DNA from: Citrifermentans bremense
Lineage (GTDB): Bacteria; Desulfobacterota; Desulfuromonadia; Geobacterales; Geobacteraceae
DNA length: 64,000 bases
Assembly (NCBI RefSeq): GCF_014218275.1
Contig: NZ_AP023213.1
Location: forward strand, 1,900,001-1,964,000
Reading direction: 5' to 3'
In this document: one piece after another, positions 1 through 64,000 of the stretch
Layout of the letters: every line of letters starts with the position of its first letter
How positions within the stretch are numbered: position 1 is the first letter of the stretch
Made by a program: the position numbers and the translations under genes
Notes under the pieces: generated by a model
What the model was told of the DNA's origin: nothing
Seen by the model: only the letters and a program-made list of their open reading frames with translations
Databases searched by the model: none

Positions 1-2
1 TC

Positions 3-845
3 GAGCGTTTCCTGGACACCCCGGTCAAACGGTACTCTTCGGGGATGTACGTGCGCCTGGCTTTTGCGGTGGCCGCCCACCTGGAGCCGGAGATCCTTGT
101 GGTGGACGAGGTGCTGGCTGTCGGCGACGCGCAGTTCCAGAAGAAATGCCTGGGCAAGATGGAGGCGGTGGGGCAGGAAGGACGGACCGTCATCTTTGTC
201 AGCCACAACATGACAGCGGTGCAGCGGCTTTGCCGAAAGGCGGTCTGGCTGGAAGACGGCCGCGTCTGCCGGCAGGGGGACGCGGCCGCCCTGGTCGCCG
301 GCTATCTCAAGCATTGCTGCGAGTTTGCCAACCGCAGGGTCTGGGAGGACCCGGCCCTGGCCCCCGGAAACGAGCACGCCTCGCTTAAGTCGGTGACCCT
401 TCTCGACGCTGCCGGCGAGCTGCTGGAACTGGCGGATCTCGCCGCCCCCGTCATTGTCGAGGTCGAGTATCTAGTGCATCGGCCGGGAGCTGTCCTTAAC
501 CTCTCCCTTTCGCTTTACAGCCAGGACGACGTCTACGTCCTCGCTTCCCCGTCCACCAGCGATCCCAACTGGTACCTCAAGGGGCACCCGACCGGGACGT
601 TCAGGAGCAGGTGCCAGATCCCTGGCTCCCTTCTCAACGAGGGGCGTTTCAGCCTCAGCGTGCTCCTGGTGCAGGACGGGGTGCAGGTCATCGGCCTCGC
701 GGAGCGGGTGGTCTCTTTTGACATGGTCGATTCGGGCGCCGGCAGGGGGAATTTCTTCGGCACCTGGGGCGGCGTGGTGAGGCCCCCCCTTCAGTGGCAC
801 ACCCAGGTAGCCGCCGGGGTGGGTGGGGAGCAGCCGGCGCCATGA
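3..845 (+). CDS. Polysaccharide ABC exporter ATPase, Wzt-like (5' end outside window)
   Basis: C-terminal part of the ATP-hydrolysing subunit of an ABC exporter that moves a finished O-antigen-like glycan across the inner membrane. The reading frame is already open at the window edge, so the Walker A half is missing. Visible are the ABC signature YSSGM, Walker [13 protein letters not shown] with its D-loop, and the H-loop histidine in VSHN. The ATPase core ends after about 100 visible residues. It is followed by about 180 residues of beta-rich sequence, as in Wzt proteins whose extra C-terminal domain recognises the glycan end. The stop codon overlaps the next start (ATGA), so the glycosyltransferases downstream are translationally coupled to export. 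The TMD partner must lie upstream. Glycan specificity cannot be read from the sequence. Confidence 0.9.
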
Positions 846-2134
846 GCATCCCATCAGGCATATCCAGGCGCATAGGCGAGGTTTGCCGGACATTCCTGGC
901 CCGCACCCGGCCGGCGACCGCCGCCGGCAAAGGGGGCAAGGCGGTGCCGTCCCTGGTGATCGTCGACGACATCTTCCCCAACTTGGTCTCCGCCTTCCGG
1001 GTGGCTGAGTACAACTACTACCTGGAGCAGTTCCCCGACGCACAGGTGCGCTCGGCCGCCGCCCTGGTCCCTTTCAGCGCCAACTGGCGCAGGTTCAGGG
1101 GCTGGATCGAGGAGTATGAACGGCAGTATCCCGGCTTCCGCGGCAGGGTCACCCTTCTTGGCGGCTTCGGGAAGATCCGGTGCCGGCTCATGTACCTGAT
1201 CTTCATCAACAACGCGTACCGCTTCATCGAAGAGATCGATCAGGCGGGGATCCCTTTCGCGTTCACCCTCTACCCCGGCGGAGGGTTCCACCTGGGGCAG
1301 GAGGAGTCGGACAGGAAGTTGCGCAGGGTCTTCTCCTCGCCCAACTTCAGGAAGGTGATCGTGACGCAGAAGGTCACCAGGGATTACCTGTTGCAGGGAG
1401 AATTCTGCCTCCCCGAACAGGTCGAGTTCATCTACGGCGGCGTGTTGCCGTCGGAGCTTCTGCAGGCACGGCAGCTTCCCCGGAGGCGCTACCCGACTGA
1501 GAAGGGCAGCTTCGACATCTGTTTTGTGGCGCACAAGTACATGGAAGGGGGAATCGACAAGGGGTTCGACGTCTTCACCGAGACAGCGAGGCGCCTTGTG
1601 GCCGTCTGTCCCGACATCCGGTTCCACGTCGTCGGCACCTTCGGCCCAAGCGACCTCCCCTCGGGGGGGCTGGAAGGGAAGGTCACCTTCTACGGCACAA
1701 GGACTACCGACTTCTTCCCTTCCTTTTATGCGGGAATGGACATCATCTTGTCTCCCAACGTACCGTTCGTCCTCGCCCCGGGGGCCTTCGACGGTTTTCC
1801 CACCGGGTGCTGCATAGAGGCAGGGCTTTGCGGCGTCGCAGTTTTTTGCAGCGATCCGCTGGATCTAAACCCCTGCTTCGTCGACCGCGAAGACATCGTG
1901 ATCGTTCCGAGCAACCCCGCGCGGGTGACGGAAATCGTCCTGGAATACTACCGATACCCGGACCGGCTCTACGAACTGGCTGCGCGCTGCCGAGACTCCT
2001 TCCTGAGAGTTTTCGACATCCGCCGGCAGATGCAGCCCAGGCTCCAAGCGCTGCTGTCCTGCATGGACGGTCAAGGGGAGAAGGAAGGCGCGGCTGCCCT
2101 GGCGCAGGAAAAGGGTGAAGAGGTGACGGCATGA
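842..2134 (+). CDS. Glycosyltransferase, GT-B fold, GT4-like
   Basis: About 430 residues, probably cytoplasmic, adding a sugar to a lipid-linked glycan. The C-terminal half has the GT4 layout: a strand reading [20 protein letters not shown], then FHVVGTFG, then a phosphate-binding region around [19 protein letters not shown] where a glutamate sits in the usual nucleotide-sugar position. The N-terminal acceptor domain is divergent. The ATG at 842 overlaps the preceding stop and has GGGGAG upstream. An in-frame GTG 48 bases earlier lies inside the ABC gene and is less likely. The gene ends in another ATGA overlap. Donor and acceptor sugars are unknown. Confidence 0.75.
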
Positions 2135-3414
2135 AGAAGTTCAACGTCCTCGTGTTCCCTGGGGGAACGGAAATAGGGCTGGAGGTCCACAGAAGCCTTC
2201 ACCTCTGCAAGGAGGTGACGCTTTTCTCGGCCGGGACGGCCGTCTCGAACCACGCCCCCTACGTGTTCGCCAGGCACGCCACGATCCGCAGCATCTTCGA
2301 GCCGGGGTGGATCGACGACTTGAACCGGGTTATCGCCGAGTTTGCCATCGACTACATTTTCCCCGCCTACGACGACGTCATCGTGGCCCTGGCTGAAAAC
2401 GCGGCGAAGATCCAGGCAAGAATCGTCACTTCCCCTCTCGACACCTGCCTGGTCGCGCGCTCCAAGTCGAGGACCTACAACCGCTTGGCCGATGCGGTCC
2501 CGACTCCGGCGCTTCATGCCGGCCCCGAATCGGTGTCCTCCTACCCGGTCTTCGTCAAGCCGGACCAGGGGCAGGGGGCGCAGGACACGCACCGTGCCGA
2601 CTCCCCGCAGCAGCTGCTGCGGCTTTTGCAGGAGAGGCCCGGGCGCATCGCGCTTGAGTACCTTCCCGGCAGGGAGTACACCGTGGACTGCTTTTCCGAC
2701 CGCGAGGCCGGCCTTCTTTTTTGCAGCGGGCGCGAACGGGTGAGGATGAAAAGCGGCATCGCCATGAGCAGCAGGGTCTCCAAGGAACAGGAGATCTTCG
2801 CCGAATACGCCGCGAAGATCGCATCGCGGCTTGCCTTTCACGGTGCCTGGTTCTTTCAGCTCAAGGAGGACCGCGAAGGAGTGCTGAAACTGCTCGAGGT
2901 CGCGCCGCGGATCGCCGGGACCATGGCCCTGCACCGGGTGTTGGGGGTGAATTTCCCGCTTTTAAGCCTTTACGAGCAGGAGCGCATGCCGCTTACCATC
3001 ATGACCAACGGCGGCGAGGTTGAGATCGACCGCTCGCTGGTCAACCGGTACCGGCACGACGTCGACTTCAGCACCGCCTACATAGACCTGGACGACACCC
3101 TGATCCTGAACCACCGGGTGAACCTCCAGGTGGTTGCCTTCATCTACCAGTGCCTCAACAACGGCAAGAAGGTGGTCCTTCTTACCAAGCACGAGGGCGA
3201 TCTTGCCGCGACCCTAGCCAGGCACCGTCTCGCCGGGCTTTTTTGCGAGATCGTCCACCTGAAAAAGAACGATGCCAAGGCGGATTTTATCAGGGAAGGG
3301 GACGCCATATTGATCGATGACAGTTTCAGCGAGAGGAAGGTGGCCACGGAGCGGCTTGGCATCAAGACCTTTGATTGCAGCATGCTGGAGATGCTTATGG
3401 ACGGGAGGAACTGA
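2131..3414 (+). CDS. ATP-grasp / HAD-like fusion protein
   Basis: Two domains in one 427-residue chain. Residues about 1-300 form an ATP-grasp ligase-like unit: an N-terminal Rossmann-type part, a lysine in YPVFVKPDQGQGAQ near residue 140, and the metal-binding region LLEVAPRIAGTM. Such enzymes join a carboxylate to an amine or similar nucleophile through an acyl phosphate. Residues about 310-427 are HAD-like: motif I is DLDDTL near residue 318, with VVLLTKH as motif II and ILIDDSFSE as the late acidic motif. The gene starts in an ATGA overlap within the glycan operon. By context it may make or trim an amide- or phosphate-bearing sugar. That role is inference; no substrate is recognisable. 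Confidence 0.7.
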   Translation: MKKFNVLVFPGGTEIGLEVHRSLHLCKEVTLFSAGTAVSNHAPYVFARHATIRSIFEPGWIDDLNRVIAEFAIDYIFPAYDDVIVALAENAAKIQARIVTSPLDTCLVARSKSRTYNRLADAVPTPALHAGPESVSSYPVFVKPDQGQGAQDTHRADSPQQLLRLLQERPGRIALEYLPGREYTVDCFSDREAGLLFCSGRERVRMKSGIAMSSRVSKEQEIFAEYAAKIASRLAFHGAWFFQLKEDREGVLKLLEVAPRIAGTMALHRVLGVNFPLLSLYEQERMPLTIMTNGGEVEIDRSLVNRYRHDVDFSTAYIDLDDTLILNHRVNLQVVAFIYQCLNNGKKVVLLTKHEGDLAATLARHRLAGLFCEIVHLKKNDAKADFIREGDAILIDDSFSERKVATERLGIKTFDCSMLEMLMDGRN

Positions 3415-3416
3415 GA

Positions 3417-3959
3417 ATGGCCGAGGTCGTGGTCAGCGAGATGGACCGGGAATTCCTGGCGCTCATCCGCAGCAACATCAGGACTTTTTTAACCGGCGCC
3501 GCGCGGCGCCATGCGGTCGAGCCCGCGCTTTTGCTCGATATAGCGCCGCAGGTTCACGAGGGGGCCCGACCCTTCTTCCCGGCAGGGATAACCGTCGAGA
3601 GCTTCGACATCGATCCCGGCTCCGGATGCACCTACATCGGGGACATCTGCCGTCGAAACGATTTTATCGCGGACGGGACTTTCGACTACGTGGTCTGTAC
3701 CGAGGTGCTCGAACACACACTCCAGCCTTTCGACGCGGTGGACGAGATACTGCGCATCCTAAAGCCTGGGGGGATGCTTTTTCTCAGCGTGCCGTTCAAC
3801 TTCCGTATCCACGGGCCGCTGCCTGACTGCTGGCGTTTCACCGAGCACGGCCTGCGAGCCCTGCTGAAAAACTACGACATCCTCGAGTTGGACCAGGTGG
3901 AGACGGCAGGGCGCCCCCTGATGCCGGTCCAGTACACCGTGGTAGCGCGCAAGAGGTAG
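3417..3959 (+). CDS. Class I SAM-dependent methyltransferase
   Basis: A compact 180-residue enzyme of the Methyltransf_11 type. It keeps the post-I acidic region and the motif FDYVVCTEVLEHT, then ILKPGGMLFLSVPFNF. The glycine-rich SAM loop is poorly conserved (LLDIAPQVHEGARPF), so activity should not be taken as certain. Start chosen at the ATG preceded by GGGAGGAAC; a TTG 42 bases upstream lies inside the ATP-grasp gene. It probably methylates a sugar or a sugar-linked intermediate of the locus. The next gene begins two bases after its stop. Confidence 0.75.
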   Translation: MAEVVVSEMDREFLALIRSNIRTFLTGAARRHAVEPALLLDIAPQVHEGARPFFPAGITVESFDIDPGSGCTYIGDICRRNDFIADGTFDYVVCTEVLEHTLQPFDAVDEILRILKPGGMLFLSVPFNFRIHGPLPDCWRFTEHGLRALLKNYDILELDQVETAGRPLMPVQYTVVARKR

Positions 3960-3961
3960 GG

Positions 3962-5179
3962 ATGACAGTTATGCCAGGATCCGATAACGAAGCCGGCGCT
4001 TTGGCGCTCTTCTCGGCAAAACCCGCTTTCAATGAAACGCTACATGTCGGCCGCCCCAACATCGGTAACCGCGAAGAGTTCCACCGGCAGATAGACGGCA
4101 TCCTCGACCGCCGCTGGCTGACCAACAACGGCGAGTGCGTCCAGGAACTCGAGGCAAGGCTCGCCTCGCTTTTAGGGGTGAAGCACTGCATCGCCATGTG
4201 CAACGCCACGGTCGCCCTCGAGATCACCATCCGGGCCCTGGGGCTGAAGGGGGAGGTGATAGTCCCGTCGTTCACCTTCGTTGCCACCCCTCACTCGCTG
4301 CAGTGGCAGGAGATAACCCCGGTCTTTTGCGACATCGACCCCCTGACCCACAACATCGACCCCCGCTGCGTGGAGAAACTGCTTACGCCGCGCACTACCG
4401 GGATAATCGGCGTCCACCTCTGGGGGCGTCCCTGCGACGTTGAAGCCCTGAGCGAGATAGCGCAAAAGCACAATCTCAAGCTCATGTTCGATGCCGCCCA
4501 CGCCTTCAACTGCACCCGCGGAGGGCGCATGGTGGGGGGATTCGGCAACGCCGAGGTCTTCAGCTTCCACGCCACCAAGTTCTTCAACACCCTGGAGGGG
4601 GGGGCGGTGGCGACCAACGACGACGATCTGGCGCAGCAGATCCGGCTTATGAAAAACTTCGGCTTCGCCGGCTACGACAACGTCGTCTACATCGGCACCA
4701 ACGGCAAGATGAACGAGGTCTCCGCCGCCTTCGGCCTGGTCGGGCTGGAAAACCTGGACCAGTTCGTGGCGGTCAACCGGGCGAACTATCAGGTTTACCG
4801 CCAGGGGCTTGCCGGTGTGCCCGGCATCTCCCTCATCGCCTACGAGGAAGGTGAGCGGAACAACTACCAGTACATCGTCTGCGAGGTGGACCACGCTTCG
4901 GCCGGGATCAGCCGCGATGCTCTGATGGAAGTGCTGCATGCCGAAAATGTGGTCGCCCGCCGTTATTTCTACCCTGGGTGCCACCGGATGGAGCCGTACC
5001 GCTCCTACTTCCCCCATGCCGGGCTCCTTTTGCCTCACACCGAAGCCCTGACACAAAGAGTCCTGCTGCTGCCGACCGGAACCGCCGTCGGTCCGGGGGA
5101 AATCGAAAAGATTTGCCGCATCATCAAACTGGCTGTAGAGCACGCTCCGGAGGTGATGCGGAAGGTGACCACCGGGTGA
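3962..5179 (+). CDS. DegT/DnrJ/EryC1/StrS family PLP aminotransferase
   Basis: 405 residues, matching the family that aminates keto-sugars bound to a nucleotide. The PLP lysine is predicted at residue 206 in FHATKFFNTLEGG, and the cofactor-ring region DAAHAF is present. The C-terminal half contains the substrate-facing segment around residues 225-260. In polysaccharide clusters these enzymes turn a 3- or 4-keto sugar into an amino sugar such as Qui4N or Qui3N. The matching dehydratase is not in the window. A second in-frame ATG nine bases downstream is an alternative start. Confidence 0.9.
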   Translation: MTVMPGSDNEAGALALFSAKPAFNETLHVGRPNIGNREEFHRQIDGILDRRWLTNNGECVQELEARLASLLGVKHCIAMCNATVALEITIRALGLKGEVIVPSFTFVATPHSLQWQEITPVFCDIDPLTHNIDPRCVEKLLTPRTTGIIGVHLWGRPCDVEALSEIAQKHNLKLMFDAAHAFNCTRGGRMVGGFGNAEVFSFHATKFFNTLEGGAVATNDDDLAQQIRLMKNFGFAGYDNVVYIGTNGKMNEVSAAFGLVGLENLDQFVAVNRANYQVYRQGLAGVPGISLIAYEEGERNNYQYIVCEVDHASAGISRDALMEVLHAENVVARRYFYPGCHRMEPYRSYFPHAGLLLPHTEALTQRVLLLPTGTAVGPGEIEKICRIIKLAVEHAPEVMRKVTTG

Positions 5180-5186
5180 GAGGCCG

Positions 5187-6143
5187 ATGAAGCTAAGCGT
5201 TCTGATCATCACCTACAACCATGAGAAATTCATCGCGCAGGCGCTAGACAGCGTCTTGATGCAGACGGTGAATTTTGATTACGAGATCGTTATTGGGGAG
5301 GACTGCTCCACCGACGGCACCCGCGACATCGTGCTGGCTTACCGGGACGCGCACCCCGACAAGATACGCCTGCTCCTGCCGGAGAAGAACCTGGGGATGC
5401 ACCGTAACTTCGTCGAGACCTACCGCGCCTGCCGTGGAGAATACCTCGCCTTGCTGGACGGTGACGACTACTGGAGCAGCAGGGATAAATTGCAGCAGCA
5501 GGTCGATTTTCTCGACGCCAATCCCGGGTGTGCCATCTGCTTTCACCCGGTCGCCATAGCCACTGCCGAAGATCCGTCGGCGTCCGTCACCTTCCCCGAG
5601 GGGTTCGACAGGGCGGTGTCGACCCTGGAGGACCTGGTGGTCGAGAACTTCATCCCGACCTGTTCTGCCGTGACGAGAGGCGGGCTCATAACTGAATTCC
5701 CCGAGTGGTTTTTCTCCCTGCGCCAGGGGGACTGGCCTTTCCACGTACTGAACGCACAGCACGGGGACATCGGCTTCCTGAACGACACCATGGCCGTCTA
5801 TCGCGTCCACGCAGGCGGGGTCTGGTCCGGCGAGAAGCTTGCGCCGAGGCTTGAGGCGATCGTCGAGGCTTACAGTGCCATAAACGACCACCTGGGGCGC
5901 AAATACGACCACCTGGTGCGGCGCGAGATGGCCCGGTACTACTACAGAATTTCCCGGTGCCTGGAAGAGATGGGGGCAGTCGGGCCAGCCAGAGAGGCGT
6001 TTTGGAAAGGTCTCCGCTCGTCTTTCAACGCCGCCAGCGGCAGGGAACGGGCCGTTTTGGCCCTGAAGCTTTACGCACCGCGGCTTTACCGGTTCATCGC
6101 CGGAGCCATGCAAGCTTGCGGGGGTGGAGCTGGAAATGGATAG
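5187..6143 (+). CDS. Glycosyltransferase family 2
   Basis: 318 residues with a GT-A fold. The N-terminus LSVLIITYNHEKFIAQALDS is the canonical GT2 nucleotide-binding start, EDCSTDGT follows, and LLDGDDYW carries the DxD-type metal motif. The C-terminal third (from about residue 200) is helical and probably binds the acceptor. No membrane segment is evident, so it should work at the cytoplasmic face on a lipid-linked chain. It starts seven bases after the aminotransferase stop and overlaps the next gene by a few bases. Confidence 0.88.
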   Translation: MKLSVLIITYNHEKFIAQALDSVLMQTVNFDYEIVIGEDCSTDGTRDIVLAYRDAHPDKIRLLLPEKNLGMHRNFVETYRACRGEYLALLDGDDYWSSRDKLQQQVDFLDANPGCAICFHPVAIATAEDPSASVTFPEGFDRAVSTLEDLVVENFIPTCSAVTRGGLITEFPEWFFSLRQGDWPFHVLNAQHGDIGFLNDTMAVYRVHAGGVWSGEKLAPRLEAIVEAYSAINDHLGRKYDHLVRREMARYYYRISRCLEEMGAVGPAREAFWKGLRSSFNAASGRERAVLALKLYAPRLYRFIAGAMQACGGGAGNG

Positions 6144-7311
6144 GGAAGACCTGCTCTTAAAGCTCAGCGGCAAGAAGGTGATCTTCGTCTTTGGAAACCT
6201 GGAGCTGGGAGGTGGAGAGCGCCAGGGGCTCCTTCTGGCCCGCCGGCTGCGCGACCTTTGCGGCTGCGACGTGCAGGTCTGGGGGCTGGGCGCAGCACCG
6301 GGAAGGGTGTCGCAGCTGTGCGAGGCGTCTGGGATACCCTGGAAATGCCTGGGGCTGCAGTGGCGCTTCGGGGTAAGGCACGCCCCGGCCAACATCGCCC
6401 TCCTTTCCAGGTTGGCCTTGCTGTTAAGGCGCGAGAAGCCCGACTTGCTGCTTCCTTACACCTTCCTGCCCAACCTGCTGTGCGGGCTCTCCTGGAGGTT
6501 TACCGGTGCGCGCCTTTGCGTCTGGAACCAGCGCGACGCCGGCTTCTTCCTGGATAGTGGGTTGTGGCACAGGCTCGCGGTGCGCCTTACCCCGCGTTTC
6601 ATAGCCAACTCGGAACAGGGAAGACAGGCGCTGCAGGACGCGTATGGCCTGCAGGGGCGCCCGGTGGCGGTGATTGCGAACGGTGTGGTGCTGGACGCCC
6701 CCCAGGCGGCACGCGAAGAATGGCGGACGAGGCTCGGGGTGCCGAAAGACGCCTTTCTCGCCTGCATGCTGGGCAACATCCACGGTTATAAGGACCATGC
6801 CACGCTGCTGAGGGGGTGGAGGCACTTCCTTGATAACGTCCACCCTGACGCCCGGGGCAGGGTGGTGCTTGTCCTTGCGGGACGGCACGACGATGGGTAC
6901 CAGGCGCTACAAGGCCTGGTGGAGTCGCTTCGCCTGCAGGATAGCGTCCTTTTCGCCGGGGCGGTAAGTGACGTGGCCGGGCTGCTGTACGCCTGCGACC
7001 TGTGCGTTCACAGCGCAGTGAGCGAAGGTCTTCCCAATGCCGTGCTGGAGGCGATGGCTGCCGGACTGCCGGTCGTCGCGTCCGATATCCCGGGGGTACG
7101 CGAGGCGGTGGGGCCCCAAGGGTATCGTTTCCTAGCCCCCAGCGGCGATGCGGAACTCCTTGGGGAGCGGGTAGCTGAACTTTTTTGCGACGAAGCGTTG
7201 CGCTCCCGCCTGGGGGAGGCTATGCGCAGGCGGGCCGAGGGGGAATTCTCCGTTTCCCGGATGTTCGACCTCACCACCGGTTTTATCGGTGAAGGGTGGC
7301 CTGACCCGTGA
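6136..7311 (+). CDS. Glycosyltransferase family 4
   Basis: About 391 residues with a GT-B fold. The N-terminal glycine-rich loop is GNLELGGGERQG; the donor site shows EGLPNAVLEAMAAGLPVVAS, with the two glutamates spaced as in GT4 retaining enzymes. The ATG is eight bases inside the previous gene and has GTGGAG upstream; a GTG at 6124 would add four residues. The stop overlaps the next gene's GTG start (GTGA). It likely adds one sugar of the repeat unit. Confidence 0.88.
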   Translation: MDREDLLLKLSGKKVIFVFGNLELGGGERQGLLLARRLRDLCGCDVQVWGLGAAPGRVSQLCEASGIPWKCLGLQWRFGVRHAPANIALLSRLALLLRREKPDLLLPYTFLPNLLCGLSWRFTGARLCVWNQRDAGFFLDSGLWHRLAVRLTPRFIANSEQGRQALQDAYGLQGRPVAVIANGVVLDAPQAAREEWRTRLGVPKDAFLACMLGNIHGYKDHATLLRGWRHFLDNVHPDARGRVVLVLAGRHDDGYQALQGLVESLRLQDSVLFAGAVSDVAGLLYACDLCVHSAVSEGLPNAVLEAMAAGLPVVASDIPGVREAVGPQGYRFLAPSGDAELLGERVAELFCDEALRSRLGEAMRRRAEGEFSVSRMFDLTTGFIGEGWPDP

Positions 7312-9398
7312 GAGATGCCGTGAAAAACATGCTGGTCCATCTAGGAACCTTGCTCTATCGTCTGCGCCCTAGCAGCCGGGTCCCGGAGGTCTTCTTCCTG
7401 TTCCCGTTCTTCCATGTGGGGGGGGCTGAGCGGGTACATGCGGAAATAATCAAAGAAGCGGCGCCAAGAAGTCCCTTGGTCTTCATCACTCACCGTTCGC
7501 AGGGCGACGCCCTCCGTGAGACCTTTGCCGAAAACGCCCGCATCGTGGAACTGTCCAGGTGGACCGGCAATCCCGTGTCGGCCGCGGTCGTGGTGGGGTA
7601 CCTGGCTGCGGTCATCAACAGCTCGACCAGACCTCTGGTGTTCTCTTCCAACACGCCGCTTTTCTACACCCTATTGCCCTACCTTAAGGAGGATGCCTTC
7701 GTTGTCGACCTAATCCACGCCTTCGGGGGGGGCATCGAGTCGATTTCGTTGCCGCTTGCTGCCCGGCTGGACCGGCGCATCGTCATCGACTACCACACCT
7801 TCGAGGATCTGAACCGCCAGTACGCCGACTGCAACATGCCAGACGACCTCCTGAAGCGGATCGACGTAGTCGAGAATGGTGTCGCTGTCCCGGTTGTAAA
7901 GCCAGAGAGGGTGGCAACGGAGCCGCTCCGGGTTCTTTACGTGGGGCGGGGGACGGAAGAGAAAAGGGTGCATCTGGTAGGCCGCATCGCGAGGCTTTGC
8001 CATGAGCTAGGGGTGCCGGCCGATTTCACCCTTGTCGGAGCGCTCATGCATGCCGTTGATCTGGCTGACCATCCCTATTGCCGCTTCACGGGCGAACTGC
8101 AGGACCCGGAAGCGGTCGCTGCCGTGTACCGCGCCAGCGACATCCTGCTGCTCACTTCGGAAAGGGAAGGCTTCCCGATGGTTGTGATGGAAGCCATGGC
8201 CAACGGCGTCGTTCCGGCGACGACAGACGTAGGGGGCATCAGTCACCATCTCCGCGACGGCGAAAACGGTTTTCTCCTCGGCGATTGCCGCGATGAAGAT
8301 GACTTGGTCCGACGCTTTGCGGCCATCGTAGAGCGGCTGCACCAGGACCGGCCGCTTCTGCACCGGTTATCCGATGCAGCCTACGCCCATGCTGCTGCCA
8401 ACTTCTCCGGAAAAGGATTCGAAAGTTACTACGGAAAGCTCTTTGCCACCCTACCTGCCGTAGCGGGGGAACCGATGAGACCGCTCCTTTCCGTGGTGGT
8501 GTGCACCTACAACAGGGAGGCCCTGCTGAGGCACTGCCTGCAGTCGCTTGCCGGGCAGACCCTGGATAAGGAGCGCTACGAGGTCCTCGTCATCGACAAT
8601 AATTCGACGGATGGGACCCGCACGGTCGCCTCTTCCTTTGCGCCGCGCATCCCCAATCTCAGGCTGGTGCTCGAGCCCCGGCAGGGTGTCAGCCACGCCC
8701 GCAACCGCGGCTGGCGCGAAGCCCAGGGAGAGCTCGTCGCTTACATCGACGATGATGCCCAGGCATGCCCGGAGTGGTGCGAGCGTATCGTCGCCGCCTT
8801 TACTACCATGTCGCCGCGACCGGTAGCCGTAGGTGGGGAGATTCGCCCCTGGTACGAGGCCACTCCACCTTCCTGGTTTTGCGACGACTTCGAGCTGCGC
8901 AGTTGGGGAAAGGGCGCCGGTTTCCTCAAGCCGCCCCGCGCCAAGCATGGGTTTTCCGGCGCCAACATGGCTTTCGCAAAGAGTGCTCTTGAGGAACTGG
9001 GCGGGTTCTCACCGAGGTACGGATGCGCAACTGGTGAAAGCACAGGGCCAGGTGAAGAAACTGATTTTGCCCAAAGGCTCTACTCGAAGCACCCCCTGTT
9101 TTGGTACGATCCAGCCATCTTTGTCCGGCACTGGACACCGGCGCGCTTCACCACGGTATCTTTCATCCTGAGGCGCAGCTACAACTCCGGCCGATCGCTC
9201 GCCGTGATGCAGGGGAGGCGCATCTGCTCTGCATCCTACCTCATGGCTTTTTCCGCCGCTCTCTTTCTCATGGCGGCAACGCCTTTTGCTTTGCTGCGCC
9301 CCTCGCGTCCCCTGAAGACGGAAATGGTCAGGAGGGCTGAGGATCTGGCCGGAAGAGTGGGATACCTTCTGGGCAGGGCGCCCAAGACGAAGAATTGA
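7308..9398 (+). CDS. Bifunctional glycosyltransferase, GT4-GT2 fusion
   Basis: 696 residues containing two complete transferases. Residues about 20-385 are GT4: FHVGGAERVHAEI near the N-terminus and EGFPMVVMEAMANGVVP in the donor site. From residue 390 a GT2 domain begins with LLSVVVCTYNREALLRHCLQ and continues with IDNNSTDGT and YIDDDAQ as the DxD region. A hydrophobic stretch near residue 645 (SYLMAFSAALFLMAA) could anchor it to the membrane. The GTG start overlaps the previous stop. An ATG exactly at the domain junction would allow the GT2 half to be made separately, though no clear ribosome-binding site precedes it. A fusion suggests two consecutive sugar additions. Confidence 0.85.
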   Translation: MRDAVKNMLVHLGTLLYRLRPSSRVPEVFFLFPFFHVGGAERVHAEIIKEAAPRSPLVFITHRSQGDALRETFAENARIVELSRWTGNPVSAAVVVGYLAAVINSSTRPLVFSSNTPLFYTLLPYLKEDAFVVDLIHAFGGGIESISLPLAARLDRRIVIDYHTFEDLNRQYADCNMPDDLLKRIDVVENGVAVPVVKPERVATEPLRVLYVGRGTEEKRVHLVGRIARLCHELGVPADFTLVGALMHAVDLADHPYCRFTGELQDPEAVAAVYRASDILLLTSEREGFPMVVMEAMANGVVPATTDVGGISHHLRDGENGFLLGDCRDEDDLVRRFAAIVERLHQDRPLLHRLSDAAYAHAAANFSGKGFESYYGKLFATLPAVAGEPMRPLLSVVVCTYNREALLRHCLQSLAGQTLDKERYEVLVIDNNSTDGTRTVASSFAPRIPNLRLVLEPRQGVSHARNRGWREAQGELVAYIDDDAQACPEWCERIVAAFTTMSPRPVAVGGEIRPWYEATPPSWFCDDFELRSWGKGAGFLKPPRAKHGFSGANMAFAKSALEELGGFSPRYGCATGESTGPGEETDFAQRLYSKHPLFWYDPAIFVRHWTPARFTTVSFILRRSYNSGRSLAVMQGRRICSASYLMAFSAALFLMAATPFALLRPSRPLKTEMVRRAEDLAGRVGYLLGRAPKTKN

Positions 9399-9404
9399 AG
9401 GAGG

Positions 9405-10133
9405 TTGGACCTGGACGGAGTGAAACTGCTGCTCAAACAGGGGCTGGAATTTGCGCGCGGACATCGCCTCCCCAAAGCGCCCGAGCTATCCTGCCCGACA
9501 TTGACCCTTGGCGACCCGAGCTATGGTGCCTGGACCTTCTGTCCACAGGGGCTCACACCCGGCGGGATCGTCTACTCCTTTGGCGTCGGAGAGGACATAA
9601 GCTGGGACCTCGCCATCATCGAGAAGTACGGCGTCGCCGTCCACGCCTTCGACCCCACGCCGCGCTCGGCTGAGTTCGTGAAACGGCAGAGCTTACCCGG
9701 CGAATTCGTTTTCCACCCCTACGGCCTGGCGGACTACGACGGGACAGCGCTTTTCTATCCCCCCGAAAACTCGGAGTGGGTGAGCCACACCCTGCTCAGG
9801 CGCCGCGCGACAGCGGGAAAGGCTATAGAGGTCCAGGTGCGACGCCTGGAGACCATCATGTTGCTTTTGGGCCACGATAAGATCAACCTGCTCAAGATGG
9901 ACATCGAGGGGGCTGAGTACGGCGTCATCCCCGACATTCTCAACAGTTCCCTCGTGGCGGGCGGGGCGGAGCAGCTGCTGGTCGAGTTTCACCACCGCTT
10001 TCCCGGCAAAGGGGTTAAAGACACCATCTTTTGCATCGAGGCGCTGGAAAAAGCAGGCCTGCGCTCCTTCCACATCTCACAAAACGGAGAGGATTGGGGA
10101 TTCGCACGGGAAGACGGGAAGGTGGCTCCTTGA
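9405..10133 (+). CDS. FkbM family methyltransferase
   Basis: About 240 residues. The family's diagnostic C-terminal region is present as LLKMDIEGAEYGVIPDIL, with VYSFGVGEDISWDLAI as the SAM-binding loop. FkbM enzymes usually O-methylate sugars or polyketides. The start is uncertain: GGAGG at 9400-9404 directly abuts TTG at 9405, fits a CTG at 9411 by spacing, and lies far from a GTG at 9420. The stop overlaps the next gene's TTG (TTGA). By location it decorates the same glycan. Confidence 0.8.
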   Translation: MDLDGVKLLLKQGLEFARGHRLPKAPELSCPTLTLGDPSYGAWTFCPQGLTPGGIVYSFGVGEDISWDLAIIEKYGVAVHAFDPTPRSAEFVKRQSLPGEFVFHPYGLADYDGTALFYPPENSEWVSHTLLRRRATAGKAIEVQVRRLETIMLLLGHDKINLLKMDIEGAEYGVIPDILNSSLVAGGAEQLLVEFHHRFPGKGVKDTIFCIEALEKAGLRSFHISQNGEDWGFAREDGKVAP

Positions 10134-11374
10134 AACTGCTGATCGTCACCTCATCCTATACCACCTATCTGCAGGCGTTTTACGGCTCGCGTCCGGATCT
10201 TCGTGCCTCCTGCTATGACGAGCAGAAGGCGGCTTACGAGGCGGATGCATTCGGCTGGTCTGCCTGCTGGCGCGATGCGCTGCTTCCCTATGGCTGGGAG
10301 GTCAGCGACATCGTCTGGAACGTGGAGCCGATGCAGCGCGCCTGGGCCAGGGAGCGGGGGATCAAGGAGTGGGGCGAGCTCGACTTGAAACAGATCGCGC
10401 TCCTGCAGGCAAAGGAGTTCCAGCCCGACCTCGTCTGGTTCGACGATCATGATCCGGCCTTTCTGAAAGCCCTCAGGCATGAGATTTCTGCCATCAAGGC
10501 GGCCTTGGGTTGGGTGGGGAGCGCCATGCCGAAGACTCCGGTATGGCGGGACCTAGATCTGGTCCTCTCATGTGCGCCGGAATCGGTGCAGACCCTGAAA
10601 GACGCCGGCTATCCTGCTCTCGTCTTTCCGCACAGCTTCGATCCAGCCGTTCTCCGCCGCCTTGAGCAGCGGCAAAAGAGCGCGCACATCTCCTTCGTCG
10701 GTCAACTGCTGCGCTTCAACGACTTTCACCTGCGGCGGGACGAGATTTTGGAGCTGCTGGCCGGGCAGGTGCCCTTGGCTATCCATTCCCCGACTTCTTC
10801 GGGGTCGGGTGTTGAGGAACTGAGGTCGCTGGTGAAGGTAGCAGTGAACCTTGGCATGACGGGGCTCACCCACTTAGGCATATCTGAAAATACACTGCGG
10901 CGGTTGCCGCTGCTCGGAGCGGTTGCGGGGCTTACGCCCGGGCAGTGCCGGCCAGTCAACCCGCGGCTGCGCCCCTTCCTGAAACCGCCGGTATTCGGCC
11001 TGGAGATGTTCCAATTGCTCGCAGACTCGCTGCTAGCCCTCAACATACATGCCGACTCCTCGCCCGAGTTCGCGTCCAACATGAGACTCTACGAGGTGAC
11101 TGGCGTCGGTTCCTGCCTGGTGAGCGACTGGAAGAGCAATTTGCACGAGATCTTTGAGCCGGACAGCGAGGTGGCGGTTTTCCAATCTGCCGAGGAGTGC
11201 GTAGAAAAGGTGAAGTGGCTTCTGGAGCATAAAAGCGCGGCCGAAGAGATGGGGAGGGCAGGGCAGCGCCGCACCCTGGAGAACTACACCTTTGCCCATC
11301 GTGCGCCGAAGCTTGCTGAAATCCTCGAGCGGTTGGTGCGGATCCAGGCGCCTTCGTCTGGCAAGGGGGCATGA
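10130..11374 (+). CDS. CgeB-like glycosyltransferase
   Basis: About 414 residues. The C-terminal half resembles the CgeB / glycosyl transferase group 1 proteins: HISFVGQLLRFNDFHLRRDE, then LNIHADSSPEFASNMRLYEV followed by TGVGSCLVSDW. The start is taken as the TTG that overlaps the previous stop; the open frame extends about 100 bases further upstream but only as an overlap in another gene. It ends in ATGATG, overlapping the deacetylase. No substrate can be assigned. Confidence 0.72.
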   Translation: MKLLIVTSSYTTYLQAFYGSRPDLRASCYDEQKAAYEADAFGWSACWRDALLPYGWEVSDIVWNVEPMQRAWARERGIKEWGELDLKQIALLQAKEFQPDLVWFDDHDPAFLKALRHEISAIKAALGWVGSAMPKTPVWRDLDLVLSCAPESVQTLKDAGYPALVFPHSFDPAVLRRLEQRQKSAHISFVGQLLRFNDFHLRRDEILELLAGQVPLAIHSPTSSGSGVEELRSLVKVAVNLGMTGLTHLGISENTLRRLPLLGAVAGLTPGQCRPVNPRLRPFLKPPVFGLEMFQLLADSLLALNIHADSSPEFASNMRLYEVTGVGSCLVSDWKSNLHEIFEPDSEVAVFQSAEECVEKVKWLLEHKSAAEEMGRAGQRRTLENYTFAHRAPKLAEILERLVRIQAPSSGKGA

Positions 11375-12345
11375 TGCTGCTGGAAGCGATCCGCATGGGG
11401 GGATCCCCGCTGCTGATGGCGGCAAGGCTCGTGCAAAACCGCCTGAGTCCGCCGACCCTGATCCTGCTTTACCACCGGGTCACCAACCTGGAAAGCGACC
11501 CGCAACTATTAGCCGTGTCGCCGCGAAACTTCTTCGACCAGATGCGCTACCTGAAGGAGAACTTCCCCCTGGTGCGGCTTGAGCAAGCGCCAGTCGATAA
11601 GCCTGCGGTGGCGATCACCTTCGACGACGGCTACGCCGATAACGCGCTGGAGGCGCTTCCCATACTGGAAGAACTGCAAGTTCCAGCAACCTTCTTCGTG
11701 GCCACCGATCTCATCGGGACCGACCGCGAATTCTGGTGGGACGAGGTGGAAAGGCTGCTCCTCTTGGAGCGTGAGTACCCTACGTTCCTGGAACTGACGG
11801 CAGGGGGGGAGGGTGGGCGTTGGGAAACCGCAACTGTGGCGCAGAGGGCCCGCTGTTACCGGGAGCTGTTGCCGCTGCTGCGCCGAGATTTGCCGGAGCA
11901 GCGGGAGGAGCACTTGGCAAGGCTGCGGCTTTGGGCAGGGACGGGGGCCGTCGGGCGGGAAACCCACCGGGCCCTCTCGGTGGAGCAACTGCGCAGGCTT
12001 GCGGCAAGCCCGGAGGTGACTCTCGGCGCCCACACCCTGAGCCACAGCTCACTTTCGGTGCTGCAGGTGTCGCGACAGCGCGAGGAGATCGCCGGGTCCA
12101 GAGCGCGGCTTGAGCAATGGAGCGGAAAGCCAATTGAGGTTTTTTCCTACCCCTTCGGCACCAGAGACGATTACACGGCCGAGACCCTCTCACTGTGCCG
12201 CGAGATGGGGTTCGCGCGAACCTGTTCCGCCTTCCCGGGCCAGTGGCGCTCCGGCACCGATCCGCAACAGTTGCCTCGTCAGGTCGTGCGCGACTGGGAC
12301 CTCCACACCTTCAAAAAACGACTCTCAAGGTTCTGGCTCTCATGA
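11371..12345 (+). CDS. Polysaccharide deacetylase (NodB homology domain)
   Basis: 324 residues, carbohydrate esterase family 4. The metal and catalytic motifs are visible: ITFDDGYADN with both aspartates, and HTLSHSSLS as the HxxSH zinc motif. These enzymes remove N- or O-acetyl groups from polysaccharide or from a lipid-linked sugar. There is no signal peptide, so cytoplasmic action on a precursor is more likely than trimming of surface polymer. An ATGATG start offers two adjacent codons. Coupled on both sides to transferases. Confidence 0.88.
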   Translation: MMLLEAIRMGGSPLLMAARLVQNRLSPPTLILLYHRVTNLESDPQLLAVSPRNFFDQMRYLKENFPLVRLEQAPVDKPAVAITFDDGYADNALEALPILEELQVPATFFVATDLIGTDREFWWDEVERLLLLEREYPTFLELTAGGEGGRWETATVAQRARCYRELLPLLRRDLPEQREEHLARLRLWAGTGAVGRETHRALSVEQLRRLAASPEVTLGAHTLSHSSLSVLQVSRQREEIAGSRARLEQWSGKPIEVFSYPFGTRDDYTAETLSLCREMGFARTCSAFPGQWRSGTDPQQLPRQVVRDWDLHTFKKRLSRFWLS

Positions 12346-13601
12346 AAGTGCTGCACCTCTCTACCTCCGATAGCGGCGGCGGCGCCTTTAACGCCGCGAG
12401 GCGGTTGCACCAGGGGCTCCAGGTTCAGGGGGCCGAGTCCGGAATGCTGGTGCAGACGACTACGGGAAGCGACACGCGGGTCACAGCGAAGCTCCCCCGC
12501 CACGGGCAGCAGTTCGCCTTCCTGAGATACTTCCTCGATGCGCTCCCCGCCTTGGCCAGCCGCCGCGGCAGGGGGGGCACCTTCACCCCGGCGTTCCTTC
12601 CCGATTCGCTGGCGGGGGATGTGGGCCTGGCCGCTCCCGACCTGGTGCATCTGCACTGGGTGGCGGGAGGGTTCCTGAGGCTTGAGACCCTTGCTCGCCT
12701 CAAGCGTCCCCTGGTCTGGACCCTGCACGACTCCTGGCCCTTCACAGGGGGGTGCCACGTGCCGCAGGAGTGCCGGCGCTACATGGACTCCTGCGGGGCC
12801 TGTCCGCAACTCTCTTCCCGCCACGAGTTTGACCTCTCCCGGATGGTTTGGAACCGGAAGCAGAAGGCGTGGCGGCAGCTCTCGCTGGCACTGGTCGCGC
12901 CCAGTCGCTGGATGGCGCGGTGCGCCGGCGACAGCTCCCTGTTCCGTGAGCGCAGGATCGAGGTGATCCCCAACGGGCTGGATTTGGAGTCGGTCCACCC
13001 GGTGGACAAGGTGGAGGCACGCCGCGCGCTGGGACTCCCCGAGGACCGACAATTGGTGCTCTTCGGTGCTGTGCGCGGCCTGAGCGACAGCAACAAAGGC
13101 GCGCAGTACCTGGTGCCGGCGCTGGAAAAGCTGGCACGGGCGGGGTTGGGGCAGAAGGTGGAGCTGCTTGTCTTCGGTCGCGACGTCCCGGAACAAACGC
13201 TCGACCTTGGGCTTCCGACGCGGTACCTTGGCTACTTTGAGAATCAGCAGGATCTGAACCGGCTCTACAGCGCGGCCGACCTCTTTCTCGCCCCTTCGCG
13301 GCAGGAGAACCTTCCCTGCACCGTTATGGAGGCGATGGCCTGCGGTACCCCCTGCGTCGGGTTCGACATCGGAGGGATGCCGGATCTCATTACCCATGGT
13401 GTTGACGGTTACCTCGCCCGTCCCTTCAGCCCGGAGTCGCTAGCGGAGGGTATGGTGTGGTTGCTTAGCGCGGCAGAGGGGGGTGCCCCACTACGGAAGG
13501 CCTGCCGTCTCAAGGTCGAGACACAATTCGATATCAGGCTCTGCGCGCAACGCCACCTCGACTTTTACCGGGATATCCTCGCTGGAGGCACCGCGGGATA
13601 A
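12342..13601 (+). CDS. Glycosyltransferase family 4
   Basis: 419 residues, GT-B. N-terminal MKVLHLSTSDSGGGAFNAAR is the acceptor-domain loop typical of this group, and WTLHDSWPFTGGCH is a conserved feature of WcaL/WbaZ-like transferases. The donor site shows QENLPCTVMEAMACGTPCVG. The open frame runs further upstream, but ATG at 12342 overlaps the previous stop and begins the recognisable homology. Several cysteines cluster near residues 137-160. It closes the chain of overlapping genes; a 60-base gap follows. Confidence 0.88.
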   Translation: MKVLHLSTSDSGGGAFNAARRLHQGLQVQGAESGMLVQTTTGSDTRVTAKLPRHGQQFAFLRYFLDALPALASRRGRGGTFTPAFLPDSLAGDVGLAAPDLVHLHWVAGGFLRLETLARLKRPLVWTLHDSWPFTGGCHVPQECRRYMDSCGACPQLSSRHEFDLSRMVWNRKQKAWRQLSLALVAPSRWMARCAGDSSLFRERRIEVIPNGLDLESVHPVDKVEARRALGLPEDRQLVLFGAVRGLSDSNKGAQYLVPALEKLARAGLGQKVELLVFGRDVPEQTLDLGLPTRYLGYFENQQDLNRLYSAADLFLAPSRQENLPCTVMEAMACGTPCVGFDIGGMPDLITHGVDGYLARPFSPESLAEGMVWLLSAAEGGAPLRKACRLKVETQFDIRLCAQRHLDFYRDILAGGTAG

Positions 13602-13661
13602 AGGCCGTTCCACATCTGTTTTTTGAGACACGGCTAACAGCATCAACAAGGAGATCAACAG

Positions 13662-14387
13662 GTGGATTTCGCTTTTCTCATCAAGCGTCTTGCCCGCGCC
13701 TTCGGCGTCGACATCCGCGCCTACCGCCCGGCGCGCTCCGAGGCGGCGCGGCTCGCACGAATGCTGGAGCATCACCGGATAGATACGGTCCTGGACGTCG
13801 GCGCCAACACTGGCCAGTTCGCAAGGCACCTGCGCTCCATCGGCTACCGGGGGAGGATCATCTGCTTCGATCCACTGAGCCAAGCCCATGCTGCTCTTAT
13901 TGAGATCGCGCGCCGGGACCCTGCCTTGATTGTCGCCCCGCGGCAGGCGCTTGGGGAGGAGACGGGCGAGATCGAGATCAACGTCTCGGCCAACCTGGAA
14001 AGCAGTTCCCTGCTCCGCGTCTCTGATGCTCACCTGCAGGCGGAGCCGCGCGTCAGAACCGTTGCAGTGGAGAAGGTCCCCCTAAACCGGCTCGATGATG
14101 CCGCGCTTTGCTACCTTTCTCCAGGCAACAGGGTCTTCCTGAAGATCGATGTGCAGGGGTACGAGCTTCCGGTGCTGCACGGTGCCCAAGGTATCCTCCA
14201 ACAGGTGTGTGGCCTACAGCTCGAACTCTCTTTGCACCCCTTGTACGACGGCGAGCCTTTGTTCCGCGAGGTGATCGACACAGTCGAGACCCTTGGATTC
14301 ACCCTCCACGACCTCAACCCCTGTTTCTCCGACGACGCCACGGGTAGAACGTACCAGGTCGATGGTGTCTTCTTCCGGACCGAATAA
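13662..14387 (+). CDS. FkbM family methyltransferase
   Basis: 241 residues. SAM-binding loop VLDVGANTGQFARHL and the family region FLKIDVQGYELPVLHGA are clear. The start is GTG with AAGGAG eight bases upstream. This is the second FkbM enzyme of the locus and differs clearly from the one at 9.4 kb, so two separate methylations are likely. It is the last gene of the polysaccharide operon, set off by a 60-base gap. Confidence 0.85.
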   Translation: MDFAFLIKRLARAFGVDIRAYRPARSEAARLARMLEHHRIDTVLDVGANTGQFARHLRSIGYRGRIICFDPLSQAHAALIEIARRDPALIVAPRQALGEETGEIEINVSANLESSSLLRVSDAHLQAEPRVRTVAVEKVPLNRLDDAALCYLSPGNRVFLKIDVQGYELPVLHGAQGILQQVCGLQLELSLHPLYDGEPLFREVIDTVETLGFTLHDLNPCFSDDATGRTYQVDGVFFRTE

Positions 14388-14452
14388 GAGCTCCCATGAC
14401 AATTCCACTCTTGCCATAATTACACTTTCCCTCATACCGCAGCGACCCTCAT

Positions 14453-14473
14453 CCCGCCCGGCTCGCGGGTGGG
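14453..14473 (+). other. GC-rich hairpin after polysaccharide operon
   Basis: An eight-pair stem, CCCGCCCG and CGGGTGGG with one G-T pair, around a five-base loop. No T-run follows. It may mark the 3' end of the operon transcript or be incidental; it is the only stem seen before the hemerythrin regulatory region. Confidence 0.35.
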
Positions 14474-14514
14474 CGAGGTCGTCACCGGCGTCTGATCTTC
14501 TCACTTACGTTTAC

Positions 14515-14556
14515 TTGACCTGCATCAAATCCTTAAGCTCTCGCTGCGCTTATAGT
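14515..14556 (+). promoter_or_regulatory. FNR/HcpR-type box with -10 element, hemerythrin promoter
   Basis: TTGACCTGCATCAA (14515-14528) matches the TTGAT-N4-ATCAA half-site pair of CRP/FNR-family regulators with one deviation. A TATAGT hexamer lies at 14551-14556. A start seven bases past it would place the box centre at -41.5, the class II activator position. No separate -35 hexamer is evident, as expected where the regulator replaces it. Which regulator binds (FNR, DNR or HcpR) cannot be told. Confidence 0.65.
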
Positions 14557-14639
14557 TCAGTCACTGAAAAGAACGCTTGCCAAAGCGGTTGCAGCCGCCG
14601 CGCGGCGCGTCGAATGACAGCTCAAAGGAGAGGTGACAG

Positions 14640-15050
14640 ATGGCGAGATTGATAGACGAGCTGAAAAAGGACCATGTCGAGATCGATGCGATGCTTGCCA
14701 AGGTGAGGGACAGCAAGGTCACCAACCAGGAGGCCCACAAGATACTGATCGCGGCCAAGGGAAAACTCCTGGCCCACCTGAAGAAAGAGGATATCCAACT
14801 CTACCCGGTCCTTAACAAGGCCGCGGTAAACGACGCCACGCTGAAGCGTTCGGTCGATTTTTACGCCAAGGACATGCAGGAGATCACGGCGGATGCTATC
14901 GCCTTTTTCGACAAGTATTCTCCGGCGGACGCCGCCATAGACATAGAGTTCGCCAGAGCGTTCGGCAGGTTGTACTCCATCCTAGCCAGAAGGCTGCGCA
15001 GCGAGGAGAGCACGCTCTACCCCGCCTACGAGAAGTTGCACCCGCTCTAA
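14640..15050 (+). CDS. Hemerythrin HHE domain protein
   Basis: 136 residues forming a four-helix bundle expected to hold a non-haem di-iron site. Ligand-type residues appear as His12 in ELKKDHVEID, the histidine and acidic residues in LLAHLKKEDIQLYP, and the late ESTLYPAYEKL region. Related proteins bind or sense O2 or NO or help repair iron centres. AGGAGAGGTGACAG precedes the ATG. The FNR-type box upstream suggests induction by low oxygen or nitrosative stress. Not coupled to a neighbour. Confidence 0.85.
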   Translation: MARLIDELKKDHVEIDAMLAKVRDSKVTNQEAHKILIAAKGKLLAHLKKEDIQLYPVLNKAAVNDATLKRSVDFYAKDMQEITADAIAFFDKYSPADAAIDIEFARAFGRLYSILARRLRSEESTLYPAYEKLHPL

Positions 15051-15104
15051 CCCTCGCTTTCGTCTCCCTGCAAACTATGGGGCTTAACTCCCTTGCGCCC
15101 GCGC

Positions 15105-15133
15105 TTTACATGCCTCGCTGTCTGGGGTATTTT
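15105..15133 (+). promoter_or_regulatory. Sigma-70 type promoter for uppP
   Basis: TTTACA and TATTTT separated by 17 bases, about 50 bases before the GTG start of uppP. Seen by eye only. Confidence 0.5.
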
Positions 15134-15179
15134 ATGCGACTGATTCTAAGCCCAAAAGCGGGCTACTCAGGGAGTTCCA

Positions 15180-15944
15180 GTGAATGTATTCGAGGCAATA
15201 ATTCTTGGCATCGTCGAGGGACTCAGCGAGTTCCTCCCGATTTCCTCCACCGGGCACCTGATCCTCGCCTCCACGCTGATGAAGCTGCAGCAGTCGGACG
15301 CGCACAAGGTGTTCGAGGTGACCATCCAACTCGGAGCCATGCTGGCGGTGGTGCAGATCTACCGCAAGCAGCTCCTAGCCCGCCCAGAACTCCTCAAGAA
15401 GGTCTGCTTCGCCTTCCTTCCCACCGGCGCCCTGGGATACCTGCTCTACAAGGCGGTGAAGTCCTTCTTCCAACCCTCGCTGGTGAGCTACACGCTCATC
15501 GCCGGGGGGATCGCCTTCATACTCATCGAAATCTGGATGAAGAACCGCCCCGCCTCCACCGCCAGCCTCGACCACATGAGCTACCGGCAGGCCTTCGCCA
15601 TCGGCGTGATCCAGAGCCTTTCCATGGTCCCCGGGGTCTCGCGCTCCGGCGCCACCATCATGGGCGGGCTTGTCATCGGGATGAACCGCAAGGATGCGGC
15701 CGAGTTCTCGTTCCTGTTAGCGCTCCCCACCATGCTGGCCGCCACCTGCTACGACATATACAAGAATTACGCGGTCTTTCACCTGGGGGACTGGCAGAAC
15801 ATCGCCGTCGGCTTCGTCACCTCGTTCATCTTCGCCGTCATCGGCATCAAGGCGCTGCTGAAGATCATCACCAGCCACACCTTCATCCCGTTCGGCATCT
15901 ACCGCATAGCCGTCGGCATCGTCTTCCTGATTTTCCTCACCTAG
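15180..15944 (+). CDS. uppP: Undecaprenyl-diphosphatase
   Basis: 254-residue inner-membrane phosphatase (BacA family) that regenerates undecaprenyl phosphate, the carrier for peptidoglycan and O-antigen units. Both catalytic motifs are intact: EGLSEFLPISSTGHLI near the N-terminus and SMVPGVSRSGATI in the second half. Multiple hydrophobic helices cover the chain. GTG start with GGGAG upstream. Slightly short for the family (about 260-270). It stands alone, but serves the adjacent glycan operon. Confidence 0.95.
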   Translation: MNVFEAIILGIVEGLSEFLPISSTGHLILASTLMKLQQSDAHKVFEVTIQLGAMLAVVQIYRKQLLARPELLKKVCFAFLPTGALGYLLYKAVKSFFQPSLVSYTLIAGGIAFILIEIWMKNRPASTASLDHMSYRQAFAIGVIQSLSMVPGVSRSGATIMGGLVIGMNRKDAAEFSFLLALPTMLAATCYDIYKNYAVFHLGDWQNIAVGFVTSFIFAVIGIKALLKIITSHTFIPFGIYRIAVGIVFLIFLT

Positions 15945-15983
15945 CCGTCTTCAGCGGCGCCGACCATTGAAAGGAACCGTTGC

Positions 15984-16490
15984 ATGGAGAAGATCCGCGT
16001 CTGCGTGAACGACCTGATGCAGAAGAACTACGTCTACTACCTGACCGAGCCTGTGGGGGAGAATTTCCATCCGGAGTTCAAGCCTGAGCTGACCCCGCAG
16101 GAGATGCTGGAGCTGGGGGTCTTCGGCGGGAAGTATCTCACCGACTGCACCGGCGAATTCCCGAAGGAATGGTTTGCCAACGCGAGGCTCTGCCATGAGC
16201 GTCACGTCCCGGAGTACAACTTCTTCGGCGTCAACGCCTCGAAGCCGCTTTCCTACTGGCGTGAGAAGGGTTGGATCTACAGCGTCGATCCGAGGGGATG
16301 GTTCCAGTGGTACTGCAGGTACTACATGGGGAGGAGATGCCCGGACGACCAGCGGCAGATCAAGAGATGGAAGGCGATGGTGCGGCACATAGCACAGATC
16401 CGGCACAACTGCCCGGAAGGGGTGCTGACCTGCCGCAGGAAGCAGCGCCAGGCCCTGCTGCATTGGGCCTACGACAGCCGGAAGATCTGA
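15984..16490 (+). CDS. Conserved protein of unknown function
   Basis: 168 residues, soluble, unusually rich in Trp, Tyr and Arg, with cysteines in DCTGEF, RLCHER, WYCRYY, RRCPDD, HNCPEG and LTCRRK. The sequence YWREKGWIYSVDPRGWFQWY suggests a compact conserved fold that may bind metal or nucleic acid. I recognise no named family. GTTGC spacing and GGAAC precede the ATG. It lies 39 bases after uppP and may be cotranscribed. Confidence 0.75.
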   Translation: MEKIRVCVNDLMQKNYVYYLTEPVGENFHPEFKPELTPQEMLELGVFGGKYLTDCTGEFPKEWFANARLCHERHVPEYNFFGVNASKPLSYWREKGWIYSVDPRGWFQWYCRYYMGRRCPDDQRQIKRWKAMVRHIAQIRHNCPEGVLTCRRKQRQALLHWAYDSRKI

Positions 16491-16587
16491 TCCCGCCGGT
16501 CAAGCTTGCGCATTTCCAATCAAAGGCGCTCTACAGGCATGGAGTGGATAAACTGTAAGATATCTTTTGAGCTGCTGTTGGTGAGGT

Positions 16588-17025
16588 TTACTGCTTTTCC
16601 TTCTTGATGATGAACAAAGCACTGAATTCGGCGATCTTCGTGTCGCCGTTGAAGAGCTCGGCCTCTCCCATTATCTTCCTTTCGCTTTGCCTCATTGCCC
16701 TCGCTTCAGCCCGCACCACGCCCTCGTGTACCGCGGCGAGGAACTTCAGGTTCATCTCCACGGTTACGAAGTCGGTTCCCTCAGGCACCATGCTCTTGAT
16801 CGCCATGGCAACGGCGGTATCTGCTAGGGCGGTAACCGCTCCGCCGTGCATAAGCCCCTTTCCCTGGGCGAGCTTCAGCTTGAAGGGCATGGTCAAGATT
16901 GCCCGGCCGTCCTTAGCCTCCTCGATGCGCATGCCTAGGTACTCTTCGAAAGGCGCGCAGGCGATCCACGTGGGAAGCTGAAACTGCGGGTGATCGATAA
17001 TCATGTCGTCATCGTAGTCGTACAT
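16588..17025 (-). CDS. PaaI/YdiI-type hotdog thioesterase
   Basis: 145 residues with a single hotdog fold. The acyl-CoA thioesterase signature GLMHGGAVTALADTAVAMA is present, and the C-terminal strand region has GEAELFNGDTKIAE. It likely hydrolyses an acyl- or aryl-CoA. The start is the ATG with AAGAGGGAC upstream; the open frame extends 15 codons further but without a site. Convergent with the preceding gene. Confidence 0.88.
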   Translation of the reverse strand: MYDYDDDMIIDHPQFQLPTWIACAPFEEYLGMRIEEAKDGRAILTMPFKLKLAQGKGLMHGGAVTALADTAVAMAIKSMVPEGTDFVTVEMNLKFLAAVHEGVVRAEARAMRQSERKIMGEAELFNGDTKIAEFSALFIIKKEKQ

Positions 17026-17157
17026 GGGTCCCTCTTGCTGAGCACAATGGAAATGGTGGCGACGCGACAAGTTACTACCAACTCACCCATTGGTGCAATG
17101 TTTTTGCTTTACTTAATTTTCGACAGCTGTGTGATAACGACGTCAGTTTACGCCCTG

Positions 17158-17174
17158 TTGGCACTTGCTCAGCA
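17158..17174 (+). promoter_or_regulatory. Possible sigma-54 promoter
   Basis: TTGGCAC is a perfect -24 element and the GC of the -12 element is at the correct distance, but the -12 half reads CAGCA rather than TTGCA. It lies 110 bases before the DksA/TraR-like gene. Confidence 0.35.
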
Positions 17175-17283
17175 TGAAAAGAATTAAACCCAATCTTCAG
17201 GAGCAGAAGGATATACTGATCGAGACGGTTAGGTTCACCCCAAGGCGATGGGAGTGTGTCAGCAATAAAGAGGAATAAAAGTT

Positions 17284-17550
17284 ATGGCAGTCGGGTGGTC
17301 CCGCGATGGGGCGGTGCAGGAACAAATAGATGCTACGGTGGAATCGGCAGTCCAGTTGGCTAAAAGCCGGCTCCCTGCCGGCAAAAGTGCAACTCACTGC
17401 GAGGAATGCGAGGCTGCCATACCGGAAGCGCGTCGCAAGGCGGTTCCCGGAGTCCGATTTTGCGTCAGCTGCCAATCAGAGATCGAAAAGAAGCTGAAGT
17501 CCGAGTCACTTTACAACCGTAGAGGGAGCAAAGACAGTCAACTTAAGTGA
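17284..17550 (+). CDS. DksA/TraR-like C4 zinc finger protein
   Basis: 88 residues. Four cysteines in CEEC and CVSC form the C-terminal zinc finger of this family, within HCEECEAAIPEARRKAVPG and FCVSCQSEIEK. Short TraR-like members bind RNA polymerase in the secondary channel and change promoter output. The N-terminal coiled coil is very short, so binding to polymerase is an inference. AGAGGAATAAAAG precedes the ATG. Confidence 0.85.
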   Translation: MAVGWSRDGAVQEQIDATVESAVQLAKSRLPAGKSATHCEECEAAIPEARRKAVPGVRFCVSCQSEIEKKLKSESLYNRRGSKDSQLK

Positions 17551-17636
17551 ATCTGCCCCTTCTTGATGCAAGCCACTAGATCGTGCCTGTTGAGCTAAGG
17601 CTTGCGGTTTTCCAGCTCCATGTCCAACCTCTTTAA

Positions 17637-18067
17637 CTGTTTCAGCTTGTCGGCAAGCTCATGGGGAGCGCGGTTGCGGTAGGTACCGTCGGCGTTAACA
17701 TCCTCGTCGCTTCCGCCGTCGCCTCGCTGCACATTCAGACGGCATCCCTCGCCAGGGTCGTTGGGGTGGGGTCCTTTTCGGAGTAGGGTTGGCGATCTTC
17801 GGGCTTTGTCCCGGCACAAGCGTTGCCGCTTCGGGGGAAGGGCACCGGGATGCCATGGTCGGGGTCATCGGAATGTTATGCGGGGCGGGTCTCTACGTAG
17901 CTCTCTTCCCGAAGCTCCAGCCGTTCTTCAAAGCTTTTCCAGATTTCGGAAAGCTGACACTACCGCAGGTATCGGGGACTCCGACCGGCCTTTGGGTGGT
18001 GGGGGTGGCAGCTCTTTTAGGAATTGTGGTGACTCTTCTGAGGAAAAAGGGAGACGAAACTCGCTAG
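17637..18067 (+). pseudogene. YeeE/YedE family transporter remnant, frameshifted
   Basis: The coding signal is split between two frames. One frame gives KLMGSAVAVGTVGVNILVAS and SLHIQTASLARVVG up to about 17760. The next gives GVLFGVGLAIFGLCPGTSVA, the signature of YeeE/YedE (thiosulfate or sulfur-compound permease) proteins, to a stop at 18067. Restoring one G in the G-run near 17770 would join them without a break. The first 40 or so residues of the family are absent: an in-frame stop precedes at 17634. It is either a decayed gene or a gene with a sequencing error plus a lost 5' end. The tail keeps two hydrophobic helices and a basic end. Confidence 0.75.
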
Positions 18068-18088
18068 GGCGGCTGGTGGTGGGAAGGG

Positions 18089-19462
18089 CTACAGCGGTAT
18101 TCCAAGCCTGCGCATCTTCTCTACCAGGGTGGTCCTGTTGATGTTGAGCATGACGGCGGCGCGCGCCTTCACTCCGCCGGCCAACTGCAGCGCCTCTCCT
18201 ATCATCCGCTTCTCTATCTCGTTGATGGCGGCTACCATGTCTATGCCGGCGGGGGTGACGCTGGTGGGGGTCCCTTCGACGTAGTTCTTCACGATGTTCG
18301 CCGGCAGGTCCCTGAGCGTGATCAGGTCTCCCTCGGTCAGTGCCACGATCCTCTCGATGATGTTCTCGAGTTCGCGCACGTTCCCGTTCCAGGGATACGC
18401 CTCAAGCGCCTCCAGCGCTTCCTTGTCGATGTGCATGATGGGGCGCTGCATGGAGCGGCAGTTCTTCTCCAGGAAGTGCTTGGTGAGGGGTAGTATGTCC
18501 TCGATCCGCTCCCTCAGGGGGGGGATCACGATGGGGATTACGTTGAGCCGGTAAAAGAGGTCCTCGCGGAAATTGCCCCGCGCGACTTCCTCCTCCAGGT
18601 TCACGTTGGTGGCGGAGACGACCCGGACGTCGAGCTTTATCTGCTTGTTGGAGCCGACTCGCTCAAGTTCCTGCTCCTGCAACACGCGCAAGAGCTTGGT
18701 CTGCAGATGCATGGGAAGGGTGCCGATCTCGTCGAGGAAGATGGTGCCGTAATTCGCGGCCTCGAATTTGCCGACCTTCTCCTTGACGGCGCCGGTAAAA
18801 GCCCCCTTGACGTGCCCGAAGAGCTCGCTCTCCAGCAGGTTTTCGGGGATGGCTGAACAGTTGACGGCTATGAAAGGCTTGTCCTTGCGGTTGCCGTTGA
18901 AGTGGATCGCCTTGGCGACGAGCTCCTTCCCCGTTCCGGATTCTCCCAGGATGAGGACGGTGGAGTCGGTCTTGATGATCCTCTTCATCCTGGAGAAGAG
19001 CTGCTGCATCGCCTGGGAGTTCCCGATGATGTTGGCGAACTCGTACTTCTCCCTGAGCTGCTTTTTCAGATAGACGTTTTCACTGACGAGCTGCCCCTTC
19101 TCGAGGGCCTTGTCTATGATGATGCGCAGCTCTTCTATGTTCAGGGGCTTGGTGATGTAGTCGTATGCCCCTTTCTTCATCGCCTGCACCGCGGTCTCGG
19201 CGGAGCCGTACCCGGTCACCAGGATCACCTCGGTGCGGGGGGAGCTCTCCTTGACCCGGCTCAGGATGTCGATCCCGTTCAGGTCGGGGAGAAACAGGTC
19301 GGTGATGACGATGTCGAACGGTTCGCCCGAAAGCACGGCCAGACCGTCCTGGCCGCTGCTGCATCCCTTCACCGTGAAGCCGATCGACTTCAATAGGATG
19401 AGCAGAGCCTCGCGGCTGCTGTCGTCGTCTTCAATCACCAGTATCTTTATGTTCTGCTTCAT
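18089..19462 (-). CDS. NtrC-family sigma-54 response regulator
   Basis: 457 residues in three domains. The receiver (1-120) has its phospho-aspartate at Asp55 in VITDLFLPDLNG. The AAA+ domain has Walker A GESGTGKE, the sigma-54 contact loop GAFTGA and DEIG as Walker B. The C-terminal helix-turn-helix includes ARAAVMLNINRTTLVEKMRR. It activates sigma-54 promoters on phosphorylation by a kinase not present next to it. The ATG at MKQN is preferred over an upstream in-frame start because homology begins there. It is divergent from the slipin gene. Confidence 0.93.
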   Translation of the reverse strand: MKQNIKILVIEDDDSSREALLILLKSIGFTVKGCSSGQDGLAVLSGEPFDIVITDLFLPDLNGIDILSRVKESSPRTEVILVTGYGSAETAVQAMKKGAYDYITKPLNIEELRIIIDKALEKGQLVSENVYLKKQLREKYEFANIIGNSQAMQQLFSRMKRIIKTDSTVLILGESGTGKELVAKAIHFNGNRKDKPFIAVNCSAIPENLLESELFGHVKGAFTGAVKEKVGKFEAANYGTIFLDEIGTLPMHLQTKLLRVLQEQELERVGSNKQIKLDVRVVSATNVNLEEEVARGNFREDLFYRLNVIPIVIPPLRERIEDILPLTKHFLEKNCRSMQRPIMHIDKEALEALEAYPWNGNVRELENIIERIVALTEGDLITLRDLPANIVKNYVEGTPTSVTPAGIDMVAAINEIEKRMIGEALQLAGGVKARAAVMLNINRTTLVEKMRRLGIPL

Positions 19463-19528
19463 ACGATGGTTCCCATTGTTAGAGGTTTCTTCAATAACAC
19501 GGATGGCGCTTTTTGGCAAGCCGCCAAT

Positions 19529-19556
19529 TTGACTGAAGTGTTTGCTCAGCTATACT
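19529..19556 (+). promoter_or_regulatory. Sigma-70 type promoter for slipin gene
   Basis: TTGACT and TATACT with a 16-base spacer, 43 bases before the slipin ATG and pointing away from the divergent regulator gene. Confidence 0.6.
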
Positions 19557-19598
19557 TTGGCGGGCCTTTGTGCCTACAACTTTTTCCCGGAGGGGATC

Positions 19599-20375
19599 AT
19601 GAACGTGTTCGATCTGTTCCCGTTTTTGTTCGTTCTTGTCCTGGTGGTGGGTTTTCTGGCCAATGCCATTCGCATACTACCTGAATACGAGAGGGGGGTT
19701 CTCTTCAGACTGGGGCGGGTGAAGAAAGTTCGCGGCCCCGGGATCGTGCTCATCATCCCGGGAATCGACAGGCTGGTTCGGGTGTCCCTCAGGATCGTGG
19801 CGATGGACGTCCCTTCCCAGGACGTTATCACCCACGACAACGTCACGGTTAAGGTGTCGGCGGTGATTTACTTCAGGGTTGTGGATGCTGTGCGTGCGGT
19901 GGTGGAGATGGAAAACTACCTCTACGCCACCAGCCAGCTGTCGCAGACCACCTTGCGCAGCGTGCTGGGGCAGGTGGACCTGGACGAGCTTCTGGCCAAC
20001 CGGGAGAAGATCAACCGCGAACTGCAGGAGATCCTCGACCGGCAGACGGAACCCTGGGGGGTGAAGGTTTCGACCGTCGAGGTGAAGAACATAGACCTGC
20101 CGCAGGAGATGCAGCGCGCCATTGCCAAGCAGGCCGAGGCGGAAAGGGAGCGCCGCGCCAAGGTGATCCACGCCGAAGGGGAACTGCAGGCCTCGGAAAA
20201 GCTGGCCCAGGCGGCCCAGGTGATGGTGGAGCAGCCGATGTCGCTGCAACTGCGTTACCTGCAGACGCTGACCGAGATTGCGGCCGAGAAGAACTCGACC
20301 ACCATCTTCCCGGTCCCCATCGACCTGATCAAGATCTTCATGGATCGCTGGGACCAAGTTAAGAAGAGCGATTAA
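19599..20375 (+). CDS. Slipin / stomatin-like SPFH protein
   Basis: 258 residues. One N-terminal membrane helix ([16 protein letters not shown]) is followed by the SPFH/PHB domain, with GVLFRLGRV and [14 protein letters not shown], and by a helical coiled-coil region after [20 protein letters not shown]. Slipins scaffold membrane microdomains, often with an NfeD partner; none is adjacent here. CCCGGAGGGG precedes the chosen ATG. The open frame extends 19 codons upstream without a ribosome site. Confidence 0.92.
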
Positions 20376-20524
20376 CTGGGGTAGGAACTCCGGTAAAGGC
20401 AACCGCATATTTGTAGCCGGGGACGCTAACTGACACTGTATACGTATTTGTATTGATGAACCGATGAGATATCATTGCTATAAGCACTGATACTGTTTGA
20501 GATGCAATAAAAGGGGGATTTACC

Positions 20525-21043
20525 ATGCTGAGCAAGAAACTGTGCAACGCCTTGAACAAACAACTCAACAACGAGCTCTACTCTGCCTATCTCTACCTTT
20601 CCATGTCCTCCTATGCAGCCTCGATCGGGCTCAAGGGAAGCGCCAACTGGTTCATGGTGCAGTACCAGGAGGAGATGGTTCATGCCATGAAGTTCTACAA
20701 CTTCATAAACAGCCGCGGCGAACACACAGAGCTTGCCGCCATAGCGGCGCCACCGACCGAGTTCAAGAACCTTTTGGAGATGTTCGAACAGACCCTGTCT
20801 CACGAGCAGTTCATCACCTCGTCGATCAACGAGCTTACCGACCTTGCGCTTTCCGAGAAGGACCACGCCACGGTGATCTTCCTGCAGTGGTTCGTCACCG
20901 AGCAGATTGAGGAAGAGGAGAACGACCGGGACATCATCGGGAAGCTGAAGCTGATAGGGGACAACGGGCAGGGCTTGCTTATGCTGGACGCCGAGCTTGC
21001 CGCGAGGGTGTTCGTGCCGCCTCCAGCTACGGCCGCGCCGTAA
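20525..21043 (+). CDS. Ferritin
   Basis: 172 residues, non-haem ferritin of the FtnA type. Ferroxidase ligands appear in NELYSAYLYLSMSSYA, in EEMVHAMKFYNFI, and in QWFVTEQIEEEEN. It oxidises Fe(II) and stores it in a 24-subunit cage. The site AAAGGGGGATTTACC precedes the ATG. Its upstream region is AT-rich but no Fur box could be confirmed by eye. A strong terminator follows. Confidence 0.94.
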   Translation: MLSKKLCNALNKQLNNELYSAYLYLSMSSYAASIGLKGSANWFMVQYQEEMVHAMKFYNFINSRGEHTELAAIAAPPTEFKNLLEMFEQTLSHEQFITSSINELTDLALSEKDHATVIFLQWFVTEQIEEEENDRDIIGKLKLIGDNGQGLLMLDAELAARVFVPPPATAAP

Positions 21044-21067
21044 GGGGAACAGGGGAGGGTACTGCAA

Positions 21068-21104
21068 CAAGAGGGGCCTGCAGCTGCGGGCCCCTCTTGT
21101 TTTT
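21068..21104 (+). terminator. Rho-independent terminator of ferritin gene
   Basis: Eleven-pair stem CAAGAGGGGCC with GGCCCCTCTTG around a ten-base loop, followed directly by five T. Confidence 0.9.
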
Positions 21105-21376
21105 AGCCGTTGCCGCTACGGTCGCATCTTGACCATCTCTATCTTCGCTGTCCAGCAGGGCGCAGGTCGCGAAAAAACGGTTCTTCCTCAAGCAAAAGAT
21201 GCATATCTCCTTCAGCTTTTGTCAGTACAGGCGATAGTATCATCTAACACCGTTGCATTCTGAAAAGAAAAATCGCGGCGGTACAGGTTGGGGGTTTTAT
21301 TGCGTCGCCGAATGTGATAAGAATATCTGCAAAATTTCCGGGTGGTTAACTTCCAGAACCAAAGGAGCGATACGTC
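21105..21376. other. Intergenic region, ferritin to YtxH gene
   Basis: About 270 bases with no supportable coding frame. It must hold the promoter of the YtxH gene. AT-rich stretches near 21320-21345 are candidates, but no convincing -35/-10 pair was found. Confidence 0.5.
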
Positions 21377-21598
21377 ATGTGCAAAAAAAGCGAACAGGCC
21401 GCACTGCTGGCCTTCCTGGCTGGGGCCGCTGTGGCTGCAGGCGCCGCACTCCTCTTTACTCCTAAGACGGGCCGCGAGGTTCGCGAGAAGCTGGGTGAGG
21501 CGAAGGAAGAGGCGCTGAACAAACTCAAAGTGTGCGTCAAAAGAGGGAAGGGGGCCAACAACGACCTCAACTACGACGGCGGGGACTGCTGGATCTAA
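21377..21598 (+). CDS. YtxH domain protein
   Basis: 73 residues. A single glycine/alanine-rich membrane helix (FLAGAAVAAGAALLFTP) is followed by the YtxH motif TPKTGREVREKLGEAKEEA, a short amphipathic tail. Family members are small inner-membrane proteins of unknown stress-linked function. GGAGCGATACGTC precedes the ATG. A second, longer member lies at 40.0 kb. Confidence 0.82.
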   Translation: MCKKSEQAALLAFLAGAAVAAGAALLFTPKTGREVREKLGEAKEEALNKLKVCVKRGKGANNDLNYDGGDCWI

Positions 21599-21602
21599 AC
21601 TC

Positions 21603-21637
21603 AATTGACAATTGACGATTGACAATTGACAATTGAC
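21603..21637. repeat. Heptamer tandem repeat, AATTGAC x5
   Basis: Five head-to-tail copies of AATTGAC, the third reading GATTGAC. Located just after the YtxH stop and before a long hairpin. Confidence 0.9.
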
Positions 21638-21660
21638 GACGCAGAACCGACCTTCCTTGT

Positions 21661-21713
21661 GGAGACAGCAGCCGGGGACGGGATTCTATATCCTGCCCCC
21701 GGCTGCTGTCTCC
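21661..21713. repeat. Long hairpin between convergent genes
   Basis: A 17-base arm, beginning GGAGACAGCAGCC, is perfectly mirrored at 21697-21713, with partial pairing inside. It lies four bases past the end of ptsP on the other strand. No T-run on either side, so it may act as an RNA end-protector or be a repeat-family element. Confidence 0.75.
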
Positions 21714-21716
21714 AGC

Positions 21717-24065
21717 CTACAACCCCAGTTCGCGCTGTACCGCTTCGAGGTAGCTCTTGATGGAAAGGGCGCTTTCCATGCCGAGTACCTGCGCGGCTAT
21801 CTGTTCCGCCTGCGCGAGGGATATGGAGCGGATGGCCTCCTTCACGCGCGGGATGTTCGGTGCTGAGAGACTGAAGCTGCGCATCCCAAGCCCCAGCAAA
21901 AGTACCGCGTTGATCGGCTCTCCCGCCATTTCGCCGCACAATGACGCAGGTTTCCCCGCGCCCGCAGCCGCTTCCGCCACCTTCTTGATCGAGTGCAGCA
22001 CCGCAGGATGGTAGGGGTCGTACCACTTCTTCACCCGCGGGTTGTTCCTGTCGCAGGCAAGGGTGTACTGGATCAGGTCGTTGGTCCCGATGCTCAGGTA
22101 GTCTACCTCCCGGGCCAGCATGTCCGCCACCAGCACCGCCGCCGGGAGCTCCACCATCACCCCGAGTCCTATATCCCCCGCGAATTCCTTACCGTCGTTT
22201 CTAAGCTCTTCCTTTACCTGCTCCAGTATCCCCTTTATGCGGCGCACCTCGTCCACGCCCGAGATCATCGGGAACATGATGTTGCACCTGCCGCTGGCCG
22301 ACGCGAGGAGCACCGCCGCCAGCTGTTCCCGGAAGATGTCCTCGCGGTCTAGCGAGATGCGCATGGAGCGCCATCCCAGGAAGGGGTTGTCCTCCTTCGG
22401 GTGGGGGAAGTAGGAAAGCTCCTTGTCGCCGCCTATGTCAAGGGTCCTGATGGTGACCGGAAGCCCCGGGAACCCCTCAAGCACCTTGCGGTAGATGGCT
22501 GCCTGCTCGATCCGGCCCGGAAACGTTTTGCGGCTCATGAAGGGGAACTCGGTCCGGTAAAGCCCGACCCCCTCGGCGCCATGCGCCTGCGCTACCTTCA
22601 GGTCACTCAGAAGGCCTATATTGGCGAGAAGAGAGACGGTGCAGCCGTCGGTGGTCACTGCCGGGAGCTCCCTGATCCCTTCCAGGGCGCGCTGCTTCTG
22701 GTCGAACTCGCCCTGCAGCCTCTGGTATTCCTTCTTGATGCGCTGCTCAGGGTTGACGTAGACGCAGCCGGAGTTACCGTCCACCACCATCTCGCAGCGC
22801 GCACCGGTCTTTTTCAGCAGACCCTCGACACCGAAGACGGCCGGGATGCCAAGCGCCCGGGCCATAATCGCCGCGTGCGCGTTCTGGTTCCCCTTCTCGG
22901 TGGCGATGCCGATCACCTTGGCGTGGTCCATGATGGCGAGGTCGGAGGGGAGTAGCTCACGGGCGATGATGATCCTGGGGTCGCGCAAGCGCTCCCTGTG
23001 CTTGTGGTTGCCGCCGTTTAACGCCAGACAGATCCTGCGCCCTATGTCCTCCATGTCGGCGCTGCGCTCGCGCAGGTAGGGGTCCTGCATCCGGGCGAAG
23101 GCGGAAACGTAGTTCTCCACCACCTGGCTCACCGCCGTATGCGCCCCCAGCCCCTGATCGATGAGCGCGGTGATCTTGCCGATGAAGCCGCGGTCCTCAA
23201 GGATCATCAGGTGGCTGTGAAAGATGGCGGCGTCAGCTTCGGAGAGGATCTGCCCCACGCGCTTTTCCATGTAGAGGGTCTGGATGCGCGCCTTCTCCAG
23301 CGCGTGCAGAAAGCGCGTCTGCTCCTCGCCGCGCGGGCGCGCCTGCTCCAGGACCGCCTCTTCGCTCGCCCCCCGATGCAGAACCGAAACCTTCCCCAGC
23401 GCAAAGCCGGGCGAGATCCCGATCCCGGTCAAAACTCCCGAGCCGTGCTCTTTGCGGCTCGCGCGGCCGGAATCCTTGAGCTCACCGCTTTTGCGCAGCC
23501 GGTCCACTTCGGCCGCGTAAAAAGCGCGCTCTTCTTCCTTCTTCCGGATCGAGTCGAGGAGCTTTGCGTTGGAGACGATGCTGGAGATCTGCCAGGCGAT
23601 GGTAGAGACGGCGCTTATTTCCTGGGAGGTGAAGGTGCGGGCGTCGCGGTTTTGTATGACGAGGACGCCGATGGGGTTGTTGCGCTCGAAGAAGGGGACG
23701 CCCAGGAAGGAGAGCACCTTCTCCTCCTTGGTCTGCCTGAAGTACTTGTAGCGCGGGTGCAGCGGAGCGTTGTCGGTGGCAACGACCCCCCGCTGTTCCA
23801 TGGCGAGGCCGGTGAGCCCCTCCGAGGTCTTCATGGTGATGCCCACGGAGAGCCTGGAAAGGCCGCGGGTTGCATGCAGTCTCAGTGTCTCGCCATCCTC
23901 TTCCAGGAGATAGATGGAACAGACATCCGAGGACATCCTCTTAGCCACCAGGTTGACTATGTTATCGAGGGTCTCCTGAAGATCGTGGGAATGGAGGATC
24001 AGCATGCTGATGTCCTCCAGTGTCCTCAGTCCCAGTTTTTCCCCAGTCTCCTCAGGCATTCCCAT
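21717..24065 (-). CDS. ptsP: GAF-domain PEP-protein phosphotransferase (enzyme I Ntr)
   Basis: 782 residues. An N-terminal GAF sensor domain (about 15-165) is joined to a full enzyme I: the phospho-histidine domain has His397 in GNQNAHAAIMARALG, and the PEP-binding barrel has GLYRTEFPFM, FPMISGVDE and GTNDLIQYTL. The enzyme takes phosphate from PEP and passes it to NPr in the nitrogen-related PTS. The usual residues just before the active histidine are NA rather than TS. Two ATGs six bases apart occur; GAGGGG is better spaced for the second (24059). No NPr or EIIA gene is adjacent. Confidence 0.94.
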   Translation of the reverse strand: MGMPEETGEKLGLRTLEDISMLILHSHDLQETLDNIVNLVAKRMSSDVCSIYLLEEDGETLRLHATRGLSRLSVGITMKTSEGLTGLAMEQRGVVATDNAPLHPRYKYFRQTKEEKVLSFLGVPFFERNNPIGVLVIQNRDARTFTSQEISAVSTIAWQISSIVSNAKLLDSIRKKEEERAFYAAEVDRLRKSGELKDSGRASRKEHGSGVLTGIGISPGFALGKVSVLHRGASEEAVLEQARPRGEEQTRFLHALEKARIQTLYMEKRVGQILSEADAAIFHSHLMILEDRGFIGKITALIDQGLGAHTAVSQVVENYVSAFARMQDPYLRERSADMEDIGRRICLALNGGNHKHRERLRDPRIIIARELLPSDLAIMDHAKVIGIATEKGNQNAHAAIMARALGIPAVFGVEGLLKKTGARCEMVVDGNSGCVYVNPEQRIKKEYQRLQGEFDQKQRALEGIRELPAVTTDGCTVSLLANIGLLSDLKVAQAHGAEGVGLYRTEFPFMSRKTFPGRIEQAAIYRKVLEGFPGLPVTIRTLDIGGDKELSYFPHPKEDNPFLGWRSMRISLDREDIFREQLAAVLLASASGRCNIMFPMISGVDEVRRIKGILEQVKEELRNDGKEFAGDIGLGVMVELPAAVLVADMLAREVDYLSIGTNDLIQYTLACDRNNPRVKKWYDPYHPAVLHSIKKVAEAAAGAGKPASLCGEMAGEPINAVLLLGLGMRSFSLSAPNIPRVKEAIRSISLAQAEQIAAQVLGMESALSIKSYLEAVQRELGL

Positions 24066-24168
24066 CCCCTCGCGGTGTCATCCCGGCAGTATATATGAGA
24101 AAAATGATATGTGAAGCGTTTTAATCGTATTTTAACGGGTATTTAAGATGGCCAACCTTGGTCAACTC

Positions 24169-24177
24169 TGTTATAGT
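24169..24177 (+). promoter_or_regulatory. Possible extended -10 promoter for TPR gene
   Basis: TGTTATAGT, an extended -10 pattern, 39 bases before the chosen ATG. No -35 match at the expected distance. Confidence 0.35.
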
Positions 24178-24215
24178 GTGCGCCAATGAAATCAGTTGCA
24201 GATGCGGAGGTGGCA

Positions 24216-25007
24216 ATGGGAACGACTTTTGACGAGAAACTGGCGGACGGGATAGCCCTGATGGAGTCGGGGGAATATGCCAAGGCCGTCGAAGCCTTCA
24301 AGGGATGCATCTCGCTTGAGCCGGACAACGCCGAGGGTTACTTTTACCTGGGCGAGGCGTACTCGGAGCAGGCGAAGACCGATGATGCCATCGCCGCGCT
24401 CAAGAAGGGGTTGGAACTTGCCCCGGAGGACCTTGACGGGCTGACTGCCCTGGGGGACGTGTATTTCGAATCGGGCAGGCAAAAGGACGCGCTTGCCTGC
24501 TACCGCAAGGTGACGGAGCTGCAGCCGAAAGAGTGCGACGGCTACGTCAGCATGGGGCTTGTCTACAACGCCATGGAGCGAGCCGACGACGCGCTGAAGG
24601 CCTTCCAGAGGGCGCTGGACCTGGACCCCAAAAACGTCTTCGCCTTGAACGCCATGGGCGACCTTTACTACGGGCTCGGGGAGAACGAGAAGGCGATCGA
24701 GGCGTACCACAAGGGGATCGAGATCGATCCCGCCGACGCCACCGCCCGGTTCAACCTGGGGGAGCTCTACTACGACATGGACGACCTGGAGTCGGCTGAG
24801 CGCGAGACGCTGGAGGCGGTCCGTCTAGACCCGGATTTCACCATGAGCTACCTGACCCTGGGGAACATCTGCATTGACCAGGACCGGACCCAGGAGGCGA
24901 TCAAGTATTTCGAGAGCTACCTGGCCCGCGAGCACTCCCCGCAGGCGCGCGAGATGATCGCCGAAGTCAAGGCGGTGATCGAGGGACTCAAGGAGGAGCT
25001 GAAGTAA
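24216..25007 (+). CDS. Tetratricopeptide repeat protein
   Basis: 263 residues made almost entirely of TPR helices, about seven 34-residue units such as AVEAFKGCISLEPDNAEGYF and ALACYRKVTELQPKECDGYV. No signal peptide or catalytic domain; a scaffold for protein contacts, probably cytoplasmic. The ATG with GCGGAGGTGGCA upstream is preferred over one 30 bases earlier. Divergent from ptsP. A terminator follows. Confidence 0.85.
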   Translation: MGTTFDEKLADGIALMESGEYAKAVEAFKGCISLEPDNAEGYFYLGEAYSEQAKTDDAIAALKKGLELAPEDLDGLTALGDVYFESGRQKDALACYRKVTELQPKECDGYVSMGLVYNAMERADDALKAFQRALDLDPKNVFALNAMGDLYYGLGENEKAIEAYHKGIEIDPADATARFNLGELYYDMDDLESAERETLEAVRLDPDFTMSYLTLGNICIDQDRTQEAIKYFESYLAREHSPQAREMIAEVKAVIEGLKEELK

Positions 25008-25071
25008 AAAAAGGGGGCGTTTCCCTTCCGAAGGGGGAGACTGCCTGTGGCGCCTGTCACATAAACATCCC

Positions 25072-25108
25072 AATCCCGTCGGCCCGCGCGGCCGTCGGGA
25101 TTTTTTTT
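25072..25108 (+). terminator. Rho-independent terminator after TPR gene
   Basis: Thirteen-base stem AATCCCG-T-CGGCC with one mismatch, a short CGCG loop, and eight T. It separates the housekeeping region from the surface-structure region. Confidence 0.85.
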
Positions 25109-25438
25109 CGGGCGGACTTCTTGCGACCGCCTGTCCTGCCTCCCCCCCTGAAGCCCCATCCCGCGTGTCTGTGCGCGCTCGACGCCTGCGGCTTCGATGC
25201 ACGGTGAGCCGTGAAATAATATAAAATATTAACTAATAAAATCTATTTAAACTAATGCTTGTTGCAGCTGACACAGCTCATACGTTTGGCCTGTATCAGT
25301 CGCTGTTTGACATGTTTACACTTTTTTTACATCTAAGTGTAAGCCTTGTTTTTTATGTCAATGAGTTTCTTGACAGATAAAAAATTAATGTAAGTATTTT
25401 TGCCAGAACTGACAATTGTGCAACTGAAAGGAATGAGT
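25109..25438. other. AT-rich upstream region of the barrel gene
   Basis: No coding frame is supportable. Base composition shifts from GC-rich to strongly AT-rich after 25210. It contains TTTACA-type words in both orientations (GTTTACA at 25314, TTTTTACAT near 25324, AGTGTAAG near 25336), similar to words before the sigma-54 promoter at 28.3 kb, and two TTGACA hexamers (25307, 25370). Confidence 0.5.
25370..25398 (+). promoter_or_regulatory. Weak sigma-70 type promoter candidate
   Basis: A perfect TTGACA with a 17-base spacer to AGTATT, which matches TATAAT at only three positions. It lies 40 bases before the barrel gene. Confidence 0.35.
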
Positions 25439-26500
25439 ATGAGTCGACTTGTGAGATCTCTGTCATTACTGTTTGCCTTTGCAGTGCTGCTGGCAGCCCC
25501 TTCCCAGGCCATAAGTGAGGATCGTCCTGCCGCGTCCGAGGGGAAGGCCGCAGGGAGCCCGCTCCCGGCCCAGCCAGTCGGCGTGAAGCCGCGGGACGAA
25601 AAGCCGGCAGTAGACAGCGCCGCGCTCTTCGAGCAGGGGGGGGCACTCACCCCGCGCGGCCAGCTCGTGTTCGAGCCGTCCTTCCAGTACTCGCACTCCT
25701 CGACCAACCTAGTTTCCGTAGTAGGCTACACCATCATCCCTTCCATCACGGTCGGCCTCATCAATATCAAAAACGTCGAGAGCAACACCCTGGTGGGGTC
25801 GCTCGGCCTGCGCTACGGATTGACGAGCAGGCTGGAGGGGGAGGTCAAGGTCCCCTACGTCTACCGGACCGAGTCTACCTCGACCGACTCCGCCGGCACA
25901 GGCGGACAGAACGTCACCAGCGTCTTTTCAGCGGACGGCAATGATCTGGGCGACGTCGAATTCGGCCTGCGCTACCAGTTGAACCGCGTCGGCCCTAGCT
26001 ACTGGCTTCTCGGCTTGCGGGTCAAGTCCAACACAGGAAAGGACCCCTTCCAAATGCCAGTGGACCCGGTCACCGGATTTTACACCGAGCTCCCGACCGG
26101 CTCGGGGTTTTGGGGCATACAGCCAGGCCTTACCCTTATCGTCCCCTCCGACCCGGCTGTTTTCTTCGGCAGTGTGAGCTACATGTTCAACATACCCCGC
26201 AACATCTCCGGTGTCGGCGATGTCGATCCCGGCGACATCATAGACGCCAATTTCGGCCTTGGCTTCGCCCTCAACGACAAGACCTCCATCAGCCTCGGGT
26301 ATGACCACAGCATCGTCGGCCGGGTGAAGCGCGACGAAAGCTACCTCCCGGGGACCATGGTGACTCAGTTGGGGACCCTGCTCATCGGCTTTTCCTTCCG
26401 AGCGAGCGAAAGTATGAGCTACGTGTTTTCCCTGGGGGCGGGCCTCACCCAAGCCGCGCCCGACGTGCAACTTACCATAAAGGTGCCATTCACCCTCTGA
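25439..26500 (+). CDS. Outer-membrane beta-barrel, transporter-like
   Basis: About 353 residues. Signal peptide MSRLVRSLSLLFAFAVLLAA ending at SQA, then a proline-rich linker (about 25-60), then alternating amphipathic strands ending in a terminal aromatic/hydrophobic strand (LTIKVPFTL), as in outer-membrane barrels. The layout matches the phenol-degradation/transporter-type barrels and also FapF, the secretion pore of the Pseudomonas Fap amyloid system. The second of two ATGs fits AAAGGA best. It heads the surface-structure region, 90 bases before its regulator. A role in exporting the small repetitive proteins downstream is inference. Confidence 0.75.
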   Translation: MSRLVRSLSLLFAFAVLLAAPSQAISEDRPAASEGKAAGSPLPAQPVGVKPRDEKPAVDSAALFEQGGALTPRGQLVFEPSFQYSHSSTNLVSVVGYTIIPSITVGLINIKNVESNTLVGSLGLRYGLTSRLEGEVKVPYVYRTESTSTDSAGTGGQNVTSVFSADGNDLGDVEFGLRYQLNRVGPSYWLLGLRVKSNTGKDPFQMPVDPVTGFYTELPTGSGFWGIQPGLTLIVPSDPAVFFGSVSYMFNIPRNISGVGDVDPGDIIDANFGLGFALNDKTSISLGYDHSIVGRVKRDESYLPGTMVTQLGTLLIGFSFRASESMSYVFSLGAGLTQAAPDVQLTIKVPFTL

Positions 26501-26590
26501 CCGCGAAGCCGCGGCAGGCGGGCGATCCGCATACCCTGCGACAATATGCCGAGTGGCCCTGGCGCCGTAAGAGAAACAGGAGAAACCGCA

Positions 26591-28084
26591 ATGCGCATCG
26601 ACATACGCGTCAAGACCCGCCTGAGCGGACGGGCGGTCTACTTCTCGGGGAAGCGCCGCATGGAAGAGACCGTGGTTGTGAATGAACTCAGCCTGAGCAG
26701 CGCCATGGTGAGCGGACTGGGCTCTGTCGATAAAGAGACTTGCACGCTCAACATAAACCTGTCCCCCAATAGCCGTGTGGAACTACCTGCGCAGCTGCTG
26801 CGCAGCACGCACAAGAACACGGTGTTCAGGCTCTATTTCCCGGAGAAGCAGGCTCTGGACGCGATCTGGGCCTTTCTGCGGCGGCAGGCCCCGGACAACG
26901 GCAGCTGCCCTTACTGCGGCATGGCTTTGCAGTCGGACTGCTCCCTTTGCGGCACCTGCCGCAGCCCCCTTGACATCATGGACAGCGACTACCTGGAGCG
27001 CCACCTGCAGTCCACGTTCCTGACCCGCCTTGAAAGCAGACTTCCCCGGTGCGACTCCGGACTGCTGCTGCGACTTCTCAGCACGGTGGACCAGAGCATC
27101 GTTGGGGCCCCCCCCGCTCTCGTCGACGATGAATTCGTCGGCACCGCCCCGGCCCTGCGAGAGGTCTTTGCCATGATCCGTAAGGCCGCGAGCACTGACA
27201 TGAGCATCCTGGTCCTTGGGGAAAGCGGAACGGGCAAGGAACTCACCGCACAAGCGATTCACGAGAGGAGCCAGCGCCGTGACCAGCCGATGGTGGTGGT
27301 GAACTGTGCGGCCATTCCCGGGCAGCTTTTGGAAAGCGAGCTGTTCGGCTATGAGAAGGGAGCCTTCACCGGTGCCTATGCGAGAAAGGCGGGACGCTTC
27401 GAACTGGCAGACGGGGGCACCATATTCCTGGACGAGATCGGCGAACTGCCCCCCTTGCTCCAGGCCAAGCTGCTCCGCTTTCTCGAAGACCACACCGTGG
27501 AGCGGGTCGGCGGCAAGCACGGCGTGCACGTGGACGTCCGCATCATCGCAGCGACCAACTGCAACCTTGCCGCCATGGTGGAGCAGGGAACCTTTCGCCG
27601 CGACCTCTACTACCGTCTGAACACGATCAGCATTACGCTCCCCCCCTTGCGCGAGCGTGGCGGCGACATCCTCGTTCTGGCAAAGTTCTTCCTCCAGCGC
27701 TTCGGCGCCCAGGAACAGAGCGAGCTACACGGCTTCTCTCCAGCAGCCCTCGCCGCCATCAGCGCATATGACTGGCCCGGCAACGTCAGGGAGCTCATCA
27801 ACAAGGTGCGGCGGGCGCTGGTGATGGCTACCGGAAAGTTTATCGAGCCAGAGGACCTGGAACTGGCGAGGGTTGCCCCCTTCGCCCGCCATAAGCAGTC
27901 CAGCGCGCTTTCCTGCAGCCGTGAACAGATCCTCGACCTCCTCGAGCAAAACGGCTACTGCGTTACCCGTGCCGCACGCGCACTCGGGGTGAGCAGGCCT
28001 ACCTTTTACGCTTCAATGCGGCGCCACGGCATCGACCCCAGTCGCGCAAACAGCGTCCCATACCTCCCCCTGTCCGCCTCCTGA
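26591..28084 (+). CDS. Sigma-54 activator with PilZ-like domain and zinc ribbon
   Basis: 497 residues. Residues 1-95 look like a PilZ domain: overlapping RxxxR motifs at Arg2, Arg6 and Arg10, then VVNELSLSSAMVSG in the place of the usual DxSxxG. Cysteines at 106, 109, 120 and 123 (CPYC, CGTC) form a probable zinc ribbon. The AAA+ domain has Walker A GESGTGKE from 210, GAFTGA at 257-262 and DEIGE. The C-terminal helix-turn-helix (RAARALGVSRPTFYASMRRH) binds DNA. There is no receiver domain, so the input is probably a ligand, perhaps c-di-GMP. AGGAGAAACCGC precedes the ATG. The natural target is the sigma-54 promoter 190 bases downstream. Confidence 0.88.
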   Translation: MRIDIRVKTRLSGRAVYFSGKRRMEETVVVNELSLSSAMVSGLGSVDKETCTLNINLSPNSRVELPAQLLRSTHKNTVFRLYFPEKQALDAIWAFLRRQAPDNGSCPYCGMALQSDCSLCGTCRSPLDIMDSDYLERHLQSTFLTRLESRLPRCDSGLLLRLLSTVDQSIVGAPPALVDDEFVGTAPALREVFAMIRKAASTDMSILVLGESGTGKELTAQAIHERSQRRDQPMVVVNCAAIPGQLLESELFGYEKGAFTGAYARKAGRFELADGGTIFLDEIGELPPLLQAKLLRFLEDHTVERVGGKHGVHVDVRIIAATNCNLAAMVEQGTFRRDLYYRLNTISITLPPLRERGGDILVLAKFFLQRFGAQEQSELHGFSPAALAAISAYDWPGNVRELINKVRRALVMATGKFIEPEDLELARVAPFARHKQSSALSCSREQILDLLEQNGYCVTRAARALGVSRPTFYASMRRHGIDPSRANSVPYLPLSAS

Positions 28085-28085
28085 A

Positions 28086-28120
28086 GCAGCGGTTAGAGGC
28101 CCTGGCCGTCTAGCCGCTGC
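28086..28120 (+). terminator. Hairpin after activator gene
   Basis: Twelve-base arms GCAGCGGTTAGA and TCTAGCCGCTGC, with an inner GGCC pair. No T-run follows, so termination may be partial or Rho-dependent. Confidence 0.45.
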
Positions 28121-28137
28121 ACCATCTTCACAAAGTC

Positions 28138-28221
28138 TTACACCGCTTTACAGGCAAGTTGTTGAAATCCCGCGTTTTTATGAAAGATGTAAACAGGAGT
28201 AATGAGATCCTTTTTACAAAC
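28138..28221 (+). promoter_or_regulatory. Repeated TTTACA words, candidate activator sites
   Basis: CTTTACAG at 28146, TGTAAACAG at 28188 and TTTACAAACAG at 28213, plus TTACA at 28138. They lie 60-150 bases upstream of the sigma-54 promoter, the usual range for enhancer-like activator sites. Similar words precede the barrel gene. Confidence 0.4.
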
Positions 28222-28269
28222 AGAGGTCTGCTGCACGCCGTAACTTGCTGAAATTGCTAGATTGTGTTT

Positions 28270-28286
28270 TTGGCACAGAAAGTGCT
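28270..28286 (+). promoter_or_regulatory. Sigma-54 promoter of the exported-protein operon
   Basis: TTGGCAC-AGAAA-GTGCT: the -24 element is perfect, the -12 element has one mismatch, and the GG to GC distance is the required 12. The predicted start is near 28297, 35 bases before the first small exported protein. Confidence 0.8.
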
Positions 28287-28331
28287 GAGGTAGTGGGTGT
28301 GGATGCATGAACCAAAGTGGCGGAGGTAGCC

Positions 28332-28673
28332 ATGAAACGATTCACGCTTACGCTTGCCCTGCTGCTGGTGGCGGCAGCGGCCCGTGCAGAGACGAACTCG
28401 ACAGGTTCTACGGCTCCTACGGACCTGGTCGCACTCAACCTCTGTCAGGCTCCGGCCGAAGCTTTGCAGGCGCCGCCCGGAAGAACAGCGCTGGCCGCCA
28501 GGCAGCAGGGCTTCACAGCGATGGAAACCGCACCACTGAGCGCAGAGGAGTTGAATGTGGTGCACGGCCGTTACCTTCTGGGCGGGGCACCCCTGCAACC
28601 CTTTGCGCATCAAAGCGACGTGAAACTGTGGGACGAGGGAAGGGCGGTTGCACGGCCCCAGCAGTCGCACTGA
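28332..28673 (+). CDS. Small exported protein with leader-like motif
   Basis: 113 residues. A signal peptide (MKRFTLTLALLLVAAAARA) should be cleaved before Glu20. No known domain. APLSAEELNVVHGRYLLGG at 67-85 resembles the EL-x4-GG/GR leaders cut by C39 peptidases; Gly79-Arg80 would be the cut point. There is one cysteine. GGAGG lies five bases before the ATG. It is first under the sigma-54 promoter, in a region that also encodes a C39 peptidase. The function is unknown; a processed subunit or assembly factor is possible. Confidence 0.72.
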   Translation: MKRFTLTLALLLVAAAARAETNSTGSTAPTDLVALNLCQAPAEALQAPPGRTALAARQQGFTAMETAPLSAEELNVVHGRYLLGGAPLQPFAHQSDVKLWDEGRAVARPQQSH

Positions 28674-28708
28674 TTTGTCTCACGAAAGGCGCAGCAAAAA
28701 GAGTTTGA

Positions 28709-28729
28709 CGCCGGGGCCATGGCCCGGCG
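28709..28729 (+). other. Intergenic hairpin
   Basis: Seven-pair stem CGCCGGG with CCCGGCG. No T-run. It lies between the first small protein and the repeat protein and may stabilise mRNA ends or limit read-through. Confidence 0.5.
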
Positions 28730-28792
28730 GGTACTGGCACAAGGAGCAAAACCTTCATCAATGTGCAGTCAACAAATCAAAAGGAGGAAGTC

Positions 28793-29944
28793 ATGAAATC
28801 ACGTATCGTCTCCATTTTTGCCGCCGCAGCACTCGTATCGCTTTCCAGCTTCGCCTGGGCCATTGAAGCCTCTAATGACGGTGCTCTGGGTGCCGCCGTA
28901 GGCGTAGATGGCAGCACCGCCACCAGCACCACCAGCAACAGCAACTCTTTGAGCTCCACCGATAACGTCTCCGTCAGCAAGGAGAACGGCAACACCATCG
29001 CCTCGGGCAACACCTTTACCAAGTCCGAGACCGAGACCTTGAACGTGAGCAAGGAGAACGGTAACACCATCGCCTCGGGCAACACCTTTACCAAGTCCGA
29101 GACCGAGAACCTGAACGTGACCAAGGAGTCGGGGAACTCGATAGCCTCGGGCAACACCAAGACTGTGACCGTAACTCCGACCGACAACTCCACCACCAAC
29201 AAGGAGTCTTTCAACACCTTGACCAAGACCGAGACCGAGAACGTGAGCGTGACCAAGGAGTCGGGGAACTCGATCGCCTCGGGCAACAGCGCCACCAAGA
29301 CGGTGACCATCACGCCGACCGACAACTCGGTCAACACCGAGGATTCGAACAACACCTCGACCGAGAACGTGAACGTGACCAAGGAGTCGGGAAACGCGAT
29401 TGCCTCGGGAAACACGAAGACCGTTAACGTGACTAAAACTGACAATTCGAGCGAAACCGAGGATTCCTACAACACCGACAACTCGGTTGCCAACAAGGAA
29501 TCCGGCAATACCGTCGCCTCGGGCAACACCAAGAACGAGACCGAGAACGAAGATTCCTTCAACACCACCAACGTGACCAGGAGCGACAACCGCAACTTCA
29601 GCAACACCGAGAATGAGAGCAGCACCGAGACCGAATACGAGGATTCCAACAACACCATGACGGTCAACAAGTCCGAAAGCGACAGCGACAGCCATGACCT
29701 GAGCATCACGATCGGTGATGTTGCGGTTGCCGTTGCGAGCACCCAGCTCTCGGGGACCGTTTCCGCCAACTCCGTCGACCTGGCCAAGCGCGCCTACATC
29801 TCGACCGGCAACAACGACATCTCCGGCTCCGCATTCCAGGGCGCCACGGGGATCACCACCGTGACCCAGAACAGCGGCGTGAATTCCCTGATCCAGCCGT
29901 CGGTAAACGTTCAGTCTAACCTGAGCCTGAACCCGGGGCAGTAA
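28793..29944 (+). CDS. Asn/Thr/Ser-rich repetitive exported protein
   Basis: 383 residues after a clear signal peptide (ending FAWA). The mature chain has no cysteine and is dominated by N, T, S, E and K. Six copies of a core like KESGNSIASGN occur between about residues 60 and 250; the first two sit in a 24-residue (72-base) tandem unit. The rest is a degenerate EDSNNT-type region. The last 80 residues differ, with an aliphatic stretch and QNSGVNSLIQPSVNV, a motif shared with the next small protein. Strong site AAAAGGAGGAAGTC. The composition and short-period repeat suit a beta-solenoid or amyloid-like fibre subunit. I know no named family. Confidence 0.75.
   Translation: MKSRIVSIFAAAALVSLSSFAWAIEASNDGALGAAVGVDGSTATSTTSNSNSLSSTDNVSVSKENGNTIASGNTFTKSETETLNVSKENGNTIASGNTFTKSETENLNVTKESGNSIASGNTKTVTVTPTDNSTTNKESFNTLTKTETENVSVTKESGNSIASGNSATKTVTITPTDNSVNTEDSNNTSTENVNVTKESGNAIASGNTKTVNVTKTDNSSETEDSYNTDNSVANKESGNTVASGNTKNETENEDSFNTTNVTRSDNRNFSNTENESSTETEYEDSNNTMTVNKSESDSDSHDLSITIGDVAVAVASTQLSGTVSANSVDLAKRAYISTGNNDISGSAFQGATGITTVTQNSGVNSLIQPSVNVQSNLSLNPGQ
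28978..29121 (+). repeat. 72-base tandem repeat inside repeat protein gene
   Basis: Two nearly identical 72-base units encoding VSKENGNTIASGNTFTKSET plus four further residues each. Degenerate copies continue downstream at looser spacing. Confidence 0.8.
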
Positions 29945-29975
29945 CAGGGGAGCGGACCTTTCAGTCACACCGTGA

Positions 29976-29999
29976 GAGCCCCGGCGTCAGCCGGGGCTC
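29976..29999 (+). other. Hairpin after repeat protein gene
   Basis: Perfect ten-pair stem GAGCCCCGGC with GCCGGGGCTC, four-base loop GTCA, no T-run. Placed just after the likely abundant subunit gene, where such stems often protect the upstream mRNA. Confidence 0.65.
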
Positions 30000-30048
30000 G
30001 TACTGCGTACCGTTATGGGCTCACCGTAGCCCAGGAAAGGAAGCGGCC

Positions 30049-30402
30049 ATGATACGCAAGCACATCATTACCTTTGCAGCGATGCTTGGCATGGCCTTCG
30101 CCCTGCCGGTTGTTGCCTCAGAGCTTGAGCAGGCTGATTTGGGCGCCCCGCTAGCCGACGGCGCCATGGCCCAGCAGAGCGGGCGGCAAGGGGTGCAGGT
30201 CGAAGAGATGTTGAACACGATCAACAGTTCCGAGGCGAGCGCAACCGTGGCGAGCAACCTGCTCACCTCGACCGGCACCGGGACCAACGTGGTCGGTGAC
30301 AACGCCTTCGGTGCCACTAACGGCGTTGCCACCATTATCCAGAATTCGGGAAACCAGAACGTGATCCAGAGCTCCTTCATCCTCAACCTGAGCGTTCACT
30401 GA
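30049..30402 (+). CDS. Small exported protein with QNSG motif
   Basis: 117 residues with a signal peptide ending near VVAS. APLADGAMAQQSGRQ (residues 33-47) lines up with the leader-like segment of the first small protein, giving Gly45-Arg46 as a possible C39 cut. The C-terminus GVATIIQNSGNQNVIQSSF matches the end of the large repeat protein and recalls the Gln/Asn spacing of curli subunits. GAAAGGAAGCGGCC precedes the ATG. A minor subunit or nucleator is plausible but not shown. Confidence 0.72.
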   Translation: MIRKHIITFAAMLGMAFALPVVASELEQADLGAPLADGAMAQQSGRQGVQVEEMLNTINSSEASATVASNLLTSTGTGTNVVGDNAFGATNGVATIIQNSGNQNVIQSSFILNLSVH

Positions 30403-30413
30403 CGGGAGGCGCC

Positions 30414-31115
30414 ATGCAACGGCACACTATCGGGACCGTGCTATTGGTTCTCGCCATGCTCCAGTCAGCTCCCACGCCGGTCATGGCAGGAAGGGTCCTT
30501 GTGCCCGGCGCGTTCCTTGGGGGCATCAACGTTCCCGTGGCCAGCATGAAGGAGCTCCGTTTCAAGCGCACCGTGCAGCAGCAGTACGACTTCAGCTGCG
30601 GTTCGGCCGCCCTCGCCACACTGCTGACCTACCACTACGATGACCGGGTCAGCGAGGATGAAGTCTTCGTCGCCATGTTCGATCACGGCGACAAGGAGAA
30701 GATCCGCCGTGAGGGGTTTTCCCTGCTCGACATGAAAATGTACCTGGAGCGGCGCGGCTACCAGGCCGACGGCTACCGCATCGGGCTGGAAAAGCTGGAG
30801 AAGGTCGGGATACCAGCCATCGCCCTGGTCAACATCCGGGGGTACCGGCACTTCATAGTAGTGAAGGGGGTCACAAAGCAAATGGTGCTGCTGGGCGACC
30901 CCGCACAGGGAGCCCGAACGGTGCCACGCGAGGAGTTCGAGCGGTGGTGGAATGGTCTGGCTTTTTTGGTGCGCAGTAAAAAGGACATCGCGCACAGGCA
31001 CTTCAACGATCCGGGTGAGTGGCCGGCCAAGTCCGGGCGGGCTGGGATGGAGCCGCTTACCGCAGTACAGTTGCTTGATCCAACCCTTTACCTGACATCC
31101 CGAAGAGGGTTTTGA
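30414..31115 (+). CDS. Exported C39 family cysteine peptidase
   Basis: 233 residues, with a signal peptide (to about PVMA, residue 25) but no ABC transporter domains. The papain-like triad is visible: Cys62 in QQQYDFSCGSAALATLL with the oxyanion glutamine just upstream, His146 in GYRHFIVVKG and Asp162 in LLGDPAQGAR. C39 enzymes cut after Gly-Gly-type leaders. As a stand-alone exported form it resembles FapD of the Pseudomonas Fap amyloid operon. GGGAGGCGCC precedes the ATG, 11 bases after the QNSG protein. Its likely substrates are its three small neighbours. Confidence 0.88.
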   Translation: MQRHTIGTVLLVLAMLQSAPTPVMAGRVLVPGAFLGGINVPVASMKELRFKRTVQQQYDFSCGSAALATLLTYHYDDRVSEDEVFVAMFDHGDKEKIRREGFSLLDMKMYLERRGYQADGYRIGLEKLEKVGIPAIALVNIRGYRHFIVVKGVTKQMVLLGDPAQGARTVPREEFERWWNGLAFLVRSKKDIAHRHFNDPGEWPAKSGRAGMEPLTAVQLLDPTLYLTSRRGF

Positions 31116-31145
31116 GCCAACAGGATGATCAAAAGGGGTAAAGCC

Positions 31146-31634
31146 ATGAAAACCAACGGTATCCTCACTATAGCGTCCCTGGCGCTGCTGCTTCTCGCCT
31201 CGGTTGCCGGGGTGGCGCCAGCGCAAGACCAGATAACGGCGTCCCAGGTGCCTGACGCAGAGCTCGCGACAAGCCGGGGCGGCTACCTTGGCCAGGACGG
31301 ACTCCTCGTTTCCTTCGGTATCGAGCGTGCCGTCTACGTCAACGGGGTTCTGAGCGCGTCCAGCAGCTTGAATTTCTCCTCCGCTGGCGCCTTGAAAAGC
31401 GGCGCACCCGGCACCACCCTGGTGCAGATAGGGCCGGATGGGAGCAACCTCTTCCGCGCCGCGCAAGGTACGGGTGCACTGCCAGGTGGCCTGACTGTGA
31501 TACAGAACACCCTCGACAGGCAGGTCATCAGCAACCATCTGGCCATCAACGCCCAGCTCGCCAATATGTCGATTTTCCGCGACATAAGCCTTCAGTCGAC
31601 GCTGCGGCAGCAGATGATCAATGCCGTGAGGTAG
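31146..31634 (+). CDS. Exported protein with Gly-Gly leader-like motif
   Basis: 162 residues, signal peptide ending near APAQ (27). VPDAELATSRGGYLGQD places Gly45-Gly46 at the same distance from the N-terminus as the Gly-Arg of the 117-residue protein: a near-textbook double-glycine leader. The C-terminus LPGGLTVIQNTLDRQVISNH is a weaker version of the QNSG motif. AAAAGGGGTAAAGCC precedes the ATG; one 21 bases upstream is less well placed. Last gene before the large Ig-repeat protein. Confidence 0.72.
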   Translation: MKTNGILTIASLALLLLASVAGVAPAQDQITASQVPDAELATSRGGYLGQDGLLVSFGIERAVYVNGVLSASSSLNFSSAGALKSGAPGTTLVQIGPDGSNLFRAAQGTGALPGGLTVIQNTLDRQVISNHLAINAQLANMSIFRDISLQSTLRQQMINAVR

Positions 31635-31850
31635 CGCGGGCCGCACCTTGTGAACCGGCAAGGCCGGTGCAGTACATAGCTGGAATGTCGGCAGTCCCCG
31701 CGAAACGGGCCCCTTTAGCGGCCCTGAACCGCGGGAGCTGCCGTTGTCGCTTGCTACGCAGGCCGGCACCAACGGGTGCACAGGTTGCGTATTTTCTTGT
31801 TTTAGCCGCAAAGGCCTCAATGCGATCTCCAGGTCAGGAGGGATGAAATT
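31635..31850 (+). other. Structured leader region of the Ig-repeat gene
   Basis: No coding frame. A 13-pair arm (31690-31702 with 31730-31742, one mismatch) encloses a GGGCC/GGCCC inner stem (31707-31711 with 31720-31724). ACCGGC and GCCGGT form a further stem near 31665. It could be an attenuator or a long structured 5' leader. It does not match riboswitch cores I know. Confidence 0.5.
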
Positions 31851-34800
31851 ATGCACTACGGCAAGTTGCGTATGGTGGTGGAAGCGCTGACTCTGATTAT
31901 CCTGATTGCGACCTCTGTTCCGGCATGGGCCGCACTCACCATCGATCCACTTTCTTCTCCCTCCACTAACACGAACGTTGCCATTACCGGTACCTGTGCC
32001 GAGGGGGCAACCGTCACCCTTGATGTCCCTGGAGCGGTAGTCGGTCCGGTCAGTTATCCATCCCCGACTGCGTGGAGGGCAGCCGTTTCCGCCCTCGCCG
32101 ACGGCGATCATACGATTACCGCCACGAGCGACATGGACGAACCCGCTTCTGTGAGCGTCGAGTTCTACGTCGATGCGAGCGCCCCCGTCCTAACCGTCTC
32201 CACCCTGCCAAGCGGAGCCGTCACCAACGTCTCCCTCCTAAACATAGCCGGCAGCGCGACTGACGCCGCCAGCGGCCTGGCCCTGGTCACCATCAACGGG
32301 GAGGCCGTCGAGCTCCAGCCCGACGGCAGGTTCAGCGGCGTGGTAACCCTTGTCAGCGGCCCCAACGACATCGCGGTGGCCGCCACGGACAGGTTGGGCA
32401 ACAGCACGACAGACAACCGCGTCATCCGACTCGATCTGACGGCACCGCACCTTGCCATCACTTCGCCCGCTGACAATACCGTGACCTCGCAGGCCGTCGC
32501 CACCGTCACCGGCACCGTCGACGAGGAATCCGTGGTTGTCGTCGCCCTCGGTGCAGGGGGGGGGGAGGCGGCCGAGCAGAACGGTACATCGTTTTCCGCG
32601 GATCTGGCGCTCCAGCCGGGGCTCAACACGATCACGGTCACCGCAACCGATCTTGCCGGAAACAGCACTGTCGCGAAGCGGAGTGTGCTGTACGACAGCA
32701 GCATTCCAAGCCTGCAGGTGACCCAGCCGCCCCAGGACCAGGCGACCAACAACATGACGCCGGTCATCGCCGGTAGCGCCAGCGATCCCGACAGCGCCGT
32801 TCAGGTCACCATCGCCGCAGGGGGGCAAACCCATTCGCCCCCGCTGGAGGGCGGCTCCTTCAGCCAGCAGCTTTCTCTTGGCGGCGACGGTTCCTACCCC
32901 GTGACGGTCACCTGCCAGGACGAGGCAGGAAACCAGGCAACGGTGGTACGGACCCTGCTCCTCGACACGACATCCCCGGCAATCACGATGGTCACGACGA
33001 CGGCGGCCCAGGGGCGCTATGGCGAAGGAGCTCAGCTCCCCTTGACCCTATCCTTCAGCGAGCCCGTGTCCGGCGAAGGTTTGACGCTGGTCCTCTCCAG
33101 CGGCGGCAGTGCCCGTTGCGGCGCCCTGGCCGGGGTCGCGAGTTGCACCGCGGTGTACACCGTAGCCTTCGGGGAAAACAGTGAAAAGCTTGAGGTGACC
33201 CAGGTAAGCGGCACGATTTCCGACAGTGCCGGCAACGGGGCGGTCGATCCTGCGGTCAGCGCGGCAGCGAACCTGGGCGCCGCGAAGATCCTGGTCATCG
33301 ACACGGGAGCACCGACTGCCACCATCGCTTCGCATCCAGCCGATCCGACCTCCCAGCAAAGCGCCACCTTCTCCTTTACCAGCGACGAGGCAGGCTCCGG
33401 TTTTGAATGCAGCCTGGACGCCGGTCAGTACGCCACCTGCAGCACACCGGTGGTCCTGGACCTCACGGGAAGGCCGAATGGCCGGCATACCTTTGCCGTA
33501 CGGGCTGTCGACCTTACCGGCAACGTCGGTGCGCCGGCCAGCTGGAGTTGGACCATCGATACCATTCCCCCCGCGGTAACGGTTGCCCCCGCACAAAACC
33601 GCTCGGGGAGCTACCTGCAGACCGCCACCGCCACCGATGCCTCGGCGGTCAGCGTGCAGTGGAGCATGGTGGAAGGAAGCGGGCAGATCACGTTCAGCGC
33701 TCCTTCCTCCTTGCAGACGGACGTCACAGCTTCTGCAGACGGCGGCTACGTGCTGCGTCTGACCGCAACAGACGCTGCAGGCAACAGTGCCTCCGCCAGC
33801 ACCTCCCTTGTCTGGGACTCGACGCTTCCAACGGTGAGCGCCGGGGCGGGACGCACGGCAGGGAGCGCCTTCACCCAGACCGGGAGCGTGTCCGATGCCA
33901 CGGCAACGACCCTTTCCTGGAGCAAGGCGAGCGGACCTGGGACGGTCAGCTTCGGCTCCCCGGCGAGCGCGGGGACGACCGTGTCGATGGATAAGGACGG
34001 CAGCTACGTGCTCCGCCTGACGGCAACCGACGCGGCCGGGAACAGCGCGTCTTCAGATGCCACGGTGGTCTGGGATACGACGCTTCCAACGGTGAGCGCC
34101 GGGGTGGGACGCACGGCGGGGAGCGCCTTCACCCAGACCGGGAGCGTTACCGATGCCACGGCAACGACGCTTTCCTGGAGCAAGGTGAGCGGACCCGGGA
34201 CGGTCAGCTTCGGTTCCCAGGCGAGCGCGGGGACGACCGTGTCGATGGATAAGGACGGCAGCTACTTGCTTCGCCTGACGGCAACCGACGCGGCGGGGAA
34301 CAGCGCCTCTGCGGACGTTACCTTGATCTGGGACACAACGCTCCCGACTGTAAACGCTGGGGCGACCCGTACTGCCAACCGCGCCTTCACTCAGACTGGG
34401 AGCGTGTCCGACGCCACCGCCACCACCTTTTCCTGGAGCAAGACGAGCGGGCCTGGCACCGTTACCTTTGGCTCCTCTGCCAGCGCCAGCACTACGGTAT
34501 CGATGGATCAGGACGGCAGCTACGTGCTGAGGCTGACCGCAATGGATGGAAGCGGCAACACGGCCTACGGTGAAGTCGTCATCGTCTGGGACACGACGCT
34601 TCCAACGGTGAGCGCCGGGGCGGGACGCACGGCAGGGAGCGCCTTCACCCAGACCGGGAGCGCGTCCGATGCCACGGCGACGACCCTTTCCTGGAGCAAG
34701 GCGAGCGGACCCGGGACGGTCAGCTTCGGCTCCCCGGCGAGCGCGGGGACGACCGTGTCGATGGATAAGGACGGCAGCTACGTGCTCCGCCTGACGGCAA

Positions 34801-37433
34801 CTGACGCGGCCGGGAACAGCGCGTCTTCAGATGCCACGGTGGTCTGGGACACCACCCCCCCGTCTGTGACTGCGGGTACAAGCCGTACTGCAAACACCAC
34901 TTTCACCCAGACCGGGAGCGTTACCGATGCCACGACAACAACGCTTTCCTGGAGCACGGTGAGCGGACCCGGGACGGTCAGCTTCGGTTCCCCGGCGAGC
35001 GTAGGGACGACCGTGTCGATGGATAAGGACGGCAGCTACGTGCTTCGCCTGACGGCAACTGACGCGGCGGGGAACAGCGCCTCTGCGGACGTTACCTTGA
35101 TCTGGGACACAACGCTCCCGACTGTAAACGCTGGGGCGACCCGTACTGCCAACCGCGCCTTCACTCAGACTGGGAGCGTGTCCGACGCCACCGCCACCAC
35201 CTTTTCCTGGAGCAAGACGAGCGGGCCTGGCACCGTTACCTTTGGCTCCTCTGCCAGCGCCAGCACTACGGTATCGATGGATCAGGACGGCAGCTACGTG
35301 CTGAGGCTGACCGCAATGGATGGAAGCGGCAACACGGCCTACGGTGAAGTCGTCATCGTCTGGGACACGACGCTTCCAACGGTGAGCGCCGGGGTGGGAC
35401 GCACGGCGGGGAGCGCCTTCACCCAGACCGGGAGCGTGTCCGATGCCACGGCGACGACCCTTTCCTGGAGCAAGGTTAGCGGACCCGGGACGGTCAGCTT
35501 CGGCTCCCCGGCGAGCGCGGGGACGACCGTTTCGATGGATAAGAACGGCAGCTACGTGCTCCGCCTGACCGCGGTTGATGCGGCCGGCAACAGCAGTACC
35601 AGTGACGTCGCCGTAGTCTGGGATACCACGGCGCCTACCCTGATTCAGCCACCGCCGGTCAGTACCGCCGCCTCGGTTAACCTGACGGTACAGGCAAGCG
35701 ATGCCACTTCGCTCACCTACCAGTGGCAGCAGCTCTCCGGTCCGGGGACGGTGACCCTGGGGCAGCCAGTGAGCCCCACCACGAGCGCCAGCGCAGACCT
35801 GGACGGCGTGTACCTTCTGCGGTTCACCGCGACCGATGCCGCCGGCAACGGCAGCGCCACTGAGGCCTCCTTGACCTGGGACACCACGGCGCCCCAGGTG
35901 GCTGCAGGCGGCAGCCGGGTGGTCAACGCACCCTTCACACCCGCCGCTACTGCCAGCGATGCCACTCCTCTCAAATACGCTTGGGAGCAACTTTCAGGGC
36001 CGGGGAACATCGCCTTCTCCGATGCAACCGCCCTGGTGCCGCAGATATCTGCCACCGCCGACGGAAGCTACTCGCTTCGCATCACTGCCACCGATGCAGC
36101 GGGCAACAGCTCCAGCGACACCCTGGCGCTCTTGTGGACCACGCAGCTTCCGCTGGTAAGCGCAGGACCTGACAGCGCCCACAATGTCAGTTTTACCCAG
36201 TATGGCTTCGCGAGCGGCACCACGCAGCTCACCTTCAAGTGGAGCCAGGCGAGCGGACCGGGCACGGTGTCCTTCGGTTCTCCGGACGCTCTCGCCACCA
36301 CGGTGAGCGCCGACCAGCAGGGGACCTATCTGCTCAGGCTTACCAGCACCGACCAGGCCGGCAACGTTTCAAGCAGCGACGCCAGCCTGATCTGGGATCT
36401 AGACCCCCCGGCGCTCTCCGTAGATCTCCCCCCCGATCACAGTTACACGAGCATCCAGCAGCTCGCGTTGTCCGGCAAGGTCGTCGACAGCCTCAGCGGA
36501 ATTCAGTCCCTGCAGTTAAACGGCGCCAGTTTAGCCCTTGACACAAATGGGAACTTCAGCCAGACCGTCCAGCTTTCCACCGGCACCAACGTGATAACGG
36601 TGGTAGCCATCGACCAGGCCGGCAACGCCACCCATTCGACCAGCAGTGTCATCCTCGATCAGGCGGTGCCGGTAATCTCGCTCACCGCCCCGGCTACGAA
36701 CGAGTTCAAAACCAACAAGTCGCAACTCATGATTATTGGGAGCGTCGACCACGACTGCGTCCTCACCATCCACGTTAGCGGCCCTGCAGGAGCACGCGAT
36801 TTCACCGCTTCACCGCTCGCCGGCACCCTGTTCAGCCAGCTTGTGGACAACCTCGCAGTCGGGGTAACTACGATCAGGCTTACGGCCACCACGCAGGCAA
36901 ATCTCTCGTCGACCCGCGTCATCACAGTTACTTACCAGACGGAGTCACCCACCCTGACCCTGACCTCACCGCAGGGCGATGTGCGACCGGGGCAGAACAC
37001 GCTTGTGGTGGCAGGCACGGCAACGGACAAGATGACTGCGGTTAAGGTCACCATTTCCGTCAATGGGCAGTTCTATACACCGGCGGTCGTTGACGGCGCG
37101 TTCAGCCAGTCTGTCCCTCTCACGGTCAAAGGGCTCTACCCCGTGACCGTGACCGCAACCAACGAGGCAGGTGGTGCCACGGTCGCCACCAGGAGGGTCA
37201 TCTACGCCACACCGACGGGAGACCTGAACGCCGACGGAAAAACCGACATAAGCGACGCCCTGCTGGCCTTGCAGGTTTCGGTCGGCATGCGCCCGCAGCT
37301 GGACGGGTTCCTGGTCTCGGGGGACATGGCACCCCTGGTGGACGACGTTCCTGCCCCCGACTGGATCATAGACATCGGGGATGCGGTGCTGATCCTGCGA
37401 GTCATCGTCGGATCACTGGAACAACCGACCTAG
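31851..37433 (+). CDS. Giant Ig/PKD-repeat surface protein with dockerin-like tail
   Basis: 1860 residues. Signal peptide to about VPAWA (27), then bacterial Ig-like domains (to about 570), then about eleven Ig/PKD-like units of about 86 residues with the core SGPGTVSFGSPASAGTTVSM and LRLTATDAAGNS. Seven of these (residues 656-1257) are nearly identical. More Ig-like domains follow, and the last 75 residues hold GDLNADGKTDISDALLALQV, a canonical dockerin/EF-hand calcium loop, with a second degenerate loop ending IIDIGDAVLILRVIVG. No sortase, PEP-CTERM or autotransporter signal is seen. AGGAGGGATGAAATT precedes the ATG. An adhesin or matrix protein held by its dockerin is the likely role; the lipoprotein next door may be its partner. 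Confidence 0.85.
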   Translation: MHYGKLRMVVEALTLIILIATSVPAWAALTIDPLSSPSTNTNVAITGTCAEGATVTLDVPGAVVGPVSYPSPTAWRAAVSALADGDHTITATSDMDEPASVSVEFYVDASAPVLTVSTLPSGAVTNVSLLNIAGSATDAASGLALVTINGEAVELQPDGRFSGVVTLVSGPNDIAVAATDRLGNSTTDNRVIRLDLTAPHLAITSPADNTVTSQAVATVTGTVDEESVVVVALGAGGGEAAEQNGTSFSADLALQPGLNTITVTATDLAGNSTVAKRSVLYDSSIPSLQVTQPPQDQATNNMTPVIAGSASDPDSAVQVTIAAGGQTHSPPLEGGSFSQQLSLGGDGSYPVTVTCQDEAGNQATVVRTLLLDTTSPAITMVTTTAAQGRYGEGAQLPLTLSFSEPVSGEGLTLVLSSGGSARCGALAGVASCTAVYTVAFGENSEKLEVTQVSGTISDSAGNGAVDPAVSAAANLGAAKILVIDTGAPTATIASHPADPTSQQSATFSFTSDEAGSGFECSLDAGQYATCSTPVVLDLTGRPNGRHTFAVRAVDLTGNVGAPASWSWTIDTIPPAVTVAPAQNRSGSYLQTATATDASAVSVQWSMVEGSGQITFSAPSSLQTDVTASADGGYVLRLTATDAAGNSASASTSLVWDSTLPTVSAGAGRTAGSAFTQTGSVSDATATTLSWSKASGPGTVSFGSPASAGTTVSMDKDGSYVLRLTATDAAGNSASSDATVVWDTTLPTVSAGVGRTAGSAFTQTGSVTDATATTLSWSKVSGPGTVSFGSQASAGTTVSMDKDGSYLLRLTATDAAGNSASADVTLIWDTTLPTVNAGATRTANRAFTQTGSVSDATATTFSWSKTSGPGTVTFGSSASASTTVSMDQDGSYVLRLTAMDGSGNTAYGEVVIVWDTTLPTVSAGAGRTAGSAFTQTGSASDATATTLSWSKASGPGTVSFGSPASAGTTVSMDKDGSYVLRLTATDAAGNSASSDATVVWDTTPPSVTAGTSRTANTTFTQTGSVTDATTTTLSWSTVSGPGTVSFGSPASVGTTVSMDKDGSYVLRLTATDAAGNSASADVTLIWDTTLPTVNAGATRTANRAFTQTGSVSDATATTFSWSKTSGPGTVTFGSSASASTTVSMDQDGSYVLRLTAMDGSGNTAYGEVVIVWDTTLPTVSAGVGRTAGSAFTQTGSVSDATATTLSWSKVSGPGTVSFGSPASAGTTVSMDKNGSYVLRLTAVDAAGNSSTSDVAVVWDTTAPTLIQPPPVSTAASVNLTVQASDATSLTYQWQQLSGPGTVTLGQPVSPTTSASADLDGVYLLRFTATDAAGNGSATEASLTWDTTAPQVAAGGSRVVNAPFTPAATASDATPLKYAWEQLSGPGNIAFSDATALVPQISATADGSYSLRITATDAAGNSSSDTLALLWTTQLPLVSAGPDSAHNVSFTQYGFASGTTQLTFKWSQASGPGTVSFGSPDALATTVSADQQGTYLLRLTSTDQAGNVSSSDASLIWDLDPPALSVDLPPDHSYTSIQQLALSGKVVDSLSGIQSLQLNGASLALDTNGNFSQTVQLSTGTNVITVVAIDQAGNATHSTSSVILDQAVPVISLTAPATNEFKTNKSQLMIIGSVDHDCVLTIHVSGPAGARDFTASPLAGTLFSQLVDNLAVGVTTIRLTATTQANLSSTRVITVTYQTESPTLTLTSPQGDVRPGQNTLVVAGTATDKMTAVKVTISVNGQFYTPAVVDGAFSQSVPLTVKGLYPVTVTATNEAGGATVATRRVIYATPTGDLNADGKTDISDALLALQVSVGMRPQLDGFLVSGDMAPLVDDVPAPDWIIDIGDAVLILRVIVGSLEQPT
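33816..35621 (+). repeat. Seven 258-base tandem repeats, organised as 774-base blocks
   Basis: Units begin at 33816, 34074, 34332, 34590, 34848, 35106 and 35364. Units 1-3 resemble units 4-6 in order, and unit 7 resembles unit 1, so a three-unit block of 774 bases was duplicated. Units 3 and 6 look almost identical. Exact DNA identity favours recombination and length change. Confidence 0.92.
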
Positions 37434-37485
37434 CACGGGCAGGGACGAGACAGACGGGCAGAAAATTTGAAAGGGGAGGGGAGGC

Positions 37486-38703
37486 ATGGTAAACGGATCG
37501 GGTGCGTGCGCACTGCTGGTTTTGGTTATGACGGCTCTGCTTTCGGGATGCGGTGAGGGCGGTTTCCAGGGGCCGGAAAACAACACGGGTGGCAGTACTC
37601 CCCCAAATGCGGTGCTTAAGCGGGTCGGCGGCACCGCCTCAAAGGGGATCATAGATAAAGGCAAGGTTGATATCTACGCCCTTGCCAGCAACGGTGCGGT
37701 GGGGGCGCGGCTTGGCGGAACGACCACCAGCCGCTTCGGCCAGTACACGACCAGCGTCAACATCACCGGGGCGGCTCTCTTCAAGGTGTCCGGAGGGAGT
37801 TACCTCGACGAGGCCACCGGCGAACAGCGGACCATTCCGGCTGGGGCGCCCCTGCGGGCTGCAACGACAACGGTCGCCGGCACGATGCAGATTGCGATCA
37901 CCCCTTTGACGGAACTGGCGGTGCGTGCCGCAGGTACGTCGCTGATCGCCACCCGCATCGACAGCGCAAACAAGCTCATTTCCAAGCTTTTCAAGGTCGA
38001 CATTCTGACCACGCAGCCCGTCGCGCCTACGGCAGGCGATTTCGCCGAGGTTGGCACCGGTCAGCAGCAGAAGGACTACGCCCTGGCGCTCGCCACCTTC
38101 TCCCAGATGGTGCACGACTACTACGGCGACAACCTGGACACCTGCCTGGCGGCGTATGGCGCCGACCTGGCCGGGGACAGCGCCCTCTCGCCCGAGCTCG
38201 GCCAACGCTTCCAGAGCTCCCTGTCTGCGTTCCTTGCCTCGCCCTCCAACCAGACAGGGGTAACCGATGCAGCCTCCACCAACCTTGCCAATGCCGGCGG
38301 CGGCACGATGACCCTGCACCTGGCCACCGCAGGTACCCTAACGCCCGGGACCTCTATCTATGGCATGACGGTGCGGCTTTCCTTTCCCGCGGGGGCGACT
38401 GTAAAGGTGGCTGATTTCGTGTACCGGCAGGCGGATGCACAGGCTGTCGTGGCGAGTGGTGTCTTCCCGTCCGACCTCTTCACGATCGGCGTGTTTCAGC
38501 CGGCAAGCGGCACGGCGCCGGCGACCCTCACGGTCTCAATTCCACAGGCAACAGGATCGCCGACCGGGGAGTTTTTGACTGTAGTCTGCGACACCCCGGT
38601 GGGGCGTACCTATCTCCCCTCGGATTTCAGTGTGGCTTCTTTCAAGGCAGTGGATAAAAACGGCTTAGAGATAGCGGGGCTTCGTGTTGAGATCAGCCAG
38701 TGA
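37486..38703 (+). CDS. Lipoprotein with cohesin-like C-terminal domain
   Basis: 405 residues. Lipobox LLSGC places the lipidated cysteine at about residue 22. Residues about 45-130 look like a beta-sandwich; 130-265 are helical. The last 130 residues, from MTLHLATAGTLTPGTSIYG to LRVEISQ, alternate strands in a pattern like cohesin domains, with GEFLTVVCDTPVG and FKAVDKNG. Cohesins bind dockerins, and the gene directly upstream ends in a dockerin-like module. The pairing is inference, as the cohesin call rests on pattern only. GGGGAGGGGAGGC precedes the ATG. A terminator follows. Confidence 0.68.
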   Translation: MVNGSGACALLVLVMTALLSGCGEGGFQGPENNTGGSTPPNAVLKRVGGTASKGIIDKGKVDIYALASNGAVGARLGGTTTSRFGQYTTSVNITGAALFKVSGGSYLDEATGEQRTIPAGAPLRAATTTVAGTMQIAITPLTELAVRAAGTSLIATRIDSANKLISKLFKVDILTTQPVAPTAGDFAEVGTGQQQKDYALALATFSQMVHDYYGDNLDTCLAAYGADLAGDSALSPELGQRFQSSLSAFLASPSNQTGVTDAASTNLANAGGGTMTLHLATAGTLTPGTSIYGMTVRLSFPAGATVKVADFVYRQADAQAVVASGVFPSDLFTIGVFQPASGTAPATLTVSIPQATGSPTGEFLTVVCDTPVGRTYLPSDFSVASFKAVDKNGLEIAGLRVEISQ

Positions 38704-38728
38704 CTCATAACCTGCTTCCTGATGCGGC

Positions 38729-38755
38729 AAGGGGAGCCGATCGGCTCCCCTTTTT
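38729..38755 (+). terminator. Rho-independent terminator closing the surface region
   Basis: Perfect palindrome AAGGGGAGCCGATCGGCTCC with CCTT completing the stem, followed by T residues. It also lies just after the end of the convergent oxidoreductase gene. Confidence 0.85.
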
Positions 38756-38761
38756 CGTGGA

Positions 38762-39865
38762 TTATTTCTTTATCTTCTTTAGGATCGCTTCCACAACGTG
38801 GTGGGCGTCGTTGACCGCGGTGTAGATCAGGTTCGGGTGACGCTCCTCGTGGATCGCCCCCTTGCTGATCCGCATGTAGGAAGGGGAGATGGCCCCACCG
38901 ATCACGTAGACCCCTTTCCTGGTCGACTCGAAGTCCGTGGTGAGCAGAAGCAGCCGGTCCCCTTCCTTGGCCACCTGGCACACCCCCTCGGCGCAGGCGA
39001 TGGTCTGCACGCCGATCCGGTCGTAGATGGAGGTGGGACCCTGGCTCCCGATGCAGGCGATCACGTTCTTCATGGGAAAGCTCATGGCGTGGTAGCGCTC
39101 GATGCCGCCGGGGATCTTGTCCTCGCTTACCCTGATCACCAGGCGGTCCACCCCCTCGTCGTCCACCTCGCCGATCCTGGGGGTAGCGCCGGGCAAAAGC
39201 CTTATGTTTCCCCCCAAAAGGATCTCCTCGCCCAGCCTTTGGGCGGTCTCCTTGTTCACGTCGAAGGTCTCCGCCACATGCGCCCAGTAGACCGGCTCCG
39301 TGTCGTTGGCGTTGCGCTTCTCCTTGAGGATCGAGATGATCACGTCGGCCGCGCTGTTCCCCCCGCCTATCACCAGGGTACGCACCCCGATATATTTCTT
39401 AGGGTCGTCCAGCCCCTTGGCGACCATCTTCGCATCCCCGTAGACGGAGAGCTCCTTCGGGATCGAGCTGCCGAAGGCGAGCAGGACCCTCTTCGCCTGG
39501 AAGGTCCCGCGGGAGGTGAGGACCTTCAAGTACTCCCTGCCGTCCTCGATGTTCTCGAACTGGGTGTCGGTGAGCACGTTCAGCCCCTCGTGCTGTACGA
39601 AGTGCTGCACGTACTGGATGTACTTCTCCACCGTAACCGGCTTGTCGGGAGGGCGCAGTTCCTCTACCAGGAAGGGCTCCGGGTTCTCCTTGGGCTTGGA
39701 GGGGTAGACGTTCTTTCCTTCCGGGTAGGTATTGGCAATGCCCTGGAAGATGGCCTTCCCCGATTCAATCAGCAGATGGGAAAGACCGACCTTATGGCAG
39801 ATGTAGGCGGCGGCGACTCCGCCGGGGCCCCCACCGACTATCAGTACGTCGTATTTTTGATCCAT
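38762..39865 (-). CDS. FAD/NAD(P)-dependent oxidoreductase
   Basis: 367 residues of the thioredoxin-reductase-like group. Two dinucleotide folds are visible: GGGPGGVAAAYI at the N-terminus for FAD and GGGNSAADVIISILKEK in the middle for NAD(P)H. YVIGGAISPSYMRI is the late FAD contact. No CxxC redox pair is seen, so it is closer to YpdA-type or ferredoxin-NADP reductase-like enzymes than to true thioredoxin reductase. The electron acceptor is unknown. TGAGGTAAACC precedes the ATG. Monocistronic by context. Confidence 0.82.
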   Translation of the reverse strand: MDQKYDVLIVGGGPGGVAAAYICHKVGLSHLLIESGKAIFQGIANTYPEGKNVYPSKPKENPEPFLVEELRPPDKPVTVEKYIQYVQHFVQHEGLNVLTDTQFENIEDGREYLKVLTSRGTFQAKRVLLAFGSSIPKELSVYGDAKMVAKGLDDPKKYIGVRTLVIGGGNSAADVIISILKEKRNANDTEPVYWAHVAETFDVNKETAQRLGEEILLGGNIRLLPGATPRIGEVDDEGVDRLVIRVSEDKIPGGIERYHAMSFPMKNVIACIGSQGPTSIYDRIGVQTIACAEGVCQVAKEGDRLLLLTTDFESTRKGVYVIGGAISPSYMRISKGAIHEERHPNLIYTAVNDAHHVVEAILKKIKK

Positions 39866-40032
39866 GGTTTACCTCAGGAACAGCGTATTTTGAAGTGTGC
39901 GTAACGTCTTAACTATACACGCAGAGACCTCTGCTTCAAAGTAATAATGAGAACAGCCCCTTGGCAAACCGAGCGCTTCGGGTACTATATTGTGCAGTTG
40001 AAATCACACCCGGTGAAGAAAGGAGGACCGTT

Positions 40033-40389
40033 ATGCAGGACAAACAAAACAACGTGATGGTCGGGGCGCTCATGCTTTTGGCAGGAGGCATCATAGGCGC
40101 CGGAATCGCGCTCCTGTACGCGCCGCAAAGCGGCCAGAAAACCCGCAAGGAAATGGGGCGATACGCGAAGAGGGCGCGCCGCAAGGGGGAAGAGGCCCTG
40201 GAAGCGGTGGAGGATTTCACCGAGCAGGTGGCCGAGATGGCCGAGGCCGTAGGCGAGCGGGCCTCTGAGATCCTGGACCGTGGCAAGGACATGGCCTACG
40301 ACGCCAAGAAGGGGGTGCTGAAGGCGCTCGAGGATGGCGAGGCGCGCCTGGTGAAGCAGAGGTCGAGGCTGGCGAAGCTCTTAGGTTAG
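40033..40389 (+). CDS. YtxH domain protein
   Basis: 118 residues. One glycine-rich membrane helix (MLLAGGIIGAGIALLYAP) precedes the YtxH motif PQSGQKTRKEMGRYAKRARR and a long charged amphipathic helix. AAAGGAGGACCGTT gives a firm start; the open frame upstream is not coding. Longer paralogue of the 73-residue protein at 21.4 kb. Function unknown; likely an inner-membrane protein. Confidence 0.82.
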   Translation: MQDKQNNVMVGALMLLAGGIIGAGIALLYAPQSGQKTRKEMGRYAKRARRKGEEALEAVEDFTEQVAEMAEAVGERASEILDRGKDMAYDAKKGVLKALEDGEARLVKQRSRLAKLLG

Positions 40390-40393
40390 ATTA

Positions 40394-41023
40394 TCACTCC
40401 GAGCGGAGGGTGATGTCGCCGTACCAGGCGGTGGTCTCCTCCCTGGTGTCGTCGGTATCGGTCATGACAGCGATCCCCCCCAAAAGGGGGGGATCCTCCC
40501 CGAAGATCCTCTTGTAATCCTCGTAGACGTTGCGCTCCTCGAACACCCAGTTTCCAGCCTTGGCGTCACCGCTTTCCACCGCCACCGATACCGCGTTTGC
40601 CGTGTGCGGGCTGGGCACGTGGCTACCCTTGGGCAGCTTCGAGCTCCAGACGTAGTTGATGGCCCGCATGCGCCAGAAGAAGGTGCGCGGGAAGATGACG
40701 TAGACACGCGCGGCGAAGTCGTCGCCGCTTTTGCGGGCGATGTCCTCGTGGCGCAACGTGTGGTCGATGCGCCAGCTCCAGGAAAGCTTCGGGTAGTTCC
40801 TGGTGTCGATGGAGATCTTCTTTATCTTCCCGCTCGCCCCCTTGGCGCTGTGGGCCTTCAAGCCGCCGTCGGAGAAGCTGTATTCGGTCTTCCCCTTGAA
40901 GGCCTTGTCGCTCCAGCCGGAGAGGTCGGACTGGGTAAAGCGTGCCAGCGGGATCTCGGCGGCGCCGCTTGAGCCCGCGGTGAAGGCGAGGAGTAACAGC
41001 AGGGGGAGGGTATGCTTCAGCAT
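40394..41023 (-). CDS. DUF3047 family exported protein
   Basis: 209 residues, signal peptide (LPLLLLLAFTAGSSGAA). The conserved family core YPKLSWSWRIDHTLR and NYVWSSKLPKG with DTDDTREETTAWYGDI is present. Such proteins are periplasmic or outer-surface beta-sandwiches of unknown function. AAAGGAATAG precedes the ATG. Convergent with the YtxH gene, only four bases apart. Confidence 0.85.
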   Translation of the reverse strand: MLKHTLPLLLLLAFTAGSSGAAEIPLARFTQSDLSGWSDKAFKGKTEYSFSDGGLKAHSAKGASGKIKKISIDTRNYPKLSWSWRIDHTLRHEDIARKSGDDFAARVYVIFPRTFFWRMRAINYVWSSKLPKGSHVPSPHTANAVSVAVESGDAKAGNWVFEERNVYEDYKRIFGEDPPLLGGIAVMTDTDDTREETTAWYGDITLRSE

Positions 41024-41058
41024 CGTCTATTCCTTTGCTGGATCGACAGGTTCAAAAA

Positions 41059-41097
41059 TAAAAACGCCCCACCCCCTGGAGAGGAGGCGGGGCGTTG
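41059..41097 (-). terminator. Rho-independent terminator of purC
   Basis: On the minus strand AACGCCCCGCC pairs with GGTGGGGCGTT and is followed by a T-rich run, just past the purC stop. Confidence 0.85.
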
Positions 41098-41106
41098 GCA
41101 TATCAA

Positions 41107-41997
41107 CTAGATCCCTTTGCCGGTCAGCTTCACCAGTGCTTCCATGTACTTCTCGCCGGTCTTCCTGACGATCTCCTCGGGAAGCGGCGGCGCCGGCGCC
41201 GTCTTGCCCCAGTCGAGGGTCTCCAGGTAGTCACGCAGGAACTGCTTGTCGAAGGAGGGCTGCGGCCCGCCCGGCTTGTAGCTCTCTTTGGGCCAGAAAC
41301 GGCTGGAGTCGGGGGTCATGCACTCGTCGATGATGATCAGCTCCCCTTCGTAGATGCCGTACTCGAACTTGGTGTCGGCGATGATGATACCTTTCTCGTC
41401 GGCCAGGTCGCGCGCCTTCTCGTAGATGGCGAGGGTCACGTCGCGCACCTTGGTGGAAATTTCGGTGCCGCAGATCCGGCACATCTCCTCGAAGGAGATG
41501 TTCTCGTCGTGGGTTCCGAGCTCCGCCTTGGTGGAGGGGGTGAAGATCGGGTGGGGGAGGCGGTCGCTCTCCTTGAGCCCTTCGGGAAGCTTGATGCCGC
41601 AGATGGCGCCGGTCTTCTGGTAGTCCTTCCAGCCGGAACCGGAGATGTAGCCGCGCACGATGCACTCGGCGGCCAGCGGCTGCGCCTTCTTCACCCACAT
41701 GGAGCGCCCAGCAAGGACGTCGGCGTAGGGCTGGCACTCCTTGGGGAAATCGGCGACGTCGGTGGAGATGATGTGGTTCTTGATGATGTCTTCCATTTGA
41801 CGGAACCAGTAGGCGGAGATCTGGGTCAGCACGTACCCCTTGTGCGGGATCCCCTCGTTCATGATCACGTCGAAAGCGGAGATCCTGTCGGTGGTGACGA
41901 TGAGCAGCGTCTCTCCGAGGTCGTAGATGTCGCGCACCTTGCCGCGGGCCGCGAGCTTCAGACCGGGGAAATCAGTGTTGAGTACCGGTGTAGTCAT
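41107..41997 (-). CDS. purC: Phosphoribosylaminoimidazole-succinocarboxamide synthase
   Basis: 296 residues, SAICAR synthetase. It joins aspartate to CAIR with ATP in purine synthesis. Family signatures [40 protein letters not shown] and [10 protein letters not shown] are intact. It belongs to the longer eukaryote-like form. AAAAGGAGAATGCTCAA precedes the ATG. No other pur gene is adjacent. Confidence 0.96.
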
Positions 41998-42112
41998 TTG
42001 AGCATTCTCCTTTTATGGATCGCGTTTGAAGCGTTAAAAGTGAAAGGTGAAGAGTACACCTGCACCCTCCACCTCGCACTTGAATAGCTGTTCGATCTGC
42101 GCCTTTGCTTCG

Positions 42113-43693
42113 CTAGTCCTTGATCGTCGGGTTGATCTCGATCTTAGCCTTGGCCCTGAGTCCCTTCATCCACTTGTCCAGCTCCTCCTGCTGCTTCTTG
42201 GGAAGCAGGGCCTGCTTGATGCCGGCGGAGGCCTTGGCAAAGTCGGTGGTCGGGGCTTCAACGCGGTTTTTCAGCTTCACCGCATACCAGCGCTCGCCCA
42301 CCTTGACCGGCTGCTTCGCTACCGGGTTCGCCGGGGTGAGCGCGAAGGCGGCCTCCATCAGTTCGGGGGAGGTGCCGACGGTCGGGATGGCGCCGGTAGC
42401 GGAATAGCCGAAGTTGCCGCTCTCTTTGGCGGCCGCGCCCCCTTTGGCCAGCTGCTGCAGCGCCTCTTCAGCTTTCTTCTTGGCTACCTCGGCCCCTTTG
42501 ACCTCCAGAAGCTTCTGCTCGACCTTCGCCCTTACCTGCGCCAGCGGCGGCACGGCGGAGGGCTTCTTGTCGATGACCTTCAAGAGGTAGATCCCCTTGG
42601 CGGTCTCGACCGGTCCACCCAGCTCGTTCTGCTTCAGCGCAAAGGCGCGGGCGACGAGCTCGGTCTCGCCGGCGATTGCGGCGGCAGGCGCCTGAGCCGT
42701 GAAGAGCGCGGTCTTCTCGACCTTGCTTCCCAGCGCCTGGGCGGCTGCGTCGAGGTTACCCTGGGCGCGGAACTTGTTGGCGGTCTCGGCCACCTTCTCG
42801 TAGGTCTCCCTGGCGGCCTTGGCCTTCTGCGCATCGGCGGTGGCCTGGTCCTTCACTTCGGCAAAGGGGAGGATCCCACCCTTGCCCTGGTAGCGGTCGA
42901 TGTTCTTCTGGTAGTAGTTCTGCGCCTCCTCGGGGGTGACGCTCACCTTGGAGGCGAGCGACGCCGGGCTCACCAGGGTGTAGGCGATGGATACCTGTTC
43001 GGGGGTCTTGAACTCCGCCTGGTGATCCTGGAGGTACATGTCCAACTCCGCGTCGGTGAGCTTGATGCTTCCCTTAACGTCGGCGGGAGAGAAGGAGACG
43101 TACTGCAGGTCAACCTTGTCGTTTTGCTTCTTGAACTCCTGCATTACGTCGGCGTCGGTGACGGTCGCCTTCTCCTTCACCTTGTTGCGCGCCTTTTGAA
43201 TAAGGATGTCCTGCTCCTGAGACTCCTCGAAATCCTTCGGGGTGACCCGGTTCGTCTTGAGGGTCTGCTGGTACAGGTTAAAGTCGAAGACGCCGTTGTT
43301 CTGGAAGGAGGGGACCTTTGCGATCTCGGCGGCGACCTCGTCCTTGGTCACCTTGACCCCCATATTCTTTGCTTCTTTAAGGGCGAGGATGCTTTCCACC
43401 ATGCTCTCGATGGTGGCCTTCTTGATCCCCATCTGCTTTTCCATTTCCGGGGTGAGCGAGCGGCCGTAGATCTGCTCGTAGAGGTTCCTGGTGCGGTAGT
43501 AGTTCTTCTGGAAATCCTCCATCGAGATCTTGGTGCCGTCAACCATTGCGGCGTAGCCAGCAGGACCGTTGGCGGACTCGTCGCCGCCTCTGCCCCAGAC
43601 GAGGAAGATGGTCCCTATGAAAGAGAGTACGATCACGACGAATACAATCTTTATAAGTATCGATTGTTTGTACTTCCTCATTATGCCTAGCAT
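42113..43693 (-). CDS. ppiD: PpiD-type periplasmic peptidyl-prolyl isomerase/chaperone
   Basis: 526 residues. An N-terminal membrane helix (ILIKIVFVVIVLSFIGTIFL) anchors it to the inner membrane. SurA-N-like chaperone helices follow (about 45-190), then a parvulin-like domain around 225-390, part of which is degenerate, and a C-terminal helical closing segment. It helps proteins leaving the Sec channel to fold. AAAGGAG precedes the ATG; a second ATG four codons on is possible. It ends 115 bases before purC. Confidence 0.88.
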   Translation of the reverse strand: MLGIMRKYKQSILIKIVFVVIVLSFIGTIFLVWGRGGDESANGPAGYAAMVDGTKISMEDFQKNYYRTRNLYEQIYGRSLTPEMEKQMGIKKATIESMVESILALKEAKNMGVKVTKDEVAAEIAKVPSFQNNGVFDFNLYQQTLKTNRVTPKDFEESQEQDILIQKARNKVKEKATVTDADVMQEFKKQNDKVDLQYVSFSPADVKGSIKLTDAELDMYLQDHQAEFKTPEQVSIAYTLVSPASLASKVSVTPEEAQNYYQKNIDRYQGKGGILPFAEVKDQATADAQKAKAARETYEKVAETANKFRAQGNLDAAAQALGSKVEKTALFTAQAPAAAIAGETELVARAFALKQNELGGPVETAKGIYLLKVIDKKPSAVPPLAQVRAKVEQKLLEVKGAEVAKKKAEEALQQLAKGGAAAKESGNFGYSATGAIPTVGTSPELMEAAFALTPANPVAKQPVKVGERWYAVKLKNRVEAPTTDFAKASAGIKQALLPKKQQEELDKWMKGLRAKAKIEINPTIKD

Positions 43694-43846
43694 TCTGGTT
43701 CGGCTCCTTTGCGCAGATAGAGTGGTCTCTCATGTATCACAAGAGTTGGGAATAATAGTATGATTTAATCGCAAAAGCAACACCAGAATGATCCGGCATC
43801 TGTCCCTTCTTTGTGTGCACTGTGACGACACTGTGGCTTTTCTTTG

Positions 43847-43875
43847 TTGCAAGGGTGCGGAGTTTTTGCTATATT
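43847..43875 (+). promoter_or_regulatory. Sigma-70 type promoter for mreB
   Basis: TTGCAA and TATATT separated by 17 bases, about 55 bases before the mreB ATG. Confidence 0.6.
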
Positions 43876-43930
43876 TCCACCTTTGACGCCGGGCCTGGTC
43901 CCGGTAGCGCAATAATCAAAGGAGTTATGA

Positions 43931-44974
<1,044 letters not shown>

Positions 44975-45019
44975 TCCGCCTTTTATAACCTAACTGCTTG
45001 TCAGCCTGAGGGGATTGTC

Positions 45020-46033
45020 ATGACCGACGCCACCATAGACGTCATCATACCCGTTTGGAACAGGCCCGACGAGACCCGGAACTGCCTGGTCACCCTGATC
45101 AACCACACACCCGGCGCCCGATTCATCATGGTGGACTGCGGGTCCGAGCGGGATACCGAAAGGCTCCTGCAGGAACTCGCCGACAGCCTGGACGACCGCG
45201 CGTTGTTGATGCGCGATGACAGCAACATAGGCTTCGTGCCTGCTGCCAACCGCGGTTTCGAGAGCTCAGAGGCCCCCTACCTCGCCCTGGTGCGCAACAC
45301 CACCCTGGTGAGCCCGAAGTGGCTGGAGCCCCTCTTAGCCTATGCCGGGGAGCATCCGGAGGCTGGGATCTTACTGCCGTGTCTCGATCCTGGCGAGGAG
45401 TGCAGCGCACCCAAAGAGCTCGAACGGGGTTCCTTCGCCGCCATGGTGGTCTCCAGGGAGCTCTACCGGCGGATCGGCGGCTTCGACGAGGGGATGGACG
45501 GCGGCGCGTGGTGCCTCAAGGACTACACCCGGCGCGCCAATGCCCACGGCTTCATCACGGTGCAGGTGCCGACCCCGGTGGTGCACCACCAGGAAGAGGT
45601 GCAGCTCGGCTCGGAGCAGAGGCGGCGTGAGACCCAGCAGCGAAGCATCGCCCTTTTCCGGGAGCGCTGGGGGGTGGGTGCAAGCTACGTACTTCACGTC
45701 CCCAAGGGGGTGGAAGTAGAGCTGCTTGGAGAAAAACTGGAGTGGCTGGTAAAAGGGGCGCGGCACGACGACCGCTACACCGTGCTGCTGCCGGCCTCCT
45801 TGAACCAGGCTGCCCAGCAGGCGGGACTTGCGACCCTGCACGAGCACGTCACCCTGGTGCCGCTGCCCAGGCTCGCCTGGGACGGCATGAAAAAGCGCCT
45901 CTTCGAGAAGATCGCCTCCGAGAAACCGGGGACGACGCCGGTCACCGCGGTGGATGGCATCCCCTTCCCCTGGAGCGACCGCTACCTCTCCTTTTCAGAG
46001 CTTTGCGAGAGGATCAAGGCCCGCTACCAGTAG
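45020..46033 (+). CDS. Glycosyltransferase family 2
   Basis: 337 residues. IDVIIPVWNRPDETRNCLVT is the GT2 nucleotide-binding start, and SNIGFVPAANRGFESSEAPY with LALVRNTTLV covers the usual DxD region, where the aspartates are replaced, so catalytic status is unsure. The last 100 residues are an added domain with no known match. Located between mreB and gmhA, it probably acts on the LPS core. The start ATG has TGAGGGGATTGTC upstream. Confidence 0.8.
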   Translation: MTDATIDVIIPVWNRPDETRNCLVTLINHTPGARFIMVDCGSERDTERLLQELADSLDDRALLMRDDSNIGFVPAANRGFESSEAPYLALVRNTTLVSPKWLEPLLAYAGEHPEAGILLPCLDPGEECSAPKELERGSFAAMVVSRELYRRIGGFDEGMDGGAWCLKDYTRRANAHGFITVQVPTPVVHHQEEVQLGSEQRRRETQQRSIALFRERWGVGASYVLHVPKGVEVELLGEKLEWLVKGARHDDRYTVLLPASLNQAAQQAGLATLHEHVTLVPLPRLAWDGMKKRLFEKIASEKPGTTPVTAVDGIPFPWSDRYLSFSELCERIKARYQ

Positions 46034-46073
46034 TCGCGCTTTGGCGCTGTACAACTAATGCAGGAGTAACTGG

Positions 46074-46652
46074 ATGCTTGCAGAGATAAAGGCCCAGCTT
46101 AAGGCCCATTGCGAGGTGATGACGGCGCTCGGAGGGGAACTATCCCCCGCCATACAGAGCGCCGTTTCGTTTGTGGTTGCAGCCTACAAGGCCGGCAACA
46201 AGCTTTTGGTCATGGGCAACGGCGGGTCGGCAGCGGACGCCCAGCATTTCGTGGCCGAAATGGTGGGGCGCTTCAAGCTGGAGCGGCGCGCGCTTCCCGC
46301 CATCGCGCTGCACACCGATACCTCCATCCTTACCGCCGTAGGCAACGATTACGGCTTTGACCGGATTTTCTCGCGCCAGGTCGAGGCGCATGCCGCGCAG
46401 GGCGATGTCGTGGTGGGCATCTCCACCTCAGGCAACTCGCCGAACGTCCAGCTCGCACTCGAGGCGGCCCGCGGAATGGGATGCCGCACCATAGCGCTTC
46501 TGGGAAAAGACGGTGGGAGCATCAGGTCCGTCGTGGATCTCCCGCTCGTAGTCCCGAGCAACGACACCCCCAGGATCCAGGAAGGGCACATAACCATCAT
46601 CCACATCATCTGCGACCTGGTGGAGCGGCAGCTTTTTGTGAAGGGCGAGTAG
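46074..46652 (+). CDS. gmhA: Phosphoheptose isomerase
   Basis: 192-residue SIS-domain enzyme converting sedoheptulose 7-phosphate to D-glycero-D-manno-heptose 7-phosphate, the first step to ADP-heptose for LPS core. [31 protein letters not shown] and [15 protein letters not shown] match the family, including the zinc-binding histidines. CAGGAGTAACTGG precedes the ATG. The next enzyme of the pathway follows at 12 bases. Confidence 0.94.
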
Positions 46653-46664
46653 GGCGGGGGTCAC

Positions 46665-47234
46665 ATGGCGAAGCAGCGGGCGGTCTTTCTCGACAGGGAC
46701 GGGACCATCAACGTAGAAGTGCAGTACCTGAGCAAGGTGGAGGAATTCCAGCTCATCCCCGGGGTCCCCTTGGCGCTCAAGCGTCTCAAGGATGCCGGGT
46801 TCCTTCTGGTAGTTGTGACCAACCAGTCCGGGATTGGGCGCGGTCTCTACGACGAGGCGGCGCTTAAAGAGATCCACGACCACATGCACGATGACCTGGC
46901 CCAGTACGGGATCAACATCGACGCCTGCTATTTCTGCCCGCACCACCCCGAGCACGCCACCGGCGACTACCGCAGGGAATGCGCCTGCCGCAAGCCCCTC
47001 CCCGGCATGCTGGAGCAGGCCGCCGCCGACCTCGACATCGACCTCTCCCGCTCCTACATGATCGGCGACAAGCTTGGGGACGTGCAGGCGGGGCTGAACG
47101 CCGGGTGCACCTCCTTGCTGGTACTCACCGGGTACGGGAGCAAAGAGGTGTCGCGCCTGCCGGCCGGGGTGGAGTCCTTCATCGACCTGGGGGCTGCCGT
47201 CGACGCCATCCTCGTGAGGGAGGCAAACCTTTAG
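46665..47234 (+). CDS. gmhB: D-glycero-beta-D-manno-heptose 1,7-bisphosphate 7-phosphatase
   Basis: 189-residue HAD phosphatase. Motif I FLDRDGTIN, motif II VVVTNQSGIGRG and the zinc loop CYFCPHHPEH...CACRKP are characteristic of GmhB, and MIGDKLGDVQAG is motif IV. Acts two steps after GmhA; the HldE-type kinase/transferase is not in the window. Probably the same operon as gmhA. Confidence 0.94.
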   Translation: MAKQRAVFLDRDGTINVEVQYLSKVEEFQLIPGVPLALKRLKDAGFLLVVVTNQSGIGRGLYDEAALKEIHDHMHDDLAQYGINIDACYFCPHHPEHATGDYRRECACRKPLPGMLEQAAADLDIDLSRSYMIGDKLGDVQAGLNAGCTSLLVLTGYGSKEVSRLPAGVESFIDLGAAVDAILVREANL

Positions 47235-47263
47235 CCACGGGGAAAATCTGGGAAACACTCCAC

Positions 47264-49453
47264 ATGAAGCCATATCGCGAGATATTCCCCAACGCGGAGC
47301 AACAGGAAGTCACCCTGGAGCTGCCGCGAAAGACCGGACGCATCCCCAAGGGGAACTACAGTTTCCTCGAATATTATTGCACCGAGCCTGACGACGACTG
47401 CCGCCAGGTCATGGTCTCGGTCATCAACGAGAAGTCGCGCCCCAAGGCGACCATCCGCTTCGCTCTCGATGCCTCAGGCGCTTTCACCGGACCTTATCTA
47501 GACCCTGCCAGCTACCAATCCCCCTACGCCCAAGACCTCGCCCAGACTTTTACCGACCTGTTGAACGCACGCCCGGAATGGCAGCAGCGCATCCAGCGCC
47601 GCTACCGGGAGGTGCGCGAACTTGCCGACAAGAAGCCCTACTCAGGGAGCCCCTTCCCGAAACCTGGCCAGATCTGGTACCGATTGACGTCCCCTCCCGA
47701 ACTCGAGGACGTGCTGGAGGAGTCGCTCAAGCATGGCCGCGCAGGCGCATCGCCTTCCTCTCCCTCGGTCAAGCAACCCGGAACGGGGCCTGCGAAGGGT
47801 GTCGCAGCCACCGGGATGCAGCGTTTCGTGGATCTCTACGCCAAGGCCCAGGCCGGGCCGGTGGGGGCAATGCTGGCCGTCCAGGAAGAACTGCGGCGTC
47901 ACCTTTTGGCGGACCCTTTCGCCGGGGAAGAACTGGCAGCCCTCCTTCCGCCTCTGTGCAGGCGCTCGCCCCAGGACGACGAGAAGATCGACGCCGCGCT
48001 CAGGCTGCTCCACGACATGCTTGATTTCTACCAGGTGGAGATCGAGGGGGGAAGGGCTGGGGCCAAAAGCCAGATGGAAAGGTTCCAGGGGGCGCTGGCG
48101 CGACGAGTGATGATGGAGAACCAGGACATCGACCTCTCTTTGACGGTGGCGCGCATCCTGTCTGAAAGCAGGGTAGAACTGATCGCCGAGCTGCGGGATG
48201 CGGATAAGAGGCTCCTTCGCACCGGGACCGACCGGACCGATCTGCAGGCGCCTGAGGAAGAAGATCTTCTGACCGGCATCGCCCGGAGCTTGAAGGATAT
48301 GGGGATGGTCTCCCCCTTCGCGGGGGCGGACGAAATCCTCCAGCTCTCGGCGGCAAGCGACGCCGAGTTGCGCGCCCCGGTGATCTCGGAGCTGATGACG
48401 GCGGACGACCCTTTCCTGCGCGAGATCGCTGCCCTGATGCTTTTTCACCCCGACCCGGCGCACGCTTTGGAGGTGTCCCGGCTGCTGGTAGCCATCGAGG
48501 GGGGCAGGATCGGCCATGAGACCTTGCGGCGGCTGATCATGGCGCGCAACTGGTTCCCCGCCGACGTGAGGCGCAACGTCGACCAGGCCATCACCAACGC
48601 GCGCAAGGCTCGGATTGAATGCGCGCCGCTCCCCAAACCTCTCCCCCTGACCGTGTACGCCTCTTCCATCGACGGCTCCGGCGCCCAAAATTTCCAGTTG
48701 CTGCTTCAGGAGGACGCCGGTTTCAGCTCCTGCTTCATCCTTTTGAAACAGGGAACGGGCGTAGCCGCTAGTTCGGTGGAGCAGATCAAGTCGCGCCCGG
48801 AAAGGGATAAACTCGTCGTCAAACTTGCACACGGCTCGTCGTACCTGGAATCGTCCCCGCAGTATCTCGACCTGCGCGTCTGCCAGGCGCTCGCCGACGG
48901 GGTCGCCAACGGCGTCACCCCCAATCACTGGTTCGTCAGGATAGCCGAACTGCTCGGGCGCGACCGGTGGAAGGGGACCCCCCTCGATGCCGGGAACGAA
49001 CTGCTTCTTTTGCGCGACGAGATCGACTCCCTCAGCCCGGCCCTGCTTGAAGAAAGCGAGTACGTCGGGGCGCTTGAAGAGTCGGGACGATGGCTGCTGG
49101 ATTTCCCCGCGTTTTTCGGCAGCTGGGCCGAGACCGGGGATGCCGCAGCGGGCGAGGTAGATGCGGCGATGACGGGAAGGGGGAGGGGTGTGGACGCCTC
49201 GGTCATCGCGCGGGTTTTCACCAACCTGCTGGAGCCAAAGCGCGACGCGTGGCTGGACCGGCTGGTCGTCGAGACCCTTTGGCTGCGCCACGCCCGGAGC
49301 GCCCCCCTGAAGTGGCAGCGGATGTACCACGTCGCCCAGGCCGTTGCCGACCGCACCGTGGCTCTCAAGGAGATCCCGCTGATGACGGCCGTCGCCCACC
49401 GGACGGTGGAGCTGTACCGCGTATCCCGCAAGGAGGGAAAGGGCTCCAAGTGA
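47264..49453 (+). CDS. Large conserved protein of unknown function
   Basis: About 729 residues, soluble, no signal peptide or membrane helix. Residues 1-130 look like a small alpha/beta domain; 180-560 are helical with HEAT-like spacing (DPFLREIAALMLFHPDPAHA); a beta-rich segment with LPLTVYASSIDGSGAQNFQL follows, and the end is helical. I recognise no family. The frame is open far upstream but only in the shadow of gmhB; the ATG at MKPYRE has a weak site. Its stop overlaps the next gene's GTG start. Confidence 0.72.
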   Translation: MKPYREIFPNAEQQEVTLELPRKTGRIPKGNYSFLEYYCTEPDDDCRQVMVSVINEKSRPKATIRFALDASGAFTGPYLDPASYQSPYAQDLAQTFTDLLNARPEWQQRIQRRYREVRELADKKPYSGSPFPKPGQIWYRLTSPPELEDVLEESLKHGRAGASPSSPSVKQPGTGPAKGVAATGMQRFVDLYAKAQAGPVGAMLAVQEELRRHLLADPFAGEELAALLPPLCRRSPQDDEKIDAALRLLHDMLDFYQVEIEGGRAGAKSQMERFQGALARRVMMENQDIDLSLTVARILSESRVELIAELRDADKRLLRTGTDRTDLQAPEEEDLLTGIARSLKDMGMVSPFAGADEILQLSAASDAELRAPVISELMTADDPFLREIAALMLFHPDPAHALEVSRLLVAIEGGRIGHETLRRLIMARNWFPADVRRNVDQAITNARKARIECAPLPKPLPLTVYASSIDGSGAQNFQLLLQEDAGFSSCFILLKQGTGVAASSVEQIKSRPERDKLVVKLAHGSSYLESSPQYLDLRVCQALADGVANGVTPNHWFVRIAELLGRDRWKGTPLDAGNELLLLRDEIDSLSPALLEESEYVGALEESGRWLLDFPAFFGSWAETGDAAAGEVDAAMTGRGRGVDASVIARVFTNLLEPKRDAWLDRLVVETLWLRHARSAPLKWQRMYHVAQAVADRTVALKEIPLMTAVAHRTVELYRVSRKEGKGSK

Positions 49454-50214
49454 TCTCCATTCCGCCCGTATATCTCCCACTGCTTTTCATCACCGGAGCA
49501 GCCGCTGGTCTCATCGATTCCATAGCAGGAGGAGGGGGGCTCATCACGGTCCCGGTGCTGCTCGGGCTGGGGCTTCCGCCTCAGGCTGCGCTCGGGACGA
49601 ACAAGCTTCAGGGAAGCTTCGGCTCCTTCAGCGCCATGGTCCACTTCGTACAGGCGGGGACGGTGAAGCTCTCAGACGCCGCCCTTGGTGCGGCCTGGAC
49701 CGCCGCCGGCGCTGTACTCGGCACCTACACGGTGCGGCAGCTGGACCCGGGCTTCCTGAAGAAGGGAATACCCTTTCTGCTCCTGGCCATCCTCTGCTAC
49801 ACCATCTTCACCCCCAAGCTCGGCGCCGAGGAGGTGCGCCCGCGGTTCCCCAGGGTGCTCTTCTATGCGGTCGCCGGGTTGGCGCTTGGTTTCTACGACG
49901 GCTTTCTCGGGCCGGGCACCGGATCCTTCTGGGTGGTGGCCCTGATGCTCGGCCTGGGCTTCGACATGCGCAAGGGAACCGGCTACACCAAGGTCTTCAA
50001 CTTCGTCAGCAATATCGTGTCGCTGGCGGTGTTCCTGGCGGGGGGAGAGGTGCTGATCCTGGCGGGGCTAGTGATGGGGGCGGGGCAGGCTGTGGGGGCT
50101 AGGGTAGGGGCGAGGCTCGTGATTAAGAAGGGGACCCGGCTGGTGCGGCCTGTGTTCATCTGCTCCGTGCTCGCGGTGACGGCGAAGCTTTTCTGGGACA
50201 ACTACCTGCGGTAA
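49450..50214 (+). CDS. TSUP family permease (TauE/SafE)
   Basis: 254 residues, about eight membrane helices. Paired family motifs are seen: GLIDSIAGGGGLITVPVLLG in the first half and GFYDGFLGPGTGSFWVVALM in the second. Members carry sulfite, sulfoacetate, other organosulfur anions or carboxylates; the substrate is not predictable. The GTG start overlaps the previous stop. The long upstream open frame belongs to the preceding gene in another phase. Confidence 0.88.
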   Translation: MISIPPVYLPLLFITGAAAGLIDSIAGGGGLITVPVLLGLGLPPQAALGTNKLQGSFGSFSAMVHFVQAGTVKLSDAALGAAWTAAGAVLGTYTVRQLDPGFLKKGIPFLLLAILCYTIFTPKLGAEEVRPRFPRVLFYAVAGLALGFYDGFLGPGTGSFWVVALMLGLGFDMRKGTGYTKVFNFVSNIVSLAVFLAGGEVLILAGLVMGAGQAVGARVGARLVIKKGTRLVRPVFICSVLAVTAKLFWDNYLR

Positions 50215-50226
50215 GTTAAAAGCATT

Positions 50227-50348
50227 ACCACAGAGGTCACTGAGGTACACGGTGGTCACAGAGGAAAACCAAAAGAAGCTGGGTTAAATCTTAAAGCCTT
50301 TAGTCTTTCCTCTGTGCCCCCCCTGTGATCCCCTGAGTCCTCTGTGGT
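50227..50348. repeat. Imperfect inverted repeat, CACAGAGG family
   Basis: Arms beginning ACCACAGAGG and ending CCTCTGTGGT enclose further CACAGAGGAAA / TTTCCTCTGTG pairs, symmetric about 50287. A similar but longer element lies at 52497. Confidence 0.8.
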
Positions 50349-50371
50349 CATGCTTTTTACGCTTTTCAGAT

Positions 50372-51040
50372 TTAAATGGCGCGGATGCTGCCGGCTTCGT
50401 CTTCGCTCCCTACGTTCGCGGCTTCCAGCTCCTGCTCCAGGTGCGCGATCATCTCGGACACCTGCTCCAGATAAACCGCGGGGGCGCTCTCCATGGCGCG
50501 CAGGGCGGAATCTAGCCTTCTGGCTGCGGAGATGCCGGCCTTAAGAGGCGCCAGCGGGTTCACCTCTTCCCTTAACGCCGCCACTTCCTTGAACTTCTTC
50601 AGCACGGTCGGGTGGCTGCGGTCCTCCTCGACTACGCGCTTTCTCAGATCGCCGTACTCCTCTTCAGTGAATCCCTTCTCTTCCTTTGCCTGGCGCAGCA
50701 GGTCGATGGAGCGGTAGTCGGGAAGCGGCTTCAATTCCTCGCGCCGCCCAATCAGCTGCGGCTCCTCCTTTTCCATGAAGCGGTAGGCCATGGTGAGCTT
50801 CTCGGCGGTCCCCCGCTTGATGCGGATCTCCTGCACGCAGTACTCCTCGAAACTCCCGTACCCCCACTCCCGGAAGCTCGCCCTCTTGCTCACGTCCAGG
50901 AGTTTCTCGCCCAACTCAACCCAGGACGACTTGAAGCGCTTGGCCCGGTCCAGCACCTCATAGCGCTCGGTTCCCGGCTGCAGGTGCTCCATTATGGTTT
51001 CGATGTGTCTTTCGCTGCTCGATTTCGGCGTATCCGACAT
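50372..51040 (-). CDS. Helical protein of unknown function
   Basis: 222 residues, charged, almost wholly helical. FREWGYGSFEEYCVQEIRIK followed by RGTAEKLTMAYRFM resembles a helix-turn-helix-like segment; the last 60 residues form a predicted coiled coil. It may bind nucleic acid, but no family is recognised. GGGGGAAAAAG precedes the ATG; 13 extra codons upstream are unlikely. Divergent from slyX. Confidence 0.72.
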   Translation of the reverse strand: MSDTPKSSSERHIETIMEHLQPGTERYEVLDRAKRFKSSWVELGEKLLDVSKRASFREWGYGSFEEYCVQEIRIKRGTAEKLTMAYRFMEKEEPQLIGRREELKPLPDYRSIDLLRQAKEEKGFTEEEYGDLRKRVVEEDRSHPTVLKKFKEVAALREEVNPLAPLKAGISAARRLDSALRAMESAPAVYLEQVSEMIAHLEQELEAANVGSEDEAGSIRAI

Positions 51041-51245
51041 CTTTTTCCCCCGTAGCCCCAAGAGCCTTTGCCGGCTCAAAAGGGCAGCTGGAAATTATCA
51101 GAATCCGTCCGCTTTTTGAAGTTTTTTATCTTGGCTGCGGAAAGGAATCGCGTTAAACTTTGCCAGCTAAAATAGCCAAGCCGCCCTCCCTGAAGTCTTT
51201 GACCGCATCGGAGTTGGCAGTCTATGGCATTAAAAGGAGATACAC

Positions 51246-51449
51246 ATGGAACAGCGTCTGACTGATATGGAGATGCTGATCATGCATCAGGGTCGCATCA
51301 TCGATCAATTGAACGAGGTCGTTACCGGGCAGCAGACCATGATCGACCACCTCACCCGGGAATTGAAACTGGTCAAGGAACACCTGCGCGGCTTGGCCGC
51401 CTCCGACACGAGGCTTCCCTCCGAAGAGGAGCCTCCGCCGCATTACTGA
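51246..51449 (+). CDS. slyX: SlyX family protein
   Basis: 67 residues. The whole chain is the SlyX coiled coil: LTDMEMLIMHQGRIIDQLNE with the typical proline-rich end (EEEPPPHY). Function unknown in the family. AAAAGGAGATACAC precedes the ATG. Confidence 0.85.
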   Translation: MEQRLTDMEMLIMHQGRIIDQLNEVVTGQQTMIDHLTRELKLVKEHLRGLAASDTRLPSEEEPPPHY

Positions 51450-51528
51450 CAGCCCCGGTTGGGGTTGACTGAACCGGGACAGGTTCGCTGTACGAGCTAG
51501 CGCATCACGTGAAGGGATGACAGGTTTT

Positions 51529-52479
51529 ATGAACAAAGTACGCCTTGGCTGCACCGGTTTGGAGATCAACCCCCTCGTTTTCGGTACTCTCCCCTTGGGT
51601 CCCTTGCAGGCCGCGCTTTCTCCCGAAGAGGGGGGGAGGCTGATCCGCTACGCCCTGGAACGGGGCGTGAACCTCTTGGACACCGCCGAACTGTACCAGA
51701 CCTACCCGCACATCCTCTCCGCCTTATCCGGGTTCGAGGGCGAGGTTCACATCGCCTCCAAGACCCACGCCAACACGGCCGAGCAGGCACGCGCCCACGT
51801 CGAGCGGGCGCTGAGCGCACTGGAGTTGGAGCGGTTGGACATCGTTCATCTGCACGGCGCCAGGGTCGCGGACCCGTTTGCCGAGCGCCCTGAGGTGATC
51901 GAGACGCTGCTCAGGATGAAGGAGGAAGGTAAGATCGCCCACGTCGGTCTCTCCTCCCATTTCGTGAGCGCCATCAGGAAGTCAGTGCAGCATCCGGAGA
52001 TCGAGGTGGTGCATCCGCTCATCAACCGGGCGGGCATGGGGATCATAGACGGCACGCAGGCGGAGATGGCCGACGTGATTGCGGCCTGCGCCGACGCCGG
52101 CAAGGGGGTTTACGCCATGAAGGCCTTGGCCGGCGGCAACCTCATCTCCTCCGCGCGCGAGAGCCTGCGCTACGTGCTCGGGCTGCAGGGAGTGCACGGC
52201 GTGGCGCTGGGGATGCTCTCGGAGGCCGAGATCGACGGGAACCTTGCCCTTTTCCACGATGACAGCGCCGACGAGGCACTTTGGGAAAAGCTGGAGGGGA
52301 GAAGGCGCAAGCTCGCCATCATGGAGGCGTTTTGCAAGGGGTGCGGCGCCTGCGTCCCGGCCTGCACCAACGACGCGCTGAAACTGGTGGACGGCAAGGC
52401 CGTCGTCGACGAGGAGCAGTGTATTCTCTGCGGCTATTGCGGCGCTGCCTGCCCGGAGTTCATGATCCGGGTGGTATAA
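51529..52479 (+). CDS. Aldo/keto reductase with C-terminal ferredoxin domain
   Basis: About 316 residues. Residues 1-255 are an AKR barrel: VFGTLPLGPLQ, NLLDTAELYQTYP with the catalytic Asp and Tyr, and IVHLHGARV. The last 55 residues hold two [4Fe-4S] motifs, CKGCGACVPAC and CILCGYCGAAC. Related proteins may move electrons between NAD(P)H and a low-potential carrier. An ATG four codons upstream exists, but GAAGGG abuts it directly. It precedes the glycyl-radical pair and could supply reducing power for it; that is inference. Confidence 0.88.
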   Translation: MNKVRLGCTGLEINPLVFGTLPLGPLQAALSPEEGGRLIRYALERGVNLLDTAELYQTYPHILSALSGFEGEVHIASKTHANTAEQARAHVERALSALELERLDIVHLHGARVADPFAERPEVIETLLRMKEEGKIAHVGLSSHFVSAIRKSVQHPEIEVVHPLINRAGMGIIDGTQAEMADVIAACADAGKGVYAMKALAGGNLISSARESLRYVLGLQGVHGVALGMLSEAEIDGNLALFHDDSADEALWEKLEGRRRKLAIMEAFCKGCGACVPACTNDALKLVDGKAVVDEEQCILCGYCGAACPEFMIRVV

Positions 52480-52496
52480 GAGCCAGAGGCACCCCG

Positions 52497-52697
52497 GAAC
52501 ACAGAGGTCGTGGAGGTAGCCAAAAGGCTTTCACACGGATCAAACACGGACGAAATGAAGCGCATGGAACGGATACAACCAAAACAGCTTCTGGTTTAAC
52601 CAATGAAGCTTTTCGTCTTTGAAGTTATCCGCTGGGTCCGCGTCATCCGTGTGCGACGCTTTTTAAGATTTGGTTTTCCCTCTGTGTCCTCTGTGGT
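52497..52697. repeat. Long imperfect inverted repeat, second CACAGAGG-type copy
   Basis: Outer arms GAACACAGAGG and CCTCTGTGGT, inner arms TCACACGGATCAAACACGGA and TCCGCGTCATCCGTGTGCGA, and a central AACCA/TGGTT pair share one centre near 52592. It fills most of the 258-base gap between the reductase and the activase genes. Confidence 0.8.
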
Positions 52698-52737
52698 GCA
52701 TGCTTTTGGGGTTTTGTTTTTTGGAGTTTAGCTGTTT

Positions 52738-53622
52738 ATGATTCACGGAACGGTTTTCAATCTGCAACGCTACTCGCTGCACGACGGCCCCGGCATCAGG
52801 ACCACGGTCTTCCTGAAAGGATGCCCGGCGCGCTGCTGGTGGTGCCACAACCCCGAGAGCCAGTCACCCCTGCCTGAAATCGCCTGCTCCCAAAACCTCT
52901 GCATCGCTTGCGGCGCCTGCCGTTCGGCCTGTCCCGAGTCACTCTCCAGACAATCCTGCCGCGGTTGCGGCGCCTGCGCCAGGGCCTGCCCGACGGGTGC
53001 GCGCGAGGTGGTGGGGAGGGTGATGACGGTCGACGAGGTGATGGAGAGCGTCCTGAAAGACCGCTTCTTCTACGAGGATTCCGGCGGCGGGGTCACCTTC
53101 TCTGGTGGCGAGCCCCTCTGCCAGCCGCAGTTTCTCAAGGAGCTCTTGGCCGCCTGCCGCGAACACGAGATCCACACCGCCGTCGATACGGCGGGGATCT
53201 GCGCCCCCGACACCCTCGCCGACATCGCGCCGCTGGCGGACCTGTTCCTCTTCGACCTCAAGTGCGCCGACCCGGAGAGGCACCGGGAGGGGACCGGCGC
53301 AGATCATGCGGCGATACTCAAGAACCTGGAGTGCCTCGGCCGTGAACAACGTCCGATCTGGCTCAGGATCCCGGTGGTTCCCGGATTCAACGACTCGGTG
53401 CAGGAGATGGAGGCGCTGGCTGCACTTGCCTCGCGGCTACACGGGGTGCGCCAGGTCTGGCTCCTCCCTTACCACGGGAGCTGGGGAGCGAAGCCTCAGC
53501 GCTTCGGAAAGGAGGCGGCGCTCCAGGCAGCAGGGGCGGCGGCGCCCTCTTTGGAGACTTTGGAGCATTACGCCCGACTGTTCAGGGACAGGGGGCTCGA
53601 TACGCGTATAGGGGGAGCTTAG
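52738..53622 (+). CDS. Glycyl-radical enzyme activating protein (radical SAM)
   Basis: 294 residues. The radical SAM cluster cysteines are Cys29, Cys33 and Cys36 in KGCPARCWWCHNPES. A bacterioferredoxin-like insert follows with CIACGACRSAC and CRGCGACARAC, as in most activases of this class. VTFSGGEPLCQPQF is the SAM-binding GGE motif. It abstracts hydrogen from the glycine of its partner, whose gene starts one base after this stop. The start ATG lacks a strong ribosome site. Confidence 0.93.
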   Translation: MIHGTVFNLQRYSLHDGPGIRTTVFLKGCPARCWWCHNPESQSPLPEIACSQNLCIACGACRSACPESLSRQSCRGCGACARACPTGAREVVGRVMTVDEVMESVLKDRFFYEDSGGGVTFSGGEPLCQPQFLKELLAACREHEIHTAVDTAGICAPDTLADIAPLADLFLFDLKCADPERHREGTGADHAAILKNLECLGREQRPIWLRIPVVPGFNDSVQEMEALAALASRLHGVRQVWLLPYHGSWGAKPQRFGKEAALQAAGAAAPSLETLEHYARLFRDRGLDTRIGGA

Positions 53623-55983
53623 ATGACCGGAAGAACTGAACGCCTGCGGCAGGAGAGCCTTGACGCGGAACCTGCGATCTCGGAGGAGCGCGCGCTGCTT
53701 TTGACCGAGTTTTACCGCGAGAACGAAGGGCGCTGGTCCGTCCCGGTGCTGCGGGCGAAATCCTTTTACTACCTCTGCGAGAAAAAGACCATCTACCTGG
53801 GCGAGGGCGAACTGGTGGTGGGGGAGAGGGGGCCTGCGCCCAAGCTGGTTCCGACCTACCCGGAGCTCACCTGCCACTCCCTGGAAGATCTGCGCATACT
53901 GAACTCGCGCCAGAAGACGAGCTACCGCGTCGACGACGCCTGCCTCAAAGCATACGGCGAAACGGTGATCCCCTACTGGAGCACGAGGAGCCTGAGGGAC
54001 AAGATCTTCCAGGAGCTCCCCGAGGAATGGCACCAGGCTTACCAAAGCGGGATCTTCACTGAGTTCATGGAGCAGCGCGCCCCGGGGCACACGGTCCTGG
54101 ACGACAAGATCTACCGAAAGGGGCTCCTCGACTTCAAGAAGGAGATCGCCGACGCCATCCGCGCGCTCGACTTCGGCACCGACCCTGATGCCTGGGCCCG
54201 GCGGGAGGAGTTGAAGTCGATGGACATCTCCTGCGATGCCGTCATCCTCTTTGCCGAGCGCCACGCGAAACTGGCCGAAAGCATGGCCGCTGCCTGCTCC
54301 GACGCCGTCCGCAAGCAGGAGCTTTTGAAGATCGCCGCCAACTGCCGCTGGGTCCCGGCGCACGCCCCCACCGATTTATGGGAGGCGCTGCAGTCCTACT
54401 GGTTCTGCCACCTGGCCGTCATCACCGAGTTGAACGGCTGGGACGCCTTCAGTCCCGGGCACCTGGACCAGCACCTCTACCCCTTCTACAGCGATGGGAT
54501 CGCGAACGGGACCCTGAAAAAAGAAGAGGCGCGCGAGCTCCTCGAATGCTTCTTCGTGAAGTTCAACAACCACCCTTCGCCGCCCAAGGTTGGGGTGACT
54601 GCCGCTGAGAGCGGCACCTACACCGACTTCGCAAACATCAACCTGGGGGGGCTCCTCCCGGACGGCTCCGACGGCTCAAACGAGGTGTCGCACCTGCTCC
54701 TCGACATCATTGACGAGATGCACCTCTTGCAGCCATCCTCCAACATCCAGCTCTCCCGCAAGTCTCCCGACCGCTTCTTGAAGCACACCTTGAGGGTGGT
54801 GCGCAAGGGGTACGGCTTTCCTTCGATCTTCAACGCGGACTCGGTGGTAGAGGAACAGCTGCGCCAGGGTAAGACGCTAGCGGACGCGCGCGCCGGCGGC
54901 TGCAGCGGCTGCGTCGAGGTGGGGGCTTTCGGCAAGGAGGCCTACATCCTCACCGGCTATTTCAACCTGGTGAAGATGCTGGAGCTCGCCCTGCACGACG
55001 GCGTCGATCCGGCGACCGGGGCACAGCTCGGCCCGCAGACCGGAAAAGCGGCTGACTTCACCAGCTTCGACGACGTCTTCGCCGCCTTCTCCGCGCAGCT
55101 CGCCCACTTCATAGACATCAAGATCCGCGGCAACCGTCTGATCGAGATGATCTACGCCCGCCTGATGCCGGCGCCGTTTCTGTCGGTGTTGACCGACGAT
55201 TGCATCAGCCGGGGGGTGGATTACAACGCCGGGGGAGCGAGGTACAACAACAGCTTCATCCAGGGGGTGGGGATAGGGAGCATCACCGACTCGCTCTCCG
55301 CGATCAAGGAGCACGTCTTCGAAGCGAAGTCGGTCTCGCTCCCGGAGCTGGTGGCGCAGCTCGACGCCGACTTCGCCTCAAGCGAGCCCCTTCGGCAGCG
55401 TCTCTGGAACCGGACCCGCAAGTACGGCAACGACGACGATTTCGCCGACGACCTGATGCGCCGGGTCTTCGACGCCTTCTTCCAGATGGTGGACGGCAGG
55501 CCCAACACCAAGGGCGGTATGTACCGCATCGAGATGCTTCCCACCACCTGCCACGTCTACTTCGGCTCGGTCACAGGCGCCACCCCCGACGGCAGGCGCC
55601 GCGGCGCCCCCCTTTCCGAGGGGATCTCACCGGTGCAGGGGGCGGACCGTAACGGCCCGACGGCGGTGATACGCTCGGCCGGGAAGATGGACCACATCCG
55701 CAGCGGCGGAACCCTGTTGAACCTCAAGTTCTCACCCACGCTACTTTCCGGAGAGGGGGGGATCGACGGACTGGCGGCTTTGGTGCGGAGCTACTTCAGG
55801 ATGGACGGGCACCACGTACAGTTCAACGTGGTGGACGTGGAAACGCTCAAGCGAGCTCAGGCGGACCCGGGGGAGTACCGGGACCTGATCGTCAGGGTGG
55901 CAGGCTACAGTGATTACTTCTGCGACCTCTCCGAAGCGCTGCAAAACGAGATCATCGCCAGGACCGAGCACGCGTCTTTGTGA
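53623..55983 (+). CDS. Glycyl-radical enzyme, trans-4-hydroxyproline dehydratase-like
   Basis: 786 residues. The glycyl radical site is Gly761 in VRVAGYSDYF; the thiyl cysteine is Cys430 in CSGCVEVGAFGKEAYILTGY, followed by Glu432 as in dehydratase-type members rather than pyruvate formate-lyase, which has two adjacent cysteines. GGARYNNSFIQGVGIGSITD, PTTCHVYFG and MDGHHVQFNV, and the conserved HTVLDDKIY, GHLDQH and YTDFANIN segments, resemble the Clostridioides HypD enzyme as I recall it. HypD dehydrates trans-4-hydroxy-L-proline to pyrroline-5-carboxylate, which ProC reduces. No proC is in the window. The substrate is therefore a well-motivated guess; oxygen-sensitive and anaerobic use is expected. 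Confidence 0.85.
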   Translation: MTGRTERLRQESLDAEPAISEERALLLTEFYRENEGRWSVPVLRAKSFYYLCEKKTIYLGEGELVVGERGPAPKLVPTYPELTCHSLEDLRILNSRQKTSYRVDDACLKAYGETVIPYWSTRSLRDKIFQELPEEWHQAYQSGIFTEFMEQRAPGHTVLDDKIYRKGLLDFKKEIADAIRALDFGTDPDAWARREELKSMDISCDAVILFAERHAKLAESMAAACSDAVRKQELLKIAANCRWVPAHAPTDLWEALQSYWFCHLAVITELNGWDAFSPGHLDQHLYPFYSDGIANGTLKKEEARELLECFFVKFNNHPSPPKVGVTAAESGTYTDFANINLGGLLPDGSDGSNEVSHLLLDIIDEMHLLQPSSNIQLSRKSPDRFLKHTLRVVRKGYGFPSIFNADSVVEEQLRQGKTLADARAGGCSGCVEVGAFGKEAYILTGYFNLVKMLELALHDGVDPATGAQLGPQTGKAADFTSFDDVFAAFSAQLAHFIDIKIRGNRLIEMIYARLMPAPFLSVLTDDCISRGVDYNAGGARYNNSFIQGVGIGSITDSLSAIKEHVFEAKSVSLPELVAQLDADFASSEPLRQRLWNRTRKYGNDDDFADDLMRRVFDAFFQMVDGRPNTKGGMYRIEMLPTTCHVYFGSVTGATPDGRRRGAPLSEGISPVQGADRNGPTAVIRSAGKMDHIRSGGTLLNLKFSPTLLSGEGGIDGLAALVRSYFRMDGHHVQFNVVDVETLKRAQADPGEYRDLIVRVAGYSDYFCDLSEALQNEIIARTEHASL

Positions 55984-56010
55984 GCGGCGACAGCCGCAAG
56001 GAGGGAAGTC

Positions 56011-56226
56011 ATGGCCGTGGAGCCCGGACGCTACCGGCATTACAAGGGAAAGTTCTACCAGGTGATCGGCACCGCACGCCACAGCGAGACCGACGAACTC
56101 ATGGTCGTCTACCGGCCTCTGTATGGGGAAGGGGGGCTCTGGGTGCGCCCGGAGCCCATGTTCCAGGAACTGGTCGAGGTGGACGGCGCGCGGGTGCCGC
56201 GCTTTGCCCGCTGCGACGAGGAGTAG
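56011..56226 (+). CDS. DUF1653 domain protein
   Basis: 71 residues. PGRYRHYKGKFYQVIGTARH and MVVYRPLYGEGGLWVRPEPM are the complete family core. Function unknown; small beta-barrel-like fold. AAGGAGGGAAGTC precedes the ATG, 27 bases after the radical enzyme, so it is probably cotranscribed with it. Confidence 0.85.
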   Translation: MAVEPGRYRHYKGKFYQVIGTARHSETDELMVVYRPLYGEGGLWVRPEPMFQELVEVDGARVPRFARCDEE

Positions 56227-56619
56227 CACAGCTCCATGTAGTCGGATTTGCATCTCTAAGGAATATTGTACGATCTCTTCGACATATCATCCCTGCCTTG
56301 AAAAACTGCCACCTGCTTCATCTCCCTTTTAACCAACCTGCCTAGCATTCCCGCCTGCCTAATAAAGCACTGCAATATCTCACAAATAATTCGTTTTAAT
56401 TGACTTTGTATAGTGAAACGGTGTAATAGGAAAACATTTCTTAAGTTTCTATGGTAATAGCCGAAGAGAGCAATGACTTTGAATATATCCACTCTCTTTC
56501 TCAGTCATGGTCTGTATTGGTTATTGCTAATATAATGCCCGGCACCGGTACACCGCTGGATGTAGTTTTGCAATGACAGTTGTTACGGTTTTTCTTCACG
56601 CAGTGTTCCGGAGGCGACG
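56227..56619. other. AT-rich intergenic region before the sensory operon
   Basis: About 390 bases, much more AT-rich than its surroundings, with several stops in every frame. It must carry the promoter of the downstream operon. Nothing else recognisable was seen. Confidence 0.5.
56508..56536 (+). promoter_or_regulatory. Sigma-70 type promoter candidate, sensory operon
   Basis: A perfect TATAAT with TGGTCT 17 bases upstream, a weak -35. It lies about 85 bases before the TTG start. Confidence 0.4.
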
Positions 56620-57456
56620 TTGAGCGATACGGTTGCCGAGATTCTACGTTTACTGACGGAGCATTTTGGCCAGGACTTCCAGAGCTACTCCCATAACCTT
56701 GCGGAGAAAAGGATCGCGGAACGGGTTGCCCAACTCCGTCTTCCAGACATCGCCTCGTACTGCCGACTTTTGCACGACGACGCCACAGAAGCCCCCTTTC
56801 TTGCCCGGATGATGCGCATCCGTTTCAGCAGTTTCTTCCGCGACCCGCTCCAGTTTGAACTTCTCGGCTCGGTCGTCGTTCCCTCCATGCTCAGGACCTC
56901 CCAAAGCGGGTTCTTCCGGGCCTGGTCCGCCGCCTGTGCCGGCGGAGAAGAAGCATGCTCCTTGGCCATCATAGTCGACGAGGCGATGCAGCTGCTCAAC
57001 CTGAAAACCCGGGTGCAGATCTTCGCCACCGACATCGCGGAGGATGCGCTGGCAGAAGCCGAGTACGGCAGGTACGCGCCAGGGGCGGTCGCCGGAATCA
57101 CGCTGCAGCGGCTCAACAAGTATTTCATCTACGACCGCAGCGGCTACCAGATCTCGCCCAGGATCAAGGAGATGATCACCTACTCCCGGCACGACCTGCT
57201 CGACCCAAACACCTACGCGCCTCCGGAATCGCTTTTCGGCGGGTTCGACCTGGTGTCCTGCCGCAACTTCCTCATGTACCTCGATCCGCAAGGGTATCTG
57301 CGGGTGTTCGACAACCTCTTCCGTGCCCTGAACCCTGAGGGGGTGCTGTTGTTGGGAAAGGCGGAAACGGTGCCCGAGAGATACGAGCCTTTTCTGGAGC
57401 GGATCTTCGACTGTGGCAACCTGTTCCGGAAGAAAGCCGTGGTCTGGAGAAAATGA
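56620..57456 (+). CDS. CheR-type protein-glutamate methyltransferase
   Basis: 278 residues: a helical N-terminal substrate domain (1-80) and a SAM-binding domain with SAACAGGEEACSLAIIVDEA and FDLVSCRNFLMYLDPQGYL. CheR enzymes methylate glutamates of chemoreceptors. Here it heads a kinase operon without receptor, CheA or CheB, so it may serve another signalling complex. TTG start with GGAGG five bases upstream. Its stop overlaps the next start (ATGATGA). Confidence 0.87.
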   Translation: MSDTVAEILRLLTEHFGQDFQSYSHNLAEKRIAERVAQLRLPDIASYCRLLHDDATEAPFLARMMRIRFSSFFRDPLQFELLGSVVVPSMLRTSQSGFFRAWSAACAGGEEACSLAIIVDEAMQLLNLKTRVQIFATDIAEDALAEAEYGRYAPGAVAGITLQRLNKYFIYDRSGYQISPRIKEMITYSRHDLLDPNTYAPPESLFGGFDLVSCRNFLMYLDPQGYLRVFDNLFRALNPEGVLLLGKAETVPERYEPFLERIFDCGNLFRKKAVVWRK

Positions 57457-58607
57457 TGAAGATGGCGCGCCCCTTGGTCCTGGCATTGATAGCTTGTCTC
57501 ACCCTTTTCGGCTGCTCGCAGCAGCCCGGCTCCGGACAGGGCTCGCCCCCAAATGCCTCCTCTTCGGCCGCGCCGGCAAAACCTGTCAAACACGACAGCT
57601 ACCGCTTCAACACCGCGCAGGGGATCGACATCGGGATCCAGCCTTTGACGCTCCCCGAGGGCTCGGTCGCCGAGCTCATTTCGCGCGATCGCGTGCTGTT
57701 CAAGCGTCTAAGCCGCAGCGGCATGCAACTGCAGCTGCTTCCTTTCTACAAGGGGAAAGACATCGGCGATTTGATCGCCACCGGGGAACTGGAAGGGGGC
57801 TTCTTCGCGGACATGCCTGCCTTGACCGCCGCGGCTACCGGGGACGTCGTGCTGCTGGCCATGCTGAAGCAAGGTGCTGCCTCCATCGTGGCGCGGCGCC
57901 CGATGCTGGTAAAGGAGCTGGAGGGAAAACGGGTGGGAACCGCCATCGGCAGCGCCGCCCACTTCACCCTTTTGAGGGCGCTGGGGAACGAGGGGCTGAC
58001 CGAGAAGGACGTCGAGATCGTGCCTATGGAGGTGAGCGAGATGGCGCGGGCGCTCGCCTCGGGAAGGATCGACGCCTTCTGTGCCTGGGAGCCGACTCCT
58101 TCCATGGCCTTTGCCTCCTACCCGGACTTCCACCTGGTCCACAAGGGGCTCAATTACGGCTTTCTCTGCCTGCGGCGCGACTTCGTGACCCGGCATCCAG
58201 CTGAAGCCAGGGAGATCGTCGCAGCGGTCGCCAGGGCGTGTTTGTGGATGCGGGAACCGGGGCAGCTGGAGCAAGTTGCCCGGTGGACCATCGAATCGGC
58301 GACGAAGTTCCAAGGCGAACCCTTTTCCCTCAAGCCTGAGCAGATGATCTCCATCACCCGCAATGACCTGCTGCAGGTCCAACATTCTCCGCGCATACCG
58401 GAGACGCTGCTGCGCGAGCAGGAAGTGCTGTATCAGAAATTTCTATTCCTGAAGAAGATCGGCAAGATACCGGAAAACGTCTCCTGGGCCAGGGTACGTG
58501 GTTCCATTGACATTTTCATGTTGCGGGGGGTCATGGCTGAATCCGACAGGTACGACCTGAGGTGGTTTGACTACCGCGGTAATAAGGGGACGGGCGGTTC
58601 AAGATGA
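57453..58607 (+). CDS. Solute-binding lipoprotein, SsuA/NMT1-like
   Basis: 384 residues. Lipobox LTLFGC places the lipidated cysteine near 21. The rest is a two-lobe periplasmic binding fold: GIDIGIQPLTLPEG, DLIATGELEGGFFADMPALT, ELEGKRVGTAIGSAAHFTLL and ALASGRIDAFCAWEP, typical of nitrate/taurine/thiamine-precursor binding proteins. No permease or ATPase gene is near. It is translationally coupled upstream to CheR and downstream to a hybrid kinase, so it may act as a sensor input. The ligand is unknown. Confidence 0.87.
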   Translation: MMKMARPLVLALIACLTLFGCSQQPGSGQGSPPNASSSAAPAKPVKHDSYRFNTAQGIDIGIQPLTLPEGSVAELISRDRVLFKRLSRSGMQLQLLPFYKGKDIGDLIATGELEGGFFADMPALTAAATGDVVLLAMLKQGAASIVARRPMLVKELEGKRVGTAIGSAAHFTLLRALGNEGLTEKDVEIVPMEVSEMARALASGRIDAFCAWEPTPSMAFASYPDFHLVHKGLNYGFLCLRRDFVTRHPAEAREIVAAVARACLWMREPGQLEQVARWTIESATKFQGEPFSLKPEQMISITRNDLLQVQHSPRIPETLLREQEVLYQKFLFLKKIGKIPENVSWARVRGSIDIFMLRGVMAESDRYDLRWFDYRGNKGTGGSR

Positions 58608-61600
58608 AGAAATGGGTCCAATTGCCGACGCTCAAGGCGAGGCTTGCTTTCTGGTTTACGGCGATCTGCCTGGTGCCGTTGTTCCTTATGACGACCGTCA
58701 TCTACATGCAGCGGGTCAAGGTGGCGCGGGCGCTGCTCTTCGACAAGCTGAACGCGGTCATCTCGCTACGCCAGCAGCAGATCGGCAGCATCCTTGACAA
58801 CATAGTCGTCGATGCCTCCACCATCGCCTCGGACCACTCGGTGCAGGCTGCGGCGCAGCAGCTTCTGTCAGGCTCCAGGGCTCAGGCCGGGATCTCGACC
58901 GAAAGCCTGACCCTGTTCAAGGGGTACAAGAGCAGCAACGGGTCGGTGGCCGACGTCTCCCTGGTCTCTTTGGACGGCACCATCGCGCTTTGCACCAGCG
59001 ACAGCAGGGTAGGGACGCGTATTGCCCGGCCTGAGATGGTGGCCGACGCGATGCAGGATCTGGCGCCGACCTTTGGAGAGGCCTATCTCTCCGGCAGCGG
59101 CGGGATCCCCAGCATCGACGTCGCCGTCCCGATCCGGGCAGGCGTCGGCTCGCGGGTCAGCGCCCTGCTGGTGGTGCACCACAACCTGCATACCCTGCTC
59201 TACGACATAACCGGCAACCGCACCGGGATGGGGGATACCGGCGAAACCGTGCTGGTGAACCGGGAGGTGATGCCCCTTAACGAGCTGCGGGCCATGCCCC
59301 AAGGGGTCCTGAGGGTGCGGCTCAAGGGGAAACCGGCACAGATGGCCGCGCGCGGCGAAAGCGGCATCGCGCAGACCACCGACTACCGCGGAGTGGAGGT
59401 CCTTTCCGCCTTCGTTCACATCCCACGCACCGGCTGGGGGCTTGTCTGCAAGCAGGACACCAGCGAGGTGCTGGCGCCGATCCGCAGCCTGCTCTTCATA
59501 ACCTACGGACTCGCCTCGCTCATCTCCCTTATGGCCTGCGTGCTCGCCTTCAGGCTGGCACGCTCCATTGCCGAACCGCTGGTGAATCTGGCCGCCTCCG
59601 CCAAGGAACTGGAAGAAGGCGATTTCGACGCCCGGGCCGTCCCGGAGGGGACCTACGAGCAGAAGACCCTGGCGGGAAGTTTCAACAGCATGGCGCAGAC
59701 GCTGCAGGTGAAGATGGAGGGGCAGCAGGGCTTGTCGCGGCTCTCCCAGCACCTGGTAGTGGCCGAGGGGATCGACGATTTCTTCAGCAAGCTCCTTCCT
59801 GTCCTTCTGGAGGTGACCGGGGCCAAGATGGCGATTGCTTACGTGGAAGAGCGGCAGAGCGGAGAGTTCGCTCCCATGCATGCCATAGGGCTCCATTCCT
59901 CCTTGCTGCGCCGCTTCAACCGCCGGCACCTGGAGGGGGAGCTGGGTGTCGTCCTCTCCAGCGGCAAAGTGTCCTGCTTGACGCCGCAGGAAGGGACGCC
60001 GCTGCGCTTTGCCACAAGTTTCGGCGACATACTACCGGCCGAGATAGCCACAATCCCCATCTCGGTCGACGCCGAGATTCGAGCCTTCATCTCTATTGCC
60101 TCGGAGCGTCCCTTCTCACCGACGGTGCACGAGATCCTGGAAATGGTGCAGATGCCTTTCGGGTCCGCCTTCGCCCGGATACTTTCCGGCGAGGACGTAC
60201 GGTTGCTGGCGAACGAACTGGCGCTGAAGAATGCCGAGCTGACCCAGCAATCCGAGGAACTGGTGCAGCAGTCGACCGAGCTCGCCCACCAGTCGGAGGA
60301 GCTTTCCCGCCATAACCGTGTGCTGGACCTGCAAAAGCAGCAGCTGGAAGAGGCGACCCGGCTGAAGAGCGAGTTCCTCTCAAACATGAGCCACGAACTG
60401 CGCACGCCGCTCAACTCGATGCTGGCGCTCTCGCGCGTGCTGGCTGTGCAGGGCGGTTCCCGGCTCACCGAGGACGAGAAGGGGTACCTCGCCATAATTG
60501 AGCGCAACGGGAAGCACCTGCTCTCGCTGATCAACGACATCCTCGACCTTGCCAAGATCGAGTCGGGCCGCCAGGAGGTCTTCCTGGAGACGGTCTCCCT
60601 GCCGCAGGTCGCAGCAGAGGTGGTGGACGGGCTCTCAGTCCTGGCCCGAGAGAAAGGGATCGCCCTTTCCCTGGAAGCGCCCGAGGGGCTGCCCACGCTG
60701 CTGACCGACGTGAAGAGGCTGCGCCAGATGTTGCAGAACCTGGTGGGGAACGCGGTGAAGTTCACCGGCGAGGGGGCTGTCACCGTGAGGCTTGCCGCCG
60801 AGGGGGAAGAGGTTCTGATCAAGGTGGAGGATACCGGGATCGGCATAGCGCCGCAGTACTTGGAGACCATCTTCCAGGAGTTCCGCCAGGCGGACGGCAG
60901 CACCTCCCGTTCCTTTGAGGGGACCGGACTCGGCCTTGCCATCGTGAAGAAGACGGCGCGCCTTCTTGGGGGGGACGTTTCGGTGCAAAGCGAAGTGGGC
61001 AAAGGCTCCGTCTTCACCCTGCGGCTTCCGGTGGACGGGATGGCGGCAGCCAAGCTAACCCAGGCGCAGGGGAGCGTCGCCGTGGCGGGAGAAAGCGCCA
61101 AGGCCCCGTCGCAGGGGAGGTCGATCCTGGTGGTTGACGACGACCCGGATGCCGTGTCGCTCATCGCGGCTCACCTAAGCCAGGCCGGGTTCGAGACCCT
61201 CACCGCGCTAAACGGCGCCGACGCCCTGAGGCTTGCCCGTGCCAAGAAGCCTTTCGCCATCACGCTCGACATCATGATGCCGGACATGGACGGCTGGGAG
61301 GTGATGCGCGAGCTGAAGGATCACCGCGAAACAGCCGACATACCTGTCGTCATCGTGTCGCTGTCGGACGACCGGGCGACGGGGATTGCCCTGGGCGCGG
61401 TCGGGGTGATCTCCAAGCCGGTGAGCAGGGAACAGCTGATGGAAACCTTCAAGAAGCTTACCGGCGCCGGTTGCCGCCTTGTGCTCGTGGTCGACGACAG
61501 CGAGTACGACCGGTTCTTCATCGCCTCGCTCTTCAAGGAGATGGGGATGGACGTGCTGATGGCGGAGGACGGGGCGCAGGCCCTGGAGCTTGCGGCAGTG

Positions 61601-62689
61601 GACCAGCCCGACCTGATCACCCTTGACCTGCTGATGCCGGGGATGGACGGAGCCGTCGTGCTGGACAAGCTCAGGTCCAACCAGTCCACCGCGGGGATCC
61701 CGGTGGTGGTGATAACCTCCAAGGAGCTGAACGCGGCGGAACAGGAACGCCTCTCCTCCGGGGTGAGCGCCATCCTTTCCAAGGGCGGGCTGGTGCGCGA
61801 GGCGGTGCTGGACGAACTGGTGCGCAGCCTGGAGAGGATAGGCTGGCGCCTTCCCGAGCAGCAAAGCGGAAACGGGGCGAGGATCCTGATCGTCGAGGAC
61901 AGCGAAGCGGCGACGATTCAGCTTCGCTTCGCGCTGGAATCCGCCGGATTCTGCGTCGACGCGGTCTCCGGGGGAAGGCACGCCCTTTCCTACCTTAAGA
62001 CCCATGTTCCCGACGGAATAATCCTCGACCTGATGATGCCGGAAGTAGACGGCTTCGACGTGTTGCAGGCTGTGCGCACCTCGCGGCTGACCGAAAGGGT
62101 GCCGGTCATGGTGATGACGGCGAAGACGCTTTCCCCGGGTGAACACGATCGGCTGCGCGCCCTCGAGGTGAACCACCTGGTCCAGAAAGGGGACGTGGAG
62201 CAGCACGAATTGCTGCGAAGAATCTACGAGATGCTGGGGGCCTTCTCCCTGTTCAAGCCGGACGTGGAGCCCGCGGCACCTCCCCTTGCGGACGCAAGTT
62301 GGCAGGGTGACGGATCGGTGCTGGTGATCGAGGACAACCCCGACAACCTGGTTACGCTTCGAGCGGTATTGGGGGAAAGCTTCCGACTGGTGGAGGCGAC
62401 CGACGGCGAGTCGGGCCTTGTTCTGGCGCAGAAAGGGTCACCTTCGCTGGTACTTTTGGACATGCACCTCCCCGGCATGGACGGGCTTACCGTGTTGAGG
62501 CACCTGAAAGAGAACCGTGCCACGGCCGCCATCCCTGTGGCGGCCCTTACCGCAAGCGCCATGGCTGGCGACCGGGATAAGCTTATGCAGGCTGGCTGCG
62601 TGGCCTATCTCTCGAAGCCTTACCAGCCTGAAGAGCTGCAGGAACTGGTCTCAAAATTCGTGGCAGCGGGGGCTGCGCAGAGCGCCTGA
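58604..62689 (+). CDS. Hybrid histidine kinase with four receiver domains
   Basis: 1361 residues. Two membrane helices (about 20-40 and 295-320) enclose a periplasmic Cache-like sensor; HAMP (about 320-375), a GAF-like domain (390-540) and a QQSEEL coiled coil (545-585) follow. The kinase core has His597 in LSNMSHELRTPLNS and an intact ATP lid. Four receivers follow with aspartates at 889, 1008, 1142 and 1286. Receivers 2 and 3 end in SKGG or QKGD rather than the normal KP, so their lysines are shifted. The start overlaps the preceding stop. It probably receives the signal bound by the upstream lipoprotein. Confidence 0.92.
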   Translation: MKKWVQLPTLKARLAFWFTAICLVPLFLMTTVIYMQRVKVARALLFDKLNAVISLRQQQIGSILDNIVVDASTIASDHSVQAAAQQLLSGSRAQAGISTESLTLFKGYKSSNGSVADVSLVSLDGTIALCTSDSRVGTRIARPEMVADAMQDLAPTFGEAYLSGSGGIPSIDVAVPIRAGVGSRVSALLVVHHNLHTLLYDITGNRTGMGDTGETVLVNREVMPLNELRAMPQGVLRVRLKGKPAQMAARGESGIAQTTDYRGVEVLSAFVHIPRTGWGLVCKQDTSEVLAPIRSLLFITYGLASLISLMACVLAFRLARSIAEPLVNLAASAKELEEGDFDARAVPEGTYEQKTLAGSFNSMAQTLQVKMEGQQGLSRLSQHLVVAEGIDDFFSKLLPVLLEVTGAKMAIAYVEERQSGEFAPMHAIGLHSSLLRRFNRRHLEGELGVVLSSGKVSCLTPQEGTPLRFATSFGDILPAEIATIPISVDAEIRAFISIASERPFSPTVHEILEMVQMPFGSAFARILSGEDVRLLANELALKNAELTQQSEELVQQSTELAHQSEELSRHNRVLDLQKQQLEEATRLKSEFLSNMSHELRTPLNSMLALSRVLAVQGGSRLTEDEKGYLAIIERNGKHLLSLINDILDLAKIESGRQEVFLETVSLPQVAAEVVDGLSVLAREKGIALSLEAPEGLPTLLTDVKRLRQMLQNLVGNAVKFTGEGAVTVRLAAEGEEVLIKVEDTGIGIAPQYLETIFQEFRQADGSTSRSFEGTGLGLAIVKKTARLLGGDVSVQSEVGKGSVFTLRLPVDGMAAAKLTQAQGSVAVAGESAKAPSQGRSILVVDDDPDAVSLIAAHLSQAGFETLTALNGADALRLARAKKPFAITLDIMMPDMDGWEVMRELKDHRETADIPVVIVSLSDDRATGIALGAVGVISKPVSREQLMETFKKLTGAGCRLVLVVDDSEYDRFFIASLFKEMGMDVLMAEDGAQALELAAVDQPDLITLDLLMPGMDGAVVLDKLRSNQSTAGIPVVVITSKELNAAEQERLSSGVSAILSKGGLVREAVLDELVRSLERIGWRLPEQQSGNGARILIVEDSEAATIQLRFALESAGFCVDAVSGGRHALSYLKTHVPDGIILDLMMPEVDGFDVLQAVRTSRLTERVPVMVMTAKTLSPGEHDRLRALEVNHLVQKGDVEQHELLRRIYEMLGAFSLFKPDVEPAAPPLADASWQGDGSVLVIEDNPDNLVTLRAVLGESFRLVEATDGESGLVLAQKGSPSLVLLDMHLPGMDGLTVLRHLKENRATAAIPVAALTASAMAGDRDKLMQAGCVAYLSKPYQPEELQELVSKFVAAGAAQSA

Positions 62690-62721
62690 GCGCGGTTTTT
62701 TGCAGTCGAGGAACTTCCGAT

Positions 62722-64000
62722 ATGAAAATTCTCGCCATAGACGACAACCACGACAATCTCCTCACGCTCAAGGCGTTGCTGGATATTTTCATGCCCGAGG
62801 CGAGGCTCATCACCTCCCAGTCTGCCCAGGACGGCATGCGCAGGGCCTTGCTCGAGGCGCCCGACGCCATCTTGCTGGACATCCAGATGCCGGGCATGGA
62901 CGGGTACGAGGCGACCCGCAGGCTCAAGGGAAACAGCTCAACCCAGCACATCCCGATCATCCTGGTCACCGCGCATCGCACCGACCCCTCGGGCAAGGTG
63001 CGTGGGCTTGAGTGCGGCGCCGACGCCTTCCTGTCCAAACCGATCGACGAGGCGGAACTCGTGGCCCAGATCCGGGCCATGGTGAGGATTAAGCGCTCGG
63101 AGGACGCGCTGCGCCAGGAGCGTGACAACCTCGAGGCACTGGTGCAGAAGCGGACCTCGGAACTGCTGTTGATGAACCAGGTGCTGACGGAGAACCTGGC
63201 CCGGCTGGCCGAAAACGAGGAGCGTTATTCCCGGGCGGTGCGGGGGACCACGGACGGGCTCTGGGATTGGAACATGGTGACCAGTGAGTGCTATTTCTCC
63301 CCGCGCTGGAAGGAGCTTCTGGGCTTTGCCGACGACGAGCTGGAAAATCAGGTCGACACCTTCTACTCCCGCCTGCACGCTGACGACGTTGCCCTGGCGC
63401 AGGAGGCGCTTGAGGCGCACCTGGCAGGCAAGGCGCCGCTGGACGTGGAACTTAGGCTGAAACACCGCGAGGGACAATACCTGCGGTTTCGCATCCGGGG
63501 GCAGGCGGAATGGGACAGCCTGGGGGCGCCGGTCCGCCTTTCAGGTGCGCTTTCCGACGTAACCGAGCGCCAGCTCATGGAAGAGCAGCTCAGGCAGTCG
63601 CAGAAGATGGAGGCGGTAGGGCAGCTGGCCGGCGGGGTCGCCCACGACTTCAACAACATCCTCACCGTGATCGCCGGCTATGCCAACATGCTCAGGATGG
63701 ACCTCCCCCCCCACGGGAACGAGGTGAGGCTCGCGGAACAGATCGCCCTCGCCACCGAAAAGGCCGCCGAATTGACCAAGGGGCTTCTTGCCTTCAGCCG
63801 GAAGCAGCCGATGGCACCTCAGAAGCTCGACCTGGGAGAGGTCGTGCAGCGCGTGGAGAACTTCCTTGTCCGCGTCATCGGCGAGGACATCCAGCTGAAG
63901 ACGCGTCTGCTCCCGGACTCGCTCCCGGTGTGGATCGACCCCGGGCAGATAGAACAGGTGCTCATCAACCTGGCCGCGAACGCGCGGGACGCCATGGGAA
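62722..64000 (+). CDS. REC-PAS histidine kinase (3' end outside window)
   Basis: At least 426 residues. The N-terminal receiver has Asp53 in ILLDIQMPGMDG; a helical linker (about 125-165) leads to a PAS domain (about 170-290, with GLWDWNMVTSECYFSPRWKE), and the kinase phosphoacceptor is His308 in GGVAHDFNNILTVI. The N-box NLAANARDAMG is just reached at the window edge. It has no membrane segment. The receiver suggests it is a target of the large kinase 32 bases upstream. GAGGAACTTCCGAT precedes the ATG. Confidence 0.92.
   Translation, partial: MKILAIDDNHDNLLTLKALLDIFMPEARLITSQSAQDGMRRALLEAPDAILLDIQMPGMDGYEATRRLKGNSSTQHIPIILVTAHRTDPSGKVRGLECGADAFLSKPIDEAELVAQIRAMVRIKRSEDALRQERDNLEALVQKRTSELLLMNQVLTENLARLAENEERYSRAVRGTTDGLWDWNMVTSECYFSPRWKELLGFADDELENQVDTFYSRLHADDVALAQEALEAHLAGKAPLDVELRLKHREGQYLRFRIRGQAEWDSLGAPVRLSGALSDVTERQLMEEQLRQSQKMEAVGQLAGGVAHDFNNILTVIAGYANMLRMDLPPHGNEVRLAEQIALATEKAAELTKGLLAFSRKQPMAPQKLDLGEVVQRVENFLVRVIGEDIQLKTRLLPDSLPVWIDPGQIEQVLINLAANARDAMG

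Follow-up and report, generated by a model that had tools for sequence, protein, structure and literature searches.

Leaders that end in a Gly-Gly pair are ordinarily cut inside the cell by enzymes of the C39 family. The window analysed here (64,000 nucleotides of the Geobacter relative Citrifermentans bremense, contig NZ_AP023213.1, positions 1,900,001 to 1,964,000) encodes a C39 peptidase which is not part of an ABC exporter, as it stands alone, is 233 aa long and has its own Sec signal. The question raised by this locus is whether the exported proteins encoded beside this enzyme carry leaders that it could recognise and cut after export, and to what kind of system these genes belong.

A Fap-like gene cluster

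Judged from its gene content, the cluster at 25439-31634 is an operon for a biofilm amyloid, with putative subunits, and is distantly Fap-like (Fap, functional amyloid). Beside a FapF-like pore and a sigma-54 regulator it encodes a FapD-like C39 peptidase, a FapE-like protein, a protein with repeats and two small exported proteins:

25439..26500, + strand: FapF-like outer-membrane beta-barrel, 353 aa (NCBIfam FapF NF058560, E=1.3e-45, 156 bits)
26546..28084, + strand: sigma-54-dependent activator, AAA+ and Fis-type HTH (Pfam PF00158, E=1.1e-71; HTH_8)
28271..28286, + strand: sigma-54-like -24/-12 site ahead of the 113-aa gene, TGGCAC-N5-GTGCT
28332..28673, + strand: exported protein, 113 aa, 'LWDE' family (unnamed), with KLWDE following the Gly-Arg of the leader motif
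28793..29944, + strand: exported repeat protein, 383 aa, FapC-like by position and repeats
30049..30402, + strand: 117-aa exported protein with C-terminal IQNSGNQNVIQS, FapB-like by position
30414..31115, + strand: FapD-like stand-alone exported C39 cysteine peptidase, 233 aa (Pfam PF03412, NCBIfam NF058616)
31146..31634, + strand: FapE-like exported protein, 162 aa (NCBIfam FapE NF058559, E=9e-4; profile-profile match)

The Sec signal peptides were called by a simple hydrophobic-core rule, and the length of the FapE-like protein is that from the start with the better ribosome site. The sigma-54-like site follows the consensus with one mismatch and occupies the equivalent position in both orthologous loci, L021 and L022; when the window is counted alone, its frequency is not above chance. 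The Fap-like nature of this operon had been missed by the earlier note on this DNA.

Like the FapABCDEF system of Pseudomonas, the cluster combines genes of the FapF, FapD and FapE type with an exported subunit rich in repeats and with small exported partners. Sec signals are present throughout, and the FapE proteins of both carry the leader motif described below. It differs in that an LWDE protein occupies the position of FapA and a sigma-54 activator lies within the cluster. Further, all three NCBIfam matches are below the equivalog cut-offs, viz. 156 bits against 700 for FapF and 18.5 against 250 for FapE, while the peptidase, with 164.2 bits against 330 (E=2.7e-48), is a homologue of FapD and not an equivalog. 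The NCBIfam models of FapB and FapC were matched by neither the 383-aa nor the 117-aa protein, the likeness of which is one of position; the repeat protein gave no family at a meaningful E-value, and the 113-aa protein no match at all, in Pfam and NCBIfam. The Fil system of Acinetobacter, a putative pilus system, is also similar in that an exported C39 enzyme (FilB) is encoded beside an exported motif-bearing protein (FilA, DUF6160) and a barrel protein, although its pair is GQ and the window matches to FilB (NF050078, 103.7 of 475 bits) and FilC (NF050079, 33.3 of 630 bits) are both below the cut-offs.

The C39 peptidase

The C39 domain of the peptidase is recognised by PF03412 with 82 bits against a cut-off of 22 (E=3.5e-23), and its catalytic residues Q56, C62, H146 and D162 are invariant in 113 of 113 sequences. 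In its AF2 model, the core of which has pLDDT >90, the best structure matches are the peptidase domains of PCAT1, ComA and LahT (Z 17-18); these closest solved relatives are leader-cutting domains, one of them solved with its leader. The window enzyme shares with these ABC-exporter domains the fold, the catalytic residues and a leader code at -12, -8, -7, -4 and -2. Unlike them, it has no ABC transporter, the enzyme and its candidate substrates are exported first by Sec, and -1 of the leader may be Arg, Lys or Gln. A classical RiPP or bacteriocin exporter is excluded, as the whole genome contains a single C39 match, none of the ABC type, and the operon holds no ABC gene.

Leader sites in three exported proteins

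Three exported reading frames (28332-28673, 30049-30402 and 31146-31634) had been described earlier as bearing leader-like segments, and all of them exist with these segments:

28539..28571, + strand: leader motif SAEELNVVHGR in the 113-aa protein, aa 70-80, Leu at -12
30154..30186, + strand: leader motif ADGAMAQQSGR in the 117-aa protein, aa 36-46, Leu at -12
31251..31283, + strand: leader motif PDAELATSRGG in the FapE-like protein, aa 36-46, Val at -12

These sites come directly after the Sec signals. Based upon a position matrix derived from Pseudomonadota loci only, they score 21.4 bits (FapE-like), 17.8 bits (117-aa) and 8.9 bits (113-aa), and are the top scorers among the 20 exported-looking reading frames of the window, the fourth of which reaches 2.6 bits. 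Residue shuffles equalled these scores 0, 0 and 161 times per 20,000, respectively. The peptidase itself, when scanned, carries no site, and neither do the FapF-like pore (1.1 bits and, with the Pseudomonadota matrix, -1.8 bits) nor the 383-aa repeat protein (1.2 and -0.9 bits). Only weak matches were obtained with the NCBIfam leader families at E up to 10 (BlpC 0.095, lactococcin-972 0.05), and a looser DNA pattern found eight matches across the organism's own genome, one of which is the FapE-like site. The pair does lie at aa 46 in two of the proteins, as the earlier note had observed, but this agreement is coincidental, since its position in relatives varies between aa 37 and aa 192.

The code of C39 leaders is Leu(-12)-X3-Glu(-8)-Leu(-7), Val at -4 and a double Gly (PMC6363468, PMC10885120). 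With equal spacing, the window segments fit a code of hydrophobic -12, Glu -8, Leu -7, hydrophobic -4 and Gly -2; in the FapE-like, 117-aa and 113-aa proteins the residues are V, L and L at -12, L, M and L at -7, and S, Q and V at -4. The pair at -2/-1 is GG in the FapE-like protein and GR in the other two. In the AF2 model of the FapE-like protein, which is of moderate confidence, residues 37-44 form a helix with GG at its end, and the cut is predicted between Gly46 and Tyr47.

Conservation of the leader sites

The leader motif recurs beside exported C39 enzymes in many Proteobacteria. Most of the 34 FapE relatives that were aligned with the window protein had been chosen by a motif filter, which makes this set circular for conservation; in its place we used 74 genes found downstream of exported C39 genes with no motif filter, in which R, G and G are the best-conserved columns (72/74, 70/74 and 70/74). 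A matrix trained on Desulfobacterota found the site in 86 of 207 exported reading frames near Pseudomonadota C39 genes, against 4 of 86 far from them and 1.1% of shuffles. In three sets, 59 of 70, 55 of 63 and 64 of 74 sites have a large hydrophobic residue at -12, a position which played no part in the finding of sites (p between 1e-16 and 1e-22). Across the sites, the code is seen at -12 and -7 in nearly all, at -8 in about one quarter to one half, and as a hydrophobic -4 in 37-76%, the small upstream proteins having the latter in 37% only.

FapE-like genes are present in 11 of 11 Geobacteraceae with a FapD-like peptidase and in 0 of 37 without it. The FapE family model matches only where a genome has canonical or near-canonical Fap, and gave no match in close relatives or in Marinobacter. 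Conservation of the motif, on which the earlier note had made its proposal depend, extends to the orthologues and beyond them. Together with the invariant catalytic residues and the periplasmic location of FapD in Pseudomonas, it argues for the processing after Sec export which that note had proposed. The periplasmic site of such a C39 enzyme is itself known and not new, as it was shown for Pseudomonas FapD (PMC5557850).

Proposed mechanism and alternative explanations

We consider it probable that this Fap-like operon combines Sec export, periplasmic recognition of C39 leaders and cutting after the pair. Sec would carry the FapD-like peptidase and its partners across the inner membrane. Once in the periplasm, the enzyme would recognise the C39 leader helix of the FapE-like, 117-aa and 113-aa proteins and cut after the pair, GG and GR alike, and the subunits would leave through the FapF-like pore after, or on condition of, the removal of this second leader. 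From the sequence evidence, it is very likely that the periplasmic peptidase recognises the leaders, and likely that it cleaves after GG. The binding itself, the exact cut site and the cutting of both GG and GR/GK/GQ sites we infer, and this applies above all to cleavage after Gly-Arg. The residue at -1 must be Gly, Ala or Ser for classical C39 enzymes, and Arg, Lys and Gln are unusual there, which counts against our main reading. So do the small share of hydrophobic -4 residues in the small upstream proteins, the S, Q and V at -4 in the window, and the data on FapA and on the FapE peptide gap in Pseudomonas that are given below.

The last residue of the pair is also where the strongest alternative enters. 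The FapE-like GG proteins may be cut, whereas the GR, GK and GQ proteins are uncut docking partners or slow pseudo-substrates, which tune or hold the peptidase via its leader groove. The last residue does track protein type, with GG in 68/70 FapE-like sites and GR in 37/63 small upstream proteins, and in classical substrates the pair is Gly-Gly, Gly-Ala or Gly-Ser (PMC6363468). In addition, Pseudomonas FapA has a motif-like segment, ELSDSDFAGVTSG, and was read as unprocessed (Rouse 2017, PMC5557850), so that the motif need not mean a cut. However, GG and GR look interchangeable, because the homologous small proteins have GG in Burkholderiales and GR elsewhere at one site, and FapE itself has GG in most taxa and GK/GR in Pseudomonas. 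The DUF6160 (FilA-type) proteins, nearly all GQ, present in many copies per genome and often encoded on contigs far from the peptidase gene, also suit substrates better than inhibitors. We regard this explanation as rather unlikely, and less probable still is one in which the motif, not being a protease site, serves in docking or gating at the secretion pore or in assembly, and the peptidase acts elsewhere, e.g., on the FapF linker. The latter could draw upon Pseudomonas FapF, where GG/GA precedes the plug and peptides are missing (PMC5557850), but the window FapF-like protein is without the leader pattern, and the motif tracks the C39 substrate code, including -12, also in Fil-type systems and in far-encoded proteins. 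Chance resemblance, arising from acidic, Gly-rich linkers after signal peptides, has a negligible probability: short motifs are common and the 113-aa site alone has p of about 0.008 with the out-of-phylum matrix, but such similarity is refuted by the contrast between near, far and shuffled sequences, the invariance over phyla and the co-occurrence of the genes.

For the proposal that processing by Sec-exported C39 enzymes is a general two-step pathway of Gram-negative bacteria, we see about equal chances of its being right or wrong. In such a pathway Sec export would be followed by FapD/FilB-type cutting, in the periplasm, of a bacteriocin-type leader in which the last residue is relaxed to Gly, Arg, Lys or Gln, one peptidase serving many substrates in trans, including DUF6160 proteins from distant contigs.

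Implications for the Fap system of Pseudomonas

In Pseudomonas, FapD is exported by Sec and is active in the periplasm as a C39 peptidase that needs its active-site Cys; the work describing it left its substrate open (Rouse 2017, PMC5557850). FapD is required for Fap amyloid secretion, and publications of 2017 (PMC5557850) and 2018 gave its substrate as unknown; none is named in the later publications that we found. FapE is the sole Fap protein with its N-terminus missing in mass spectrometry, with no peptides in about the first 70 residues (Rouse 2017, PMC5557850). In profile-profile comparison (E=4e-8), the N-terminal 50 columns of the window FapE-like protein align with Pseudomonas FapE such that the motif columns coincide, and the Pseudomonas protein has DQELAQLRG[K/R] at the latter. 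The predicted FapE cut, near residue 40, falls short of the peptide gap of about 70 residues. Its pair is GK/GR, in contrast to GG in the window, and the site was probably overlooked for this reason, because searches for GG miss it and trypsin cuts there too; a cut at G[K/R] in tryptic mass spectrometry is thus not attributable to FapD.

These comparisons suggest that the leader motif of FapE is the candidate cut site of the long-orphaned FapD of Pseudomonas. Candidate FapD sites can now be named, together with a reason for their having been missed. If this is true, the Fap and Fil surface-fibre systems would come under one maturation rule, and the motif would serve as a tag by which new secreted matrix proteins could be found from sequence.

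A Distant Fap-Like Operon with a Stand-Alone C39 Peptidase

The interval 25439-31634 (plus strand) forms a single operon-like cluster that encodes, in order, a FapF-like barrel, a sigma-54 activator, a 113-aa protein, a 383-aa repeat protein, a 117-aa protein, a C39 peptidase and a 162-aa protein, of which the stand-alone peptidase and the 113-, 383-, 117- and 162-aa proteins are exported. The barrel, the peptidase and, weakly, the 162-aa protein were matched by the NCBIfam models for FapF (E = 1.3e-45), FapD (E = 2.7e-48) and FapE (E = 9e-4), respectively, and as all of these matches fall under the equivalog cut-offs, the cluster counts as a distant relative of the Fap systems rather than a canonical one. 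The exported, FapD-like C39 gene is present in a single copy in this genome, where no match to an ABC-type C39 was found. The peptidase is present in 11/48 Geobacteraceae genomes, and in these the genes for the repeat protein, the small protein, the peptidase and the FapE-like protein follow one another in a fixed order. Other features of the region are as follows.

Features in and behind the operon
28271-28286: sigma-54-like site TGGCAC-N5-GTGCT, 5' of the 113-aa gene and conserved before the same gene in loci L021 and L022
28332-28673: member of a family of small exported LWDE proteins
29800-29941 (repeat protein), 30310-30399 (117-aa), 31480-31560 (FapE-like): common C-terminal module G[IVL]xx[IV][IV]QN[ST]xxxxxIQ, which may serve in amyloid formation or in secretion
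31851-37433: giant exported Ig/PKD-repeat protein, 3' of the operon, with a dockerin-like C-terminus (DLNADGKTDISDALLALQ)

The sigma-54-like site fits the activator encoded just ahead of the 113-aa gene, and the giant protein also lies behind the operon in several relatives (L021, L022, L025, L026, and L029). In the LWDE proteins, the leader motif and its terminal pair (positions -2/-1 from the predicted cut) are followed by 15-19 (once 24) residues and then [VIK]-LWDE; further members occur in L021, L022, L025, L027, L062, L063, L064, L068, L070, L076, L147, L153, L157, and L183. The window member, which occupies the place of FapA in the Pseudomonas cluster, had no Pfam or NCBIfam match, and a second member scanned had no NCBIfam match.

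A C39-Type Leader Code in Exported Partners

The earlier note had pointed to leader-like segments before a GG or GR pair in the 113-, 117- and 162-aa proteins. This observation stands and goes deeper than the note could show. In the window, a matrix trained only on Pseudomonadota ranked exactly these three proteins highest. The forward matrix, trained on Desulfobacterota sites and applied to 77 Pseudomonadota loci, found a site in 86/207 of the exported ORFs that lie close to a C39 gene, 4/86 far ones and 1.1% of shuffles; the best of the four far matches (L135) resembles a second FapE. In the exported genes 3' of the peptidase at 74 loci, taken without any motif filter, the columns R, G, and G were conserved in 72, 70, and 70 sequences, above every other part of these proteins except the start Met.

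The motif is also kept in orthologues: as L-x3-[RST]GG or RGG[YF], in most preceded by an acidic pair, in the Geobacteraceae FapE-like proteins; as EEL-x3-x-GR in the 113-aa type; and in the small (117-aa type) Geobacteraceae protein with an ending that is always GR, never GG. Most exported C39 genes of Desulfobacterota that have FapD or FilB affinity likewise adjoin genes for exported proteins of this pattern, with GG, GR, GQ, or AG as the last pair. Further carriers are FilA of Acinetobacter (GQ) and proteins from a Deinococcus plasmid (GE) and from Cupriavidus (GG). At L031, where genome G047 has a second, divergent C39 copy, the leaders of the exported partners end in Ala-Gly (LSDEEMDLVTAG, LTDQLLDAITAG), and in L027 (G032) a frameshift breaks the FapE-like gene in two in the assembly. 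Small plasmids of Acinetobacter, Avibacterium and Campylobacter, as well as gonococcal records, also contain C39 genes, several of them annotated as stand-alone (matches H45, H53, H59, and H12), the Avibacterium gene adjoining an HmcD annotation.

The leader code of ABC-type C39 enzymes, Leu(-12)-X3-Glu(-8)-Leu(-7) with a hydrophobic residue at -4 and a double Gly, is bound as a helix (PMC6363468; PMC10885120). The sites described here have Leu/Met at -7 in 98-100% and Gly at -2 in 74-97%; at -12, a position outside the search matrix, a large hydrophobic residue occurs in 84-87% versus 28-37% in the background (p from 1e-16 to 1e-22), those of the window being Val, Leu, and Leu. AlphaFold2 predicts, at moderate confidence, a helix at 37-44 of the FapE-like protein that ends at GG. 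The modeled peptidase (core pLDDT >90) has as nearest solved relatives the peptidase domains of PCAT1, ComA, and LahT (Z 17-18), the last solved together with its leader, and Gln56, Cys62, His146, and Asp162 are invariant in 113/113 relatives.

Co-Occurrence of Peptidase and Partners

FapE-like genes are present in exactly the 11 Geobacteraceae genomes with the peptidase and in 0/37 others (Fisher p = 4e-11). Among 297 Desulfobacterota genomes, an exported C39 match occurs in 13/16 with DUF6160 (FilA-type) proteins versus 15/281 without (p = 1e-12); the three DUF6160 genomes lacking a match may reflect incomplete assemblies or query sensitivity. DUF6160 genes on contigs other than that of the peptidase encode a signal peptide and SDxxLSxVTGQ or a close variant in 17/18 examined (the scattered proteins L196-L213, far from the peptidase gene, retain a signal peptide and a GQ leader motif), which suggests that one peptidase could serve many substrates in trans.

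Probable Processing in the Periplasm

A periplasmic C39 enzyme is not new: Pseudomonas FapD is exported via Sec, secretion is restored by FapD with an OmpA signal, and Cys38Ala abolishes FapC secretion (PMC5557850). That study left the target of FapD unclear and described Fap proteins as being without canonical C39 sequences, and as late as 2018 a review described its substrate as not yet determined (PMC6173800). No later paper naming it was found, preprints and most subscription journals lying outside this search. In the literature searched there was likewise no description of a leader code in Sec-exported C39 partners, including the Pseudomonas FapE version, and it may have been recognized earlier.

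The note's proposal of periplasmic processing after Sec export fits the location of the enzyme known for FapD, and cleavage is its predicted part. Judging from their signal peptides, Sec would carry enzyme and partners across, as shown for Fap; in the periplasm the enzyme very probably recognizes the leader, and the FapE-like protein is likely cut after its pair. The two small proteins might or might not be cut after GR: this is favored because homologues swap GG and GR, and disfavored because classical C39 enzymes demand a small residue at -1. The motif may also occur uncut, since Pseudomonas-type FapA has a motif-like segment (ELSDSDFAGVTSG) yet was taken as unprocessed (PMC5557850). FapE was the sole Fap protein whose N-terminus was wholly missing in tryptic mass spectrometry (PMC5557850). 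Canonical FapE (three genomes, above the curated cut-off) reads ELKDQELA[QT]LRG[K/R]YVMPGR, its RGK aligning with the RGG columns in profile comparison (E = 4e-8), and as a cut after Lys or Arg resembles that of trypsin, the published data probably could not have revealed it. By analogy with Pseudomonas genetics, processing here may bear on secretion via the FapF-like pore, and the leader code in Sec-exported partners makes the question of the FapD substrate directly testable.
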